Shown one piece after another: positions 1 through 64,000 of a stretch of DNA of 64,000 bases (positions are counted from its first letter, which is position 1; every line of letters starts with the position of its first letter). The notes beneath the pieces are model-generated. The model was given only the letters and a program-made list of their open reading frames with translations, was not told where the DNA came from and did no database searches. This DNA is from Bifidobacterium commune (lineage in GTDB: Bacteria > Actinomycetota > Actinomycetes > Actinomycetales > Bifidobacteriaceae), in the NCBI RefSeq assembly GCF_900094885.1, contig NZ_FMBL01000001.1, forward strand, positions 214,867-278,866. Direction: 5' to 3'. Both the position numbers and the translations under genes were made by a program.

Positions 1-225
1 CGCACGCAAATGGTACAGAATTCCTTCGAACAGTCTCAGGTGCAGTCAAATATCAGCAAATTGAATCAAGACGTCGAGGACGACCAGGCGCGCCTTGATG
101 GTTTGCAGGCAAGTCTGCCCGATCGTGCCCAAAAAATGGGAATGGTTCCTCAGCAAGGGCCATTGTCGATCGATCTGGAAGGTTATCAGCCACCAAGTGG
201 TCAACCGACAAGCGAAGGTCAGTGA
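1..225 (+). CDS. FtsL-like septum formation protein (3' part)
   Basis: The reading frame is open from the first base of the window, so only the last 74 residues are seen. The visible part is polar, with a short heptad-like stretch (Q/N/L/D rich) followed by a Pro/Gly-rich tail. This fits the extracytoplasmic coiled coil and tail of the small FtsL/DivIC-like protein that usually lies between rsmH (mraW) and ftsI in actinobacterial dcw clusters. The function is inferred from position: the membrane segment is outside the window. The stop is 3 bases before the ftsI start, so the two genes are probably co-translated. Confidence 0.6.
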   Translation, partial: RTQMVQNSFEQSQVQSNISKLNQDVEDDQARLDGLQASLPDRAQKMGMVPQQGPLSIDLEGYQPPSGQPTSEGQ

Positions 226-228
226 GAT

Positions 229-2028
229 ATGCGTACGCCTACAGGTAAGGCCAAAGTCGGACAATTCGTGTCGCGTTGCATTGCCATCGGGTCAGTGATT
301 GCGATTGTATTCGTTGTCTGCTTTGGTCAATTAATCAACCTTCAACTGTTGAATGGCCGCTGGATGGCTGAAGCTGCTGCCGCCGGACGAACCCTGCAAG
401 TTCCGGTGCACGCGATGCGTGGCAAGATTCTCGATGCCAATGGTGCGGTGCTTGCGCAGAGTGTGGAACGCTATACCATCATCGGCGATCCTGAGGCGGC
501 GCAGGCATATGAGCCGTTGTGCAACAAACAGGTTAGCAACAACTGCATTCAGCCGAAAAGTCAAGGGGGTCGTACCTTGGGTGTGGTTGGTGCCGCGCAG
601 GTGGCACGCTTGATTGCCCCGATATTGGGGATGGATGCCAAAGAGGTCGGCGGAAAACTGGCAGGCTCAGGTCGTTATGCCGTATTGAAGAAGAATGTCG
701 AACCCGCCGACAAGCGCAAGTTGGACAAACTCGGTCTGGGGGGCATCGTCTATGGAGAACTTTGCCAGAACCGTGCATATTCCGACGGCAACCTGCTGGG
801 TGCATTCCTTGGCGGAGTGGATGACAAAACCAACGGTGCATCTGGTATGGAACAGCTTGAGAACAAGGCGCTTTCCGGTTCTGACGGGTACAAGGTCTAC
901 CAGCAGGGCAATAACGGTGTGGAAATACCGGACACGCTGACCGATTCCAAGGCGGCTCGGAACGGAAGTGACGTCAAGCTGACCATTGATGCGGATGTGG
1001 ATTGGTTCGTCAAAAAGGTACTTACCGACGGCAAGTCTCGCTTCGGTGCGGATTGGGCGGTCGCCTGCGTGATGGACGTGCAGACTCATCAAATCATCGC
1101 CTTGGAAGATTCCGATAATATTTTGGCGGGAAGCGACCAAGCCAAGCTCAGTGTTTCTCGCGCGGTTTCCGAGACCTTCGAGCCCGGATCGATCGGCAAG
1201 ACTTTCACCGTGGCCGGTCTAATGCAGCATGGGGTTCACCAGCTTGGTGACCGATTCCAGGTCCCTGATCACTTGGATAAAAACAAACAGCAGTATCGTG
1301 ATTCTGATGATCATCCGATTTCCAATTGGACCTTGGCCGGCATCTTTGCGCAATCCTCCAATGTCGGTATGCTGATGGCTTCAGATAATTACCGCGATGA
1401 GGATCGCTACGACATGCTTACCAAATTCGGGATCGGGCAATCCACCGGTCTGAATCTTCCGGGGGAATCGAGTGGAACGTTGACGACTCCCAAGGTTTGG
1501 GACGGACGTACCCGTGACACCGTTCTGTTCGGGCAGGGTTACTCAACTAGCATTATCCAGTTAACCAACGCCGTCGCGACGGTGGCTGACGGCGGTGTGT
1601 ATCGCAAGCCATCCATCATCGTTTCGAGAACGGATTCCGACGGTCATGTCATCAACGAGCCGCAAGATCAGGGCACCCGCATCCTTGATCCGAATGTGAA
1701 TGCTCAACTGATGAATGCGATGGAGTCTGCTGCCGATCACTATCAGCAAACGGTGGGTGTTAACGGTTACCGCGTCGCTGGCAAGTCAGGAACTGCTCAG
1801 GTGGCGGGGTCCGGCGGCCGCCTCACTGGCATCGTGGGTGATTGGACAGGCATTCTGCCTGCGGATAATCCCCGTTTCGTCGTTACTGTGGCGATGAAAA
1901 ACCCGCAAGGCACATATGGCGGCATCACCAGCGGTACCTTGTTCAAGCAAATCGGTGAATTCCTTATGCAGAAGTATGAGGTACCGGCATCAAGCCCGCG
2001 CACCGATGCTATTCCTGTGTCATGGTGA
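229..2028 (+). CDS. ftsI: Septal peptidoglycan transpeptidase FtsI (PBP3 class)
   Basis: This class B penicillin-binding protein of 599 aa cross-links septal peptidoglycan outside the membrane as part of the divisome. A single N-terminal membrane anchor (about residues 19-40) is followed by a PBP dimerisation domain and a transpeptidase domain. All three active-site motifs are visible: SIGK with nucleophile S321, SSN at 376-378, and KSGT at 519-522. The ATG at 229 follows the ftsL-like stop by 3 bases. It is the second gene of the visible dcw cluster and has no PASTA repeats, so it is FtsI rather than a PASTA-type PBP. Confidence 0.95.
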   Translation: MRTPTGKAKVGQFVSRCIAIGSVIAIVFVVCFGQLINLQLLNGRWMAEAAAAGRTLQVPVHAMRGKILDANGAVLAQSVERYTIIGDPEAAQAYEPLCNKQVSNNCIQPKSQGGRTLGVVGAAQVARLIAPILGMDAKEVGGKLAGSGRYAVLKKNVEPADKRKLDKLGLGGIVYGELCQNRAYSDGNLLGAFLGGVDDKTNGASGMEQLENKALSGSDGYKVYQQGNNGVEIPDTLTDSKAARNGSDVKLTIDADVDWFVKKVLTDGKSRFGADWAVACVMDVQTHQIIALEDSDNILAGSDQAKLSVSRAVSETFEPGSIGKTFTVAGLMQHGVHQLGDRFQVPDHLDKNKQQYRDSDDHPISNWTLAGIFAQSSNVGMLMASDNYRDEDRYDMLTKFGIGQSTGLNLPGESSGTLTTPKVWDGRTRDTVLFGQGYSTSIIQLTNAVATVADGGVYRKPSIIVSRTDSDGHVINEPQDQGTRILDPNVNAQLMNAMESAADHYQQTVGVNGYRVAGKSGTAQVAGSGGRLTGIVGDWTGILPADNPRFVVTVAMKNPQGTYGGITSGTLFKQIGEFLMQKYEVPASSPRTDAIPVSW

Positions 2029-2095
2029 AATTGGTATGCGAGCCAATTGGACGGTGGAATCGAAGCATGTTGTCGAACAGTAAGGACTTGGAACT

Positions 2096-2983
2096 ATGAG
2101 TGCGGTGAGCAAATCGATGTCACGACGTGTCACTTTAGGTTATCTCGCGAGTCATTACGGATTCGAGCTCAGGCCTGGATTCGCCGATGGAGTCACGGTC
2201 ACCTCTGTAGCCGATACTTTGGATTCCGTACGGCCCGGATCGCTGTACGTACCTCGTGAAGGTGAAGAGTCGTCATGGCTCGCGCTGGCCGTCAGTCGAG
2301 GGGCTTATGCGATGTTGGTGCCGCCTTCGCAAGCTGATTTGGCGCATGAGATCGGTGTTCCGGTATTGCTGGGAACGCCTGACAATGTAACCTTCGGAGC
2401 TTTGGCGTCAGACATCGCTGGTGCTCCGGCAAATTCGATGGCGCTGTTCGTTGTTAGCGGCAAGGATGATGAGGAGACGCAGGCCGACGCTGTGCGCCTT
2501 GCAGACTTCCTTCATCTGATCGGCAATCCGGTAGGTCTGATTAGCGCCTCTGGATCAAGTTCGTTGGAGCGTGAACTTGAAGTCTCATATCCTTTGGGTA
2601 TTCTTGACGTCCAGCATCAGCTCGGTGTGTGTGCTGAGGACGGTGCGGCGGCAATGGTTATTTCGGCCGATGCCCATACGTTGCGTCCTGGCGCGCTTGA
2701 AAGTGTGGAGATCGACGTGTTGGGATCGATTGATCGTCTCGATCGTTTCGAAAAACAGCGGGCGCTGGAAAAAGCCCGACGGGACTTTGGATTCGTATTT
2801 GATAAGCAGAAGCATCTGGTTACCTGCACGGAAGAATCCGGATGGCTGGCTGGTCAGGCCGTCGATTCACAGAATCCGAAATCGCAGCAACGACTTTCAT
2901 TGGCCATCGCCATGGCCATGGATGCAGGTGTTCGACGTGGCAATATCCGCAGTGCCTTGCGAGTCTCGAAGGAGATGTTATGA
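2096..2983 (+). CDS. Degenerate MurE-like protein in the dcw murE slot
   Basis: This 295-aa protein sits between ftsI and murF, where murE normally lies. Residues about 35-60 resemble the Mur-ligase N-terminal fold (a 'TSVADTLDSVRPGSLYVP' stretch like the 'DSR..RPGDLY' region of MurE). Where the central domain should carry the P-loop GTNGKT, it has only 'GLISASGSSSLE', with no Lys-Thr pair. The C-terminal amino-acid-binding domain is largely absent, so it is about 200 aa shorter than MurE. It cannot be an active Mur ligase as read. The frame is intact, with ATG 2096 preceded by AAGGA, so it may keep a structural or regulatory role, or be decaying slowly. An intact murE lies at 30300-31934. 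Confidence 0.7.
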   Translation: MSAVSKSMSRRVTLGYLASHYGFELRPGFADGVTVTSVADTLDSVRPGSLYVPREGEESSWLALAVSRGAYAMLVPPSQADLAHEIGVPVLLGTPDNVTFGALASDIAGAPANSMALFVVSGKDDEETQADAVRLADFLHLIGNPVGLISASGSSSLERELEVSYPLGILDVQHQLGVCAEDGAAAMVISADAHTLRPGALESVEIDVLGSIDRLDRFEKQRALEKARRDFGFVFDKQKHLVTCTEESGWLAGQAVDSQNPKSQQRLSLAIAMAMDAGVRRGNIRSALRVSKEML

Positions 2984-3039
2984 GTCTTTTCTTTCGGCAA
3001 TTTCGATCAATATATCAATTTGAAAGTTTTACCTGTTTA

Positions 3040-3053
3040 GCTTGACGTCAAGC
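3040..3053. promoter_or_regulatory. 14-bp perfect palindrome upstream of murF
   Basis: GCTTGACGTCAAGC is a perfect palindrome without a loop. It lies in the 95-bp gap between the MurE-like gene and murF, 10 bp before the murF ribosome binding site (AAAGGAG at 3063-3069). The lack of a loop suits a dimeric protein-binding site better than an RNA hairpin. No regulator can be named. Confidence 0.4.
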
Positions 3054-3078
3054 AAGCAGCAACAAAGGAGCGCATACG

Positions 3079-4734
3079 TTGAATGACAACAAGGCCGGGG
3101 TGCATAGTCAGACCGCCGCGATGATGCCGATGACGGTCTCGGAGATCGTCGAGGCCGTCGGCGGCAAGATGGTCTCCGGTTCGCCTCAATTGCGGTCCGG
3201 CAGCACCGTGGTTACTTCAACGGTAAGCGATTCTCGGCAGATAGAACGAGGCGCCGTGTTCGTAGCCATAGCTGGCGATCGGGTTGACGGACATGATTTC
3301 GTGTCGCACGCAGGCTCTTTGGGGGCTGTTGCTGCATTGGTTGATCATGCGGTTGACGAAACTGATGACATTGTGCAAATCGTGGTTGACGACACGGTTG
3401 AGGCATTGGGTCGCTTGGCGCACCACAATATTGCTCGTCGTCGCCAACTGGGCACGGATTTCTCGGTAATTGGAATCACCGGGTCGGTTGGCAAAACTAC
3501 CACCAAGGATTTGTTGTATGCCCTGATGAGCAGCATGGGCGAAACGGTCGCACCGGTGGGTTCGTTCAACAATGAGATCGGGTTGCCGCTTACGGCACTC
3601 AAGGTCGGCGAGCATACGCGTTTCCTTATTGCGGAAATGGGAGCGAACCATGTCGGTGAGATTGCTGGGCTCACCAGTATTGTGCCTCCCGATTTATCGG
3701 TGGTCTTGAAAGTGGGGGTCGCGCATCTCGGTGAATTCGGTTCAGTCGATCGCATCGCACAGGCCAAAAGTGAGATTGTGCAGGGTCTTGTCCCCGGTGG
3801 CGTTGCTGTATTGAATGCGAACGACAAACATGTAGCGGCAATGTCGGCGATGGCACCTGGCGATGTGCGCTGGTTTGGTCTCGATGAGGACGGCTCTGAC
3901 ATCTCCATGATGAGTGCACGAGATGTCACCGTAGATGCCTGGGGCCGTCCGAGCTTTATCCTGGATGCTTTTGGAGAAGAACAAACGACGGTTCATCTTG
4001 GAATCGGAGGGGCTCACAATGTCATCAACGCACTTGCTGCGGCGAGCGTCGCTTCGTACTTTGGTATGGCGATTGCCGATATTGCTTTTGAGTTGGGCCG
4101 TATACAGCGGATTAGCCCGCACCGGATGGCTGTGTCCTCGGTTGATTTGGGAGACGGATCGGCTTCGTTCACTCTTATTGACGATTCCTTCAACGCCAAT
4201 CCTGATTCGATGAAGGCCGGCTTGAACGGCCTGGCCCGCTGGGAAAAAACTGATGTTTCCGCTGTTCCTATCAGCGAGAGGGATGGGAAAGATGTCTCTG
4301 AGCCCTATCGCATTGCTGTTTTAGGTGCGATGCTTGAGCTCGGTGGTGATGAGCTGGAGCTGCACAGGCAGATCGGCGCCTATGCTGCTTCCTTAGGGCT
4401 CAACGAGATTATCGCTGTGGGCAATAAGGCCGACAATCATTTTGATCAGCTTGCATCGGCTGTGGCGCAGGGGGCCCGCGAACAAATCAACGACATCGAC
4501 ACGCCGAGCAACATCTTCGAGGATGCTGACGGCGATATTCGGCGTACCCCCATTATGGTGCAATGGGTACATGGTGCCGATGAGGCTGAGCGGCTTGTAG
4601 CCGATGCCGCCCGTCGACATGAGGATACCGTTGTGTTGCTAAAAGGCTCGCATCTTTCAGGGCTTTCTGCCTTGGCCGACCGCTGGTCGTGCGTCCCATC
4701 GCAACAGCATATAGAAGTGGAGCCGGAACATTGA
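3079..4734 (+). CDS. murF: UDP-MurNAc-tripeptide:D-Ala-D-Ala ligase MurF
   Basis: This cytoplasmic ATP-dependent ligase adds D-Ala-D-Ala to UDP-MurNAc-tripeptide. The three Mur-ligase domains are present: an N-terminal UDP-binding domain ('DSRQIERGAVFVAIAGDRVDGHDF'-type region), a central ATPase with GSVGKTTTKD, and a C-terminal domain. At 551 aa it is longer than typical (about 450-480), mainly from a polar insertion near residues 395-415 and 475-495. It starts at TTG 3079, chosen because AAAGGAG ends 9 bases upstream and no in-frame ATG is nearby. Its stop overlaps the mraY start. Confidence 0.95.
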   Translation: MNDNKAGVHSQTAAMMPMTVSEIVEAVGGKMVSGSPQLRSGSTVVTSTVSDSRQIERGAVFVAIAGDRVDGHDFVSHAGSLGAVAALVDHAVDETDDIVQIVVDDTVEALGRLAHHNIARRRQLGTDFSVIGITGSVGKTTTKDLLYALMSSMGETVAPVGSFNNEIGLPLTALKVGEHTRFLIAEMGANHVGEIAGLTSIVPPDLSVVLKVGVAHLGEFGSVDRIAQAKSEIVQGLVPGGVAVLNANDKHVAAMSAMAPGDVRWFGLDEDGSDISMMSARDVTVDAWGRPSFILDAFGEEQTTVHLGIGGAHNVINALAAASVASYFGMAIADIAFELGRIQRISPHRMAVSSVDLGDGSASFTLIDDSFNANPDSMKAGLNGLARWEKTDVSAVPISERDGKDVSEPYRIAVLGAMLELGGDELELHRQIGAYAASLGLNEIIAVGNKADNHFDQLASAVAQGAREQINDIDTPSNIFEDADGDIRRTPIMVQWVHGADEAERLVADAARRHEDTVVLLKGSHLSGLSALADRWSCVPSQQHIEVEPEH

Positions 4735-5834
4735 TTTCCCTCATCATCGGCATTGTCGTTTCGCTAGTGGTCGTGATGGCCGGCACGCCGGTCATGATCA
4801 ACTTGGTACATCAATTACATTACGGCCAATACATTCGTCAGGATGGTCCTCAGTCGCATTTGCTTAAGCGCGGTACCGCCACCATGGGCGGTGTGGTCAT
4901 CCTTTTGGCCGTGGTTCTTGGATGGGGCATGTCCGCGATCTATCGTGCGCTGGTCAGCGGTCAGAGCATCTCATGGTCGGCAATCCTTGTGCTTTTCGCT
5001 ATGGTGTCTATGGGTGCCCTGGGCTTTATCGATGACTTCGCCAAGGTGCGTAAAAAGCAGAATACCGGTCTGTCGGTGGGTGGTAAGTTCTTTGGTCAGT
5101 TTGTGTTCGCGACCATCTATGCGGTTCTTGCGTTGCTGATCCCTACCAAGTCCGGTTTCCCGTCAGCTCAGGCCGGCATGAGTTTTATCGAACATCCCTT
5201 CTTTAGCTTTGAATTTGCGGGGAAGACCGTCGCCATCATCATCTTCGTTATCTGGGTCAATTTCCTGATGACGGCCTGGACCAACGCGGTCAACCTCACG
5301 GATGGTCTTGACGGACTTGCCACGGGATCATCCATGATTTCCCTGACGGGATATACGCTCATCGCTTTTTGGGAAAGCTACCATATCAAGGGTGGCGCCA
5401 AAACGGGTTATGCGTATGCAATCTCAGACCCTCTGGATTTGACGATTATCGCAGCGTGTGCAGCTGTAGCGTGCTTCGGGTTCTTGTGGTACAACTCCAA
5501 TCCCGCCTCCATTTTCATGGGTGACACCGGCTCCCTGGCGTTGGGCGGTCTGTTCGCAGCGCTTTCCATTGCCACTCATACTGAGTTCCTCGCCGTCATC
5601 ATCGGTGGACTTTACGTTATCGAAGCGATGAGCGATGTTATTCAGGTCGGTTGCTTCAAGCTCACTCATAAGCGTGTGTTCAAGATGGCGCCGATTCACC
5701 ATCATTTCGAACTGATGGGTTGGAGCGAACAAAAAGTTGTAGTTCGCTTCTGGATGATTGAATCCATCTTCATGCTTATCGGTGTGATGTTTTTCTACGC
5801 GGATTGGGCTTCGCGCTCGGGGCTCCTGTTCTAA
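4731..5834 (+). CDS. mraY: Phospho-MurNAc-pentapeptide translocase MraY
   Basis: This polytopic membrane enzyme transfers phospho-MurNAc-pentapeptide to undecaprenyl phosphate, making lipid I. About ten hydrophobic segments are visible, with the hallmark NLTDGLDGLA loop, an FMGDTGS motif and the C-terminal HHHFE cytoplasmic loop. The start is taken as TTG 4731 (M-I-S-L-I-I-G), overlapping the murF TGA, with GTGGAG upstream. A further in-frame GTG at 4689 lies inside murF and would add a hydrophilic stretch not expected before the first membrane helix. Length 367 aa is typical. Confidence 0.95.
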   Translation: MISLIIGIVVSLVVVMAGTPVMINLVHQLHYGQYIRQDGPQSHLLKRGTATMGGVVILLAVVLGWGMSAIYRALVSGQSISWSAILVLFAMVSMGALGFIDDFAKVRKKQNTGLSVGGKFFGQFVFATIYAVLALLIPTKSGFPSAQAGMSFIEHPFFSFEFAGKTVAIIIFVIWVNFLMTAWTNAVNLTDGLDGLATGSSMISLTGYTLIAFWESYHIKGGAKTGYAYAISDPLDLTIIAACAAVACFGFLWYNSNPASIFMGDTGSLALGGLFAALSIATHTEFLAVIIGGLYVIEAMSDVIQVGCFKLTHKRVFKMAPIHHHFELMGWSEQKVVVRFWMIESIFMLIGVMFFYADWASRSGLLF

Positions 5835-5887
5835 GTGAATGCGTCAAATAGGCGGGCTTGTACGTTCGGTGGAAAGGTGGATTGCAA

Positions 5888-7387
5888 ATGCCGGCGATAG
5901 AGGATTTGGACTTTACCAGACTGCATCGTGATGATGATGCTGGCACCGCTCAGTTTGATGTAAGCGATAAAACCGTGCTTGTGGCCGGCCTTGGGGTCTC
6001 CGGTTCGGGGGCCGTCGAAGCTTTGTGTGGACGTGCAAAACGAGTGATAAGTGTAGACGAAAAAAACTCAGAAGCTGATTTGCATTCCTTTGCCGACATC
6101 GCTTGGGATGGCATTGATCTGGTTGTCGTTTCACCTGTTTTCAATCCGCGCACGCCGTTCATCCTGGAGGCGCAGAGACGGCATATTCCCGTTATCAGTG
6201 AGGTTGAATTGGGTTGGACCTTACGTGTTGCTTCCAAGCGATCAAAAAGTGGGAGTCCTGCTGCATGGATTGGCATAACAGGCACCAACGGAAAAACGTC
6301 CACCACCCAGATGGTTTCGGCCATGCTTGCCCACTGCGGCATGAACGCACCGACTGTGGGCAATATCGGAACTTCGGTCAGTGTGGCTGCCACGCATGAC
6401 GAATATGATGTATTGTGCGTGGAATTAAGCAGTTTCCAGATGCATTTCACCGATTCGGTCGAATTGGATTGTGCCGTCATTACCAATATCGCGGCGGATC
6501 ATCTCGACTGGCACGGAGGAATGGAGAATTATGCGGCCGACAAGGCCAAAGTGTTCCATCATGTCCGACGCGTACTGGTCTTTAACGCCGACGATGAAAG
6601 GGTTACCGCGTTGGCTAAGGCGGCTCAAACGGGACCCCAATGCCGTAAAGTCGGTTTCACGCTTGGTGTTCCGGCACCGGGACAGATTGGTGTTGCCGAC
6701 GGGTGGATCGTTGACGCCAGCGGCCTGGCGGGTGCACCTGTCGGTGCTATGAATGCGTTGGCCAAGATTACCGATTTCCCGCATTTATGTGAACCGAATG
6801 GCACCGTCTACCCGCATCTCTTGGCTGATTCCATTGCTGCCCTTTCGCTGGCCACTGGCCTTGGCGCCGATCCCGGGCATTGTCTTGAAGCTCTGCGCGT
6901 ATTCGCACCGGGTGGACACCGCATTCAAACCGTTGCCACGGCTGAACTCAAAGATGGCGAGGTTATCCGGTTTGTGGATGATTCAAAGGCCACTAATGCG
7001 CATGCCGCCCATGCCTCACTTTCTAGTTACAAACCCAAGTCGGTAGTTTGGATCGCCGGTGGATTGGCGAAGGGCGCTCGCTTCGAAAAACTGGTCTCTG
7101 ATCAGGCGAAGACGATTAAGGCCGCCGTCATTATCGGCGTTGACCAGCAACCTATGGTCAATGCATTCAAGACCAGCGCTCCCGACGTTCCCCTGACACT
7201 TATCGACCCGGAAGATCGCGAGAGTGTCATGGCTCGTGCGGTTGAAGCTGCCGGACAATATGTGGCGGACGGGGACGTGGTATTGATGGCACCGGCATGC
7301 GCCTCTATGGATCAGTTCGCCTCCTACGCAGAACGTGGTGCACGGTTTACCGATGCCGCACGTCAATGGGTGCGTGCACATGGTTAA
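5888..7387 (+). CDS. murD: UDP-MurNAc-L-alanine:D-glutamate ligase MurD
   Basis: This enzyme adds D-glutamate to UDP-MurNAc-L-Ala in the cytoplasm. The N-terminal Rossmann-like domain contains [12 protein letters not shown], the central ATP loop reads [14 protein letters not shown], and the C-terminal domain contains [13 protein letters not shown] 5888 is chosen because AAAGGTGGA lies 6-7 bases upstream; TTG codons at 5858 and 5882 are in frame but less likely. At 499 aa it is slightly long. Its stop overlaps the start of ftsW by 8 bases. Confidence 0.95.
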
Positions 7388-8783
7388 ACGAATTTATGAC
7401 AGTGACGACGTGAAATCGTCGAAACGGACCAATCAAAAGAAGCAACGGAGGCGTAAGCCTACATCCAAGGATGTCATGGTCAATGCTGTGACGCAAATCG
7501 CCCAATCGGGAAAGGGTAATGGCAAGAATAAGTCGCGTCTTGACATCTTTTATAGCAAGGCCACTCCGCAACAATCCTCGGAACCTGCCACGACAGAAAA
7601 CTCGTCTGATGGCATCACCGTATCCGACTACACCGGTTTGCGTGCATTGCTTAATCCGCTCTGGTGCAACTATGGTTTCCGTCTCGCTGTTGTCATACTG
7701 ACATGTTTCGGCGTGGTCATGGTATTTTCAGCTTCTTCGGTAACCATGATCGCTGCCAAACTTTCGCCTTGGAAACAGGCTTTAAACCAAGGGACATATT
7801 GCATTCTAGGCTTGGTTATCTGTTATGCGGCGACACGCGCACGCGCCGATTTCTATCGAAAAATTTCATTCTGGTTTGTGATGTTCTCCATTGTGCTGCA
7901 GCTCATGACCATGACTCCGCTGGGTGTAGAGGTCAACGGCAACAAGGGATGGATTGGCATACGTAACGTCTTTACCATGCAGCCGGCTGAAGTTATGAAG
8001 CTTGCGTTGTGCATCTGGATGCCGTGGGCCATCGTGACGGCTACCGATCACTTCAAGAAAGAAGGGCCCAAAACGTATGGGCCCTCGATCGTCGTTTTTT
8101 TGGTTTGCTTGGCTGCAGTGATGCTTGGCGGTGATTTGGGAACGGCGCTTATTCTCGTTGCAATCGGCGTCACCGCGATGCTGGTCGGAGGTTTTCCCAC
8201 TAAATGGTTGGTGAGCTCAGGTTTGGCGCTTCTTGCCGCGGTTCTTGTGTTTGTCGTCACCAGCCCGAATCGTATGCTCAGGATCACAGCGGCTTATCGT
8301 CCATGTCCGACGACGGCTCTGCAGGGTGAATGCTACCAGGCCATGCACGCAAAATACGCCATGGCATCAGGGGGATTCTTTGGTGTCGGCATCGGCAATT
8401 CGCGCGAGAAGTGGAACTATTTGCCCGAGGCCCACAACGATTTCATCTTCGCCATTATCGGCGAGGAAACAGGCTTTATCGGAGCTGCGATCATTATTCT
8501 GCTCTTTGTTGTTCTTGGCTGGTGCATGTTCACCATAGCGTTGCAGACCCCAGACAAATACGCCTCTCGTGCATTGATTTGCATTGCGATCTGGATTGTT
8601 GGGCAGGCACTGGTCAACATCATGGTCGTCATAGGTCTGTTACCGGTTATGGGTGTGCCGTTGCCGTTTGTTTCTGCCGGTGGCTCAAGTTTGGTGATGT
8701 GCTTGTCTGCTGCAGGGGTCGCTGTCAGTATGATGAAGATGCAACCGCAGATTCGGGCCGATGTTACGGCGTTGAGTCTGTGA
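7380..8783 (+). CDS. ftsW: Lipid II-polymerising SEDS protein FtsW
   Basis: This SEDS-family glycosyltransferase acts with FtsI at the septum. About ten membrane helices follow a hydrophilic, Lys/Arg-rich cytoplasmic N-terminal extension of about 90 residues. Family motifs are visible: '[15 protein letters not shown]' and '[19 protein letters not shown]'. ATG 7380 overlaps the murD stop by 8 bases and gives 467 aa. An in-frame GTG at 7335 lies further inside murD. The long basic N-terminus is seen in several actinobacterial FtsW proteins and may contact cytoplasmic partners. Confidence 0.93.
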
Positions 8784-8818
8784 GGGCATAGGCGACCTGA
8801 AAGACAAGGATGAACGGA

Positions 8819-10045
8819 ATGGAACATATCGTACTGGCCGGTGGGGGAACTGCCGGACATGTCAACCCATTGCTTAGCGTTGCCTCGGCCATCAAGCAGG
8901 CACAGCCTCAGGCGGCATTGAGCGTCATCGGAACGGATGTCGGTCTGGAGCGTGATCTGGTGCCGCAGGCTGGTTTCGAGCTGGATGCCATCGCCAAAGT
9001 TCCGTTCCCCAGACGTCCTGATATGCAGGCACTGCGGTTCCCCGGTCGTTGGAGGCATGTGCAGAAGAAGGTCCGCGAAATTCTTGAGCGTCGCCAGTGC
9101 GATGTGGTGGTCGGTTTTGGGGGCTATGTCTCCGCGCCAGTTTATACGGTGGCTCATTCAATGGGGTTGCCCATCGTCATTCACGAGCAAAATGCGCGGG
9201 CTGGCATGGCGAACAAGCTGGGTGCCCGCTGGGCCGATTTCATTGGCACGGCTTATGAAAACACGGGAATCAAGGCACGCAAAGGCGCCGAACTTCGCCG
9301 TGTCGGTTTGCCATTGCGTTCGGAGATGGCGAATTTGTGCCAAAGGGTTGACCGGGACAAGATGGCGGTTCGTCAGCAAGCGGCGCGCCAATTGGGAGTC
9401 GATCCAAACCGTCCGTTGTTGGTGGTTACCGGTGGTTCGCTCGGAGCGGTCAGCCTCAATGAGGCAATAAGTGATGCAGCGGCCGAATTGCTTGATGTTA
9501 CTCAGGTCATCCATCTGACCGGAAGGGGAAAAAGCGATGAGGTTCGCCGACGTGTTGCGCAGAGTGCGGGTGATCGCGTGATGACCGATCTCGACCCGGC
9601 TCATGCCGGCCATGGCGATTATCATATCGCAGAATATTTGGAGCGCATCGATTTGGCTTTTGCCGCGGCAGATCTTGTGGTGTGCCGTTCTGGTGCCGGA
9701 ACGGTCAGTGAATTGGCGGCCATCGGCATGCCTGCAGTGTATGTGCCGTTGCCTATCGGCAACGGTGAGCAGCGTTTCAATGCCCAGCCTGTGGTGCAGG
9801 CGGGTGGCGGGCTCATCGTTTCGGACGATGACTTTTCGCCGCGCTGGGTTCGGGAGCATATTCCGTCACTGCTGTCAGACCGTCAGAGTCTCGAAGTCAT
9901 GGGAAGCAAGGCGTATGGCTACGGTATTCGTAATGCAGCAGAAACGATGGCGAAGGTGGTTCTCTACTTGGCTGAGAAAAATCGCGATGAACAAAGCTTG
10001 ACTGCTGCCATGAGCGCAAAACGGATCGCGATTTCGGATCGGTAA
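8819..10045 (+). CDS. murG: UDP-GlcNAc:lipid I glycosyltransferase MurG
   Basis: This GT28-family enzyme converts lipid I to lipid II on the inner face of the membrane. The N-terminal loop [20 protein letters not shown] and EQNARAG, and the C-terminal UDP-GlcNAc site ([19 protein letters not shown]) are all present. Two starts are possible: ATG 8810, where AAGG would abut the codon, and ATG 8819, where AAGGA is 8 bases upstream. The latter is preferred and gives 408 aa. The protein is longer than E. coli MurG (355 aa), with an extra charged region near residues 170-195. Confidence 0.94.
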
Positions 10046-10133
10046 TACGAGAAATGATTTGTGCGACTTCTGATGAGCAGGGATATCATCAAGGGCAATT
10101 TGCGAGCAGTCTGCGTGGGTTTGCGTTTTGGGC

Positions 10134-10162
10134 TTCGACATTGTGCATGTATCAGGTATAAC
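10134..10162 (+). promoter_or_regulatory. Probable promoter for murC-ftsQ
   Basis: A -35-like TTCGAC (10134-10139) is separated by 17 bases from a -10 TATAAC (10157-10162) in the 167-bp gap after murG. A small inverted repeat, GATAAG and CTTATC, lies just downstream. This is the largest gap in the later dcw cluster and suggests murC-ftsQ has its own promoter. Confidence 0.5.
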
Positions 10163-10212
10163 GGAGATAAGCAAGTTCTTATCGGCAGCAACCAACGTCC
10201 AAGGAGCGTATC

Positions 10213-11865
10213 GTGCAGTCAACAACCAGCTCTGAATCCGTCGTGCTTGATCCAACGGCAGCCGCCTTCGGACCTTCGGATACAGTTGAGTCGCTTGGGC
10301 GCACGCATTTCATCGGTATCGGCGGGGCAGGCATGAGTGTGCTCGCCGAGATGTTGCATGAGCGGGGCGTTGAGGTTTCCGGTTCCGACCGCGAGGCCAA
10401 TGCCAAGACCGAACGGTTGGAATCGTTGGGTGTCAACGTATTGTTTGGACAGTGCGAACAGAATGTTGAAGGCGCTCACACGGTTGTTTATTCCAGTGCT
10501 ATCAAATCAGATAATCCGGAGATTGTGGCGGCGGCCAAGGGGGGAGCCCGCATCGTCCACCGGAGCGATATTCTCGCGTTGCTGATGGCGAGCAAATGCT
10601 CGATTAGTGTTGCTGGTGCACATGGCAAGACCACCACCAGCTCGCTGATAACCCATATTCTTGTCAACGCTGGAGAAGAGGCCGATACGCATGCAGGTGC
10701 TGTCGGTATACGACTGGCCGACCCGAGTTATGCAATAGGTGGTTCGATTCAGGGGGCGGACGGTGTGGCTATTGACGGAGGCCACGCCGGCAGCGGGGAT
10801 GTTCTTGTAGCTGAAGCCGATGAGTCCGATGGCAGCTTTGAAAAGTATCGGCCACAATTCGCCTTGATTACCAACGCTGAAGCAGATCACCTTGACCATT
10901 ACGGCGATGCCGAGCACTATCGCCGGGCTTTCGTGGAATATGCGGCGCATGCCGAACGGCACCTGATCATGTCGGTCGATGATGGAGGGGCTCGCTCTGT
11001 TATACGTGCATTCCCGAAGGATGTGATGAGCAAAACGGTGTGCTATACCACGCAGCCAACGCGCGACATCGCCCAAATCATCGGGCAGGGTGCCGGTGAG
11101 GCAGATGCGTATAGCATGGGCGAAGTCTGGTCTAACGGGGTCGGGCCACAGCTCGTGCGCATTCTTTCGGAAACCGAAAGCGTTGAAAGTGGTATGGAAC
11201 ACTTCACCATTGAACTGCCGGCTGGATTTGCTGGTTATGACAAAACGCGTCGTATTCCGGTTACGTTGCGTGTGCCGGGCATCCATAATGTCCGTAATGC
11301 GACAGCGGGAATCGTCACGGCGGTCCTGCTTGGTATGGATCCCGAACTGGCCGCCAGTGCCGCGTCAACCTTCCGTGGTGCTTCGCGTCGTTTTGAAGTC
11401 AACGGTGTGCGAGACGGAGTGACCGTGGTTGACGACTATGCCCACCATCCCACTGAAATCGCGGCGTTGCTCGATGCTGCGCGTCGCCGATATCCAGACG
11501 GTGCGATTCGTGTGCTGTTCCAGCCTCACCTGTTCAGCAGAACTGAGTTTTTCGCTGATCGATTCGCTGCAGCCTTGGCCAAAGCGGATGATGTCGTTAT
11601 TGCACCCATCTATCCGGCCCGCGAACGTCAAGAGGATTTTCCGGGCATCACGTCGCAGATTATTGTTGACGCGGCAGAGGCGGTGAACCATTGTCCGCAG
11701 CGCGATTGGATCGGCGCATCAACGGACCTTCGGGAAGGTGCCGAGACGTTGGTGCATCATGCGCAGCCGGGCGATATTCTCATTACCGTGGGAGCGGGGG
11801 ATGTGACCACGATGGATGGGGTCATGTTAGAGATGCTCAAGCGTCGTGCGGAAGAGGTCTTGTGA
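10213..11865 (+). CDS. murC: UDP-MurNAc:L-alanine ligase MurC
   Basis: This enzyme adds the first amino acid, L-alanine, to UDP-MurNAc. The N-terminal domain has HFIGIGGAGMS, the ATP loop is GAHGKTTTSS, the central domain has EADESDGSF, and the C-terminal domain has DDYAHHPTEI. The start is GTG 10213, with AAGGAG at 10200-10205, giving 550 aa. About 35 residues precede the conserved domain. The stop overlaps the ftsQ ATG (ATGA). Confidence 0.95.
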   Translation: MQSTTSSESVVLDPTAAAFGPSDTVESLGRTHFIGIGGAGMSVLAEMLHERGVEVSGSDREANAKTERLESLGVNVLFGQCEQNVEGAHTVVYSSAIKSDNPEIVAAAKGGARIVHRSDILALLMASKCSISVAGAHGKTTTSSLITHILVNAGEEADTHAGAVGIRLADPSYAIGGSIQGADGVAIDGGHAGSGDVLVAEADESDGSFEKYRPQFALITNAEADHLDHYGDAEHYRRAFVEYAAHAERHLIMSVDDGGARSVIRAFPKDVMSKTVCYTTQPTRDIAQIIGQGAGEADAYSMGEVWSNGVGPQLVRILSETESVESGMEHFTIELPAGFAGYDKTRRIPVTLRVPGIHNVRNATAGIVTAVLLGMDPELAASAASTFRGASRRFEVNGVRDGVTVVDDYAHHPTEIAALLDAARRRYPDGAIRVLFQPHLFSRTEFFADRFAAALAKADDVVIAPIYPARERQEDFPGITSQIIVDAAEAVNHCPQRDWIGASTDLREGAETLVHHAQPGDILITVGAGDVTTMDGVMLEMLKRRAEEVL

Positions 11866-13205
11866 TGAATGGGCGGCGTATTGTCAGTGGACAGCAGGAG
11901 GGTTCCCAGCCCCGATCCTTTTCGTCTCACAAGACACGAGTGGCTGTTAATGATTCTGATGTCGATGGGAAGGGTCAGACAAATAAACACAGTGGGACAT
12001 CCCGTCGCCGTAGGGTAACGCGCAAGAAGCAATCGTCCATCAATGCGAGCAATGATGGAACAAGGCGCAAATCGCGTTCGGTCTCATCTGATTCGCGTGT
12101 TCCGGAGGTCGAGAAGAAAAAGACGCCCATCAAAAAAGAGCGTCATTCATCCTCGCAGCGAACATCGGCTTCGATAAAGACGTCTTCTAAAAGTGGTCCT
12201 GCAGGCAAGGGCCGACAGAGCAGGTCGTTGGTCCGCTCGCAAACAAGGAATTTCTACGGTATAGACGAACCGTTATCCGGTGAAGGAAACGCCGGTTCGC
12301 AGAGGTCAGCTCGTTCGGCGAGATCCGGGACGAGCATGTCGAAAAGCGAAGCCGGTGGTTTTGTGGATGCACGTCAATTGCGTCACGAGGATCTGGTCAG
12401 GCAGACATTGGAGCAGACGGCCGGTCCTCTTGGTGTCGTGGCACGTCCAAAAGTCATCGATTTCAATGCTCGTCGGAAAGAACGTCGCCGAATCAGCGCC
12501 TGGAAAACGGTTGTCAAGGTGCTGGTGATATTGGCGATTGCCGCCGCCATCACTTTGGTGGCGTGGGTATTGTTTTTCTCGCCGGTGTTTCGTCTTGACT
12601 CGAGTCAGATTAAGGTTTCCGGTGAAAACGAATGGGTGAGTAAGTCCCACATCGTTTCCATTGCCGATAAGCAGGCCGGTAAATCGTTGCTGCTGGTGTC
12701 TTCGAGGGATGCCGAACAGGAATTCAAGGATATCCCCGGCGTTTCGAAGGCGACAGTCGAAAAGGTGTATCCCAAAGGGCTCAATGTGAGCATTACCTCT
12801 CAGGAACCTGCTGCGATGCTTAAGACGCCGAATAATAATGAGACGGCGGTAGATGGACACGGTCGAGTGCTGAACACTGTGGAAAATCACTCCACAACCG
12901 GTATCCCTGTCATTGAAGTGGACGATGTGAAGGCCAGTCTGCATGATCGGTCGGTGCAACAGGCTCTTCTGGTGTTGGATTTCCTTCCGCATGATATGCG
13001 TGGGGCAATTACCAAGGTCACAGCGAAAACACAGGATTCGGTCACCACTGAATTGAATGGCGGAGAACGCGTCATCGTTTGGGGTGATGCCTCGGATATA
13101 AAGCTCAAGAAAGCTGTGGTTGACAAGATCATCAATGATCCGAGCAAAATTGGGGACAAACACCAGGTCGATGTTTCGGCGCCGTTGCGTCCAATTATCA
13201 AATAG
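11865..13205 (+). CDS. ftsQ: Cell division protein FtsQ/DivIB
   Basis: This bitopic divisome protein links the FtsL/FtsB group to FtsW/FtsI. A hydrophilic, basic, Ser-rich cytoplasmic domain of about 210 residues precedes one membrane helix (about 214-235). A POTRA domain follows ('SSQIKVSGENEWVSKSHI', 'KSLLLVSSRDAEQEF'), then the FtsQ C-terminal domain. The ATG at 11865 overlaps the murC stop; a longer in-frame reading begins inside murC and is rejected. At 446 aa it is much longer than E. coli FtsQ, because of the disordered N-terminus. It is the last dcw gene here; ftsZ is not in the window. Confidence 0.9.
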   Translation: MNGRRIVSGQQEGSQPRSFSSHKTRVAVNDSDVDGKGQTNKHSGTSRRRRVTRKKQSSINASNDGTRRKSRSVSSDSRVPEVEKKKTPIKKERHSSSQRTSASIKTSSKSGPAGKGRQSRSLVRSQTRNFYGIDEPLSGEGNAGSQRSARSARSGTSMSKSEAGGFVDARQLRHEDLVRQTLEQTAGPLGVVARPKVIDFNARRKERRRISAWKTVVKVLVILAIAAAITLVAWVLFFSPVFRLDSSQIKVSGENEWVSKSHIVSIADKQAGKSLLLVSSRDAEQEFKDIPGVSKATVEKVYPKGLNVSITSQEPAAMLKTPNNNETAVDGHGRVLNTVENHSTTGIPVIEVDDVKASLHDRSVQQALLVLDFLPHDMRGAITKVTAKTQDSVTTELNGGERVIVWGDASDIKLKKAVVDKIINDPSKIGDKHQVDVSAPLRPIIK

Positions 13206-13260
13206 CTGTTACGGATACGGCCGCAGTGGAGTTACTGGGCTGTGTATCCGTAACAGCTAT
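13202..13260 (+). terminator. Stem-loop ending the dcw cluster
   Basis: The arm ATAGCTGTTACGGATAC (13202-13218) is repeated inverted and perfectly at 13244-13260, with a 25-base loop. It overlaps the ftsQ stop and lies between convergent ftsQ and dtd, so it can serve both. The T-run is weak (TGTTTG), so factor-independent termination is probable but not certain. Confidence 0.6.
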
Positions 13261-13296
13261 TGTTTGAAGCGCAAGTGAACGCACTTACGACCGCTT

Positions 13297-13785
13297 TCAG
13301 CAGTGCTTGGACATGAGATCGTCAGTGTCGAAGAGAATCGTTATCGGTCCGTCGTTGGTAAGACTTATACGCATGTGGGAGCCGAAACGGCCTTCTTTAA
13401 CAGTGATTCCTTGATCACGTAACGCTTGGTTGAGTTCCAACCAGATGCGTTTGGCGTGCTCTGGTTTGCCCGCATTGACGAAACTGGGGCGATTACCGCG
13501 GCGCACATCACCGAAGAGTGTGAATTGCGAAACCGACAGTATTTCGCCGCCGACCTGATCCAGGGAGAGATTCATCTTACCGTTTTCATCCTCAAAAACC
13601 CGCAATTTCGCGATTTTTGAGGCAAGCCAATCAATCTGTTCTTGCCCGTCCTCGTCGCTTACGCCAACCAGCAATACATATCCCGTGTCGATATGCTGCG
13701 GTTTGAATGATTGATCGATATCGCCGCTTGTCTCATCGACTACATCGATATCTGCCTTACTTACCTTCTGCAAAACGATTTTCAT
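13297..13785 (-). CDS. dtd: D-aminoacyl-tRNA deacylase (DTD)
   Basis: This enzyme hydrolyses D-aminoacyl-tRNA, such as D-Tyr-tRNA, and protects translation from D-amino acids. Both active-site motifs are present: SQFTL at residues 86-90 and NDGPIT at 144-149 (the NxGPxT motif). The ATG at 13785 gives the usual MKIVLQKV start and 162 aa; an upstream in-frame TTG at 13794 is less likely. A proofreading role is apt in a strain predicted to make much D-Asp (see 28305-31934), though that link is inference. Confidence 0.93.
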   Translation of the reverse strand: MKIVLQKVSKADIDVVDETSGDIDQSFKPQHIDTGYVLLVGVSDEDGQEQIDWLASKIAKLRVFEDENGKMNLSLDQVGGEILSVSQFTLFGDVRRGNRPSFVNAGKPEHAKRIWLELNQALRDQGITVKEGRFGSHMRISLTNDGPITILFDTDDLMSKHC

Positions 13786-13933
13786 GGTTATCAAGTGTAT
13801 CGGCAGACATTCAACAAATCGACAGTGTCTGGACGGTTCGATGAGAAATCTCGACAGGCGGCTAGTTTAGGCTTTGTCGTTTGAATCGCAACGAAAAACG
13901 CCACCCAAGTTGCCTTGGATGACGTTGAACTTG

Positions 13934-14326
13934 TGGAGATGCGGGGAATTGAACCCCGGTCCGATAACCGAACCCCCAGTCTTCTACGTGCGTAGTCCGT
14001 TGGCCGTATGGCAGTTTTTCTGCCCCCATTCGTATCACGGACGATGAATGGCGAGCATATCTACAGTTAAAGTCCCTGAGTCACCCTGTGGTTCAGTAGC
14101 TCAAGCAAGTCCTCTAATGACGCCCAACATCCTCCCGAAGACAAAAAGGAGTGGACGGAGCAGCAGCTCACTGGTTAAATCCTGGCGCTAGGCTCAGGCA
14201 GCGAGTGCGAACTCAGTGCGATTAGATTTAGCACTTGTTCTTTTGTGGAGGTCATCACGAGTGGACTCCACATTCTCGGCACGCTTCCCTGCGACGAACA
14301 GGTCATCGTCGAAACCGATCATCCCC
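13934..14326 (-). ncRNA. ssrA: tmRNA (transfer-messenger RNA)
   Basis: This RNA rescues stalled ribosomes and tags the nascent chain. The 5' end GGGGATG (14326-14320) pairs with CATCTCC near the 3' end (13941-13935), forming the acceptor stem with one G-U pair. The T-arm GGTTCAATTCC is visible just before it. The tag frame reads AKSNRTEFALAA followed by TGA, around 14190-14230, ending in the ALAA degron expected for Clp proteases. The discriminator A is at 13934 and the next bases are CAA, so the CCA end is not encoded. Length is about 393 nt. Confidence 0.95.
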
Positions 14327-14334
14327 AATCTTGA

Positions 14335-14340
14335 ATTATC
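14335..14340 (-). promoter_or_regulatory. -10 element of the tmRNA promoter, with adjacent palindrome
   Basis: On the minus strand GATAAT lies about 9 bases before the inferred tmRNA 5' end. The -35 box is not clear. A palindrome, CCGGTT-TT-AACCGG (14346-14359), lies in the spacer region and could be an operator or a small hairpin. Confidence 0.45.
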
Positions 14341-14862
14341 AAGCCCCGGTTTTAACCGGATTTCCAGTATATCGTTTCATGGCGACGCTCGACGGTGACG
14401 CGTCTGAAGGCATAATTGTTGGTATGAAGAGAATGTCTTGCGGTCTTTTACTGCCCCGTAAGTTTTCTTGTTTGGTGGTTTCGTCTTCCAGTCCACATTG
14501 ATGCGTTCCCTGACCCATCGGTATCCGTCGCCTCGGTAATAAAGAACGCACAATAGTGGCTGTTTTTTGCAATCGGCTAGTGCGCCCAAGGCTTCCTAGG
14601 CAACAAACCTCGGGGACTTTCTTGGCTTGACCGGAAACGATGATAGTTTGTATAAAAGAAGAAAAATGTTATTATGAAGGTATGCTTTTAAAAGTAAGGA
14701 AAGCATACTAGATATTAGATTGCTGATTTTGTATGGTTTCGTTTTTGGGAAGCACCGGTCGGATTTGATGTTTGGGTCTGACCGCGCTCGTGCTGGTCGT
14801 AGGGTGTGCAAACAACAGTTGTGTCAATGGGCGACATGACGTAACCCACAAAGAGGCGGGGT
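14341..14862. other. Gene-poor spacer between ssrA and the decayed sugar locus
   Basis: No gene is recognised. A minus-strand open stretch at 14377-14589 (about 70 codons, rich in Lys, Arg and Trp) may be the remnant of a protein but matches no family I know. From about 14640 the DNA becomes AT-rich. A stem with arms GTATGCTTT (14680-14688) and AAAGCATAC (14700-14708) is visible there. A Shine-Dalgarno-like AAAGAGGCGGG at 14850-14860 belongs to the following pseudogene. Confidence 0.5.
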
Positions 14863-16162
14863 GCGAAGAAAAAGTTTTTGGCAGTGGCAGCTATTTCATT
14901 GTCTGCAGCGGTGCTGTTGGGTGCTTGCAGCGGAGCTGGCGGACAGTCGTCCGGCAGTAACAAGAGTGAACCGTTGGACATATGGGTAATGAAGGGCGAT
15001 TTCTCTGATCTCGTAATCAATGCCATCAATGAGAAGTTCACAAAAGAAACCGGGGTTCAGGTCAAGACACGAGTGCAGCAGTGGGACAACACCACTACAA
15101 AAATCACTACCGCACTTTCTGCTTCTACGCCGCCGGATATTATTGATATGGGAGATACCCAGGTTTTGGGCTATGCGGCCAGCGGCGGATTGATGGATAT
15201 GAGCAGCCACAAGAGTGAATTTGACAACAGCAGCATGTGACTCATCGGTTTGGAAGAACCGGCGACTTCCAAAGACAAGTTGTACGGTGTTCCTTCCTTC
15301 GGAGCCTCGCGAGCTGTGGTCTATAACAAGAAGATGTGGGCAGATGCGGGAATCTCTGAAACTCCGAAGACATATGAGGGGTTCGTCAACGATTTGGATA
15401 AGATTGCCGCGCAGTACAGTTCCGATCCTGATTTCATCCCGTTCTACCTTCCCGGCAAGGATTGGTATGCCATGCTTCAGTATGTATGGGATGTCGGCGG
15501 TGATTTGGTCAAGAAAGATGGCGATACATGGAAGGGTGATTCGACCAGCAAGGAATCATTGGGAGGTCTGAATGAGTGAAAGAGCTTCCAAAACAAGCGT
15601 TCCAGCAAGGCGTCGAAGACGGTCGACACCGTCAACCCTGAGCAGAATGATTTCTTCGCTCAAGGAAAGACCGCCGCTTTGTTCGTCAACAGCTCCCAAT
15701 TCCCGCAATGGCCGAGATTAATCCCGCTATGACGGAAGATTAGATGGGTACGTTTCCAATTCCTGGTAAGAGCGGCAAGAACCAGCCGACCTTGGTTGCA
15801 GGTTCTGATTGGGCTGTTTCTGCAAAGAGTAAGCATCAGGATATGGCGTTGAAGTGGATCGAGATCGCCACCGGCGACGAGATCGAGCAGAAGTGGGTCT
15901 TCGACATGATGGTTGGTTGCCAAACCCGCAGAAGGGTCTCGATACAGCTTTGCAGTCGGGTTCTGTGAAGGAAGTCTACAGAGGCTTCTCCGGAGCTGCT
16001 AAAAGGGTGAAGTCCACCACGGCTTCTTCGCAGTGGACGACCATCGAAGGTGACCAAACGATTCCTAACTCCTCCAAGGATGTCGTCGTCGGAAATACCG
16101 GCGTGAAAGAGTCGGCAAAGAGCATCAATGGGCATCTTGAACAAGTGCTGAACAAGAAATAG
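14863..16162 (+). pseudogene. Sugar ABC transporter solute-binding lipoprotein (decayed)
   Basis: The translation is a family 1 (CUT1) extracellular solute-binding protein. It has a lipoprotein signal with lipobox LLGAC, then domains typical of maltose/oligosaccharide-binding proteins ('TPPDIIDMGDTQ', 'GVPSFGASRAVVYNKKMW', 'AGSDWAVSAKSKHQDMALKW'). It is broken several times: the expected start before AAG-AAA-AAG reads GCG, there is a TGA at 15238 and at 15577 (the latter where W is expected), a frameshift near 15705, a TAG near 15740, and another frameshift near 15910. The only in-frame start left is TTG 14878. It was probably the first gene of a binding protein and two-permease operon. Confidence 0.85.
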
Positions 16163-16189
16163 TTGTCGACAACACCCAAAAATAATTGG

Positions 16190-16226
16190 TTGTGGCATAT
16201 CGACCCAAACCGTTGATATGCCACAA
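16190..16226 (+). other. Intergenic stem-loop between binding protein and permease
   Basis: TTGTGGCATATC (16190-16201) and GATATGCCACAA (16215-16226) form a perfect 12-bp stem with a 13-base loop. Such hairpins after binding-protein genes often stabilise the upstream mRNA or attenuate readthrough into the permease genes. This one appears intact although its neighbours have decayed. Confidence 0.6.
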
Positions 16227-16287
16227 TGCGTTTTGATACCGCGAGACCGCGTGGTTCTTGGGGTTAAGCTTTGGCAAGGAGATTGAA

Positions 16288-17262
16288 ATGGAAACTACCA
16301 AGCGGCAACGATCTGGTGTTGCCATGCATGGGGTGCAAGCTGATAGGGGAAAAGGAAGCGGGCAGAGTGGGTGAAGGCCATGGTGCTTTTGCCGCTCTTC
16401 TGCTGTCTCCGATGGGTGTGATTCTTACGGCGCTTGTCATCGTGCCGATTGTCTTTCTGGTCTTCACTTCATTTACTAATTTCAATCAGACATCGCTGTT
16501 CACCGGTACATTTAGTTTCAGCGATTTTAAGCAGTATGCCGTGGTGCTTTCAGACATAAAATTCTGGAAGGCCTTGGTTTGCACGTTTCCCTTCACTGCG
16601 GCTTTGGTGATCACCAGTATATTGGCTGGCATGGGTGTGGTGCAGTTGATGGTGAAAGTTGACGCCGTCGTGCGTTATATTGTCATTTTCGTTCTTATTT
16701 TCGCTTGGGCAATGCCCAACGTTGCCTCTTCGACAGTATGGAAGTGGCTTTTCCAGCCGGGCTATGGGGTTGTCAACTGGCTGTTGACCGAGATGATGAT
16801 TTTCGGCAACGTCACGAACCTGTCGTGGTCGAACAACACCACGTTGGCGTTCACCTGCGTCTGGCTTCTGGTCATATGGCAGGCCGTGCCGTACATCGAC
16901 ATTACTCTGCATGCAGCAACGATGCAGGTCGATCATTCCTGCATGGAATCCGCTCAGATTGACGGTGTCGGAAGGTTTCGTACCTATTGGCAGATTGTCG
17001 TTTCATTGATTCGCCCAGTATCATGGTGGTCACCATGCTTTCGGTTATCTGGGGTTTCAATGTGTTCAACCAGATCTGGCTTGTTTTCTCAGGACGGTCC
17101 GAACAACACGACTCCCACCATCGGTATTTTCACGTACAAAAGGAATTTGTGAATTTCGATATAGGTCAGGGAGCGGCGATCTCGGAGATCACGGTAATCC
17201 TGTTGATGATATTGACGAGTGTGTATATTCGTAATCTCTTGAAATCTGGTGAAGACCTATGA
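16288..17262 (+). pseudogene. Sugar ABC transporter permease, MalF type (decayed)
   Basis: ATG 16288 follows a good AAGGAG (16276-16281), but that frame ends within about 30 codons. The rest of the protein is read in the neighbouring frame until about 17010, then in a third frame to 17262. The combined product is a binding-protein-dependent permease with about six membrane helices. The EAA-like loop ('ESAQIDGVGRFRTYWQIVVSLIRP') and the C-terminal 'LLKSGEDL' are visible. At least two frameshifts make it nonfunctional. The start of the next permease overlaps its stop. Confidence 0.85.
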
Positions 17263-17681
17263 GTAAAGCTACTCTTTCAATGAAGGGCAATTGCTCTGTG
17301 AGTTCCGCTACTCGAGCCGGTTTGAATTGGGTGAGGGTTCGGACAGGTGCCGCAGGGATTGTGTTCGGTATAGTCTGGTTTTTCCCGGTCTACTGGATGA
17401 CTGTTACTGCATTCAAGCCGAGCGATGAAATTATGACCGCTACGACCGCGTTCATGCCGAAGCGTCTGTCGCTGGAGAATTTCAGATCGGCGATGTTCCA
17501 AACCGCATTCCTAATCAACCTGAAGAATTCTGTCGTCGTCACGTTCTTCGCCGTTCTCGTTTCGGCATTTTTCGAGTTTTTTGCGTGTGCAGCTCTTACC
17601 CTTTATCGATTCAAGAGCCGTCGTGTGATTATGGTGCTCATTCTTGCGATGCAGATGCTGCCGGGTGTGTTCTGGACGTGA
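17259..17681 (+). pseudogene. Sugar ABC transporter permease, MalG type (3' truncated)
   Basis: The first about 140 residues of a MalG-type permease are intact: a membrane helix near 30-50 ('GIVFGIVWFFPVYWMTVTAFKP'), 'LSLENFRSAMFQTAFLINLKNSV', then two further helices. The gene stops abruptly at 17681 after 'MQMLPGVFWT', where homology ends and a nagA fragment begins. About half of the permease, including the EAA loop, is missing. Its start overlaps the stop of the preceding permease by 4 bases. The junction marks a deletion. Confidence 0.82.
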
Positions 17682-17976
17682 CGGTTGCCGACGGGTCATG
17701 CGCGTCCGGTCTCAAACGGTGCCACCGCCGGTTCCACGCTGTTGCTGGAACATGCCGTTCGGCGAGCGGTTAACGAGCTCGGCATGGCCCCTGCGGACGC
17801 CGTTGAGGCCGCCACGCTCACGCCGGCTCGTGCCTCCGGTTTTGACCGCTGCAACCCTGTTACCGGTGCGCCGCTCGGTTTGATTGTGCCTGGTTACGCT
17901 GCCGATATGCTGATCAGTGATGGTGAGGCCTAGCGGGTCGAACACGTCTGGTGCGCAGGGCGGCCGGTGCGATGAC
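17670..17976 (+). pseudogene. N-acetylglucosamine-6-phosphate deacetylase NagA, C-terminal remnant
   Basis: Around 17672 the DNA can be read as 'LDVTVADG', then after a frameshift as 'SNGATAGSTLLLEHAVRRAV' and 'GLIVPGYAADMLI'. This is the C-terminal third of NagA (amidohydrolase; GlcNAc-6-P to GlcN-6-P). A TAG at 17931 interrupts the last segment, which continues in frame as 'RVEHVWCAGRPV' to 17976. The 5' two thirds are gone, apparently in the same deletion that truncated the permease. It hints that the lost system handled amino sugars, or that a deletion joined two unrelated loci. Confidence 0.75.
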
Positions 17977-18051
17977 CGCGGCTTGCTGCTGTCGCATTTG
18001 CCGGCTCGGTCGGTAAGCGGTCTCAATATCTCGCTGACTTTGTTACCGAAT

Positions 18052-18103
18052 AAACGAAGACCAAGGTTGTGAAACGATGGAATCTCAATCTCGGTCTTCG
18101 TTT
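18052..18103 (-). terminator. Stem-loop downstream of the fructokinase gene
   Basis: AAACGAAGACC (18052-18062) and GGTCTTCGTTT (18093-18103) form a perfect 11-bp stem with a 30-base loop, just after the fructokinase stop on the minus strand. It is a probable terminator. Confidence 0.55.
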
Positions 18104-18110
18104 GCAGTGC

Positions 18111-19007
18111 TTACTTCTCGGCTTCTGCCAGATAGTCGGGCACGGCCTCCGGATACTTGGGCCATGCTCCTGACTGTGTGCAGACGAAGGCCGCTGTGTT
18201 GACTGCGGCGCGGTGGGCTTCTGAAAGCTCTGTTCCGGTAAGGATTTTGGCTGTGAATGTACCGGAGAAGGAATCGCCTGCTCCGACGGTGTCCACCACG
18301 TCTACACGTGGGGTGTCGAGGATGGATGAATCGCCGTTCTTGGAGACAATGGTGCTGAAAGTCGAGCCACCGGTGAGGATGACGTAGTTTAGGTTGTATT
18401 TGCGCATGAACCAGTCGCAGGCCTCTTCGTCGGAGGTGCCGCGAATGCCGAACATGTCGCGCAGCAACAGCAGTTCCGCGTCATTGATCTTGAAAACGGT
18501 GGCGAATCCAAGCAGTTCGTCAATCAGCTCCTTGGAGTAGTGGTCGCCACGGATGTTGATGTCGAAGAATTTCATTGCGGTGGGCTTGGCATGTTTGAGC
18601 AGCTCCACAATGGTGTCGTGCGATTCCTGGCTTCGCAGGGCGAGCGTTCCGTAGCAGATGGCATCCGCCTTCTGGAGTATGTTGATTAGTTCGCGCGTGT
18701 AGAGAATGTGGTCCCAGGCGACACCTTTGATGATGGTGTATTCCGGAATGCCGTTTTTAAGTGTGACTTCGACGGTGGAAGTCGGCCAGGCATTACGCTG
18801 CACGATGGACTCGACGCCGGATTGTTTGATGGCGTCGACGAGCTCATCGCCCAGCGGGTCCTCGCCCACGGCACTGATGGCGTGACCTTCTGCACCGTTC
18901 ATCGTGGCATGATAGGCAAAATTGACGGGAGCTCCGCCTGCACGTTTTCCGGTGGGAAGCATATCCCAGAGCAGTTCGCCCAGGGAAACAACGATCGGCT
19001 TGGTCAT
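18111..19007 (-). CDS. Fructokinase (PfkB family)
   Basis: This PfkB/ribokinase-fold sugar kinase probably phosphorylates fructose to fructose-6-phosphate, feeding the bifid shunt. The N-terminal GELLWDMLPTGKRAGGAPVN region carries the di-glycine sugar lid site, and the C-terminal signature DTVGAGDSFSG carries the catalytic Asp. At 298 aa its length is typical. ATG 19007 is preceded by GGAAAGGAAC. It lies downstream of the ROK regulator on the same strand with a 109-bp gap, so it may have its own promoter. Fructose is the most likely substrate by similarity; mannose or another hexose cannot be excluded. Confidence 0.85.
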   Translation of the reverse strand: MTKPIVVSLGELLWDMLPTGKRAGGAPVNFAYHATMNGAEGHAISAVGEDPLGDELVDAIKQSGVESIVQRNAWPTSTVEVTLKNGIPEYTIIKGVAWDHILYTRELINILQKADAICYGTLALRSQESHDTIVELLKHAKPTAMKFFDINIRGDHYSKELIDELLGFATVFKINDAELLLLRDMFGIRGTSDEEACDWFMRKYNLNYVILTGGSTFSTIVSKNGDSSILDTPRVDVVDTVGAGDSFSGTFTAKILTGTELSEAHRAAVNTAAFVCTQSGAWPKYPEAVPDYLAEAEK

Positions 19008-19116
19008 GATGTGTTCCTTTCCTACAGCTGTTGTCGAATTGTTAAATTATGAGTTTTATGTCTTTGTTCTGCAGATGTATTGTTTCAGGTGTTTGCAACG
19101 AGGCAGTTTTCGTGCG

Positions 19117-20445
19117 TTATCCCGTATTTTTGCGCATGTTAGAAGTGCGGAAGAGGGAAGGCCTGTCCAGAAATTGCGTGATGGCGGTAGCGGCTGCGCC
19201 AAGTACCGCCGCATCCGTGGGCAGTCCTGAAAGGATGATGGTTGTGGCTTGTGCAATCTCTGGGATGACGCGCTCTGTGACCACTGCTTGGGCCGCATCA
19301 AGCAACTGTTGTCCGCCAAGTGCGCCGATATCGCCCAGTACGATGTTTCGCGGATTGAAGGTGTTGCAGATGATGACGCATCCGTATCCCACGTAGCGGC
19401 CGATTTGCTCGACTAAATCGCGTGCTTGACGGGCGTCGGGGCCATCGGGTGTTTGCGCCAGAGAGAACAGTGTCTGGCATGCTTCGATATGCGTCATGCT
19501 TGTGGAATGAGCGATGATACCGAGCTCATCGATCTGTTTATGGATCGCACCGGCCGAGCAATAGCATTCAAGGCATCCCACATTGCCGCATTCGCACCGG
19601 GTCCCAGCCGCCGCATCGATGGAAACATGCCCGAGTTCGGTGGAAGCTCCGAGGTTGCCGTAGATAAGCCGACTGTTTTCGATGACACCGAGTCCCACGC
19701 CTTCGCCCAGAAGGAAATAAGCCAGACTTCTTGAATCGTTAAGTGCTCCGAACAACCGTTGGGCGAGTGCGCCGGCGCGTGCGTCCTGTTCGATGAATAC
19801 CGGTACGGGGCAGTTCTGCCCGAATTCCTCATAAAAGTTGATGTTGCGCCAATGTGGCATGGCGGAAACCAATGCTGAATATCCACTACCGTGCAGATAT
19901 GGACCGGGCACCGCCATACCGATGGCGACGATGCGCGGGTCGGAGGCGAGCAGTGAATCTATCTCCCTGTGCGTGGCTTCGATGGCCACATCGATGGTGT
20001 TGTCGCTGATGCGCGGCGTATCGTGTAGGCGCAGACAAGTGCCCTTAAGGTCGAAAACGCCAATCTGCACCAGACTGCGGGCAAATTTTACGCCGATGAA
20101 GTGGAACTCTTCGGTATTGATTGTCAAACCGATTGAGCGCCGTTGTTTGCTGCCTTTCATGTCGCCCGTCTCGCTCACGATTCCTTCATCAATGAGACGC
20201 GCGGTTATTTTTGTAATTGCAGCGGGCGTTAGTCCCAGGGTTTTGGCGATTTGTGCACGTGAGGAAATTTCGGATCGGTAGAGGTGCCACAGCGTCCGTG
20301 AGCGGTTGCGCTCTGAAGCGACGGTTTGAGGTGCTGCGGTATGGTCATCGTAGTCGGCGAAGTTCGGTGTTGAGGTAGTCAGGCGATCGGCGGACAGCCT
20401 GCTTGTGGCTGAGCTAGTCACGGGCATGCCGCTGTGTTCGTGCAT
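19117..20445 (-). CDS. ROK family transcriptional regulator
   Basis: This is a NagC/XylR-type repressor: an N-terminal winged helix (about residues 50-110, 'SRAQIAKTLGLTPAAITKITARLIDEGIV') joined to a ROK sugar-kinase-like domain. The zinc-binding motif GTRCECGNVGCLECYCS is intact. ATG 20445 is chosen because a strong AAGGAGGT lies 7 bases upstream; longer in-frame readings start before this site and are rejected. It probably controls itself and the neighbouring fructokinase in response to a phosphorylated or free sugar. The effector is unknown. The lost transporter at 14863-17681 may have been in its regulon. Confidence 0.88.
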   Translation of the reverse strand: MHEHSGMPVTSSATSRLSADRLTTSTPNFADYDDHTAAPQTVASERNRSRTLWHLYRSEISSRAQIAKTLGLTPAAITKITARLIDEGIVSETGDMKGSKQRRSIGLTINTEEFHFIGVKFARSLVQIGVFDLKGTCLRLHDTPRISDNTIDVAIEATHREIDSLLASDPRIVAIGMAVPGPYLHGSGYSALVSAMPHWRNINFYEEFGQNCPVPVFIEQDARAGALAQRLFGALNDSRSLAYFLLGEGVGLGVIENSRLIYGNLGASTELGHVSIDAAAGTRCECGNVGCLECYCSAGAIHKQIDELGIIAHSTSMTHIEACQTLFSLAQTPDGPDARQARDLVEQIGRYVGYGCVIICNTFNPRNIVLGDIGALGGQQLLDAAQAVVTERVIPEIAQATTIILSGLPTDAAVLGAAATAITQFLDRPSLFRTSNMRKNTG

Positions 20446-20519
20446 CTGACACCTCCTTGGGTCATGCCCTACTGATAATCGCCGACTGTGACGATCCGAC
20501 ATTGATGAACTGGTTTCAT

Positions 20520-20548
20520 ATATTAACTGGGTTAATACAAAAATGCAA
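20520..20548 (-). promoter_or_regulatory. ROK gene promoter with embedded palindromic operator
   Basis: On the minus strand TTGCAT (20548-20543), a 17-base spacer and TAATAT (20525-20520) form a good promoter for the ROK gene. A perfect palindrome TATTAACTGGGTTAATA (20521-20537) overlaps the -10 box and spacer, as expected for an autoregulatory operator. A half-site-like TTGTTAAAT occurs in the 109-bp gap before the fructokinase gene. Confidence 0.6.
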
Positions 20549-20820
20549 GTCAAGAAGAACCAAGATGTCTGATCGTTGAATTCGCTGCGTAGAAGTTGTC
20601 GGTAATTTACGAAGTCGCAACGATTCTTGAGCCGGTCGTCGACTTAAGTTCGTTCACTGCCGGCAAACAATGCGAGATGGAACTGCGAATCACCTTCCTT
20701 ATCGGGGCAAGAAAAAAGTCGACCAGATAACGTCCGAGATCAAGATTCGGTCCTGAGCTTCGAAGGCTGCAAACGTCACCTGTGCCGACCTTGTGCATGA
20801 TCTGGCATCGGTAATGGGGA
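20549..20820. other. Spacer between the ROK regulator and pepP
   Basis: Together with the ROK leader this makes a gap of about 375 bp. A minus-strand open stretch at 20607-20798 matches nothing I recognise and has no clear ribosome binding site. I see no RNA gene or convincing terminator here. Confidence 0.4.
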
Positions 20821-22419
20821 CTACTTTTTGGCTGCCGCGCGCTGTGCCATCCACGCCTCCACTTCGTCGATCTCCTTCGGAATATCCTTTGAAATCCATT
20901 CGGGACCGTCTTCAGTCATGAGTACGTCGTCCTCGATGCGGATGCCGATACCTCGCAGTTCCTCAGGGATGAGCATGTCGTTCTTGGCGAAGTAGAGTCC
21001 TGGTTCGATCGTGAAGACCATTCCCGTGGCGATTTTGGCGCCTTGGTAGGATTCGTAGCGGGCTTGAGCGCAATCGTGAACATCAAGCCCGAGATGATGG
21101 GCCACGCCGCAGGCGATCCAACGACGGTGCTGTTGTCCTTCGGGGGAGAGCGATTCCTCCACGTCGACCTTCAGGATGCCCCAATCATGCAGTCGCTGAG
21201 CGATGACACGCATGCACGCATGATGGATATCGGAGTACGTTGCTCCCGGTTTCGCGGCATCGAATCCTGCCTGCTGGCTGTCGAGCACTGCCTGATAAAG
21301 CTTCTTCTGCAACGGTGTGAATTTGCCGTCCACAGGGAATGTACGTGAAATGTCCGCCGTGTAGAGGCTCTCCACCTCAACGCCCGCATCGATTAGCAGA
21401 AGCTCGCCGTGTCCGACCACGCCGGTGTTGCGCATCCAATGCAGAATCGGTGCATGGTCGCCGGAGGCCACGATGGGGCTGTAGCCGACAGTGTTGCCTT
21501 CTTCGCGCGAAACAGCATTGAACTCACCTTCCAGCATGCGCTCGCTGCGTGGTTTGCCCACTGCCTGCGGAAGCCTGGAAAGGATGCGATCGAAGCCGTC
21601 CTTGGTGGCATCCACGGCCTTACGAATCTCACCGATCTCATACGGGTCCTTGATCATGCGTGCGGTCGACGTGAATTCCTGTAGTTCGTCGTCAGCCTGT
21701 TTGTTGGCGTTCGGATCCGGGAACCCGTTGGCTTCGCGCACGTCCTCGACCTGATCGGTTATTTGCGGGTCGGCCTGGCGAATTACGCGCAGACGCACAG
21801 CGCCAGCCTCGTTTCCGACATCCTTGCTCAAGGCATCCGGCAGTTGGGCGATGTCATATGTCGGAATGCCGGTCATTGCCGCCAGTTCCTTGACACCGGC
21901 ACGGGGACCGACCCAATACTCACCATACTGCGGGTTGTTGTAGTACTCGATGGTGCCGTTGTCTGCGCGTGGCGCGACGAACAGCTCGGGTGCATGTGTG
22001 TTACCCGCTTTCGCCTCTTCGGATTGCGGGTCCAGAGGGTTGAGCACGAGCACCGCTCCGGCTTCGTAGTCCTGACCGAGGCCGGTGTAATAGGCGAACT
22101 CCGTGTTGGGGCGGAAGGCATAGTCGTCATCGTTGTTGCGGTTCTTGTAATTACCAGCGGCAATGACGATGCGCTCGCTTGGGAAGCGCTTGCCGAGCGC
22201 GGCAAGTCGTGCCGGTGTGAATGCGCTGGATTCGAGCGCTTCGATTTGCGGTTCCTGGTCTTCCCAGCCGGTTTCCATCAGCTTCTGGAAGGCCTTGGAT
22301 GAATTCGGCCGCACGGTGCGGTTGTTGGTTCGGTCTTCCATAGGCTGTTCGGCTCCCGGTGCCGCCGCCAGTTCCTGTGCCTCGTATTGCTTGTCCTTGT
22401 CCGTGATGACTTCTGCCAT
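20821..22419 (-). CDS. pepP: Xaa-Pro aminopeptidase (M24B)
   Basis: This metallopeptidase removes N-terminal residues preceding proline and probably works in the cytoplasm. An N-terminal aminopeptidase-P domain (about 60-220) precedes a creatinase/pita-bread catalytic domain. The metal ligands are visible in context: 'LLIDAGVEVESLYTADISRTFP' (two Asp), 'GVAHHLGLDVHD' (His), 'TIEPGLYF' (Glu) and 'GIRIEDDVL' (Glu). At 532 aa it has a somewhat extended acidic N-terminus. ATG 22419 follows a G-rich stretch. It is divergent from folC, sharing a short promoter region. Confidence 0.92.
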   Translation of the reverse strand: MAEVITDKDKQYEAQELAAAPGAEQPMEDRTNNRTVRPNSSKAFQKLMETGWEDQEPQIEALESSAFTPARLAALGKRFPSERIVIAAGNYKNRNNDDDYAFRPNTEFAYYTGLGQDYEAGAVLVLNPLDPQSEEAKAGNTHAPELFVAPRADNGTIEYYNNPQYGEYWVGPRAGVKELAAMTGIPTYDIAQLPDALSKDVGNEAGAVRLRVIRQADPQITDQVEDVREANGFPDPNANKQADDELQEFTSTARMIKDPYEIGEIRKAVDATKDGFDRILSRLPQAVGKPRSERMLEGEFNAVSREEGNTVGYSPIVASGDHAPILHWMRNTGVVGHGELLLIDAGVEVESLYTADISRTFPVDGKFTPLQKKLYQAVLDSQQAGFDAAKPGATYSDIHHACMRVIAQRLHDWGILKVDVEESLSPEGQQHRRWIACGVAHHLGLDVHDCAQARYESYQGAKIATGMVFTIEPGLYFAKNDMLIPEELRGIGIRIEDDVLMTEDGPEWISKDIPKEIDEVEAWMAQRAAAKK

Positions 22420-22525
22420 TGCAGCCCCCGTTCGATAAAACCTGTTGCCGTCTATCTTAATGATTAAGCCTGACGCTTGGAGTCTCGCGGCTACGTCGAT
22501 GATGGAGAAAGGAGCGGCGCTTGCT

Positions 22526-22547
22526 TCGAGTGCAGTGTTGCACTCGA
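22526..22547. promoter_or_regulatory. Perfect palindrome in the pepP-folC divergent region
   Basis: The 9-base arms TCGAGTGCA and TGCACTCGA flank GTGT, giving a 22-bp symmetrical site about 130 bp before the folC start. It may be an operator or a tight 4-base-loop hairpin. No regulator family can be assigned with confidence; it does not match the actinobacterial SOS box I know. Confidence 0.4.
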
Positions 22548-22676
22548 TAACGCATTATTCCGGTGAAGGGGAAGTCGAAGTCCTTGATGGGTTTGCCGTT
22601 GGGCTTAGTGCTGACGGTACCGTTTCATAGAATGGTTGAATCTGTTTTCAAGGGTTTCAAGGCAAAACGAGGTCTT

Positions 22677-24287
22677 ATGTCATTTGAGCATCCGAGTACC
22701 GACGGGGTTACCATTCGTGAGGTGGAACGTGAGATTATGTCTCGTCGCACCACACATGAGGAGCTGAGCCATGACTTGGAAGTCATGGATGCGATGCTTG
22801 ATTTCCTGGGGCATCCGGAGGATTCCTTCCGCATCATCCACATCACCGGCACCAACGGAAAAGGTTCCACCGCCCGCATGGCTGAGGCCATCTGCCGTGC
22901 ATATGGCATGCGTACAGGTCTGTACACTTCGCCGCACCTTGAGAAAATCAATGAACGTATCGCCGTGGACGGACAGCAGCTTTCTGACGACGATTTCATT
23001 GATACGTGGATGCAGATCAAGGACTTCGTTGCGTTGGTCGATCACAAGATGGAGGTCGATGGCAAGGCTCCGATGAGCTACTTCCAGATTCTTACGGCGA
23101 TGGCCGTATGGAAGTTCTCCGACGCGCCGGTCGATGTCGCCATCTTTGAAGTTGGTATGGGCGGGCGTTGGGATGCCACCAATGCGCTGAATGGTGATGC
23201 GGCCGTCATAGGTCCGATCGATATGGATCATATGGAGTGGCTGGGCGATACGGTCGAGAAGATCGCCGCTGAAAAATCCGGTATCATTAAGCATGAGTCC
23301 ACTGTCATCATCGGTGCCCAACCTCATGAGGAAAAAGTCATGCCGATTCTCAAGGAAGTGGCCGTCAGCGAGCACGCCTCACTCATTCGTGACGGTGAGG
23401 AGATGGAGGTGATTTCCCGCACTCCGGCGGTAGGCGGACAGCTGGTCACGCTGCGTACTCCCGGCGGAACGTATGAGGATGTTCCGGTTGCCAAGTTCGG
23501 CGAGCATCAGGCACACAACGCGTTGGCAGCGCTCGCTGCGGCCGAGACTGTCATTCCCGTGGCCGGTCAGCTCACTGCCGATGTTGTGTCCGAAGCTCTC
23601 GGCGGAGTCAAGATTCCGGGACGGATTGAGCAGGTGCGCAACTCGCCGACCATCATCGTCGACGGCGGACACAATGTCAACGCGGCCGAATCGTTGCGCG
23701 CTGTCATTGAGGAGAATTACAACTTCGAACAATTGGTGGGTGTAGTCGCCGTGATGGGCGACAAACAGGTCGAGGAGTATCTCGGCACGTTGGAGCCCAT
23801 CCTGAGCAACATCATCGTCACTGAGAACTCCTGGCGCGATCGGGTCATGCCTGCTGAAGAACTCGAGAAGATTGCCGTCCGCGTCTTTGGGTGTGACAGG
23901 GTTACACGTGTTGACAATCTTCCCGATGCCATCCAAGGAGCGGTCAACATGGTTGATGCCGATGATGAGCTGGGTGTTGGATATGGACATGGTGTGCTTA
24001 TTTGTGGCAGTTTCGTCACCGCCGGCGATGCTCGTACATTGCTCAAGGAGAAGGCGAATCCCGAGCTGGCGTTGCCCAAGGTACAGCGCGTTGCCGGCAA
24101 AGCCCAAGACGGTGAAACTGGCGACCGCTTCAAGGATGGGGATGAAGACATCGTTTCAGAGGTGTTCGGTGAGACCTTCGGTGATTTCGGAGTCAAGCAA
24201 GTTCCCTTCGAAGGTGATGCCACATCCAGCGATACTGCCGACCAGCTTCGCAATAAGGAGCAGCATAACGGCGCAGAAAACGACTGA
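22677..24287 (+). CDS. folC: Folylpolyglutamate / dihydrofolate synthase FolC
   Basis: This Mur-ligase-like enzyme adds glutamate to folates and, in many bacteria, makes dihydrofolate from dihydropteroate. The ATP loop HITGTNGKGSTARM is at about residues 57-70, with 'FEVGMGGRWDATNAL' and 'PGRIEQVRNSPTIIVDGGHN' downstream. The C-terminal about 70 residues form an acidic, low-complexity tail not typical of the family. ATG 22677 has CGAGG upstream; ATG 22632 and GTG 22563 are alternatives. It lies 95 bp upstream of smc. Confidence 0.9.
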   Translation: MSFEHPSTDGVTIREVEREIMSRRTTHEELSHDLEVMDAMLDFLGHPEDSFRIIHITGTNGKGSTARMAEAICRAYGMRTGLYTSPHLEKINERIAVDGQQLSDDDFIDTWMQIKDFVALVDHKMEVDGKAPMSYFQILTAMAVWKFSDAPVDVAIFEVGMGGRWDATNALNGDAAVIGPIDMDHMEWLGDTVEKIAAEKSGIIKHESTVIIGAQPHEEKVMPILKEVAVSEHASLIRDGEEMEVISRTPAVGGQLVTLRTPGGTYEDVPVAKFGEHQAHNALAALAAAETVIPVAGQLTADVVSEALGGVKIPGRIEQVRNSPTIIVDGGHNVNAAESLRAVIEENYNFEQLVGVVAVMGDKQVEEYLGTLEPILSNIIVTENSWRDRVMPAEELEKIAVRVFGCDRVTRVDNLPDAIQGAVNMVDADDELGVGYGHGVLICGSFVTAGDARTLLKEKANPELALPKVQRVAGKAQDGETGDRFKDGDEDIVSEVFGETFGDFGVKQVPFEGDATSSDTADQLRNKEQHNGAEND

Positions 24288-24382
24288 TATCATCCATTCG
24301 GCTGTATGATTGCAGAGGTGGTTGTGGGACGACGCCCGATAGCAGAGGGTGATGGACGCGAGGAACGGGGGAGTCATAATCC

Positions 24383-27300
24383 ATGTATTTGAAGGAACTG
24401 ACGCTCAGGGGATTCAAATCCTTCGCATCTGCGACCACTCTGAGATTTGAGCCGGGTATCACCGCCGTGGTGGGCCCGAATGGTTCCGGCAAGTCCAACA
24501 TCGTTGATGCGCTGACATGGGTAATGGGAGAGCAAGGTGCCAAAAATTTGCGTGGGACCTCCATGGAGGATGTCATCTTCGCAGGTACTTCCTCACGGTC
24601 GCCGTTGGGACGTGCACAAGTGAGTCTCACCATCGACAACACCGATGGCACGCTTGATATTGACTATACGGAAGTAACCATCAGCCGCACCATCTATCGC
24701 AATGGAGGCTCGGAATATGCCATCAATGGCTCTTCCTGCCGGTTGCTTGATATACAGGAGCTGCTCAGTGACACCGGGTTGGGCCAGCAGATGCACGTTA
24801 TCGTTGGGCAGGGCAGGCTTGACGAGATTCTGAAGGCCGATCCCGCCGGTCACCGTGCCTTCATCGAAGAGGCTGCAGGTATTCTCAAGCATCGCAAGCG
24901 CAAGGAACGAGCGTTGCGCAAGTTGAAGAACACGGAAGCCAACCTTGCTCGTACCGATGACTTGCTGCACGAGATTCGAAGACAGCTCGGCCCGCTCGGA
25001 AGACAAGCCAAGATTTCGCGGCGTGCGGCAAGCATACAGATTTCGTTGCGCGACGCGCAGTCGAGGATTTTTGCTGAGGATGCCCAGCGATCAATGGAAA
25101 GCCGAGCCAAACTCCGTGCAGATCTCGCAGAAGTGCGACGTGAGCTGGAAACTGAGCAGCGTGAGCTGTCCAAGATAAAGATGTGCATTGAGCAGGTTGA
25201 GGCGCTGAGTTCCGAATCAAATCCCGCCATCAACAAAATCAATGAAACATGGCGTCAGCTTTCGAGTCTTGAAGAGCGATTCGGTTCGCTGGCTTCGTTG
25301 GCTGATGAACGTGCGCGTTCCCTTGCAGGACAGATAATTACGAATTTTGGGGAAGATCCGGACCTTCTTGAATCGCGTGCCAAGGAATTGGAAGAACAAG
25401 CAGAAGCGCAGAAAAAGGCTGTTTCCGATCTGCGCTTGGCCTATGACAAGGCGACGGAAAACCGGGCCGGTGATGAAAAGCAGCTTGCGGCGGCTCGTCA
25501 GACCTTGACCGAATTGCGTAAGGTGGCCCAAGAGCATACCTCGAAGATCGCCAATCTGCGTGACCTTAAAACACGTGAGGAATCGGCTATTGAATTGGCC
25601 CAGAGCCGCGCGAAGGATTTCAAAGGACAGCGGGATGCCCTTCTTGAGCAGCGTGATAAGGCAACGACGGAACATGAAACCCTTGCGTTGCAGTCTCGAA
25701 ACGCCGATGAACAGGACGGTACCGACGAGCTGGAAGCTGCGAAAACCGCTATGCATCAGCGTCAGGAGGAACTCGATGCATTGCAAGAGCAGCTGCGGGC
25801 CACGAATGCAAAGATAACCGCACTGAAAGCCAAGGCTGACGCACTGAAGGAGACGCTCGAAAGTAGGAACGCCTCAGGTGATTTGGAAAGAGACGCGGAG
25901 GTGGATGCGTTGGGCAGGCTCGCGGACTTCATTCATATCGAAAGTGGTTGGGAAGAGGCCGTTGCCCACGCGCTTGACCAGTTCGCCAGTGCAATCGTTG
26001 TACCCGACAGGTCCAATATGGTCAAGGCGTTGAACCACGCTGAAGAAGGCAAGCTCGGCCAGGCGGTCGTCTTGCATCCGGTGGAAGGCACGGGAAATAT
26101 CGGCAGTGGTGACTCTACACGAGATAAGGAAGATCCAATCCGTCGTGCCGCGTCGCTGGTAAGCTTGAACAACAGTGTCGAGGACAGTGATTTTGCAACC
26201 CGTGTCGTAGATGCCGTTCGTGTATTGCTTGATGACGTGGCAGCAGTGCCAGATATGGAAACGGCGTTGAAAACTGTAGAAGGAAGTCAATTCAGCCAGG
26301 CCGTCACGAAGGCCGGTGAGGTCGTTAATCCTGTAGGTGCCATCGGTGGTTCGTCACGATCGCAAAGCGATCTTTCGTTGGTGGCAAGACGTGACAAGGC
26401 GATGGAAGAGGCCGAAAAGCTCGAGGCTGAAATCTCGGCGTTGTCTTCTCGCATCGATGTTGCGCAGGCAGCTCGAGACGAGGCGCGTATCGAAGTCGAT
26501 CGTCAGTCACAGCAGCGTATGCGAGCCAAAGTTAAAGCTGATCAGATTCGTAAGGATCTCAACGCCGCGGAAGATCGCATCAAGCAACTGAGCCGACAGA
26601 TTGAGACTCTTGACGATCGAATAAAACAGACGGCTGATGACAGGCAAACTCATCAGCTCAAGCTTGAAGATTTGACTCAGGCGCTGGAAGCAGCGGAACG
26701 TTCCGATACGGAACACCAGGATTTTGATGATCTTGCCGAACGGGTTCGTTCCCTTGAGACCAGCCTCGATCAGGCGCGAGAACAGGAAGTTTCCGCAAAA
26801 ATCGTGTGGAATGACGCGAGCCGTAAAGCTGATTCGCTTGTTCGGCAGGCCGGTCTGCTGCATGATCAGGCAAGTGAGGCGGTCGGTCGTCGAGCTCGGA
26901 TGCAGCAACTCAACGAAAAACGTGAGCGGCGGCAGGCCCATGACCGGCAGATTGCCGCTGACGCCCGTGGCATGGCGCGACTAGTAGCCTGTGAACTCGC
27001 CAGTGTGGTCGCCAAACGCGATGAGCTTTCCAAGGCTGCTTTAAGCCATGATGCACAGCTCAAGGAGCTGCGGGCTCGGCGAGATGAAGTCGAACCGAAT
27101 GTTGCCATGCTGCAGCGGCGTGAGCATGAGCTCGACATTAACCGAGAGCGCTTGGCTGCGCAATATGGCCAGATCGAACAGAAGGTTTCCGATACTTTGG
27201 GCATGGGACTCGACGCATTGGTTGATGAGTACGGCCCGGATAACCCAGTGCCAGTACTGGATGATGAAGGTTGTCCGATACCGCTCGAGCGTGGCGGTAA

Positions 27301-28189
27301 AAGTGCCGTCGTGGATGATGCCGGTGTCGGTAACAATGCCGGGATAGCCGACACTGCCGATTTGACGGTCGGGGGTACAGCGGCCGGCAATGATACATCG
27401 CAGACGCCGCAAATCGTTGTTATGAGCGGTAAAGATGACCTAACCGATACGAGTGACGATTCAAATGCCGATGGTTATCATACCGGGGAGCAACAGGTCG
27501 CGATTGACACCGAGCGTTATCAGACTGTGCCTTATGTCCGTGTCGAGCAGGAAAAACGGTTGCAGAAGGCGGAACGTGATTTGAAGGCGTTGGGTAAGAT
27601 AAATCCGCTTGCCGCCGAGGAATTCGACGCACTTGAGGCCCGCAACCAGTATCTCAACGACCAACGTAACGACGTTGCGGCCAGCCGTGACGATCTTTTG
27701 AAGCTCATCAAGGATCTTGATCGCACAATGATCGAGGTTTTCAAGAGCGCGTTCGATGATACCGCTGCGGCATTCGAAACGGTTTTCGCAACATTGTTCC
27801 CGGGCGGCAAGGGACGTTTGCGTTTGGAAGATCCAGATGATTTGCTGACAACCGGCATCATCGTGGAGGCCAGCCCCGCAGGAAAGCGCGTGAAGCAGCT
27901 GAGTCTGCTCTCTGGTGGCGAGCGAAGTCTGACGGCGTTGGCGCTGCTCTTTGCCATCTTCACGGCCCGTCCAAGCCCGTTCTATGTGATGGATGAGGTT
28001 GAGGCTGCACTTGACGACATTAATCTCACACGTCTGCTCAACGCATTCAATGATCTGCGCAAGCACGCTCAGCTGATCATCATCACGCACCAGCAGCGTA
28101 CGATGGCTATCGCTGACGCGCTCTACGGTGTGACGATGCGTTCCGATGGCGTAACCGCTGTTGTGAGCCAAAAGCTTGAGCATGAATAG
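24383..28189 (+). CDS. smc: Chromosome segregation ATPase SMC
   Basis: SMC forms a dimeric ring that, with ScpA and ScpB (encoded at 45503-47349), compacts and segregates the chromosome. The Walker A GPNGSGKS is at 31-38, a long coiled coil follows, the hinge is at about 505-690, the returning coil follows, and the C-terminal head has LLSGGERSLTAL near 1176 and the Walker B 'FYVMDEVEAALDD' near 1200. At 1268 aa it is longer than usual (about 1190). The excess is a Gly/Asp/Thr-rich, non-coiled insertion at about 955-1045, just before the C-terminal head. It follows folC and may be co-transcribed with it. Confidence 0.95.
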   Translation: MYLKELTLRGFKSFASATTLRFEPGITAVVGPNGSGKSNIVDALTWVMGEQGAKNLRGTSMEDVIFAGTSSRSPLGRAQVSLTIDNTDGTLDIDYTEVTISRTIYRNGGSEYAINGSSCRLLDIQELLSDTGLGQQMHVIVGQGRLDEILKADPAGHRAFIEEAAGILKHRKRKERALRKLKNTEANLARTDDLLHEIRRQLGPLGRQAKISRRAASIQISLRDAQSRIFAEDAQRSMESRAKLRADLAEVRRELETEQRELSKIKMCIEQVEALSSESNPAINKINETWRQLSSLEERFGSLASLADERARSLAGQIITNFGEDPDLLESRAKELEEQAEAQKKAVSDLRLAYDKATENRAGDEKQLAAARQTLTELRKVAQEHTSKIANLRDLKTREESAIELAQSRAKDFKGQRDALLEQRDKATTEHETLALQSRNADEQDGTDELEAAKTAMHQRQEELDALQEQLRATNAKITALKAKADALKETLESRNASGDLERDAEVDALGRLADFIHIESGWEEAVAHALDQFASAIVVPDRSNMVKALNHAEEGKLGQAVVLHPVEGTGNIGSGDSTRDKEDPIRRAASLVSLNNSVEDSDFATRVVDAVRVLLDDVAAVPDMETALKTVEGSQFSQAVTKAGEVVNPVGAIGGSSRSQSDLSLVARRDKAMEEAEKLEAEISALSSRIDVAQAARDEARIEVDRQSQQRMRAKVKADQIRKDLNAAEDRIKQLSRQIETLDDRIKQTADDRQTHQLKLEDLTQALEAAERSDTEHQDFDDLAERVRSLETSLDQAREQEVSAKIVWNDASRKADSLVRQAGLLHDQASEAVGRRARMQQLNEKRERRQAHDRQIAADARGMARLVACELASVVAKRDELSKAALSHDAQLKELRARRDEVEPNVAMLQRREHELDINRERLAAQYGQIEQKVSDTLGMGLDALVDEYGPDNPVPVLDDEGCPIPLERGGKSAVVDDAGVGNNAGIADTADLTVGGTAAGNDTSQTPQIVVMSGKDDLTDTSDDSNADGYHTGEQQVAIDTERYQTVPYVRVEQEKRLQKAERDLKALGKINPLAAEEFDALEARNQYLNDQRNDVAASRDDLLKLIKDLDRTMIEVFKSAFDDTAAAFETVFATLFPGGKGRLRLEDPDDLLTTGIIVEASPAGKRVKQLSLLSGGERSLTALALLFAIFTARPSPFYVMDEVEAALDDINLTRLLNAFNDLRKHAQLIIITHQQRTMAIADALYGVTMRSDGVTAVVSQKLEHE

Positions 28190-28210
28190 CGATCGGCGAG
28201 GACCGGTCGG

Positions 28211-28242
28211 GGTCTCGATGTTGAGTCCCAGGCATCGAGACC
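28211..28242 (+). terminator. Terminator between smc and the racemase gene
   Basis: GGTCTCGATG (28211-28220) and CATCGAGACC (28233-28242) form a perfect 10-bp stem with a 12-base loop, followed by an AT-rich run with TTTT. It lies between convergent genes and may act in both directions. Confidence 0.65.
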
Positions 28243-28304
28243 TATGGAACTAATTTTCAGGCACTGCTACGGAAGACTGAACGTTGAGCCGTGGCCGATG
28301 AATT

Positions 28305-29042
28305 CTATTGTTCTTCTCGGAGCATTTTGGCACGGGCTACCGTGTCTTCGGCAAGAATTGCCTGTGCGTCGATGATGGGGAGTGAAGGGATTGGGAACTC
28401 TTCGTTCAGCACCGACAGCTCTGTGCAACCAAGTACGACGATGTCGCAACGGTACGGTGAATCGGTTGATTTGTCGAGGAACGTGTCGATAACGGATCGA
28501 TACCGTTCGAGGCTTAGCGGTCCGCCGCTTTTCACATCATCGTAGATCAGCGAGTCGATGCGTTGCTGCAGGTCATCGTCGGGTGTGACGAACGTGTACC
28601 CGGCGTCTTCGATGTGCTGCTGGTAGATTCCGGAATGACGCGAGCCTTCCGTACCCATAAAGCCCACCCTTGGATGAGTTTCCACAGGTAGCGTCGCTTT
28701 CATCCGTTCCACGGCTCCGGTGAGCATGTTGAGGATTGGTACGTCGGTGAGCCGCTGAAGGCGTGGCAACATGAAATGTGCAGTATTGCAAGGAAGTGTG
28801 ATGAAACCGGCACCTATCGCTGTCGCTTTTTTAACGTCATCGGCAATCACAGGGAAGGGATCGTCAGTGCTTTTTCCCAGCATGAAATCGGTGCGATCGG
28901 GCACCGAAGCGTCGTTGAAAACAACATAGTCCAAGAATTCTTGGTCTGTGGAGGCATTGCTCATTCTGTCAATGAATCGGATATACGATTCTGTAGCTAA
29001 TGTACCCATGCCACCGATGACGGCAAAAAACGGGCGTTTCAT
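28305..29042 (-). CDS. racD: Aspartate racemase RacD
   Basis: This PLP-independent Asp/Glu racemase interconverts L- and D-aspartate. The fold markers GGMGTLAT and the two catalytic cysteines are present: C85 in LPCNTAH and C206 in LGCTELS. At 245 aa its length is typical of aspartate racemases; glutamate racemases (MurI) have different flanking motifs. Its ATG overlaps the stop of the D-aspartate ligase gene (ATGA), indicating translational coupling. In Enterococcus faecium and Lactococcus the same pair supplies D-Asp for the peptidoglycan cross-bridge, which is the inferred job here. Confidence 0.88.
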   Translation of the reverse strand: MKRPFFAVIGGMGTLATESYIRFIDRMSNASTDQEFLDYVVFNDASVPDRTDFMLGKSTDDPFPVIADDVKKATAIGAGFITLPCNTAHFMLPRLQRLTDVPILNMLTGAVERMKATLPVETHPRVGFMGTEGSRHSGIYQQHIEDAGYTFVTPDDDLQQRIDSLIYDDVKSGGPLSLERYRSVIDTFLDKSTDSPYRCDIVVLGCTELSVLNEEFPIPSLPIIDAQAILAEDTVARAKMLREEQ

Positions 29043-30283
29043 TTCAAATCCGCCTTTTGTTTGAAGTACTGTGCATAACGCTTCTTGTAGATCGAGAACA
29101 TGTGGTGGATGAGCAGGGTGCGCATGATATTGCGGTCCTTGCTGTATTCGAGTGTTGTGCCCCAGTTCCCGCGTGCGATCATCTCCATGCCGCGGCGTTT
29201 GTCCTCTCCCTCGGTCACGTAGTCCTTAAAGATCGAGCGGGGAATTTCCATCCACAGCTTGTTTCCCTTGCCGATGATGGTGTTGCCGTCGAACGGTGTA
29301 TCTTCAACAAGGTCTTCGACGAAGTGTCGGGCGAGGTTGTAGCCATTCAAAGTAACGAAATAGCTGGATCGACCTTGGCGCAGATTAATTTCGAAAAGCT
29401 TGTAGGTTTTGTCCCGTTCGTCGTATTTCATGTCGAAGTTGGCGACGCCCACATAGCCGATGTCTTCGAGGAACGCTTTGATTTTTAAGCAGATTTCCTT
29501 GTTGTAATCAGGAATGATGGCCGCATAGTTGCCTACCGCCTCAGGCGTGGGATCCTCAAGGAGGGGGTGGCCGAGGAACATCATCCGCACTCTATGGTGC
29601 TGATCGACATAAGCGTTGAGGACACGCATGTGGCTGTCGTCGCCCGGAATGAAGTCCTGCAGTATCATATCCGCGCGGTAACCGGCGTCGTAGGCGCGGT
29701 TTATGAGAGTGTCCAATTCTTCGGGTGTTTCGATGATGAAAGCCTTTTTCCGTCCCGGGAAATCAACATCGAGCCAAGCTGCGGAATCAGCCGGTTTCAT
29801 GGCGATGGGGAAATCGAAAGGCAGATCCTTATATCCGCCTTTGGACACATCTTCACGGCTTATCACTTTGGTTTTGGGGTATGGCAGTCCGTACTGCTCG
29901 CAAAGTGCATAGAAGCTGTTCTTGTAGCTCAGCTGCTTGTTCAATGCAGGATCGAGGGTGTTAAAAATAAAATAAGGTGCCAACTCCTTGGCGTTCGCGC
30001 TCAGCAAGTTGGCGTAAAGGTCGCCGCAAGGAATAAGCAGCAGTTGGGTTTTGGGATGGTCCTTCTCCATTTGCTTGGCATAGTCAAGCAGGGTTTGACG
30101 GAATATATCAGGCTCTCCGAACCCGTCCACGAGAGTTACGTCGACTATCTTGCTGTAACGTGTAGGGCTGAGCTGGAGATATGCAAAGGCCTTCGATGTC
30201 ATCCCATAAACCTCGTGGAACGCACGGGCCATGCCGTAAACATTGATGTCGCTTCCTAAAAGAATCGGTTGAAATTGCTTCAT
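29039..30283 (-). CDS. aslA: D-aspartate ligase (ATP-grasp, peptidoglycan cross-bridge)
   Basis: The 414-aa ATP-grasp protein closely resembles what I know of the E. faecium D-aspartate ligase Aslfm: 'ILLGSDINVYGMAR', 'SPTRYSKIV', 'YGLPYPKT', 'QDFIPGDDSHMRVLNAYVD', 'GHPLLEDPTP' and 'FEINLRQGRSSYFVTLNG'. That enzyme adds beta-D-aspartate to the epsilon-amino group of L-Lys in UDP-MurNAc-pentapeptide. ATG 30283 is chosen from this homology, giving 'MKQFQPILLGSD'; the in-frame extension upstream overlaps murE and is not conserved in character. It starts 16 bp after the murE stop and overlaps racD. Confidence 0.88.
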   Translation of the reverse strand: MKQFQPILLGSDINVYGMARAFHEVYGMTSKAFAYLQLSPTRYSKIVDVTLVDGFGEPDIFRQTLLDYAKQMEKDHPKTQLLLIPCGDLYANLLSANAKELAPYFIFNTLDPALNKQLSYKNSFYALCEQYGLPYPKTKVISREDVSKGGYKDLPFDFPIAMKPADSAAWLDVDFPGRKKAFIIETPEELDTLINRAYDAGYRADMILQDFIPGDDSHMRVLNAYVDQHHRVRMMFLGHPLLEDPTPEAVGNYAAIIPDYNKEICLKIKAFLEDIGYVGVANFDMKYDERDKTYKLFEINLRQGRSSYFVTLNGYNLARHFVEDLVEDTPFDGNTIIGKGNKLWMEIPRSIFKDYVTEGEDKRRGMEMIARGNWGTTLEYSKDRNIMRTLLIHHMFSIYKKRYAQYFKQKADLK

Positions 30284-30299
30284 GACTTCCGATAAACCC

Positions 30300-31934
30300 T
30301 CAATCTTGTTGTTGTCCGATATTGAACAGCCGTTCAATGATGCGGTCATCACCCTCAAACGGTACATGTTTCTTGTGTGCTTTGATCCAGCGTTCGTTGC
30401 CTTTGCCGACGATGAGAATGACGTTGAATCTGTCGGCGTGGGCACGGGCATCATGGACGGCGTTGCTGATGGCGGTTGTGCGATCTGAGATGATGGTGGA
30501 AGCCCGGTCCGGTACGGTGATATAGCTTTGCATTTGCATGCAGATATCAATGATGGGCTCATCGTCGGTATCTTCACCGGTGAAAATGAAGTGTTCGACA
30601 CGGTCCTGTGCGGCCTGCACGATTTCTTTGCGCCGATCGTAGGCTTTGTTGCCCGCAGAGCCAGTCACCAAGGTAATGCGCGGGTTCTGCGGGCCGTAAC
30701 GACTGTCGACAAAGTCCAATACGGCTTTGATAGACGCGAAATTATGGGCGTAATCGACAATCGCGACTGTGTTGCTTTGCGGATCGGCGAATTGTTCCAT
30801 GCGTCCGGCAACACGCACTTTCTCCACCGATGTGACGGATTGAAATATATCCGCGACATTGATACCCGCCGCACATGCGATTGCTAGTGCAGCAGCAGCA
30901 TTGGCATAGTTGAAATCACCGAGCATGCTCAGCGAAATTCCGTCGGCCAGCGTCTCGCAATTGGTGTCCCTGGAATCTGTGCAGTGTGCACCGTCAAGAG
31001 CCTTGTCCGACCGGATTGCGGTGAAGGATTGGTGATCTGCATCGTCTGGGCGAATTGTGACGTTGGCTGGAGCAGGCTGGTTAACCGCTGCCGTTTCATC
31101 GGTTCGCAATGCGAAGGTGGTGATTGGCACATTGAACGCGGCGGCATCCTGACGAATCAGTGCGGCATAGGAATGGTCTGCGTTGAGTACCAGTTGGCGA
31201 CTATTGCCTACAATCTGGCGTTTGCAGTACAGATAATCTTCAAAACTGGGATGCTCGATGGGGCTGATGTGGTCGGGGGAGATATTGAGGAACGCTCCGA
31301 CATCGAAGGTCAGACCATAGACCCTGTTGACCTTATAGGCCTGTGAGGAAACCTCCATTACCAGATATTTCATTCCGTTGCGGACCGCGGTGTTCATCAT
31401 GCGGAAGGCGTCCAATGACTCGGGTGTGGTGAGGTCTGATTCCTCGTAAGTTTGTCCGTCCAGGCAGTTGTCCACCGAAGAGAACAGCGCCGCCTTGCCG
31501 CCGCTGACGGTGTTGAGCAGTGCCTGCGTGAAATAGGCCGTTGTGGTCTTGCCCTTGGTTCCAGTGATGCCAATCACGGTGAGTTTGTCCTGCGGTCGGT
31601 CATAGAACTCAGCGGAGAGAAGAGCGAGCGCCTTGCCGGCATCGTTGACGATAAGCCCGGGGGCGTTTGTGACATTACTGTATTCTTCACAAGCCACGTA
31701 GCACGCCAAGCCTTTGGCATCAATATCCTGCAGATACTCTTTGTGGAAACGGCCTTTGACCACAAGCAGCGTTCCTGGGCATACCTGCCGCGTGTCATAG
31801 GAAATGGATTCGAAAGGTTCCTCGCATCCTTCGATGTCGCTTGCCTTGAGCGTCCAGCACTTGCCCTGTACGATTTCTCGCAACAAATGATGTTCCTTGA
31901 GCAATTGTGCGGCGGATGCCAACGACAGAGCCAT
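30300..31934 (-). CDS. murE: UDP-MurNAc-dipeptide:L-lysine (or ornithine) ligase MurE, Lactobacillales type
   Basis: This Mur ligase adds the third residue of the stem peptide. The ATP loop GITGTKGKTTTAYF (GTKGKT at 125-130) and the block 'SDLTTPESLDAF...VMEVSSQAYKVNRVYGLTFDVG' are the form I associate with lactobacilli and streptococci rather than actinobacteria. The meso-DAP specificity motif DNPR is absent; the corresponding segment reads 'TGEDTDDEP', as in enzymes using L-Lys. ATG 31934 gives 544 aa, with GGAAAGG upstream. It is the first gene of a three-gene operon with D-Asp ligase and racemase. The dcw cluster's own murE slot (2096-2983) is degenerate. Confidence 0.9.
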   Translation of the reverse strand: MALSLASAAQLLKEHHLLREIVQGKCWTLKASDIEGCEEPFESISYDTRQVCPGTLLVVKGRFHKEYLQDIDAKGLACYVACEEYSNVTNAPGLIVNDAGKALALLSAEFYDRPQDKLTVIGITGTKGKTTTAYFTQALLNTVSGGKAALFSSVDNCLDGQTYEESDLTTPESLDAFRMMNTAVRNGMKYLVMEVSSQAYKVNRVYGLTFDVGAFLNISPDHISPIEHPSFEDYLYCKRQIVGNSRQLVLNADHSYAALIRQDAAAFNVPITTFALRTDETAAVNQPAPANVTIRPDDADHQSFTAIRSDKALDGAHCTDSRDTNCETLADGISLSMLGDFNYANAAAALAIACAAGINVADIFQSVTSVEKVRVAGRMEQFADPQSNTVAIVDYAHNFASIKAVLDFVDSRYGPQNPRITLVTGSAGNKAYDRRKEIVQAAQDRVEHFIFTGEDTDDEPIIDICMQMQSYITVPDRASTIISDRTTAISNAVHDARAHADRFNVILIVGKGNERWIKAHKKHVPFEGDDRIIERLFNIGQQQD

Positions 31935-32081
31935 AGTGAGCCTTTCCGTGCTGTCGAACCGATGGTTTTTCCCAACACCATATCCCAATTGCGTAGTTGC
32001 ATCAAGCGTTCTTAGCGGTACCCCCACACTTGACGGTATGTCGTTTGCGGTGGGTGAACAAATGACGTTCTCCGCAAGGAT

Positions 32082-32846
32082 TCATAGCCAGGAATCGGTG
32101 ACTGGTCCGCGTCCGCGTGAGCTCATCCACTCGTTGAAGGAGACTCGCCATTTTTCGTGTGCCTGCCGTTGCCAGTCCATCAGTTCACCGAGTTTGAGCG
32201 CGCCGACCTGCGGATAAAGTGTGCTGATCGGTTTGATCAGATCAACGGCGGCGATGGTGTCCGCGGTGGCGTCATGGAAGTCGCCATGCGGTTCCACGCC
32301 GTAGTATTCGGTCGTGTAGGTCAGTGTTCGTTTGCCGCGACGGTGCGAGATTTCGCGGTCGATGATCAGCGGATCGACAACCAGCAGCTGTTCCGGCAGT
32401 GGTTCAAGATTCCATCGTTGCAGATCATTTGAAAGCATCCGTACGTCAAATGGTGCGTTGTAGGCAAGCAGAGGAATATTTTTGGATTGGGCCTTCGCGA
32501 TGATTGAACCGATGGCTGTTAGGGCCTCGGCTGGTTCCATGCCGTTTGCCTGTAGGTATTCATCGGTGAACCCGTTGACTTGGCTTGCTCCTGCACTGAT
32601 ATGCCGATGCGGGTTGATGGTCCATTCCGCGATGGCGTCTCCGTCAGATCCTGTTTCCGGGTTGCGCAAAACCAGCGAGGCCGACACAATGGCGTCCTCC
32701 GATCCGGTGCCGGTGGTTTCGGTGTCACAACCCAGAAGCCATGATTGACTGAGTGTTGTGCTTTCGTCTTGGTGCGGTGCTTCGGTGATGGCCTGCATGA
32801 CGATGTTGGAACTATGGGTCTGTGCGGCGGGTGAAGTTGATGTCAT
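32082..32846 (-). CDS. DnaQ-like 3'-5' exonuclease (DEDDh)
   Basis: This stand-alone exonuclease of the DnaQ/RNase T fold is about 254 aa. ExoI D41-T-E43 is in 'GCDTETTG', ExoII is 'NAPFDVRML', and ExoIII is 'DFHDATADT' with the His and Asp of the DEDDh class. The first about 35 residues are polar and variable. ATG 32846 is taken as the start; an in-frame upstream ATG (32882) coincides with a TACAAT-like -10 box and is less likely. It is not fused to a polymerase or helicase, so its role (proofreading, RNA trimming or repair) cannot be fixed. Confidence 0.85.
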
Positions 32847-32930
32847 ACAGTCATTGTGCGTGTCGATTTCGACATTGTACAAACAAAGGAAGTTAGGCGG
32901 CGGCTGAGGTATTGTTCGCCACGGTCAACC

Positions 32931-33095
32931 ATGATTGGTCCGATCATAGCTTGCATTCTTTTCCTCATGCCGATGTATGCGATTGTCAAGGTGCCGTCGC
33001 TCAAGAAATATGCGGGTCGAATGAGCAACGTCTTCGTTCTTGTGGTCGGACTTGTCGGTGTCAGTGCCATTGTTTGCAACATAAGGCTGTTGTGA
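32931..33095 (+). CDS. Small two-helix membrane protein (hypothetical)
   Basis: ATG 32931 opens a 54-aa frame with two hydrophobic stretches (about residues 2-18 and 31-50) separated by a short basic loop '[13 protein letters not shown]'. I do not recognise a family. There is no strong ribosome binding site, but composition and position between divergent genes suggest a real small gene upstream of the sigma factor. A longer in-frame reading starts at 32856. Confidence 0.4.
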
Positions 33096-33161
33096 GCTGA
33101 TGAACGGCGCTGGTTGATGCCGTGTGTCGGAATCGGGCAAGTTGATGCGTAGAATGGTGGT

Positions 33162-33857
33162 GTGACGCAAACCGAACAGACACAGCCTCAAGGCTATGAA
33201 CCTGAAACGACTGCGCAGAAGCGCGCGCGTTTTGAGGCTCTTGCCATGCCTGCGCTTGATGTGCTCTACCGTCAGGCCATGAAGCTGACCAACAATGCCG
33301 AAGACGCACAGGATTTGGTGCAGGACGCCTACGAACGGGCGTTTAAAGCATTCGACAGTTTTCGTCCCGGAAGTAATTTCGAAGCGTGGATGACCACGAT
33401 AGAACGCAATACCTATTTCAATCAGTATGCGAAGGCCAAGCGTCGTCCGAAGCGTGCCAACGAATCAAACGGGGAATATGACGATTGGGATATTTATTCT
33501 GCTTCCGATCATTCTTCTGAGGGATTGAAATCGGCCGAACAGGAATATCTGGACGGTTTTGCGCCGGCTGAGATCATGCATGCGCTCGAGGCTCTTTCCC
33601 CAGAGCGACGGCAAGTGTTCATAGACACGGCCATCGATGGCAAGTCATATAAACAGGTTGCCGATGAGCAGGGAATCAAAATCGGTACGGTGATGAGCCG
33701 GTTGAACCGTGCGCGTGCTCAGCTCAGAGAACAGCTTGTTGAATACGCCCGACAAAGGGGATATGGCGAAAATAAAGACGATAATCACCGATCGATTGAG
33801 CGGTCTTCACTATTTGCGAACCGCGAAGTAGCGAAAACGGGTGATAATAGTGACTGA
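33162..33857 (+). CDS. ECF RNA polymerase sigma factor, SigH/SigR-like
   Basis: This 231-aa group IV sigma factor has region 2 at about residues 35-95 ('EDAQDLVQDAYERAFKAFDSFRPGSNFEAWM') and region 4 at about 145-195 ('LSPERRQVF', 'SYKQVADEQGIKIGTVMSRLNRARAQL'). The closest known relatives are actinobacterial SigR/SigH, which answer disulphide and heat stress. It starts at GTG 33162 and is followed, 25 bp on, by a Cys-rich anti-sigma-like gene, the arrangement of sigR-rsrA. The C-terminal about 35 residues after region 4 are polar and not needed for the fold. Confidence 0.88.
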   Translation: MTQTEQTQPQGYEPETTAQKRARFEALAMPALDVLYRQAMKLTNNAEDAQDLVQDAYERAFKAFDSFRPGSNFEAWMTTIERNTYFNQYAKAKRRPKRANESNGEYDDWDIYSASDHSSEGLKSAEQEYLDGFAPAEIMHALEALSPERRQVFIDTAIDGKSYKQVADEQGIKIGTVMSRLNRARAQLREQLVEYARQRGYGENKDDNHRSIERSSLFANREVAKTGDNSD

Positions 33858-33882
33858 AGTGAGTTTCGTAAGGGGAGTAGAA

Positions 33883-34176
33883 ATGGATGGACAGGTTGAA
33901 TCTACCGACGGTGCGGCTACGGGAAATCAGTATGTGACTGACGCTGCTCGTGCGGACATTGAGGTTTCCTTATATCATTTCGACAACCGTGTTACTGATG
34001 AAGAATGCTTCAATCCCGAGTCGTGCTGTGATGTGCATGAGAAAGCGGTCATCGCCCAGTTGCGCGAGTTGCTTCGTCCTACCTGTGCTCCCAAATGTCT
34101 TGTCGCCAGACTTCATGAGATGCTCGATCGCTGCTGTCTGGAAGAGACTTGCGGTGGGGAGATCGTATCAGCGTAA
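33883..34176 (+). CDS. Cys-rich anti-sigma factor-like protein (RsrA/RshA type)
   Basis: This 97-aa protein follows the SigH-like gene; ATG 33883 has AAGGGGAG upstream. It contains eight cysteines (C42, C48, C49, C68, C72, C84, C85, C90) and His at 32, 52 and 79. The layout 'LRELLRPTCAPKCLVARLHEML' resembles the C-terminal half of RsrA. The canonical zinc motif HxxxCxxC is not visible; instead there is CFNPESCCDVH. It is probably a redox-sensing anti-sigma factor with altered metal ligands. The assignment rests on gene order and composition. Confidence 0.7.
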   Translation: MDGQVESTDGAATGNQYVTDAARADIEVSLYHFDNRVTDEECFNPESCCDVHEKAVIAQLRELLRPTCAPKCLVARLHEMLDRCCLEETCGGEIVSA

Positions 34177-34297
34177 GATGTTGTGAGAAGTCCGGTGCAT
34201 ATAGGTGCATTTTTGGCGCGTTGAGACGACTCAGATTATGCAATGACCGGTTTTGCAGCTGTTAAACCGTTATGAAACAGTGTTGCTCTGCAGATAT

Positions 34298-34331
34298 GCG
34301 AATGCCCCGCGGATTGCCGCGGGGCATTCGC
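34298..34331. terminator. Bidirectional terminator between the sigma operon and bL37
   Basis: A perfect 15-bp stem (34298-34312 with 34317-34331) and a 4-base loop ATTG, very GC-rich, is followed on the plus strand by ATTTTCGT. It separates the convergent anti-sigma and bL37 genes. Confidence 0.8.
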
Positions 34332-34356
34332 ATTTTCGTATTAACACCAACGAAAC

Positions 34357-34431
34357 TCAGGCATTCGGCCTTTTGCCGTGGTTGGCCGCCTTCTTGCGGC
34401 GATCCTTACGCTTACGTCCGCGCATTCCCAT
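34357..34431 (-). CDS. Actinobacterial ribosomal micro-protein bL37
   Basis: A 24-codon frame encodes a very basic peptide starting MGMRGRKRKDRRKKA and ending NHGKRPNA. The ending matches the small ribosomal protein bL37 described in mycobacterial ribosomes, which has the same length and the NHGKRPNA tail. A strong AAAGGAG lies 6 bases before ATG 34431. The gene ends shortly before the terminator at 34298-34331. It is easily missed because of its size. Confidence 0.85.
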   Translation of the reverse strand: MGMRGRKRKDRRKKAANHGKRPNA

Positions 34432-34571
34432 GATGGGCTCCTTTACGTTCAGTGAATAAGCAAAAGGTATTATTTCACGTCGTTGCGACTTCTGCACGCC
34501 AGAGTTGACCGGTTTTCAGCATGAGCATGCTTGTGCTGATGGAAGTATGCTCGTGGTAAGTCGTGACGAGT

Positions 34572-35525
34572 TCAGTGCTGTTCGGCTTGCATGTAGAAGT
34601 TGGTGGAGCTTGTCTCGCCAGGCCTGATGACGGTCAGGTCGATGCCGGTGTTGAATGCGTTGGCATATGCGCTCTGAGGTTCGATAGCGACGCCCGCAGG
34701 ATGTGTTTCAGGAGCAAAACCGGTGCCGGTGCACATCTGGAAGGAGGTGATGGTCTCATCTCCGCCGACGCTGATGGCAAGACCATCTGGTCGGATCAAC
34801 GTTGCCATGGTCTTGCCATCGCGGTCATACTCTACATCGGTCCAAGCATCATCGAATGGTTGATCTGTCAATGCGGTGGGCTGACGTAGGTTGTATTTGC
34901 CTCCTTCCACAGGCTCGGTGCCGGTGGGAAGCAGTCGATCGTTCACCGTCACATGCGTACGCGCGGGAATGATGACTTGGCATTGGGCGTTTTGTTCGTC
35001 GATCTCGTCGCCGTACCCATTGAACCCATTGGCAATCCACGGATGAATCGCCGCTGCCCATGGTGCATCAACGTCGTCGTTGTTGGTTGCCGATACATTC
35101 AGTTGCAGTCCGTCGTCGCTAAGTGTATACGTAGCTCGAACTATGAGGTCAAAGGGATAACCTTTCATGGTTCCCGCGCGCCACATGAGCGTAACTTGGT
35201 CTCCGTCCAGGCTTTCCATCTTCCAGAATGCGCGATATCCATACCCATGGATGGCGTTGTGCTTTTCGTGTTCATCGATTGGCAGCGTGTAGGTTTTGCC
35301 CTCGAACGAGTAAACACCGTCTTCGATACGGTTGGGGAACGGAATGAGCAACTCGCCGTTGCTGCACGGCACCGTTTTATTTTGATCCCACGAGACGATC
35401 ATGTCTTTGCCTTGATAGGTGAGTGTGCGCAAGGTCGCGCCGAGTTCGGTGACGACGGCCGTATAGGCTCCGTGCGAAATAGTGAACTGCTGGCCTGTGC
35501 GTGGAGGCAGCGCGATTGTGGTCAT
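34572..35525 (-). CDS. galM: Aldose 1-epimerase (galactose mutarotase) GalM
   Basis: This cytoplasmic enzyme interconverts alpha and beta anomers of aldohexoses. At 317 aa it has the galactose mutarotase beta-sandwich signatures: 'IPFPNRI', catalytic His in 'NAIHGYGYR', second His in 'AAIHPW' and catalytic Glu in 'VAIEPQSAYANAF'. ATG 35525 follows TGAGGAG. A LacI-type operator lies upstream, so expression is probably sugar-controlled. It is monocistronic in this window. Confidence 0.92.
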   Translation of the reverse strand: MTTIALPPRTGQQFTISHGAYTAVVTELGATLRTLTYQGKDMIVSWDQNKTVPCSNGELLIPFPNRIEDGVYSFEGKTYTLPIDEHEKHNAIHGYGYRAFWKMESLDGDQVTLMWRAGTMKGYPFDLIVRATYTLSDDGLQLNVSATNNDDVDAPWAAAIHPWIANGFNGYGDEIDEQNAQCQVIIPARTHVTVNDRLLPTGTEPVEGGKYNLRQPTALTDQPFDDAWTDVEYDRDGKTMATLIRPDGLAISVGGDETITSFQMCTGTGFAPETHPAGVAIEPQSAYANAFNTGIDLTVIRPGETSSTNFYMQAEQH

Positions 35526-35549
35526 ATCAACTCCTCAGTGAGATGTAAT

Positions 35550-35557
35550 CGTTAACG
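35550..35557. promoter_or_regulatory. LacI-type operator upstream of galM
   Basis: CGTTAACG is a perfect 8-bp palindrome inside AATCGTTAACGTTT, with the central CG-flanked symmetry typical of LacI-family sites. It lies 25 bp upstream of the galM start. Confidence 0.5.
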
Positions 35558-35712
35558 TTTATATTCTAGCTGATGGCGCCATCGGGTGTTCTTTTGGTTA
35601 GGGTGCGTTCCTGTGCGATTGTCGGTGTGCCCGTCGGGAAAAGCGGCTTTATGGGGAAGATAGGGTGCTTGGGTGCGACTGATCGTCGCCTTCGGCCGGA
35701 AATCACACGGAA

Positions 35713-35740
35713 AAGCCCCCATCCGTACGGAAGGGGGCTT
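35713..35740 (-). terminator. Terminator of gap
   Basis: On the minus strand an 8-bp stem, AAGCCCCC with GGGGGCTT, and a 12-base loop are followed by TTCC, 59 bp after the gap stop. Confidence 0.75.
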
Positions 35741-35798
35741 TCTGCGATCATGCTTCAGTCAAAACATGACTCGAAGGCTTATCGCCTTGATAACATGC

Positions 35799-36854
35799 TC
35801 ACTCGTTGATCTCAGCGAAGTGCAGCAGGGTGCGAATCATGTTGCAGGTGAAGCCGTACTCGTTGTCATAGAAGGCAACGGTACGGGTCATCGTTACGCC
35901 GTCAACGGTGTTGACGTCGGTCTGCGTCGGATCGAAGACGCCGCCGTGGGTGTCGTCGATGATGTCGGAGGTCACAATGCCGTCACCGTTGTAGCCGAAG
36001 GTCTCGTTGTTCTCGAAAGCCTTCTTGGCAGCGGCGTTGATCTCGTCTGCGGAGACTTCCTTGTTGAGCACGGTGAAGAGCTCGGTGAAGGACCCGTCCG
36101 GAACCTGAACGCGCTGAGCGTGGCCCTGAAGTTTGCCGTTGACCGAAGGAACAACCTTGCCGATGGCCTTGGCGGCACCGGTGGAGTGCTCGATCGTGTT
36201 GATCGCGGCTGCGCGGTTGCTGCGCGGGTTGGAGCCACGGGGGCCATCAAGCAACATTTGGGTGCCGGTGTAGGCGTGCACGGTGGTCATGTAGCCGACC
36301 TTGATGCCAAAGTTTTCGTCAAGAAGCTTGACGAGGGCTGCGAACGAATTCGTGGTGCAAGATCCAGCGGAGACGATGTTGTCGTTAGGCGTGAGAATGT
36401 CCTGGTTGACGCCGTAGACGACGGTCGGGGTGGTTGCATCCTTGGCCGGAGCCGAGATGAGAACTTTCTTGACGCCGGCATCCAAGTGAGCCTGGCTCTT
36501 TTCAGCGGAGGTGTAGAAGCCTGTGCATTCGAGCACAAACTCGACGCCGTCGTTCTTCACCCACGGAATGTTGCGGGCGTCCTTCTCGGCGTATACCTTG
36601 TATTCCTTGCCGTCGACGATGATCGCGTCGTCGGTGGACTGTACGTCGACCAGCGTGCCGTCATCGTGGCGGAAGGTGCCGTGCGTGCTGTCGTACTTCA
36701 AGAGGTAGGCCAGCATGGAAGGCGTGGTCAAATCGTTGATCGCTGCGACCTCAATGTCACCAGCCTCGCCACCGCGGGACTGGAGTTCAAAAATGCGACG
36801 AAATGCCAGACGACCGATACGGCCGAAGCCGTTGATGCCAATCTTTACTGTCAT
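35799..36854 (-). CDS. gap: Glyceraldehyde-3-phosphate dehydrogenase
   Basis: This glycolytic enzyme oxidises glyceraldehyde-3-phosphate with NAD and phosphate; in bifidobacteria it serves the lower part of the bifid shunt. It has the Rossmann start [16 protein letters not shown], the catalytic C166 in SAGSCTTNS, and the C-terminal '[15 protein letters not shown]'. At 351 aa its length is typical. ATG 36854 has AAGGGAGA upstream. Codon use is strongly biased, as expected for a highly expressed gene. A long open frame on the opposite strand is a shadow of this bias. Confidence 0.97.
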
Positions 36855-36923
36855 GTAATTCTCCCTTAAGGAAATAAAGCGGGGACACGGGTTTGCGTTC
36901 CAGCTATATATTTACAACAGTTA

Positions 36924-37352
36924 CTACTCTATCCTGTCTTCTGTACGAGCTAAAGCGCTGCTCCAAGCTTCTGGAGAAAAACCCACCAGAATTGTGTTAG
37001 CGTTAACGACTATTGGTCGTTTTACCAACATGCCGTCAGTGGAAAGTATTTCCAGTTGTTCATGCTCGTTCATCGAAGTCAGTTTGTCTTTAAGTCCTAA
37101 ATTTCGGTAAAGCTGTCCGGAAGTATTGAAAAAACGCTTGAGTGGCAACCCGCTCTTCTTGTGCCATCTGTCAAGTTCGGCGGTTGTGGGATTGTCGTCT
37201 TTGATATCACGTTCGGTGAAATCGATGTTGTGTTCGTTGAGCCATGCGCGCGCTTTTGCGCAGTTGCTGCAGCGGCTGTAGCAGACAAAAAGCGGTTTAC
37301 CGTTCTGCTGTGCCGGGTCGATCGTTGCGATCGGTGTTTCGATGTCGTTCAT
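36924..37352 (-). CDS. ArsC/Spx-family thioredoxin-fold protein
   Basis: This 142-aa protein of the ArsC/Spx superfamily has a redox motif C28-S-N-C31 in 'CYSRCSNCAKARAWL' and the family segments 'ERDIKDDNPT' and 'DGMLVKRPIVV'. Members act as arsenate reductases or as Spx-like transcription regulators. The CxxC pair is Spx-like, but no arsenic genes or partners are nearby. It lies 31 bp downstream of the thiamine pyrophosphokinase gene on the same strand and is probably co-transcribed. Confidence 0.8.
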   Translation of the reverse strand: MNDIETPIATIDPAQQNGKPLFVCYSRCSNCAKARAWLNEHNIDFTERDIKDDNPTTAELDRWHKKSGLPLKRFFNTSGQLYRNLGLKDKLTSMNEHEQLEILSTDGMLVKRPIVVNANTILVGFSPEAWSSALARTEDRIE

Positions 37353-37383
37353 TGTGGTCCGTTCGGGGCAAGTTGATTCGATT

Positions 37384-38310
37384 CTATGGTTTCCGAGCAG
37401 GTTTTGGAGAGCGTTCGGAATAATGTACGCTGAGCGATGCGGAAACCTGTGAAGCCAGAGGCCCCAAGGTTTCTGAAGGTTTTACGGTGGTTCTGAACGT
37501 AGGCGGCGCTGTGCCGGTCGGGAAGGTGACGATTAATGTACCATCGGCAACGTTGATTGACGCAGGACGTCCGTCAAGGAACTCGTTGCTTACGCCCAGT
37601 ACTTCATCGTTGCATATCGTAACGTTGTCGAGTTCATATTTGAGGCCGGTTTCCGATACTCCCGTTGAGACGTTGGAATATGAGAAAACCGATATCGTGT
37701 GAGAGATGCGGTGACCGGTGTCGCTTGAGTCGGCCTCGGGGTAGGTACCGCGGCTGGAGGAATGCAGGGCAATGTCTTCGGATCGGTCGGGCATAAAGCC
37801 GCCGTAATGAGATGAGCCGGCAATGGTCGTGATGGGGAAATTCGTTGCCGCTTCGAGTGCGACAGTCTTGTGGCTGTGCGGCATAAAAGTCAGCGATCCG
37901 TTGCAGATGGCCGTAACTACGCTGTCTCCTCCGAATAGCAACCCACGTCCTCCGTGGTGTGAAAGAAATGCGAGCAGTTGTACGTTGGCGATCGCATGAT
38001 CGATGCGACCGCCAAGGGCTCCATAGATGAAAAAGTCACGGCATCCCCTTGACCAGCCGATCTTCAGGGCAGACAGCATATCGGGGTCGTCGTGTTCCGC
38101 AGGCAGGCGGATTGTCTCGATTCCTTGCGGGATCGAAGCATTTGCCGAGTCAAAATCGCCGATAACCAGGTCGGGTTTTATGCCCAAAACATTGGCATGG
38201 TCAAATCCGCCGTCGGCGGCGATGACCAGCGCATCGATCGGCAGATCCCCGCCGTGCGGTTCGTTGCCGTAGTAGGAGCCAGCTGCAAAAATGACACAGG
38301 ATTGAGACAT
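37384..38310 (-). CDS. thiN: Thiamine pyrophosphokinase
   Basis: This enzyme makes thiamine diphosphate from thiamine and ATP. The catalytic domain has 'VIAADGGFDHA', 'LVIGDFDS', 'HDDPDMLSAL' (the usual K-D-x-T-D site read as H-D-D-P-D) and 'GALGGRIDHAIANVQLL'. The C-terminal domain is longer than usual (308 aa against about 220). It carries an extra polar segment around residues 165-215 and a Pro-rich tail. ThDP is needed by phosphoketolase, the key enzyme of the bifid shunt. Confidence 0.85.
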   Translation of the reverse strand: MSQSCVIFAAGSYYGNEPHGGDLPIDALVIAADGGFDHANVLGIKPDLVIGDFDSANASIPQGIETIRLPAEHDDPDMLSALKIGWSRGCRDFFIYGALGGRIDHAIANVQLLAFLSHHGGRGLLFGGDSVVTAICNGSLTFMPHSHKTVALEAATNFPITTIAGSSHYGGFMPDRSEDIALHSSSRGTYPEADSSDTGHRISHTISVFSYSNVSTGVSETGLKYELDNVTICNDEVLGVSNEFLDGRPASINVADGTLIVTFPTGTAPPTFRTTVKPSETLGPLASQVSASLSVHYSERSPKPARKP

Positions 38311-38383
38311 ACCGTAATTGTAAAGGCAAGGGTGGTGCGAACGGCGGACCTCCCGAGGAGAAACGCGAAGTAATATGTCGTGT

Positions 38384-38411
38384 TTGTTGTTGTCCGCCTG
38401 TGGGGTATACT
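38384..38411 (+). promoter_or_regulatory. Promoter of the infC-rpmI-rplT operon
   Basis: TTGTTG (38384-38389), a 16-base spacer and TATACT (38406-38411) form a good sigma-70-type promoter. Transcription would begin near 38418, directly before the first hairpin of the leader. Confidence 0.65.
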
Positions 38412-38417
38412 AAAACT

Positions 38418-38565
38418 TGGCTTGAGAGATCAAGAAAGTGGGTGCGCCCCACCTGGAAGCTTTTTGCAGCTTCGGGTTCAGAACATTCCTTGTCCTTCAG
38501 GGAATTGGATAATCGGTGTGTACCGATGGTCCTTTTGCATCGATTGTTGCGATGCAGGAGTTTTG
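38418..38565 (+). promoter_or_regulatory. Structured mRNA leader of infC
   Basis: Five perfect small hairpins lie in a row: CTTGA/TCAAG (38421-38434), GTGGG/CCCAC (38438-38452), GAAGCT/AGCTTC (38456-38473), ATCGGT/ACCGAT (38512-38527) and TGCATCG/CGATGCA (38536-38556). A TTCC...GGAA pairing lies between the third and fourth. The last hairpin abuts the AGGAG at 38556-38560. This suggests an autoregulatory leader for translation factor and ribosomal protein genes, acting by occlusion of the ribosome binding site or by attenuation. Confidence 0.65.
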
Positions 38566-39426
38566 ATGCCTGAAACTGCTATGTCAAGACTGTGGCATGT
38601 AGCTTTCGATGATGACGCGTCCAAACGGCAGCAAGGATTGGAGTTCATCATCAGCGCAGAACCACGCATTAACGACGAGATACGCGTCCCTCAGGTACGC
38701 CTGATCGGCCCGAACAGCGAGCAGGTTGGGGTCATCGCGACCTCCGTTGCTCTGAATCTGGCCAAGGAAGCGAATCTCGATTTGGTTGAGGTGGCGCCGA
38801 ATGCAAAGCCTCCCGTTGCCAAGCTCATTGACTATGGCAAGTACAAGTACAACGAGAAGATCAAACAGCGTGAGGCACGTCGTAACCAAAGCTCCGCCGA
38901 AATCAAGGAAATTCGTTTCCGCTTGAAGATTGACGAGCATGACTTTGAAACCAAGAAGGGGCACGTTATCCGTTTCCTTTCCGGCGGCGACAAGGTCAAG
39001 GTCACGATTATGCTCCGTGGGCGTGAGCAATCGCGACCGATTGGGGGCGTCGAACTTCTTCAACGCTTGGCCGATGAGGTGGCCGAATATGGCACTATTG
39101 AGTCCTATCCCAAGCATGAAGGTCGTAACATCTTCATGACGTTGGCTCCCAAGGGCAAGAAGGTGCGCACTCAGTCTGAACAGCGTCGCCGAGGCGCCGA
39201 CACCCGCGCCGATCGCCAGGCCCGTCAGAAGGCGCGTCTGGAGGCCAAAGGAAAGGGAGTATCCGAAGAGCCCCAAAACACTGGGTCTTCACTCAACGAG
39301 TCCAAGGTTTCGATGCCACGTGTTTCAAACAAGTCTGAGAAACCTAACGCAAGAGTTTCTGCAGCGCCGAAGGCCGACAGCCCAGATACCCCTGCAAAGG
39401 CGGAGTCCAAGGCGAGCAGCAAGTAA
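38566..39426 (+). CDS. infC: Translation initiation factor IF-3
   Basis: IF-3 binds the 30S subunit and checks start-codon pairing. The N-domain begins [19 protein letters not shown], the linker and C-domain follow ('[18 protein letters not shown]', '[10 protein letters not shown]', '[12 protein letters not shown]'), and an unusual charged tail of about 80 residues rich in Lys, Ala and Ser ends the protein. ATG 38566 has AGGAG 5 bases upstream and is given here. However, an AUC at 38650 lies 6 bases after GGAG, directly before the conserved SAEPRIN, and may be the true start. It is the first gene of infC-rpmI-rplT. Confidence 0.9.
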
Positions 39427-39515
39427 CAGATTAAGTTTTGTGCGGGCCGATGGGAGCATCGGCTGGCACAGGGTCATCAAAGTTTTTTGATTCCCAGGAA
39501 AATAGGAGGGCAGCA

Positions 39516-39710
39516 ATGCCGAAGATGAAAACCAATTCCGCCGCGAAAAAGCGTATCCGCGTCACCGGTACAGGCAAGCTTATGCAGGCTGGAAGCGCGA
39601 TGCGCCACAACCTTGAGCACAAGTCGGCGCGCAAACGTCGTAATCTTTCCCATGACCAGGTCCTGCCCACGGCTCAGAGCAAGAGCATGCGCAAACTGCT
39701 TGGCCGCTGA
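39516..39710 (+). CDS. rpmI: 50S ribosomal protein bL35
   Basis: This 64-aa basic protein begins [21 protein letters not shown] and has '[18 protein letters not shown]', the family's signature. ATG 39516 follows GGAGGG. It lies between infC and rplT, the conserved order. Confidence 0.97.
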
Positions 39711-39760
39711 AACAGTCGGTAACGGGTTAAACGAATTTATAGAAAGCTGGAGGAAACAAT

Positions 39761-40144
39761 ATGGCACGTGTCAAGCGCGCAGTGAACGCTCATAAGAAGC
39801 GTCGCGTCGTTTTAAAGAGGGCTTCGGGCTATCGCGGGCAGCGCTCCCGTTCGTATCGTCGTGCGAAGGAACAGTTGCTTCATTCATTTAACTACAACTT
39901 CCGCGATCGCAAGGCGCGTAAGGGTGATTTCCGCAAGCTGTGGATTCAGCGCATCAATGCTGCTGTTCGCGCCGAGGGCATCACATACAACCGCTTCATG
40001 CAGGGCCTGAAGCTCGCTGGTATCGAGCTTGACCGCCGCGCCCTTGCCGAGCTGGCCGTTTCCGATCCGGATACATTCAAGACCATCGTCGATCAGACGA
40101 AGGCTGCGCTGCCGGAGGATCTCAACGCTCCTGTGGCGGCCTGA
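39761..40144 (+). CDS. rplT: 50S ribosomal protein bL20
   Basis: This 127-aa basic protein binds 23S rRNA early in 50S assembly. The signature '[36 protein letters not shown]' is seen at the N-terminus, here read as consecutive segments, and '[12 protein letters not shown]' towards the end. ATG 39761 follows CTGGAGGAA. In other bacteria bL20 can repress this operon by binding its leader. The C-terminus is a few residues longer than E. coli bL20. Confidence 0.96.
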
Positions 40145-40178
40145 GCATATAAATTACCGCAATTCGTCGCGGATATGG

Positions 40179-40207
40179 GGAGTCTCGCAAAGAGCGAGAC
40201 TCCTTTT
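40179..40207 (+). terminator. Terminator of infC-rpmI-rplT
   Basis: GGAGTCTCGC (40179-40188) and GCGAGACTCC (40194-40203) form a perfect 10-bp stem with loop AAAGA, followed by TTTT. This is a classical factor-independent terminator. Confidence 0.9.
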
Positions 40208-40729
40208 ACGAATTGATGTTGATATCATAGAAACAGCAATTGCGGGCGATGATGTTCCTCATTGGGGGGGAGAGCTAGTCTCAATCGCGCTTGTGAACAA
40301 CGAGTCGCACTTTATCGGACTCGTATCTGAATTATGCTTTGAGTGATGGTTCGGCTCAATGGTGTTGCGTTTGCGGAGCGAGTGTCGTTTGAAGAGATGA
40401 CAGTATACGTCCGGGTAGCGTAATGCATTGTTTTAAGTGTTTTGTAAATCCTTGTAGAATATGGAGTCCGCCTGTTTGCCAGGTAATTGACATGTTGCAT
40501 GACAAAGTGTTTTTTCTGAGTCGGTGCGTTCGCTGCTAGAAAAATATAATCGTCGTGGAATGGGTAAAAGCCTTAGGTTGGCCTGATTAAATAGGCAACA
40601 TCATTGAAAGGGCTGAGAAAACTAGCGGAATACATATAATATATCCAAAGATATTTGGCATTTATTGTATACTATTGATTGTGAAATCAGATGCAGGTTG
40701 CTGCAGATATGGTTAGATGAAAGTAGCCC
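40208..40729. other. AT-rich spacer upstream of the surface protein gene
   Basis: No gene is recognised in about 520 bp. It becomes AT-rich from 40430 on. A -10-like TATACT (40668-40673) precedes the surface protein gene by 57 bp, and a palindrome CCAAA-GATA-TTTGG (40645-40658) overlaps the expected -35 zone and could be an operator. Confidence 0.45.
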
Positions 40730-43237
40730 ATGTCTCTTTTGATGAAAACTAATAAATGTTCGACCAATGTGAGATCTCCGATTCCTGTCACTTTCGTAGC
40801 GTTATCGTTGGTCATTGCTCTACTGCCTGGCTTGGGCATTGCTTCAAGCGCATATGCGGATTCGCCTATGCCACAGGGTGAAACCATCTACAAACCGGTA
40901 TTAACGAAGATGTTGGCATACAACCGACACATTGACATCGCGAATGACGAGATACGAATGGATTTCGTATTACGCGTGGCTCATGGTCAAGTCGATGTCA
41001 GTGCGCCGCAATTCTGCGCGAAAAACGTATCGGCTAGTGGCCGTAGTTGCGGTCTGCAGTTGAAATATTCCTACTATGGGAATTCCGGTCTCCCAACATC
41101 TTTAGGGTATGTCAACACCAAAACTTCAACGAATGGAAAACCGGACGGGACCGGAGCTGTTGCGTGGAGCAAAAATCGCGATAACAAGTATACCATTCAG
41201 TCGGTAGATGAAAGTGGCGAGTACGACTACCTGACGATCTCAATAGAGGCGGATATTTCTTATGCTTTTTTGCCCAACGATCAAAACGCTTTGGGTGGAG
41301 TGCCCACGCAGCAGTATGTGTATGCCATAGTCGGCAATGAGACCAACAACGGCTTCACCTCCGATTTAAATGATACCGCACATGTGACCAATGTCGCGGC
41401 GGATTATCCGATTCAGCTGTATAGCAATTGTGCGGGGAATTATAGTTGCAACGGGCCGCGCTCCTTCGTGGGGTGGGATGGTTATCCTTCCCTTGTTGGA
41501 GGAGGACAGGCGAATTGGGGAATGTCGACGAATACTTCTCGTCGATTGTTGGGGCCGAGGCCGATTGAAGAGGGGATTGCGCCCCCAAAGTCGTTCTTTA
41601 CTTCGTGGTATCACCCGAGTAGCTCTTCAAGTTGTTCGCAGGTCACTTCCTACTATTTCCAGTGGCTGGGTCTTAAAGACGGTGTCTGGGTACCCGTCAA
41701 TGACTTGACCCCCCAAGCGCAGCAGGTTCAGCAGTCTCCGATGTCGGCAGTGGCTGCCGGAACCGTGCAAAGCCAAGCGGCCTTCAATGATGTTGCTCCG
41801 GCCAATGCTTCGAAGCGGACGCTTATTGCCAAGCAAGGTTCTTCGGGAGGATTGAGTCCGGCCCAAGCGGCAGATGGAAGCATCAATTTTAAGAAAGCTA
41901 AGGAAGATCAAGGTCTTGACGGATATTTTAAACTCGTCACATGGCCACAAACCACCAACGCAGACGGTTCTCAAGACGGATGCAGCACTTCCGAAAATAA
42001 AGATATTTACAACCCGTTGTCCGACCATCCGAATGGGGTTCAGCAAGACATGTCCGTGGAAGCGGCAGATGCTTTGATTAAAAATGGTTGGACGATCGAC
42101 ACTGCGTATTACAAATACAGCGTGTCTTTACATGCCCCGGCCATTGATACTCCGGCCGACAATGTGCATGTCTCCAAGCATCCGGTTCTTTCGGGCACAG
42201 GTACGCCGGGTGCCGAGGTGAAACTGTATGCCGAAGTAGCAGGACAGCCGATTGATCCCGCAGATCCTAACTCATCAACCACCGCCGGTAGGTTGGTAGG
42301 GAGTGTTGTGGTGTCGCCCGACGGCAGATGGTCTATACAGGATAATGACAATCAGCTAACGTCCGGTACGCAACGATATCATGCAATACAATGTAAAGAC
42401 GGCATTGATTCTTCGTTTTCCAATATACTTGCTGTCGTTTTCGGGCCAAGTCCTGCACCCACGGTCGCTGCGTCCTCAATCAGCATACCCCATACCAAAC
42501 GCGAGTATGGGGGTGAATTGGCTCCCGCCTCTAAAGTAAAAGTTACGGGCACTGCTGCTCCGGTGAAGGCTGGAGACAAACTTGAGGTGTATGCCACGCA
42601 TGCTACGCAGTCGACGATCGGGGTTCTCCCGACTGGAGATGATGTGATATCGGCGTGCACGCAGGTGATCGCGCCCGGGAGACAGACATGGTCGTGCGAC
42701 ATTGATCCTTCGTTCTTCCTGCGTCAGGTGAGTTCCGGCGATACATATGTGTTCCGTGCGCGGCTGGTGGATAGCGACGGTCAGTATTCCGATTTTTCCG
42801 TGGACCAGACGCTGGTGCGTGTGGATATGACACCGCCACGAATTGTTTTGGATCAGAAGCTCCCAAAGGACAAGATTAGCGGCAAAATCTATAATCCGCC
42901 TGCTGAAGATTCTGCGTCTGGCGCCGGAACCGCGATTACAGTGCTGTGGCCGGATCGAACGGTAACTGAGATCGTTGCTGATAATTCCGGCAATTGGTCG
43001 GTTGATATACCGGAAGGTATGCCATCGGGAGAGGCGAAGGTAGCAGCGGATGACGCTGCCGGCAACCAGACCGGTTGGCTTAGCGTCATGTTGAACGTAC
43101 CGGAGAACCATCAAGCGCTTCCATTTACCGGTGGCCGCCGATGGTGTGCAATGATCCTAGCAGGGGTATTTCTGGTTGCCTATATCCTTGCCTGTTTCTG
43201 TCGTTCTCGGCGATACAACAGGAAGGTTCGTACGTGA
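40730..43237 (+). CDS. LPXTG-anchored cell-surface protein with Ig-like repeats
   Basis: This 835-aa secreted protein has a signal peptide (hydrophobic core about 24-40, cleavage near 'SAYADS'). A large extracellular region follows, with several Cys. Three or so Ig-like/bacterial adhesion modules lie in the second half (for example about 460-560, 580-690 and 695-780, with 'GTGTPGAEVKLYAEV' and 'DDAAGNQTG'). It ends with a sortase signal: LPFTG at 797-801, a hydrophobic helix and a basic tail. The first half has no recognised domain. It may bind host glycans, mucins or other surfaces, but the ligand is unknown. No sortase gene or pilin is adjacent. Confidence 0.85.
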   Translation: MSLLMKTNKCSTNVRSPIPVTFVALSLVIALLPGLGIASSAYADSPMPQGETIYKPVLTKMLAYNRHIDIANDEIRMDFVLRVAHGQVDVSAPQFCAKNVSASGRSCGLQLKYSYYGNSGLPTSLGYVNTKTSTNGKPDGTGAVAWSKNRDNKYTIQSVDESGEYDYLTISIEADISYAFLPNDQNALGGVPTQQYVYAIVGNETNNGFTSDLNDTAHVTNVAADYPIQLYSNCAGNYSCNGPRSFVGWDGYPSLVGGGQANWGMSTNTSRRLLGPRPIEEGIAPPKSFFTSWYHPSSSSSCSQVTSYYFQWLGLKDGVWVPVNDLTPQAQQVQQSPMSAVAAGTVQSQAAFNDVAPANASKRTLIAKQGSSGGLSPAQAADGSINFKKAKEDQGLDGYFKLVTWPQTTNADGSQDGCSTSENKDIYNPLSDHPNGVQQDMSVEAADALIKNGWTIDTAYYKYSVSLHAPAIDTPADNVHVSKHPVLSGTGTPGAEVKLYAEVAGQPIDPADPNSSTTAGRLVGSVVVSPDGRWSIQDNDNQLTSGTQRYHAIQCKDGIDSSFSNILAVVFGPSPAPTVAASSISIPHTKREYGGELAPASKVKVTGTAAPVKAGDKLEVYATHATQSTIGVLPTGDDVISACTQVIAPGRQTWSCDIDPSFFLRQVSSGDTYVFRARLVDSDGQYSDFSVDQTLVRVDMTPPRIVLDQKLPKDKISGKIYNPPAEDSASGAGTAITVLWPDRTVTEIVADNSGNWSVDIPEGMPSGEAKVAADDAAGNQTGWLSVMLNVPENHQALPFTGGRRWCAMILAGVFLVAYILACFCRSRRYNRKVRT

Positions 43238-43377
43238 CGTCTCGCTACTTTTGGGTAATGAGTAGCTGTGGATATGTCTATTGAGCTACATGAATCGTGG
43301 TCTTGTTGTGTGGTCTTGTTCGCTCCAGACAAACGATGGGTATCGCTGAAGTCGTCCAATGCGAACACAATGGAACC

Positions 43378-44298
43378 GTGAATGGATCAGATGCACTGTT
43401 TGCGCAGTTTTTGGCTCATATCGATGTGGAGCGTGGATTGGCGAAATCCACAGTGAAAGCATACGCGGCTGATATCCGCAAGTATTTGGATTGGTTAAAT
43501 CGACGCGATCTGACGGATCTAAACGCTGTCACGGGTCACGACGTCGAGGCCTATATTGCTGCGCTCGACAAAGCCGGGGAAAGCGCTCGCAGCAAGGCTC
43601 GTCGACTCGCCAGCGTCCACGAATTCCATAAATTCGCTTTGATGCAAGGTGCTGTCTCCGAAGATGTCGCCGCACGGATCAAAGCCCCGAAATCGGATGG
43701 GCATCTACCAGATGTGCTGAGTGTCGATGAGGTGACGCGTCTGCTCGATGCCGCCGCAATGGGTGGGGCGGACGATCCAGTGGTTCTGCGTGACAAGGCA
43801 TTGCTTGAGTTCATGTATGCCACCGGATGCCGGGTTTCCGAGGCAGTGGACTCGAACCTCAGTGACGTTGATGGCGATGATCGCGTGGTCGTGCTGACTG
43901 GAAAAGGTTCAAAGCAGCGGCTGGTGCCGTTGGGGGCATATGCGTTCTCCGCGTTGGACCGGTACCTTTCAATCGGTCGACCGATTTTGGAATCCAAGGC
44001 CAAGGGGGCGAAGGAACGGCGCGCTATATTTCTCAATAAACGGGGAAGACGCATTTCTCGGCAATCGGTGTGGGAAGTTGTTAGCGAGGCGGGGGAGCGT
44101 GCACATATCTCGAAGCCCTTGCATCCACATACATTGCGCCATTCGTTCGCCACACATCTCATCCAGGGTGGAGCCGATGTCAGAACGGTGCAAGAGCTGT
44201 TGGGGCATGCCTCGGTCACCACCACCCAGATATACACGCATGTAAGTCCCGAAAATCTTATCGAAACGTACTTGACTGCGCATCCGCGTGCGCGATGA
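43378..44298 (+). CDS. xerD: Tyrosine recombinase XerD-like
   Basis: This phage-integrase-family recombinase resolves chromosome dimers at dif with its XerC partner. The N-terminal SAM-like DNA-binding domain is followed by the catalytic domain with Arg in 'ATGCRVSEA', the HxLRH motif 'HPHTLRHSFATHLIQGGADVR', 'LLGHASVTTTQIYTH' and the nucleophile Tyr. GTG 43378 gives the usual 306 aa; ATG 43336 and 43297 are in-frame alternatives without a good ribosome binding site. It is near parA and scpAB, as is common for xerD. A second Xer gene lies at 54092-55255. Confidence 0.9.
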   Translation: MNGSDALFAQFLAHIDVERGLAKSTVKAYAADIRKYLDWLNRRDLTDLNAVTGHDVEAYIAALDKAGESARSKARRLASVHEFHKFALMQGAVSEDVAARIKAPKSDGHLPDVLSVDEVTRLLDAAAMGGADDPVVLRDKALLEFMYATGCRVSEAVDSNLSDVDGDDRVVVLTGKGSKQRLVPLGAYAFSALDRYLSIGRPILESKAKGAKERRAIFLNKRGRRISRQSVWEVVSEAGERAHISKPLHPHTLRHSFATHLIQGGADVRTVQELLGHASVTTTQIYTHVSPENLIETYLTAHPRAR

Positions 44299-44584
44299 AA
44301 GCAGTGGCTCGCAGCAGTAATAATCGGATTGGTTCCACGTCCATTCAAGCATTCCTTGACAGAAGTGTACTCGTTGACGGTAATCGGTTCAGTGTTGTCG
44401 CGGATGCGGCGCGAAAAGATTCCTTGTTGAGCTGGCTGGTACGTGTGTCAGCGCGTGTTTGATTAGTTCGGAAGTGGCGAAAAGCTTCTGAATATGAGGT
44501 TTGGATGAGGCTGTCGGTTGTCACAACAGCTTAAACAGGACCGGCAGGACGAAGGTGAACAGGCCTCTTGCTAGCATAAGAAGC

Positions 44585-45424
44585 ATGCCTACCGATCTTC
44601 TTGGACGAAATTATGAGACGTTTCCTGCACCAGGACTGCTTGATTCCCACGGTCCTGCGCACATCATTGCGATGTGCAACCAGAAAGGCGGGGTCGGCAA
44701 AACGACCAGTTCCATCAATATCGGTGGTGCGCTGAGCCAATACGGTCGTCGTGTGCTTATCGTCGATTTTGATCCTCAAGGGGCTGCAAGCGTAGGGCTT
44801 GGCATCAATGCAAATACTGTGGATGTTACTATTTACAACGCATTGTTTGATTCTTCACTTGATGTGCATGATGTGGTGCAACATACCGATTTCGAGAACC
44901 TGGACATCATCCCTGCCAACATCGATCTTTCTGCAGCCGAGGTTCAGCTTGTTAATGAAGTAGGACGTGAACGCGTCCTCGCCGGTGTACTGCAAGCCGT
45001 GCGAGACGAATATGATGTCATCATTGTTGATTGTCAGCCGTCGTTGGGTCTTTTGACGGTCAATGCACTGGCTGCCGCTGATGGTGTAATCATTCCCGTT
45101 GCGGCTGAGTTCTTCGCGTTGCGTGGTGTGGCCTTGCTGATGCAATCGATCGAAAAAGTGCGTTCCCGTATCAACCCCGCCCTCGAGGTCTACGGTGTGC
45201 TGGTGACGATGTACACCTCGACTCTGCATTGCGAAGAGGTTCTGCAGCGCATCTATGAAGCCTTCCAAGACAAGGTCTTCCATGGCGTTATTTCACGTTC
45301 CATCAAGTTGCCCGATTCCAACGTGGCAGCCGCTCCGATCACTATCTATGCACCAAACCACAAGACTGCCAAGGAATACCGTGAGATCTCTCGTGAGCTC
45401 ATTGCCCGCAGTATCGTGGACTGA
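44585..45424 (+). CDS. ParA-family ATPase (chromosome partitioning)
   Basis: This deviant Walker A ATPase has CNQKGGVGKTTSS at about 31-43, 'VDFDPQGAASVGLG' and 'DVIIVDCQPSLGLLTVNAL'. At 279 aa it is a Soj/ParA-like protein with a short N-terminal extension. No parB gene follows; instead scpA and scpB do, the order found in many actinobacteria where this ParA is distinct from the origin-proximal one. ATG 44585 is chosen; GTG 44552 is an alternative with GCAGGA upstream. It probably positions or loads a cargo with the SMC-ScpAB complex, but that is inference. Confidence 0.88.
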   Translation: MPTDLLGRNYETFPAPGLLDSHGPAHIIAMCNQKGGVGKTTSSINIGGALSQYGRRVLIVDFDPQGAASVGLGINANTVDVTIYNALFDSSLDVHDVVQHTDFENLDIIPANIDLSAAEVQLVNEVGRERVLAGVLQAVRDEYDVIIVDCQPSLGLLTVNALAAADGVIIPVAAEFFALRGVALLMQSIEKVRSRINPALEVYGVLVTMYTSTLHCEEVLQRIYEAFQDKVFHGVISRSIKLPDSNVAAAPITIYAPNHKTAKEYREISRELIARSIVD

Positions 45425-45502
45425 TGGATTTGGGGCCTGATATGTCTGGTCGTGCTGATTGTGCGAAGAATCGACAGACGCAGAGCAGATGGATAAGGTG
45501 TC

Positions 45503-46501
45503 GTGAACGCGGTTGAGGCTGCGGGGTCGGTCGGTCGTACCCAGTCGACTGCGGAGATGATGAACGTGTATGGCTTAGACGATTCTTCGGGTTTGTCCGA
45601 GCGGGAAACCAACGTGCTCCTTGAAAATGACGACAGCGGCGTCAACGGTGGAACGCTCGGTTCTCATAATTTTGAAGACATGGATGACCTGCGTACGATC
45701 GAAAACAAGTCATTTTCCGTTAGTCTTTCGGTCTATGCAGGGCCGTTCGATGCGTTGCTGACGCTCATCGCCAATCACAAGCTTGAACTGACCGAGGTTT
45801 CTTTGGCTGCCATCACCGAGGAGTTTATTGAATATGTGAGCGGTCTGGATATGACTCGCGATATGGAACAGGTCAGCGCTTTCCTTGATGTTGCGTCGGT
45901 TTTAGTGGAAGCCAAGAGTGCTGCTATTTTGCCGAGTGACGAGAATGGCGAGCGCGATGAGCAGAGTATGGAAGCATTGCGTGAACGCGATTTGCTTTTT
46001 GCCAGGCTCCTGCAATACCGGGCTTTCAAAAGCGTCGCGAACGTTTTTCGGGTGCAGTTGGCTGCCAATTCCGATCGCTTCGCGCACCCTTCGTTCAGTG
46101 ATCCGTCCATAACGGCCATACTGCCTAAACTCGCCTGGACGCTTGGTCCCGAAGAACTCGCAAAGATAGCGGCGGATGTTTTCCTTAATGCTCCTGCCGA
46201 TCAGGTGCGACTCGACCAGCTGCATGTCTCGCAGGTGGATCTGAAACAACAGTCGCAGATTGTGCGTCAACGTCTCAAAGAACTTGGAAGCGGTGGATCG
46301 ATGACGTTTGATGAACTGACGAAGGATGCCGCAAGTTCGCTGGTGGTGGTCGCGCGTTTCCTTTCGATTCTAATGTTTTTCAAGCAAGGCGTACTGCAAT
46401 ACAGGCAAGAGGGCCCTTTTGAGGATCTTCATCTGCGATGGGTGCCGGATATGGACGATGAACAAGATTTCGTAACGGTAGATGAAGGTGATTTTGCGTG
46501 A
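45503..46501 (+). CDS. scpA: Segregation and condensation protein A
   Basis: This kleisin subunit bridges the SMC heads. It has an N-terminal 'FSVSLSVYAGPFDALLTLIANHKLELTEVSLAAITEEF' region, here seen after about 70 residues of variable N-terminus, and a C-terminal winged helix ('SMTFDELTKDAASSLVVVARFLSILMFFKQG'). At 332 aa it is longer than usual owing to the N-terminal extension. GTG 45503 follows AAGG; a start nearer residue 55 is possible. The stop overlaps the scpB GTG (GTGA). Confidence 0.92.
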   Translation: MNAVEAAGSVGRTQSTAEMMNVYGLDDSSGLSERETNVLLENDDSGVNGGTLGSHNFEDMDDLRTIENKSFSVSLSVYAGPFDALLTLIANHKLELTEVSLAAITEEFIEYVSGLDMTRDMEQVSAFLDVASVLVEAKSAAILPSDENGERDEQSMEALRERDLLFARLLQYRAFKSVANVFRVQLAANSDRFAHPSFSDPSITAILPKLAWTLGPEELAKIAADVFLNAPADQVRLDQLHVSQVDLKQQSQIVRQRLKELGSGGSMTFDELTKDAASSLVVVARFLSILMFFKQGVLQYRQEGPFEDLHLRWVPDMDDEQDFVTVDEGDFA

Positions 46502-47349
46502 GCGAGGCTGCTGAGATGACTGAAGACGCTATGAAACCGGAGGGTGCAGTAAATAAGGAAACGTCGAATTCGGTACAGGAGTCCAAGAAACCGATTACTG
46601 ACAGAGTCGGCTTGAGTGACGTTGAGAACCAAACACCAACTAAGGATACGGGTGACCCAGCGGATGATAGAAGTGGTGAGGCCGTGAAAAATAACGCGCC
46701 GGCTGGATCTGCAAACGACCCGATGTATCCCGAATACGTGGATTTTTCGGTTGACGAGTTTCCGGGCGGGCTTCAATCCTGTCTCGAGGCAATCCTGATG
46801 GTGGCCGACGAACCTCAGCAGGCCGATGATTTGGCCCGAGTATTGGCGGTCGACAGGGGACAGGTTGAGGCAGTGTTGCAGGCGATGAGACTTGAATATG
46901 AAGGCGGTCAGGAAGGTCGTGCCCCGCGAGGATTCGAATTGCGTCATACCGCCCGTGGCTGGCAATACGGCAACCGATCCGTGTTTGGACCGGTTGTGTC
47001 GGCTTTTGTCACAGGTGGGCAGATGGCCCGACTTTCGCAGACTGCTTTGGAAGTGCTCGCCATTATTGCCTACAAGCAACCGATTACCCGTGCTCAGATT
47101 GCGGCTATTCGAGGCGTCAATTCCGACGGTGTTGTGCGTGCTCTGAGTGTGCGTGGTCTGGTTCGCGAACAGGGAACTGACGAGGATTCGAGAGCGGCTC
47201 TGTTGGTGACGACTGGTCTGTTTCTTGAAAAGATGGGTTTGGAATCGCTGGACCGGTTACCTGAGCTGGCTCCTTTCATGCCTTCGGTTGGCGACATGGT
47301 CGACCAGACGCAAGATGGCTATGATACCCCCGATTCCGATGGTGTCTGA
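46498..47349 (+). CDS. scpB: Segregation and condensation protein B
   Basis: ScpB is a dimeric winged-helix protein that binds ScpA in the SMC complex. The conserved core runs from about residue 80 ('LQSCLEAILMVADEPQQADDLARVL') through 'LSQTALEVLAIIAYKQPITRAQIAAIRGVNSDGVVRAL', the family signature. The first about 75 residues are acidic and variable. GTG 46498 overlaps the scpA stop by 4 bases, so the two are translationally coupled. Its smc partner is 18 kb upstream. Confidence 0.93.
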   Translation: MSEAAEMTEDAMKPEGAVNKETSNSVQESKKPITDRVGLSDVENQTPTKDTGDPADDRSGEAVKNNAPAGSANDPMYPEYVDFSVDEFPGGLQSCLEAILMVADEPQQADDLARVLAVDRGQVEAVLQAMRLEYEGGQEGRAPRGFELRHTARGWQYGNRSVFGPVVSAFVTGGQMARLSQTALEVLAIIAYKQPITRAQIAAIRGVNSDGVVRALSVRGLVREQGTDEDSRAALLVTTGLFLEKMGLESLDRLPELAPFMPSVGDMVDQTQDGYDTPDSDGV

Positions 47350-47594
47350 CACGTGATTCTTGCTCTGTGAATGACGTAGAATGTCCGTTCGATTGCGTTT
47401 CATGGTGCATCGGATAGTGCGAGGTAGATAGGCAATGTCTCGGAGACCGTCGTTTGGATAGCTTTTCGCCACTATTCGAACAGCGTACCTGTGTCGGGAT
47501 ACGCGGATAACATTGTGAAGGTTTACGTGTAAGTGAAGAGTTAAACATTTCTCTACTCAGGACACTCAAGGAAAACGCAGTAGGAGAGGCTTTT

Positions 47595-49523
47595 ATGGCG
47601 GTACGTGGTGATATTCGAAATGTGGCGATCGTGGCTCATGTCGATCACGGCAAGACGACCTTGGTTAACGGGATGCTTCAGCAGTCACATGTATTTAGCG
47701 AGCGCGAGGAAGTGCCGGATCGTGTGATGGATTCCAACGATCTCGAGCGTGAGAAGGGCATCACTATCCTCGCCAAGAACACCGCTGTGCAGTATACCGG
47801 TCCGTTGGCCGCAAAGTACGGCGAACCCAATGGCATCACCATCAATGTCATTGATACTCCCGGACACGCAGATTTCGGTGGCGAGGTCGAGCGTGGCATT
47901 TCGATGGTCGATGGTGTCGTGTTGCTCGTTGACGCTTCCGAAGGTCCGCTGCCGCAGACGCGTTTCGTGCTGCGCAAGGCACTTGAGGCGAAGTTGCCGG
48001 TAATCTTGTGCATCAACAAGGTTGACCGTCCCGATGCGCGCATCAGCGAAGTCGTCAGCGAGTCCACCGATCTGCTTCTCGGCTTGGCGCAGGATGTCGT
48101 CGAAGAAGGCGTTGATCTCGATCTGGATTCCTTGCTTGATCTGCCGGTTATCTACTGCGCGGCGAAGGCGGGCTACGCTTCCAAGAACCAGCCTGTCGAT
48201 GGCGAACTGCCTGACAACGACAATCTTGAGCCGCTGTTCGACACCATCATCTCAAACATCCCTGCCCCGCAATATGACGAGGGTGCACCGCTGCAGGCGC
48301 ACGTCACCAACATCGACGCTTCCGATTACCTCGGTCGTCTTGGCTTGGTGCGCATCTACAACGGTACCCTGCAGAAGGGCAAGCAGTACGGTCTTTCGCG
48401 CATTGACGGATCAATCGAAAGCTTCAAGCTCACTGAGATTCTGCGTACGCAGGGTCTTGACCGCATGCCGGTCGACGAGGCTGGCCCGGGAGACATCGTC
48501 GCCGTTGCAGGCGTCGACGACATCATGATTGGCGAGACCATTGTTGATTCGCACGATCCCAAACCGTTGCCACTCATCCACGTCGACGATCCCGCGATTT
48601 CGATGACCTTCGGTACCAACGATTCGCCTTTGGCAGGTCGCGAAGGCAAGGATCACAAACTTACTGCCCGCATGATCAAGGACAGGCTCGACAAGGAGCT
48701 GATCGGTAACGTTTCCATCAAGGTGGTTCCCACCGATCGTCCTGACGCTTGGGAGGTCCAAGGCCGAGGCGAGCTCGCCTTGGCTATTCTGGCCGAGCAG
48801 ATGCGTCGTGAGGGCTACGAGCTGACGGTCGGACGTCCGCAGGTGGTCACCAAGACCATCGACGGCAAGATTCACGAGCCGATGGAGAACGACACGATCG
48901 ACGTGCCCGAAGAGTATATGGGCGCTGTCACGCAGCTTATGGCCGAGCGTAAGGGCCGCATGGACTCGATGTCCAACCACGGTTCTGGCTGGGTGCGCCT
49001 GCAGTTCACCGTTCCTTCCCGTGGTCTGATCGGTTTCAGGACCGCTTTGCTCACCGCAACTCGCGGCACCGGCATCTCGAGCTCCATTTCCGCCGGATAT
49101 GCTCCGTGGGCAGGCGAAATCAGCACCCGTCAGAACGGTTCCATGGTTTCTGATCGTGCAGGAACCGCCACGCCTTACGCCATGCAGCGTCTGCAGGCTC
49201 GTGGCAACTTCTTCGTCGATCCGCAAAGCTCGGTATACGAAGGTCAGGTCGTCGGCATCAACAACAAACCCGATGAGCTGGACGTCAACATCACGCTGGC
49301 AAAGCACATGACCAACATGCGTTCCGCCACTGCTGATGTCCTTGAGACTCTCACTCCGCCGATCAAGATGAGCCTTGAAGAAGCGCTTGATTTCGCCAAC
49401 GAAGATGAGTGTGTCGAGGTTACGCCGGAAGCCATTCGTGTGCGTAAGGTGATTCTTAACCGCGACGAGTGGTACAAGTGGCACGCTCGCCAGCGTCGTC
49501 AGAACGCTTCCAAGAAGAAGTGA
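47595..49523 (+). CDS. typA: Ribosome-associated GTPase TypA/BipA
   Basis: This 642-aa translational GTPase acts in ribosome assembly and stress adaptation. G1 'AHVDHGKTT', G2/G3 'EREKGITI' and 'DTPGHADFGGE', and G4 'NKVDRPDA' are visible, with EF-G-like domains II, III and V and the BipA C-terminal domain ('GRGELALAILAEQMRREGYEL', 'GLIGFRTALLT'). ATG 47595 follows GTAGGAGAGG. It is monocistronic, with its own terminator. Confidence 0.95.
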   Translation: MAVRGDIRNVAIVAHVDHGKTTLVNGMLQQSHVFSEREEVPDRVMDSNDLEREKGITILAKNTAVQYTGPLAAKYGEPNGITINVIDTPGHADFGGEVERGISMVDGVVLLVDASEGPLPQTRFVLRKALEAKLPVILCINKVDRPDARISEVVSESTDLLLGLAQDVVEEGVDLDLDSLLDLPVIYCAAKAGYASKNQPVDGELPDNDNLEPLFDTIISNIPAPQYDEGAPLQAHVTNIDASDYLGRLGLVRIYNGTLQKGKQYGLSRIDGSIESFKLTEILRTQGLDRMPVDEAGPGDIVAVAGVDDIMIGETIVDSHDPKPLPLIHVDDPAISMTFGTNDSPLAGREGKDHKLTARMIKDRLDKELIGNVSIKVVPTDRPDAWEVQGRGELALAILAEQMRREGYELTVGRPQVVTKTIDGKIHEPMENDTIDVPEEYMGAVTQLMAERKGRMDSMSNHGSGWVRLQFTVPSRGLIGFRTALLTATRGTGISSSISAGYAPWAGEISTRQNGSMVSDRAGTATPYAMQRLQARGNFFVDPQSSVYEGQVVGINNKPDELDVNITLAKHMTNMRSATADVLETLTPPIKMSLEEALDFANEDECVEVTPEAIRVRKVILNRDEWYKWHARQRRQNASKKK

Positions 49524-49559
49524 CGTTCGTGGTGCATCAAGCATCGGCACGTTAATCTT

Positions 49560-49604
49560 AAAAGCGCCATATCTCCGTTCTTGAAAGACGGATATGGCGC
49601 TTTT
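49560..49604 (+). terminator. Terminator of typA
   Basis: AAAAGCGCCATAT... and ...ATATGGCGCTTTT form a long stem with a small CT bulge, ending in TTTT, 36 bp after the typA stop. Confidence 0.85.
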
Positions 49605-49780
49605 GCTTGAGTGCGGTAAGTAATGTGTTGTTTCTTCAAGGGAAGCTGCTTTAGCGTGGTTCAAATTTTTCATCGTTCTTGTCTTGCAATTTTGCGAACA
49701 TTGGTCTTTTTTTCTGACTATTTTGCCTGTCATTCGGAATCAATCTGTATTTTGACCGCCCGGTAAGGCATACTGGCAGT

Positions 49781-52516
49781 ATGAGTTCTCGTCATGCTTT
49801 ACATGCTAAGGCCCCGTCTGCGGCAGAGAAGAGCGTCTTGGGTAAGTCCCCCACCGATGCTGATGCTCGTCTGCCGTGGTCGTATCGTCAAAGCCCTGCC
49901 GTCCGTCTCTTGATTTGCGCGCTTGTTGCGATATTGAGCGGCGTATGCGGCACGTTGGTTCATCGTCTTGGGGCTCGATACAATGTGCCGGTGGGGCTGG
50001 TCCTGGCATTGGTGATTCTGGCAATCGCCACTTGGAGTGCCCGTGCCCGCAACGGTACTGTAGGTGTGGGGATTCAGTTGATGCTTTCGACCTTGGTGGC
50101 AGGATTCTTCGCTAATCTCAACGGTGACATTCTGGTGCCTGTAGGTTTCCACACATCTAATTTGCCTTTCTTCAGCCAGTACGTTGGTCTGTTCTGGCTG
50201 GGTGGATTGATCGTTGTTCCAGTCGCATGCATCTTATTGCCGTCGAATTGGTTCGTCATCCCTGAATACTTAACATCGAATACAAAGAGGAATATGGACA
50301 TCGTTGAACGTTTTGACAACGCTGATAAATTTGTTGAGCCTGTAGCGCCGGTTGGGTCAACTGTCCCCGTTGCTTCAGAGTCTTCTCAGGTTCCAGTTGC
50401 ATCGACCGCATTCGCTAATCATGTTGCTCAGATTACACCGGTTGTCTTGGAATCGGTCGCTCCGGCCGCTTCAACGCCTTCTGCCGAACAAGCTGCACCA
50501 GTTGAGTCTGTGCCAACTATTGCATCTGCTGGGCACGACGCACTCGTTGCCTCAGTCGTGTCTGCTGAACCGACGGCATCTGTCGCTTCGGTTGCCTCTG
50601 CTGTACCTGCTGCTTCTGCTGTTTCGGTTGGGCCTGCTACGTCTGCTGCTTCTGCTGAGTCTGCTGAGTTTCTTGCATCTGCAGAGTATGCTGCGCCTGC
50701 CGTTCCAGTTGAGTCTGTCGCTTCTGCCGTTTCTGCAACGCCAGTCTCACCTATCGCTTCTGCTGCTCCCGTCGTCTCTCCTACACCAGTTGCGTCTGGT
50801 GATTCTGCGCCGTCTGCTGCTCCCGTCGTCTCTCCTACACCGGTTGCGTCTGGTGATTCTGCGCCGTCTGCTGCTCCCGTCGTCTCTTCTACACCGGTTG
50901 CGTCTGGTGATTCTGCGTCGTCTGCTGCTCCCGTCGCTCCGATTGAGGCTATGAAATCAGGGGCGCAGCCTGCTTCTGCTGAGTCGTTCTCTCAAGCCGC
51001 GCCTGTAGAATCTGTTGAACATGTTGCACCTGTTGAGTCAGCCGCACCTGTTAAGGCGGACATGAAATCTGATCCTGTCGAATCCGTTAGCCTTGGAGCA
51101 TCTCAGGGTCTTGCTGAACGCGTTGCAGCCGCAGCCTCTGCTGCATCAGCTGGATTGGTTGGTCCGACGGTGTCTGTTCCTGCGATTACGCCGGTTGCAA
51201 CTGCTGAGTCCGCCACCCTGACTGAACTCGTGGCTTCTGCTACGCACTCGGCTTCTGATGTACCTGCCAAACCGGCTAAGACCAATGAAAATCAGGATAA
51301 GACGGGTTCTACATTTACCGCAAACGCAGATACCTACAATCTGGGTATCCGTGTCCCGAACCTTGCAACAGAGGGACTTGCGGCTTTGAAGAATACCAAT
51401 GCAGGCGTCGGAGTCAACAATAATTCACCTAAGGTTGATAGCTCTCGGGAACAACCGGCACATAAGATCATTACCGATGAGATAAACGTTGTGGAGGATG
51501 CTGCGGTCGATATGCAAGCGTCGTCTGCCGATTCCAGAACGCTGTTGTTCCTAGGACCGCAGGGTTCCTTCACTCATCAAGCTGCTGTCAGCGCGGCAAA
51601 CGGTTTCACGGAGCAGGGCATCACGGTCCATCTTGAGTCACGTGACAATGTGCAAGCGATCATTCGAGATGTTGAGGCTGGTCGTGGCTGGGGTGTCATT
51701 GCTTGGGAGAACAGCATTGAGGGTTTTGTTGTACCGAACCTTGATGCCATGATCGATGCGCACGATGTGGCTGGACTCGGACGATTGAGCATCGATGTTT
51801 CCTTTGATGCCTTTGTTCGTGCCGATGAAGGAAGCTCGGCGACTCTTTCTCCGTATGTAACGTTGAACCAGGTCGTGGCTCATCCGCATGGGTTGGCCCA
51901 ATGTATGGAATTCGTTCAAGAGCATCAGCTCACACCGGTTCCAGCATCATCCAACGCAGCGGCGTGTCGAGATATTCTACCGGGCCAAGTCGCGCTCGGC
52001 CCGTCGTTGTGCGGACCGTTGTACGGATTGAAAACACTTGAGCGCAAGGTGCAGGATTTCGACGGTGCCAACACTGATTTCCTCATCGTTGCTGCACGCG
52101 AAGATGTGAATCAGGTTCTCAAGTCCAGCCGTCAGATCGGTGTGAGTGATTACGAAACGATTATTGCAGTGGCTCCGTTGAGTACTGGCCCCGGCGTCAT
52201 GGCCAAATTGCTCGATCGGCTGCGTGATGAGGGACTGAACATGACCAGTCTTATGTCGAGGCCGATTAAGGGCAACGCCGGCACCTACAGCTTTATCATC
52301 ACACTCGATGCTGCACCATGGCAGCGCGGTTTTAAGCATTTTCTTTCACAGCTCGTGGCGGAAGGCGATTGGGTAAAGACGCTCGCGGTCTATCTTCGTC
52401 GTGATCGTCCGAACCCTCCAGTTGGCACCTGGATGCTGCCACAGGGCGGTATATGCTCCAATCGCTCGAAGCAAAATGAATCGAGAGTGGATGTAGAGAA
52501 GGAATTGTTGTGGTAA
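49781..52516 (+). CDS. pheA: Membrane-anchored prephenate dehydratase fusion protein
   Basis: The single 911-aa frame joins three parts. Residues about 35-155 form four membrane helices. Residues about 180-520 are a low-complexity Ala/Ser/Pro/Val/Glu linker with tandem repeats. Residues about 586-890 are a complete prephenate dehydratase (LFLGPQGSFTHQAA, 'WENSIEGFV', 'NTDFLIVA') with a C-terminal ACT domain ('TGPGVMAKLLDRLRDEGLNMTSLMSRPIKG'). The enzyme makes phenylpyruvate for phenylalanine synthesis; the ACT domain suggests feedback by Phe. Ordinary PheA is about 300 aa and soluble. The ACT/PDT part overlaps tyrA at its end, so both aromatic branches are coupled. ATG 49781 has only a weak ribosome binding site. 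No internal strong start was found just before the PDT part, though an internal start cannot be excluded. Confidence 0.85.
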   Translation: MSSRHALHAKAPSAAEKSVLGKSPTDADARLPWSYRQSPAVRLLICALVAILSGVCGTLVHRLGARYNVPVGLVLALVILAIATWSARARNGTVGVGIQLMLSTLVAGFFANLNGDILVPVGFHTSNLPFFSQYVGLFWLGGLIVVPVACILLPSNWFVIPEYLTSNTKRNMDIVERFDNADKFVEPVAPVGSTVPVASESSQVPVASTAFANHVAQITPVVLESVAPAASTPSAEQAAPVESVPTIASAGHDALVASVVSAEPTASVASVASAVPAASAVSVGPATSAASAESAEFLASAEYAAPAVPVESVASAVSATPVSPIASAAPVVSPTPVASGDSAPSAAPVVSPTPVASGDSAPSAAPVVSSTPVASGDSASSAAPVAPIEAMKSGAQPASAESFSQAAPVESVEHVAPVESAAPVKADMKSDPVESVSLGASQGLAERVAAAASAASAGLVGPTVSVPAITPVATAESATLTELVASATHSASDVPAKPAKTNENQDKTGSTFTANADTYNLGIRVPNLATEGLAALKNTNAGVGVNNNSPKVDSSREQPAHKIITDEINVVEDAAVDMQASSADSRTLLFLGPQGSFTHQAAVSAANGFTEQGITVHLESRDNVQAIIRDVEAGRGWGVIAWENSIEGFVVPNLDAMIDAHDVAGLGRLSIDVSFDAFVRADEGSSATLSPYVTLNQVVAHPHGLAQCMEFVQEHQLTPVPASSNAAACRDILPGQVALGPSLCGPLYGLKTLERKVQDFDGANTDFLIVAAREDVNQVLKSSRQIGVSDYETIIAVAPLSTGPGVMAKLLDRLRDEGLNMTSLMSRPIKGNAGTYSFIITLDAAPWQRGFKHFLSQLVAEGDWVKTLAVYLRRDRPNPPVGTWMLPQGGICSNRSKQNESRVDVEKELLW
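50759..50920 (+). repeat. Three 54-bp tandem repeats in the pheA linker
   Basis: Units 50759-50812, 50813-50866 and 50867-50920 are nearly identical and encode SAAPVVSPTPVASGDSAP three times, with a partial fourth copy. 54 bp is a multiple of three, so copy-number changes would keep the frame. Confidence 0.9.
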
Positions 52517-53532
52517 ATTCGGTCGGAATTGTGGGACTTGGTCTTATCGGCGGATCGTTGACCAGAAGACTGGCCCACGGTCAGATCGAAATAGTTGCTT
52601 GGAATCACAACGATCGTCCATATGCCGCAGCACGTGATGCTGGTATCAAATGTGTAGACTCACTTGAACAGCTGGCTGCTGCCAAGCCGCAGGTCCTTTT
52701 TCTGTGCAACCCGCTTAGGGCGATGCCTGAGATTTTGGAACGCTTGGCTCCCGTGCTCGATAGGAACGCCACTGTTCTCAGTGATGTCGGCAGCGTCAAG
52801 GGGATGGTGCGTCAGCAGGTTGAAAATGCCGGACTTGGCGATTGCTATGTCGGGGCGCACCCGATGGCGGGCAATGAATCGTCGGGATTTACGGCAAGCG
52901 ACCCGACGATATACGACGGCGCGCTTTGGGTGCTTACAGTTAATGAGCGCACTGATTATAGACGATTTCTTGACGTGGCCACGCTGATTACCGAGAGTGT
53001 CGGAAACCGTATCATCGTGTTGGATGATGCAACCCACGATCGCGCAGCCGCCATGATTTCTCATGCCCCTCACGCGGTATCCACGGCCTTGATTAACCAG
53101 CTGACTGAGAGTTCGGAGCGAAACATCGCAGCTGCGCTTGCTGCAGGAGCATGGCGTGACATGACTCGAGTCGGCCTGACTGATCCAGACCGGACACGTG
53201 CGATGATTGAGGAAGATGCTCAAAACGTTGAAGTGCTGTTGCGCGATCTTGCGAATCGTTTGACTTTGTTTGCCGACGAGCTGCATCGCAGCGATGATGC
53301 CGCGTTGACGCGCTTCTTCGAACAGGGACAGCCGTTCCGTGATTATAAGGCAGGTGAGCGTGCCGCGACCAATATGGCTGACGTCCAGATGAAGTGCACT
53401 GAACGACGGGTCTTGGATATTCCTGATTCCGAATGGCGCAGCGTCTTTCTTGATTCCGCTCGACGTGGTGAACATGTCATCCGTTTCATTCAGCCTTGGC
53501 GGGTTGAGGTTGAAACGCTCTCAAAAATATGA
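52510..53532 (+). CDS. tyrA: Prephenate dehydrogenase TyrA
   Basis: This NAD(P)-dependent enzyme makes 4-hydroxyphenylpyruvate from prephenate for tyrosine. The Rossmann motif GIVGLGLIGGSLTRRL is at the N-terminus, followed by 'DVGSVKG' and 'GAHPMAGNESSGF' with the catalytic His. At 340 aa it lacks a chorismate mutase part. GTG 52510 overlaps the pheA stop, with AAGGA at 52498-52502. It forms an operon with pheA. Confidence 0.93.
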   Translation: MVNSVGIVGLGLIGGSLTRRLAHGQIEIVAWNHNDRPYAAARDAGIKCVDSLEQLAAAKPQVLFLCNPLRAMPEILERLAPVLDRNATVLSDVGSVKGMVRQQVENAGLGDCYVGAHPMAGNESSGFTASDPTIYDGALWVLTVNERTDYRRFLDVATLITESVGNRIIVLDDATHDRAAAMISHAPHAVSTALINQLTESSERNIAAALAAGAWRDMTRVGLTDPDRTRAMIEEDAQNVEVLLRDLANRLTLFADELHRSDDAALTRFFEQGQPFRDYKAGERAATNMADVQMKCTERRVLDIPDSEWRSVFLDSARRGEHVIRFIQPWRVEVETLSKI

Positions 53533-53585
53533 ACAAATAGCACTTGGACGTGTCCGAGTTAGCCAAGCTGATGGGCAAACAGTGT

Positions 53586-53906
53586 TTATTGCATGCCGGT
53601 TTTGTTTTTAGTAAGTGCGTTATTTTTGCGCTCTGGTATGGGCTTGAGTGCCACGATGCTGTCGCAGGGAATGCTCAGGTCCTGAGCCGAACGAGAACCA
53701 TTTGCGGCAGGATCGCGAGTGATGGATAGTGTTTCTCCATCCCAAGAGCGCACGTGTCCGATGTAGTCACGAAATTGCTGACGACCGGTCCGTGGGTCGT
53801 TGCCGTCAAGTGTGCGCACCATCAGCCGCGCACCAACGGGAATGAATTTCGGCAGTGGCACATTTCCTACTTTCGCAGTATTTAGGATATCGATGTTTCC
53901 AATCAT
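53586..53906 (-). CDS. Small SH3-like domain protein (conserved, unknown function)
   Basis: This 106-aa protein has 'PVGARLMVRTLDGNDPRTGRQQFRDYIGHVRSWDGETLSI' and 'IPCDSIVALKPIPER', resembling the SH3-like beta-barrel found at the N-terminus of some actinobacterial GNAT acetyltransferases ('VRTR...VGHV...V'). The acetyltransferase domain itself is absent. No function can be named. Confidence 0.6.
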   Translation of the reverse strand: MIGNIDILNTAKVGNVPLPKFIPVGARLMVRTLDGNDPRTGRQQFRDYIGHVRSWDGETLSITRDPAANGSRSAQDLSIPCDSIVALKPIPERKNNALTKNKTGMQ

Positions 53907-54091
53907 AGAGTCAAGGGGGTAATCACATATCTCCTCTGTAAGGTTTCCATTCGGTGCACAATGCCAGCGGTTTCCAGAGACTGTCGACGAATGAGGCTGC
54001 TACACTGACTACTGTCAATGGATGCCATCGTTACACCTGCATTCACAGGAGTCGTCTGGGTGGTCAACGGTTCTGAACGTGAGGGGGGAGC

Positions 54092-55255
54092 ATGGAATAT
54101 CGGCGTCAGATCGAGCAATTTCTTGATTTCCTAAAGACCAACCGGGGGCTTTCCGCTAACACCATTAAGGCGTACCGTTCTGATTTGGAACAGTGCTTGG
54201 GCTTTCTTGACGAATGCGGTGTGAAGCGACTGGGTGATGTGACCTTGCAGAGCCTGCGTGAATGGATGGCGCACGAATCGCAAGCGCATGCTCGTAGTTC
54301 CATGGCCCGTAAGACGGTGGCGGTGCGCAACTTCTTCGCTTGGGCGGACGAACATGATTGCATCGCTTACAATCCAGCAGCAACGCTGATGACGACGAAA
54401 ATCCCGCAAGTCTTGCCGACCGTGCTCAACGAAGTTCAGGCTAGGCGACTGATGGATGTCGTGGACGAGGATTCAGGACAGAAACGATCGGATAAGACGG
54501 ACGACAACGGCGATGCATGTCCCGCAGGCCCGCTGGATGAGCGTGCTGCACTCCGAGATGGAGCGGTGCACAACGACACTGGTTACCATACTGCAATGGC
54601 ATCGGATGAGGGTCGAGCTGATGCCAATGAGAGACCGATGTCGAAGCGGTTGTTGGTCTCATCAAAACAATCGGCTGAAGATAAAGCGTTGGAATTGCGG
54701 GACGCGGCGATGGTGGAGCTACTGTATGCCACAGGCGTTCGAGTAGCTGAACTAACCGGTCTGGACGTGGACGATGTTGCGTTTGATACGCATACCATCC
54801 GAGTTACCGGTAAAGGGAACAAACAACGTGTGGTACCTTTCGGTGCACCCGCCTCAAGAGCCCTTGAATCCTGGCTGTCAAGCGCTGGCCGCCAGGTATT
54901 GCTCAAAGGAGGCGGGGGAGCGACTGGCTCCAAAGCGGCAACGGTTGAAAGCAGGGCGGCCAAAAATTCTCCTCGTTCTGTGGATGCATTGTTCGTCGGC
55001 GCCCGGGGAGGGCGCATCAATCAACGAATCGTGCGTGATGTGGTCCACCGCAAGGCTGATGAGGCGGGCATTCCGGACATCGCTCCTCATGCCTTGAGGC
55101 ACAGTGCGGCTACTCATTTGCTTGACGGTGGTGCAGATTTGCGTGAAGTGCAGGAGATGCTTGGACATTCCTCGCTTAAAACGACGCAACGTTATACGCA
55201 TGTTTCCATCGAGCAGTTGAAGTCGCGGTATCGTCAAGCATTCCCCAGGGCGTAA
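54092..55255 (+). CDS. xerC: Tyrosine recombinase XerC-like with internal insertion
   Basis: This phage-integrase-family recombinase is probably the XerC partner of the XerD at 43378-44298. The N-terminal SAM-like domain (1-90) precedes the catalytic domain with R217 in 'YATGVRVAELTG', 'HALRHSAATHLLDGGADLREVQEMLGHSSLKTTQRYTH' read as consecutive motifs, and a C-terminal Tyr. At 387 aa it is about 85 aa longer than the family. A hydrophilic insertion at about 128-198 and a second Gly/Ser-rich one near 270-295 account for this. ATG 54092 follows GAGGGGGGAG. Confidence 0.9.
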   Translation: MEYRRQIEQFLDFLKTNRGLSANTIKAYRSDLEQCLGFLDECGVKRLGDVTLQSLREWMAHESQAHARSSMARKTVAVRNFFAWADEHDCIAYNPAATLMTTKIPQVLPTVLNEVQARRLMDVVDEDSGQKRSDKTDDNGDACPAGPLDERAALRDGAVHNDTGYHTAMASDEGRADANERPMSKRLLVSSKQSAEDKALELRDAAMVELLYATGVRVAELTGLDVDDVAFDTHTIRVTGKGNKQRVVPFGAPASRALESWLSSAGRQVLLKGGGGATGSKAATVESRAAKNSPRSVDALFVGARGGRINQRIVRDVVHRKADEAGIPDIAPHALRHSAATHLLDGGADLREVQEMLGHSSLKTTQRYTHVSIEQLKSRYRQAFPRA

Positions 55256-55354
55256 GGGGATAATTGGCAATGTCTATGAGTGAATGTCGGCTTTTCGTTT
55301 GAATAGATCGGTGTTGCCGCCTTGTTATGCGTGCGTCAGGATAAACTGGTCAAT

Positions 55355-56221
55355 ATGAGCATCATGGTGACCACTTCTAATCTCAATGGTATTCGCGCAG
55401 CCAAGCGTAAGGGCGTGCTTGACTGGGCCGAGGCCAATGCTCCAGACATCTGGTGCATGCAGGAGGTGCGTGCTCCGCAGGAGGAGATCGACCCGATTTT
55501 CGGAGCGATGGCGGAGTGCTATCAAAAGGCCGGTAAAGTGTCGCAAGCAGAGGCTCTGGGACGTATGGATGAGGTGTGCCGTATCAAAGGGCGTGCAGGC
55601 GTCGGTCTGCTTTCTGACTTGAAGATCGAGGAAGAGCGTTACGGATTGATGGATCTCGATGAGGATGTGGATTCCGGCAGATGGATTGAGGCTGATGTCA
55701 CAGCACCGAGCGGTATGCAGCTTACCATTGCCAGTGTCTATGTTCATGCGGGCAACACCGATGATCCCAACAAAATGGCTCAGAAATTCCGCTTCCTCGA
55801 GAGTATGCTTGAGCGCATGGCGCAATTGCGCGACGAAGCTGAGAATGCAGGGCGTCAGGCATTGCTCTGCGGCGACATGAACATTGCACATACCCCACTT
55901 GACATCAAGAACGCCAAAAGCAATGAGAATCACGCTGGTTTCCTGCCGCAGGAGCGCGTCTACGTTGACAAATGGCTCGATTCACAACAGTACGGGTTTG
56001 TTGACGTGATGCGTCGACTTGCAGGTGATGTGCAGGGTCCGTACACCTGGTGGAGTCAGCGTGGACGAGCCTTTGACAACAACGTCGGTTGGAGGATTGA
56101 CTATCAGCTGGCCACTGCGGGTTTGGCGCGAAAGGCTGTTTCCTTCGATATCGACCGCGCCCCTTCGTACGACACGCGCTGGTCCGATCATGCTCCATTG
56201 AGTGTCATCTACGACATCTAA
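55355..56221 (+). CDS. xthA: Exodeoxyribonuclease III (AP endonuclease)
   Basis: This ExoIII-family enzyme cuts DNA at abasic sites in base-excision repair. It has 'NLNGIRAAKRKGVLDW', 'DIWCMQEVRAPQEE' (metal-binding Glu), 'GDMNIAHTPLDIKN' (catalytic Asp/Asn), 'GWRIDYQLAT' and 'SDHAPLSVIYD'. ATG 55355 gives 288 aa; a TTG/GTG start at 55322 is in frame but less likely. Confidence 0.93.
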   Translation: MSIMVTTSNLNGIRAAKRKGVLDWAEANAPDIWCMQEVRAPQEEIDPIFGAMAECYQKAGKVSQAEALGRMDEVCRIKGRAGVGLLSDLKIEEERYGLMDLDEDVDSGRWIEADVTAPSGMQLTIASVYVHAGNTDDPNKMAQKFRFLESMLERMAQLRDEAENAGRQALLCGDMNIAHTPLDIKNAKSNENHAGFLPQERVYVDKWLDSQQYGFVDVMRRLAGDVQGPYTWWSQRGRAFDNNVGWRIDYQLATAGLARKAVSFDIDRAPSYDTRWSDHAPLSVIYDI

Positions 56222-56395
56222 AAAGTTGTGTGCGCTTGCCGATAGAGAAGGAGCACACCACTGTACAACTTGGTTTGGTCAATAATCCGCGTAATTAATC
56301 GTGGTTGAAGTATTGTACTATTTCGATCCGGAACTCTTCGTGGTCTTGTACCATGGCGGATTGAAAACCTGGTTTTTCCGCAGATCTTGGCGGAT

Positions 56396-56707
56396 TTATG
56401 AGTGTTCCACCGCCGATTCCGCGTTTAGCAGAGTTCGCTCGATGTCATTGACCGCGAATGCCAGATGATGGCGAAACTCCTGGTCTGGATGGTCGGGCAA
56501 GGTTCTGCCATCCTGATACTCGATGAACTCGAGTATGGCAGGTGTGCCGTTTTCCACATATTGTAGGATGTGATTGCCCATATCTACTCGGTTGCCCAGC
56601 GGAAGACCCAAAACGGAACTATAGAAAGTCGTTTCCAACGTCAGTGAGTGCACCACCAAAAACGTATGGGCAAGCTGTGTCTCCGGTTTGTTCGTTGATT
56701 GAGTCAT
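56396..56707 (-). CDS. VOC-superfamily (glyoxalase-like) protein, probably truncated
   Basis: The frame of 103 aa shows the start of a vicinal-oxygen-chelate domain ('AHTFLVVHSLTLETTFYSSVLGLPLGNRV') and a second 'HHLAFAVNDIERTL' segment, then stops. Typical VOC proteins continue for another 20-30 residues with the final metal-binding Glu, which is missing here. The gene may be a pseudogene next to the decayed locus that follows. ATG 56707 follows AAAGGTGAG. Confidence 0.55.
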   Translation of the reverse strand: MTQSTNKPETQLAHTFLVVHSLTLETTFYSSVLGLPLGNRVDMGNHILQYVENGTPAILEFIEYQDGRTLPDHPDQEFRHHLAFAVNDIERTLLNAESAVEHS

Positions 56708-56832
56708 GAGTCTCACCTTTTTATGTGTCGTCTATTGGGATAGGGCTCGGTGTTGCCGCTTAGGCGACTGTGGTTGTCTAAGCGGCAACACCAAGATGGT
56801 AAGTGTAGGAAGTCTCCTGCGCTAACCTGCTA

Positions 56833-57440
56833 TCAGTCGTAGAGCAGCTTTGCAATGTCGGGATTGTCTGAGTTGTCGTACCAGTGTGACCCGGTATCGG
56901 AATCGGGAACCTTACCTTCCTTGGCGGCTTTGACGGCCAATGCGTTGGCCTGATAGCCCATCCGATTGGGATCCTGTTTGCCGAACCGAGGAATTCGCCG
57001 CCCTTGAGAGCCTTGCGCTGAGAGCTGCCGGAATCGAATCCGATGACAAAGATATCCCTGTACTTATCGGTTTGCTTGTTGAGCGCGGTGCCATCGTTGG
57101 TTGCGCTAACGCCATCCTGATTGGACGAGAAGATGCTCATCAATCCCTGGGTGCCCAGAATGGAGGTTGCCGCTGATTGGATATCGGCTTGGCTGGTGGT
57201 CGGATGTACGGTAACGACGACCTTCGCCTTAGCCGGCTTGGAGAAATTTTTCGTCCACTTTTCCTGATCGGAAACTGAAACCGCTCCGTCCAGATCGGGA
57301 AGCTTATTGATTTCCTCGACAACCGATTTGACGAAGCTGTTGACTCGGTTGACGATTGAACCGGAAGTCGAATCCTGTCCAAGAACGGCGATTGCAGTCG
57401 GCTTGGCAGCAGTTCCGGCTTGAAGCTTTGCCCGCACACG
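56833..57440 (-). pseudogene. Sugar-binding protein remnant (Rbs/periplasmic BP family)
   Basis: This is the C-terminal two thirds of a ribose/galactose-type binding protein: 'TAIAVLGQDSTSGSIVNRVNSFVKSVVEEI', 'TTSQADIQSAATSIL', 'FVIGFDSGSSQRKAL', ending in another frame with 'SGSHWYDNSDNPDIAKLLYD' type residues at 56833. A frameshift near 56990 and loss of the N-terminus at about 57440 inactivate it. At the 5' side it is fused, out of frame, to the permease remnant. Confidence 0.8.
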
Positions 57441-58077
57441 TTCTTGTCGTTATTGGAACCCATGGCGTAGGTGTAGCGGCCGAGTCTTGTGCGATTGAGC
57501 CGGAACCACGCGACGATGAAGAAGACCATGAGCCAGATATTGAGTCCATCGGAAAGTTGCACCACTTTTAGATAAGGTCTTTGAAGGCACCGTGCGGCGT
57601 GCCAAGGCTGTGGGGCACGTCTGCGTCTGTATTTTGGCGATGACGGAGCACAGACTAAGTGAGATGCACTGCATGACCAGCGTTGCGATGAACGGTGGAA
57701 GTCCCAGTACGCCAATCAGAATGCCATTTGCCAGACCGAACGCCAATCCGGCCAGTACGACGCTCAGCAAGGATATCGCAACGGGGAGGTGTCATACGTT
57801 GTAGGCTACGCCGCCGACGAGGGCCGCACCCACCATTACCGTGCCGGACGAAAGGTCGACACCTCCGGTGATGATCACGCTGGTTGTTCCGATGGCCAGG
57901 GATCCGATGTAATAGGAACAGCTTAGAATGCTTGGCGAAGTGTCTGTGGTCAGGAAGTCGTTCACGAAAATCGAGAAGAATACGTACAGTATGACCGATG
58001 TGGCCAGCGCGATGACTTGCAGCATCGCAGAGCCTGACAGATTCAGGCCGAACGGCCGTTTGCCAAGTGCTGCTTTT
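57441..58077 (-). pseudogene. Sugar ABC permease remnant (Rbs type)
   Basis: Segments 'LQVIALATSVILYVFFSIFVNDFL', 'GGVDLSSGTVMVGAALVGGV', then after a stop near 57795 'VVLAGLAFGLANGILIGVLGLPPFIATL', and after another frame change 'GLNIWLMVFFIVAWFRLNRTRLGRYTYAMGSN' identify an RbsC-type permease. It lacks its C-terminal helices and has at least two disruptions. Its predicted start, after AAGGAG at 58091-58096, has no start codon: only ACTGAAAAA follows. Confidence 0.8.
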
Positions 58078-58888
58078 TCAGTCGTTGTAACTCCTTGAGT
58101 TTTCTCTCTTGATTGCTATATCCATGATTGATTGTTCGGTGGCTTCGCTGATATCAAGCGAACCCGTGGTGCGTCCCTCGCACATAACCACGACCCAGTC
58201 TAAAGATGAAGGATCTCGGTAAGGTCAGACGATACGAGAATGATGGATTTTCCTTGTTCGACAAGGTCTTGCATCGATTGATAGATTTCCTCTCTGGATC
58301 CGATACCGATTCCCCTGGTAGGTTCGTCGAAGATGATGATTTCCGCATCCTTGAGAAGCCTTTGGCAAGGACGACCTTGCTGGTTGCCGCCTGAGAGGTT
58401 CTTGGCCTTTTGGTCGATTTCTAGGGTCTTTATCCTGAGAAGGTTCACGAAATGTTCGGTGGATGTCCGGCATTTCTTTTGATTGATGACAATCCCATTC
58501 GATAGTTTGTCGTAGGAAGGCAGAACCGTGTTGTCCGTTATCGACAAGTTGGTGACCAATCCATAACGCTTTCGGTTCTCTGATAGGTATGCGATGCCCT
58601 TCGCGATTGCATCCTGAGGATTCTTGAATTTGACCTTCTTGCCGTGCAGCATGATGTCGCCGTCCGCTTTCGGGTCGGTTCCGAAGAGGATACGTATCAT
58701 TTCGGTCCTGCCGGCTCCGATAAGACCCTCGAATCCGAAAATCTCACCCTTGTGCAGTTCGAATGAAGTACCCTGTACATCAGGGGAGTGCAGGTTCTGG
58801 GCGCTTAGGATGACCTTGACACCTGCAGGGACCTCGTTGACGGTTTTCTTAGTGTTGCTCATGTCACGGCCGATCATCATCCTGATGA
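58078..58888 (-). pseudogene. Sugar ABC transporter ATPase remnant (RbsA type, 5' truncated)
   Basis: This is the second half of a duplicated sugar ATPase: 'MMIGRDMSNTKK', Walker A-like 'GLIGAGRTEMIR', 'YLSENRKRYGLV', signature LSGGNQQ and Walker B 'IIIFDEPTRGIGIGSREEI'. The first nucleotide-binding domain is missing. A frameshift after 'SSDLTEIL' (about 58200) puts the last residues in another frame, ending at 58078. The 5' junction at about 58888 abuts a LacI remnant on the other strand. Confidence 0.82.
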
Positions 58889-59144
58889 TTTGATCGATCC
58901 GGGGATGAGCGTCATCTCTCAGGACTGCGACCGATTGGGCAGACGTGCTGCGGAATTAATGCTTGAAGAGGTGAATACAGCGGATTCGGACTCGAAAACC
59001 ATTGTTATCCCGATCACATTCATCGCGCGAGGCAGCGGCGGAATCCTTCCGAAACGAGTTGTTGAGGGTGCTGAAGAATTGGTTTCTCAGCTGGTTTTCT
59101 GCATGAAGTTACGTGATTTCTTGTCAGGTATATGGGCGCATTGA
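58888..59144 (+). pseudogene. LacI-family regulator remnant (3' end)
   Basis: The frame 'DLIDPGMSVISQDCDRLGRRAAELMLEE...PITFIARGSGGI' is the C-terminal end of a LacI-type repressor. DNA-binding and most ligand-binding parts are absent. It lies divergently against the ATPase remnant, so one deletion removed the 5' ends of both genes and the shared promoter. Confidence 0.75.
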
Positions 59145-59270
59145 TGATTTCGCTCTATTTACCGAATTCGGCGAAGGTACAGCTGAGTTGCATTCGGAGA
59201 GGTGTACCGCGACTAATTCAGGTGATAGAATTGGCAGGATATTGTCTTGCCTGTTTTGAAACGAGGGACC

Positions 59271-60212
59271 ATGGGACTGTTCGGATTTGGCAAAAGGAAG
59301 AACCGTGATGATGATGCTGAGGCTATGCCTGAGGAAGCTGAGGTGACGAGCGAGGACGTGGCTTCACAGGCTGAGAATGATACAGCTGCTGATCGCTCCG
59401 ATGATTCGCTGAAAGAAAGCGACGCGGGCAGTGAAAACAATGGTGTAGACTCGGTCGATTCTGAAAACGAATCCGATGCTGACGATCATCGGATTCCCGA
59501 TGAACCCAGTGAAACCTATCCCGGACGCGGTGATCTTTATGGACCTTGGGACATCGATGAGAGCGCCGCACCGAATTATGACGAGTACTTGGATCTAGGT
59601 GCCTATTATCTGCCCTTCATGCAAGGTATCGAGCTGCGGGTGAAGGCTAACCGCGCCAGCGGAGAGGTGCTTGGCTGCACCATTTCTTACAAGGCTTCCA
59701 GCTTGGAAGTCGAGGCGCTCGCGGCACCCAAAACCTTGGGCCTTTGGGATGGAGTAAGCGAGGATTTGCTTGAGGCTAATCCCAAGGCTAGTACGCAACT
59801 TGGGGTTTTCGGTATGGAAGTCAAGTTGCCGGTCACGATCAAAGGCGGCAAAACATTGACTACCCGTATTGTGGGTGTTGATGGGCCACGTTGGATGTTG
59901 CGCGGTATTTTCTCCGGTCGTGCCGCGACCAATCCGGATAGTCCGGAGACGAAAGCATTGAATCAGTTCTTCTCCGAAATTGTGGTCGATAGAGGTGAGG
60001 AGCCCTTGGCTCCGCGTGACTTGATTCCTATGCATCCCCCCGTCTCGCCGGAAGAACGTCGTAACGCCGAAGACGACATCGATGAAGCTGACGGCAACGA
60101 TGGTAAGGAACATAAGGTTCCCAAGCGCGTCAAGGGACCATTTATAGCCGATCAGGAGACCGAGGTGCAGACCACCATGTCGCGTGGTCCTATGTTCTCT
60201 GAAATGCGCTGA
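59271..60212 (+). CDS. DUF3710 family protein
   Basis: This 313-aa protein is conserved in Actinobacteria. The N-terminal about 85 residues are acidic, Ser/Asp/Glu-rich and probably disordered. The core DUF3710 ('GPWDIDESAAPNYDEYLDLGAYYLPFM', 'GVFGMEVKLPV', 'RWMLRGIFSGRAA', 'FSEIVVDRGEEPLAPRDLIPMHPP') follows. Function is unknown. ATG 59271 has GAGGGA 3 bases upstream. In Actinobacteria this gene is often near dut, DUF3159 and trmA-like genes; the latter two follow here. Confidence 0.85.
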   Translation: MGLFGFGKRKNRDDDAEAMPEEAEVTSEDVASQAENDTAADRSDDSLKESDAGSENNGVDSVDSENESDADDHRIPDEPSETYPGRGDLYGPWDIDESAAPNYDEYLDLGAYYLPFMQGIELRVKANRASGEVLGCTISYKASSLEVEALAAPKTLGLWDGVSEDLLEANPKASTQLGVFGMEVKLPVTIKGGKTLTTRIVGVDGPRWMLRGIFSGRAATNPDSPETKALNQFFSEIVVDRGEEPLAPRDLIPMHPPVSPEERRNAEDDIDEADGNDGKEHKVPKRVKGPFIADQETEVQTTMSRGPMFSEMR

Positions 60213-60227
60213 AGTGTTGAACCTTCG

Positions 60228-60270
60228 ATTCGTCGGTTATCCTTCGAATCACCGACGAATCACGTTTTAG
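60228..60270 (+). terminator. Terminator after the DUF3710 gene
   Basis: GATTCGTCGGT (60228-60238) and ACCGACGAATC (60252-60262) form a perfect 11-bp stem, followed by ACGTTTTA. Confidence 0.7.
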
Positions 60271-60464
60271 CGCCGACCATCGGTTGTCCGGCAAGCGTTT
60301 CCCGGTGAAACTGAGAGGGCAGACTGGTGTGAGCAACCTGAGTTTGTTTGTTGGTGTCCACAGTACGACTGTTACATGCAAAACGGCTGTTTTACCCAAG
60401 AATATGGATGTTGGTCCGACAAGCACGGCGGCCGACATATACAAATCGAACGGAATAGGTGATT

Positions 60465-61286
60465 ATGACCGACGCAAAGAAACCCCAAGGGCTTGCAGCG
60501 CTTGCCGGGGTGACGAACGGCGAGGATTTTTCTGTTGTCGACGCGATCGGTGGGATACGTGGCGTCATCGAATCAATGTTGCCCGGCTTTCTTTTTGTGT
60601 TCATGTTCGTGTTGACCTCCAATCTGAAGCTGACAGTTATCGCGTCTGCGGTTCTGGCGGTGTTGTCGGTTTTAATTCGTTTTTTTCAGCGCCAAACCGT
60701 GCTGGGGGCGTTGGCGGGACTGTTCTCGATAGCTATCTGCCTGGTCTGGGCGTGGAACACTAATGAGGCGCGAAATTACTACGTTTATGGGTTCATTACG
60801 AATAGCATCTGTGTCGTTGTGCTGGTGCTCTCATTCCTGGTTCGTGTCCCCGGAATCGGATTTTTTATTGAATTCATACGCTCGATGCCTACCGAGCATT
60901 ACCGTGCGTGGCTTGCCGATTGGCGGGGGGATAAAAGGCTCCTGCAAGCCTATAACATCGTGACAGCCATGTGGATTGTCATTCCTGTACTACGGCTTGC
61001 GGTGCAGGTTCCACTGTATCTGGCGGATTCCATCGCTTGGCTAGGTACCGCGCGTCTGTTGATGGGGTTGCCGTTCACGGCGCTGTCCATTTGGATTTCG
61101 TATTTGATTATTGCCGATCCGATGCGGAATCACCCTAAGTACAAGTCGGATGACAATATCGAGGAGGATGCCGACGGCAGCACAAATACAGATGTTGCCC
61201 AACGGATTGATGATGGTGAGGACGATGACTTGCACGGTATGGAAGGTCAAGATCATATGAGGCATACGGACAAGGGGCAACGCTAG
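60465..61286 (+). CDS. DUF3159 family membrane protein
   Basis: This 273-aa protein has about five to six hydrophobic helices between residues 25 and 215. It begins 'GLAALAGVTNGEDFSVVDAIGGIRGVIESMLPG', which is typical of DUF3159, and ends in an acidic cytoplasmic tail. ATG 60465 is chosen; GTG 60459 is in frame. Function is unknown. Gene order DUF3710, DUF3159, TrmA-like methyltransferase is conserved in Actinobacteria and suggests a common, probably RNA- or envelope-related, context. Confidence 0.82.
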   Translation: MTDAKKPQGLAALAGVTNGEDFSVVDAIGGIRGVIESMLPGFLFVFMFVLTSNLKLTVIASAVLAVLSVLIRFFQRQTVLGALAGLFSIAICLVWAWNTNEARNYYVYGFITNSICVVVLVLSFLVRVPGIGFFIEFIRSMPTEHYRAWLADWRGDKRLLQAYNIVTAMWIVIPVLRLAVQVPLYLADSIAWLGTARLLMGLPFTALSIWISYLIIADPMRNHPKYKSDDNIEEDADGSTNTDVAQRIDDGEDDDLHGMEGQDHMRHTDKGQR

Positions 61287-61425
61287 ACTAAAGCAACGTA
61301 TTGAAAACGTGCCGATCTTGATTCATACGAATGCTGCCGGCAGTATGTCATACAACATGAATGGTGCGGAACGAGGACTGTTTTCCATCGCACCGGATAG
61401 ACGTTAGAAGTAGAGGTATCAACAC

Positions 61426-62724
61426 ATGCAAGCCACAGTACGTATTGAACGTTACGCCGACCAAGGGCGTTGTGTCGCCCACATCGACGGACGTGTGGTG
61501 TTTGTGCGTTTCGCGTTGCCTGGCGAGCTGGTCACGATCGAGCTCGATGAGCCGTATGATCGTGATGATCGTTTTTGGACCGCGGAGGTGGTCGATGTGC
61601 TCGAACCTTCCGAGGACCGTGTCGAACCGCTTTGGCCTTTGGCCGGACCGCTTGCACAGGGCGGGGGAGTCGGCGGTGCCGATTTGATTCATGTCTCGTT
61701 GCCGGGGCAGCTCAAATGGAAGTCCGCGTTGATTACCGACCAGATGCGTCGTATGGGACATCTTGACATTGACGACGTATCCGTCGCGCGTATGGACGAC
61801 GACGTTGATGAAAAAGGGTTGCACTGGCGCACACGTATCGAATTAATTGCTGACGAAGAAGGGCACGCCTCGATGCGGCGCCGTGCGTCGCACACTCGTG
61901 TGCGCATCGACACGATGCCGTTGGCTACGCGTGCGTTGCTGGCCGTGGCCCGTAATCAGAGACTGTGGAATGAACAATTCGAGCCCGGTGCCAAAATCCG
62001 CATAGCGGTGCCTGAACCGCGTGATATTCACACTTCCCGAGTGTCAAACAAAATCTTACTTGACACGATAGGCGACAACTTTGCCATTACGGTCGACGGT
62101 CGTTTGTATGCGGGATCGAAGCGACTCAAAGAAGTTGTGGATGTGGATGCCAAACGTTACAAATACGGTGTGGAGGCTGGCGGATTCTGGCAGGTTCACC
62201 GCATGGCTGCCCCGACGTTGGTCAAATATGTACTGGGTTTGGTCAGTCGTGAGCTTTCCGGTGTGCGATCTGCCGCTATATGGGACCTTTTCTCGGGTTC
62301 CGGCTTGTTTACCGTGCCGCTGGCCAAGACCTTCACGCATGCCAAGTTGCTCTCCGTGGAAGGCGGCCGCATCGCGGTACGCAATGCCGAACGCAATCTG
62401 CATATCGCCAAAAGCGACAACGTCACTGCGTTGCAGGGCGACACTTCGCGACGTTTGCGCAATGTGCCCGAAGAGCTTGCTAAGCCCAACGTCGTTGTGC
62501 TTGATCCGCCTCGAGCCGGAGCCAAGGCTCAGGTCTGCCGTCAGATTGCTGAAGCCGGAACCCATGCCATCGTCTATATTGCCTGCGACCCGACGAGCCT
62601 TGCACGTGATGCTGCAACGCTAACTTCGCTCGGTTATCGGCTCAAAACAATCCAGGCATTTGATATCTACCCGATGACGCACCATGTGGAAACCGTGGCG
62701 CTGTTTGTGCGTGAATATAAGTGA
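61426..62724 (+). CDS. TRAM-domain RNA (uracil-5-)-methyltransferase, RumA/TrmA family
   Basis: This SAM-dependent enzyme makes 5-methyluridine in rRNA or tRNA. An N-terminal TRAM-like domain (1-60) precedes the Rossmann methyltransferase domain: 'IWDLFSGSGLFTVPLA', 'VVVLDPPRAGAK' and the catalytic Cys387 in 'IVYIACDPTSLARD'. No 4Fe-4S cysteines as in RumA are visible. At 432 aa it is a standard size. Whether it acts on 23S rRNA or tRNA cannot be told from sequence alone. Confidence 0.88.
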   Translation: MQATVRIERYADQGRCVAHIDGRVVFVRFALPGELVTIELDEPYDRDDRFWTAEVVDVLEPSEDRVEPLWPLAGPLAQGGGVGGADLIHVSLPGQLKWKSALITDQMRRMGHLDIDDVSVARMDDDVDEKGLHWRTRIELIADEEGHASMRRRASHTRVRIDTMPLATRALLAVARNQRLWNEQFEPGAKIRIAVPEPRDIHTSRVSNKILLDTIGDNFAITVDGRLYAGSKRLKEVVDVDAKRYKYGVEAGGFWQVHRMAAPTLVKYVLGLVSRELSGVRSAAIWDLFSGSGLFTVPLAKTFTHAKLLSVEGGRIAVRNAERNLHIAKSDNVTALQGDTSRRLRNVPEELAKPNVVVLDPPRAGAKAQVCRQIAEAGTHAIVYIACDPTSLARDAATLTSLGYRLKTIQAFDIYPMTHHVETVALFVREYK

Positions 62725-63335
62725 GGTTGTCGGGCGCGATGCGCAAGTTCGGAAGGGCTGTTTTCGGCGTCTGTATGGCGTGGGTGATTTCTCTGCCGCT
62801 TGCTTCCTGTACACCTAAGAATGCGGCGGTAGGAGACACCAAAGCTGTGTCAGGGCACGTGCCGCATGACAGCATCGATAAATCCGACATGCTTATCGGT
62901 GTAGTTTCCGCCGGTGATGGGCAACGTGACCGAATGGTTCTTGAAGCGTTCAAAAAAGTTGGGATCAAGGCCATCTATGCTTCCACAGCTGATGGGGGGG
63001 CGGTTTTGCATCCCGCTCAATCCTTCGTCGATATGAAGCAAAGGCCTGTGACTGCCTTTGTGATTGCCAGTATCGATGCGCTTGGCAGCCAGTCTGGGGA
63101 ATGGAACAAAGCCCTTCGAGAGGCAAGGGATGGGGGTATCCCGGTAATTCTGGTCGATGCCGTTCAGATGCCTGAAGATACGTTGCTGTATGCGGAATCT
63201 CTACGGATTGTCACTTCGGACGATTCGGAACAAACTCCGGGGCGAAAGCAGCCCACGATGTCCTTGGAACAAGCCGTGCACGCTGCGGTTAACGACAATC
63301 CGCATCCCAAGACGATGAGCGTGACGTTACCTTAA
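62721..63335 (+). CDS. Lipoprotein with a periplasmic-binding-protein-like domain
   Basis: This 204-aa protein has a signal peptide with lipobox LASC at about residues 27-30 (from GTG 62721), so it is probably lipid-anchored outside the membrane. The rest ('MLIGVVSAGDGQRDRMVLEAFKKVGIKAIYAS', 'VTAFVIASIDALG', 'LREARDGGIPVILVD') resembles the first lobe of sugar-binding proteins of the Rbs family, ending where the second lobe would start. GTG 62721 overlaps the methyltransferase stop; ATG 62739 is an alternative. It could be a truncated relic, or a one-lobe sensor. Confidence 0.65.
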   Translation: MRLSGAMRKFGRAVFGVCMAWVISLPLASCTPKNAAVGDTKAVSGHVPHDSIDKSDMLIGVVSAGDGQRDRMVLEAFKKVGIKAIYASTADGGAVLHPAQSFVDMKQRPVTAFVIASIDALGSQSGEWNKALREARDGGIPVILVDAVQMPEDTLLYAESLRIVTSDDSEQTPGRKQPTMSLEQAVHAAVNDNPHPKTMSVTLP

Positions 63336-63510
63336 TCCGCGATAAGTGCTCAAGGCGAACGTCGTAAAACGATAATGCGGTATCGCTTATACTTGAAGCA
63401 ATACTAAGCCGTTGTCCATTTTCTGACAGTCGGTGAGGTGGACACGAATCGCAGCAGTGATCGTACATCATTCGTCTGTGACGGATCGACTGCGGATAAG
63501 AGGCAAGAAA

Positions 63511-64000
63511 ATGAGTGAGTCGGCAGCATTAGAAGACAATGATGGTGGTTTCGTGGGTGGACTGAGAGCAGGTGATGGCAATGGCTCCGGCAACGTGGAA
63601 CAAAACGCATCTGCATTTGTTCTTCCTCGTGTCGCGGAGATGGGCTTAAGCGGCAGCGAAGTTGAAGCAGAGGTTCAAAAGGGCAATGTCAACATTGTCG
63701 ATGCGCAGACGTCGCGTTCGTTCGGACAGATTGTTCGAGAGAACGTTTTTACGCTTTTCAATGCCATCATCTTTGTGGCCATGGTGCTGGTGCTGTTGAC
63801 CGGACAATGGAAAGACGCGGTTTTCGGGCTGGTTATCATCATCAATTCGGGTATCGGTATCTTTACTGAAATGCGCGCGAAACACACGCTTGACAAGCTT
63901 TCCATTCTGGTCGCTTCGAAATCGATAGTTCGGCGCGACGGTCATGATATGGAAATCAGGCATGAAGACATCGTGCTGGGGGATTTGCTTTGGATACGTA
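63511..64000 (+). CDS. Cation-transporting P-type ATPase (5' part)
   Basis: The frame starting at ATG 63511 (AAGAGG upstream) runs off the window; 163 residues are seen. After an unusual acidic and Gly/Asn-rich N-terminus of about 45 residues, the A-domain/N-terminal region of a P-type ATPase is clear: 'RSFGQIVRENVFTLFNAIIFVAMVLVLLTGQWKDAVFGLVIIINSGIGIFTEMRAKHTLDKL' read as consecutive segments with two helices, then 'EDIVLGDLLWI'. This resembles actinobacterial CtpE-like transporters. The ion is unknown; the phosphorylation site lies beyond the end. Confidence 0.8.
   Translation, partial: MSESAALEDNDGGFVGGLRAGDGNGSGNVEQNASAFVLPRVAEMGLSGSEVEAEVQKGNVNIVDAQTSRSFGQIVRENVFTLFNAIIFVAMVLVLLTGQWKDAVFGLVIIINSGIGIFTEMRAKHTLDKLSILVASKSIVRRDGHDMEIRHEDIVLGDLLWIR

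Follow-up and report, generated by a model that had tools for sequence, protein, structure and literature searches.

Layout of the fused reading frame

How did the prephenate dehydratase (PheA) of Bifidobacterium commune come to share one open reading frame with a membrane protein, and which proteins does that frame yield? Strain R-52791 of this species appears in PMC5540593 as an isolate from the gut of bumble bees. The genome carrying the fused frame is a draft assembly of 1,633,662 bases in four contigs, and the stretch analysed here (the window; 64,000 nt) belongs to its first contig; all features below lie on the forward strand, and positions are those of the window. The fused frame started with ATG at 49781, ended at 52516, encoded 911 aa without an internal stop, and lay within a stop-to-stop frame of 932 codons. 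It contained, in this order, a DUF6113-like membrane domain, a linker, and a prephenate dehydratase with an ACT domain (PDT-ACT), so that the single uninterrupted frame and the domain order of the original prediction were both confirmed.

The N-terminal approximately 42 residues were basic. Four hydrophobic segments lay at 49907–50239 (hydropathy, 47-member alignment, and AlphaFold model), and the membrane domain reached to approximately residue 160, some 420 residues away from the enzyme. The linker, delimited by composition (50333–51289; residues 185–503), consisted of 25% alanine, 18% serine, 16% valine, and 12% proline; it had been predicted at approximately 340 residues and measured approximately 320 (319 aa). 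Within it was a tandem repeat with a 54-bp unit in 3.3 copies (97% matches; 50759–50936). A dispersed repeat was considered for the linker and rejected, as a genome search at E 0.01 gave no further copy. The non-repetitive tail end (51290–51511) continues the frame as far as the old gene border, with a coding score for 51290–51490; the non-repetitive residues between linker and enzyme domain number 80 (504–583). Pfam, the structure model, and the PDB match placed the PDT and the probable ACT domain at 51530–52513 (328 aa; residues 584–911). The conserved upstream neighbor (47595–49523), a homologous ORF of which was found in relatives, is a gene that we take to be typA/bipA. Downstream, the GTG start of tyrA (prephenate dehydrogenase; 52510–53532; ORF list and profile match) lay 7 nt inside the end of the fused frame.

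The membrane domain

The best 19-residue hydropathy windows were residues 43–61, 69–87, 93–111, and 135–153. The AlphaFold model of the membrane part was helical (pLDDT 89), with segments 2 and 3 running on as a single helix. Because the model joins these two segments, four crossings are a hydropathy-based count only; the four membrane helices that had been predicted were recovered as four hydrophobic segments, but not as four helices of the model.

Eleven columns were invariant among 47 aligned members of the membrane family, for which no Pfam or NCBIfam model scored over its cut-off. When the family profile was run against 296 genomes of the class, it matched the B. commune genome and one other (G436, E 4.6e-11), and the protein matched in G436 was a DUF6113 protein (PF19608, 40.1 bits vs. 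a curated cut-off of 27). PF19608 itself gave no match in the B. commune genome at E 1 (six of 14 control genomes had a match at this value, none over the cut-off), and it matched one of the 47 family members (E 2.2e-4). As far as profile comparison goes, the domain is DUF6113-like rather than a DUF6113 member, with a relation that runs only through G436; we use this name because the domain itself had no direct PF19608 match.

In the fold search, the best PDB match of the membrane part reached E 0.34 only, and no known fold was assigned. An identity as Peptidase_U4/SpoIIGA was rejected (E 0.019–0.58, below the cut-off, one of 47 members). Matches of the family to NCBIfam models of the iron alcohol dehydrogenase type were treated as chance; 21 of the 47 members matched the lactaldehyde reductase model, the best at E 3.6e-4, and the member in the window scored 11.5 bits against 951.

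The prephenate dehydratase

The PDT domain matched PF00800 with 96.6 bits (cut-off 25.2, E 2e-27) over model positions 3–179 of 181, and the match to the ACT model PF01842 was weak (16.5 bits vs. a cut-off of 27). The structure model of the PDT-ACT part (pLDDT 87) matched solved prephenate dehydratases, among them 3luy, 6vh5, and 3mwb, over approximately 300 columns. The best PDB match was 3luy from B. adolescentis (50% identity, Foldseek E 2.7e-44; E 9e-108 by sequence), and the next matches included named prephenate dehydratases of Staphylococcus aureus, Brucella, and Arthrobacter. Entry 3luy is titled a putative chorismate mutase; its sequence and fold are close to the bifidobacterial prephenate dehydratase, and the title looks misannotated. 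The best NCBIfam equivalog, NF008865, was matched with 143.4 bits, below its cut-off of 219, and the enzyme therefore belongs to a divergent branch of prephenate dehydratase.

The threonine of the TRF motif has a catalytic role. At this position, the B. commune enzyme has TDF (52073–52081, in ANTDFLIV), in which threonine and phenylalanine are kept and arginine is replaced. The TRF motif is boxed according to a figure legend on plant ADT in PMC10845154, which also names an ESRP motif; SRP of the latter is present in B. commune. Across 163 loci, that of B. commune included, the TRF position read TDF in 90, TEF in 67, TQF in 4, TSF in 1, and TRF in 1, and the outgroup G436 had TRF. Replacement of the arginine of a known motif by an acidic residue is thus nearly family-wide (157 of 163 loci with TDF or TEF).

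The fused ORF was the only PDT match in the genome (all 14 control genomes were positive in the same search). Chorismate synthase and chorismate mutase each gave a single full-length match free of stops. If phenylalanine is made by this route, then the fused gene must serve for it. The complete PDT-ACT enzyme that had been proposed is apparently present, with an activity that is predicted. These findings weigh on an explanation in which the locus is decaying, the fused product has no function or is broken down, and the strain depends on phenylalanine supplied by the host. The small genome (1.63 Mb) would suit such decay, and a split pheA in a related strain (see below) indicates that loss may happen; against these points, the enzyme domain was open throughout and 68–70% identical to that of near relatives, tyrA was open, and the two chorismate genes were intact in length, and we consider decay very unlikely.

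Gene order and overlap in relatives

Searching the family sample of 189 genomes gave a pheA gene in 164, that of B. commune among them, and the surroundings of the 163 others were examined. The membrane gene and pheA were separate in all 156 other Bifidobacteriaceae genomes that had both; in the remaining seven of the 163, the stretch taken around pheA showed no membrane gene. The pheA start overlapped the stop of the membrane gene by 4 nt in 77 of the 156 and by 1 nt in two, showed another overlap in 13, and lay downstream of the stop in 64. No intermediate state of fusion was found among the relatives. Four of 159 loci (three genomes counted twice) were called separate with a stop inside the membrane match: in L101, L109, and L162 this is the natural end of the gene, and in L149 (genome G008) the stop precedes the membrane domain and the call rests on the open frame of pheA itself (305 codons). 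Further fusions in the family were considered where a long frame, of up to 1196 codons, was open around pheA, and were rejected, the membrane gene having its own stop wherever it was found; in one such long-frame locus (L037, genome G085) the membrane gene was not seen in the stretch. The original prediction had held that separate genes in close relatives, together with evidence for an assembly error or for a short soluble PheA alone, would speak against it; separate genes were what we found, and this is one half of that combination only.

The recurrent order in the sampled Bifidobacteriaceae was typA, membrane gene, pheA, and tyrA, with typA upstream at 155 of the 159 loci. For 145 of 159 adjacent tyrA genes, a start codon could be placed within the end of pheA. 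The overlap with tyrA, which had been presented as part of an unprecedented arrangement, is ordinary in the family and was set aside as a special feature. Because the order is recurrent and the tyrA overlap common, the neighborhood is old, the overlap is ordinary, and the loss of the border between the membrane gene and pheA alone is new.

Genome G436, the only outgroup, carried typA, a PIG-L deacetylase, DUF6113, a VanW protein, an ACT-like protein, pheA, and tyrA in this order (L076, 5741–14052; typA and tyrA were recognized by eye). The order in the window equals that of G436 minus the PIG-L gene and the genes between DUF6113 and pheA, which suggests that the bifidobacterial neighborhood may be a shortened form of an old cluster.

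In the complete genome of Bifidobacterium sp. ESL0682 (L002, 4944–6045; L161), pheA was split into two overlapping frames, as the result of a frameshift, pseudogene formation, or a sequence error.

C-terminal tails of the membrane protein varied between species, and 36 of 156 extended 30 aa or more past the matched domain. The longest was 89 aa (95 aa for the same locus, L010, by another yardstick). The tail of L036 was 69% alanine, serine, proline, and valine and ended normally. The B. commune linker is probably such a C-terminal tail in expanded form, the tail being the part of the membrane protein that varies freely.

The former border and the probable internal start

In eight of 13 junctions inspected in relatives, a GAG codon in the frame of the membrane gene, with G as the next base, stood among the last codons of that gene, 10 nt before ATGA. 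As ribosome-binding sites for pheA, these GAGG sites had duplex energies of −7.0 to −10.4 (L051 standing for the genome of L001). A comparable pattern was present in B. commune: GGAGG at 51493–51497, with GAG in the frame of the membrane gene, lay 14 nt before an ATG at 51512 and is the probable binding site of pheA. This ATG is codon 578 of the fused frame, six codons ahead of the enzyme domain. Its site (−9.3) was the best of all in-frame ATG and GTG codons of the ORF, whose own start reached −3.8; it exceeded the strength at 95% of 300 positions drawn at random (5% point, −7.0), and of the 239 in-frame ATGs that lie inside other ORFs of the window, two reached its value. Overlapping pheA starts in relatives (n = 79, by a slightly looser overlap test) had a median of −6.5 (quartiles, −9.0 and −5.7). 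When spacing was limited to 3–9 nt, ATG 51512 scored −5.6; given this value and a spacing that exceeds that of near relatives by 4 nt, initiation at this ATG may be weak.

When the junction was aligned by MAFFT with those of 11 relatives, the GGAGG of the window did not fall on their GAGG, so that a binding site retained from the ancestor is an argument from pattern and position. A 17-nt stretch at 51465–51481 resembled the tail end of L007 (the best of 11 relatives; reached in 0 of 500 mononucleotide shuffles); the same test gave 0.006 for L009 and 0.03 for L004, both of which matched elsewhere. The match to L007 suggests a rival border with a GTG at 51491 as the old pheA start, but with a site of −2.7 this GTG is the weaker candidate. 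With either start, a small net shift of frame would have occurred at the border.

Because a strong binding site precedes ATG 51512, a soluble PheA of 334 aa (P0001; 51512–52516) may still be made and perhaps is the main enzyme. The same site counts against a purpose-built membrane enzyme, in which the 911-aa protein would be the only product and tethering would place or regulate phenylalanine synthesis at the membrane. Such an enzyme would fit the open frame, the intactness of two domains that both align with relatives, the sole PDT match in the genome, and an even number of segments with positive ends that would leave PheA in the cytoplasm; it fits poorly with a fusion in 0 of 156 other genomes, with a linker of low complexity made partly of near-identical repeats, and with the solved B. 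adolescentis relative 3luy being a free enzyme. We judge it unlikely. The proposal that the pairing points to localization of the pathway or to a membrane sensor found no support, the partners being ancestral neighbors that are separate in every other genome with both, and a purpose-built membrane sensor of aromatic amino acids is likewise not supported.

Fusion or sequence error

A fusion seen in one species of the sample and in one draft assembly might stem from an error made at the gene border in sequencing or in assembly, in which case the genes would be separate as in relatives and only the expansion of the tail would be real. Besides the uniqueness of the fusion and the single four-contig assembly, the close stops in the other two frames (51478, 51483, and 51552) agree with this explanation, as one well-placed small indel would separate the genes. 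The codon scores disagree with it. Across 51290–51490, frame 0 scored +0.33 log2 odds per codon and the other frames −0.59 and −0.77. The mean of 191 true-frame windows of other ORFs was +0.28 (the same windows trained the table), and +0.33 was reached by 0 of 382 off-frame and 10 of 573 antisense windows. Frame 0 was top-scoring in every 150-nt window from 50741 onward. In the repeat-rich middle the frames were not told apart, and in the 150-nt windows from 50561, 50621, and 50681, frame 1 scored slightly above frame 0. Moreover, a one-base error between the binding site and the ATG would leave an overlap of 43 or 125 nt and not the usual 4 nt. With one draft assembly, a misread stop or an error at another point close to the border may still account for the fusion. 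We therefore regard an error at the border as rather unlikely, although not so improbable as decay of the locus.

Proposed origin and products of the fused gene

The reading that we prefer, and to which we give a roughly even chance of being correct, is a lineage-specific fusion of ancestral neighbors that would yield a membrane-linked PheA and an internally started soluble PheA. The ancestor would have had a small DUF6113-like membrane protein ending a few bases inside the pheA start, in another frame. In B. commune, the variable C-terminal tail of this protein would have been lengthened by in-frame repeats, and the stretch between site and ATG would have changed, with 15 nt after the GAG codon, where near relatives have 11 nt, and the reading frame would thereby have moved by one position. 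If the site is the same, and hence ancestral as we infer, then the four added bases account for this shift, and the membrane gene enters pheA and misses the overlapping stop. The order of these mutations is presumed as well.

Ribosomes starting at 49781 would make the 911-aa protein, with its C-terminal PheA in the cytoplasm on a long flexible tether, and ribosomes starting at ATG 51512 would make the 334-aa soluble PheA; the ratio of these presumed products, like any benefit, would be conjectural. With positive flanks, PheA would face the cytoplasm if all four segments cross; because segments 2 and 3 form a single helix in the model, the side of the C-terminus is uncertain. A stronger form of the fusion reading, which we hold only tentatively and consider doubtful, is a fusion in the making, in which most of the only PDT of the cell would be tethered to the membrane by approximately 420 residues, with a soluble form from the internal start besides. 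A single gene would then supply the first committed enzyme of phenylalanine synthesis to two locations.

If the fused protein is made, then the locus is a clear natural example of two overlapping genes becoming one. The route, if true, leads through a disordered, free-running tail, the loss of an overlapping stop, and a downstream start signal that is still in place. The locus also draws attention to an unstudied membrane family, whose genes adjoin those for phenylalanine and tyrosine in almost every Bifidobacteriaceae genome that was examined.

Comparison with known systems

Among the papers listed from the open-access literature searched, none described a fusion of PheA with a membrane protein, and nothing was found on DUF6113 or on B. 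commune in connection with prephenate. The closest free counterpart of the enzyme, the B. adolescentis PheA of 3luy, has the same enzyme domain at full length, but it is a free protein of 326–329 residues without a membrane domain or linker. The DUF6113 (PF19608) protein of G436 shares the neighborhood of typA, pheA, and tyrA with the membrane gene of the window, but unlike the latter its gene is not fused to pheA.

Fusion of PheA as such is familiar. According to PMC11237513, PheA fused with chorismate mutase is common in bacteria, and in two archaeal lineages chorismate mutase–prephenate dehydratase is further fused to prephenate dehydrogenase. In those fusions, as in B. commune, PheA lies in one chain with another protein; they join enzymes of the pathway, whereas the partner in B. 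commune is a membrane protein encoded by the adjacent gene in relatives. The type of event thus appears to be a known one, and a membrane protein as the partner of PheA appears to be new.
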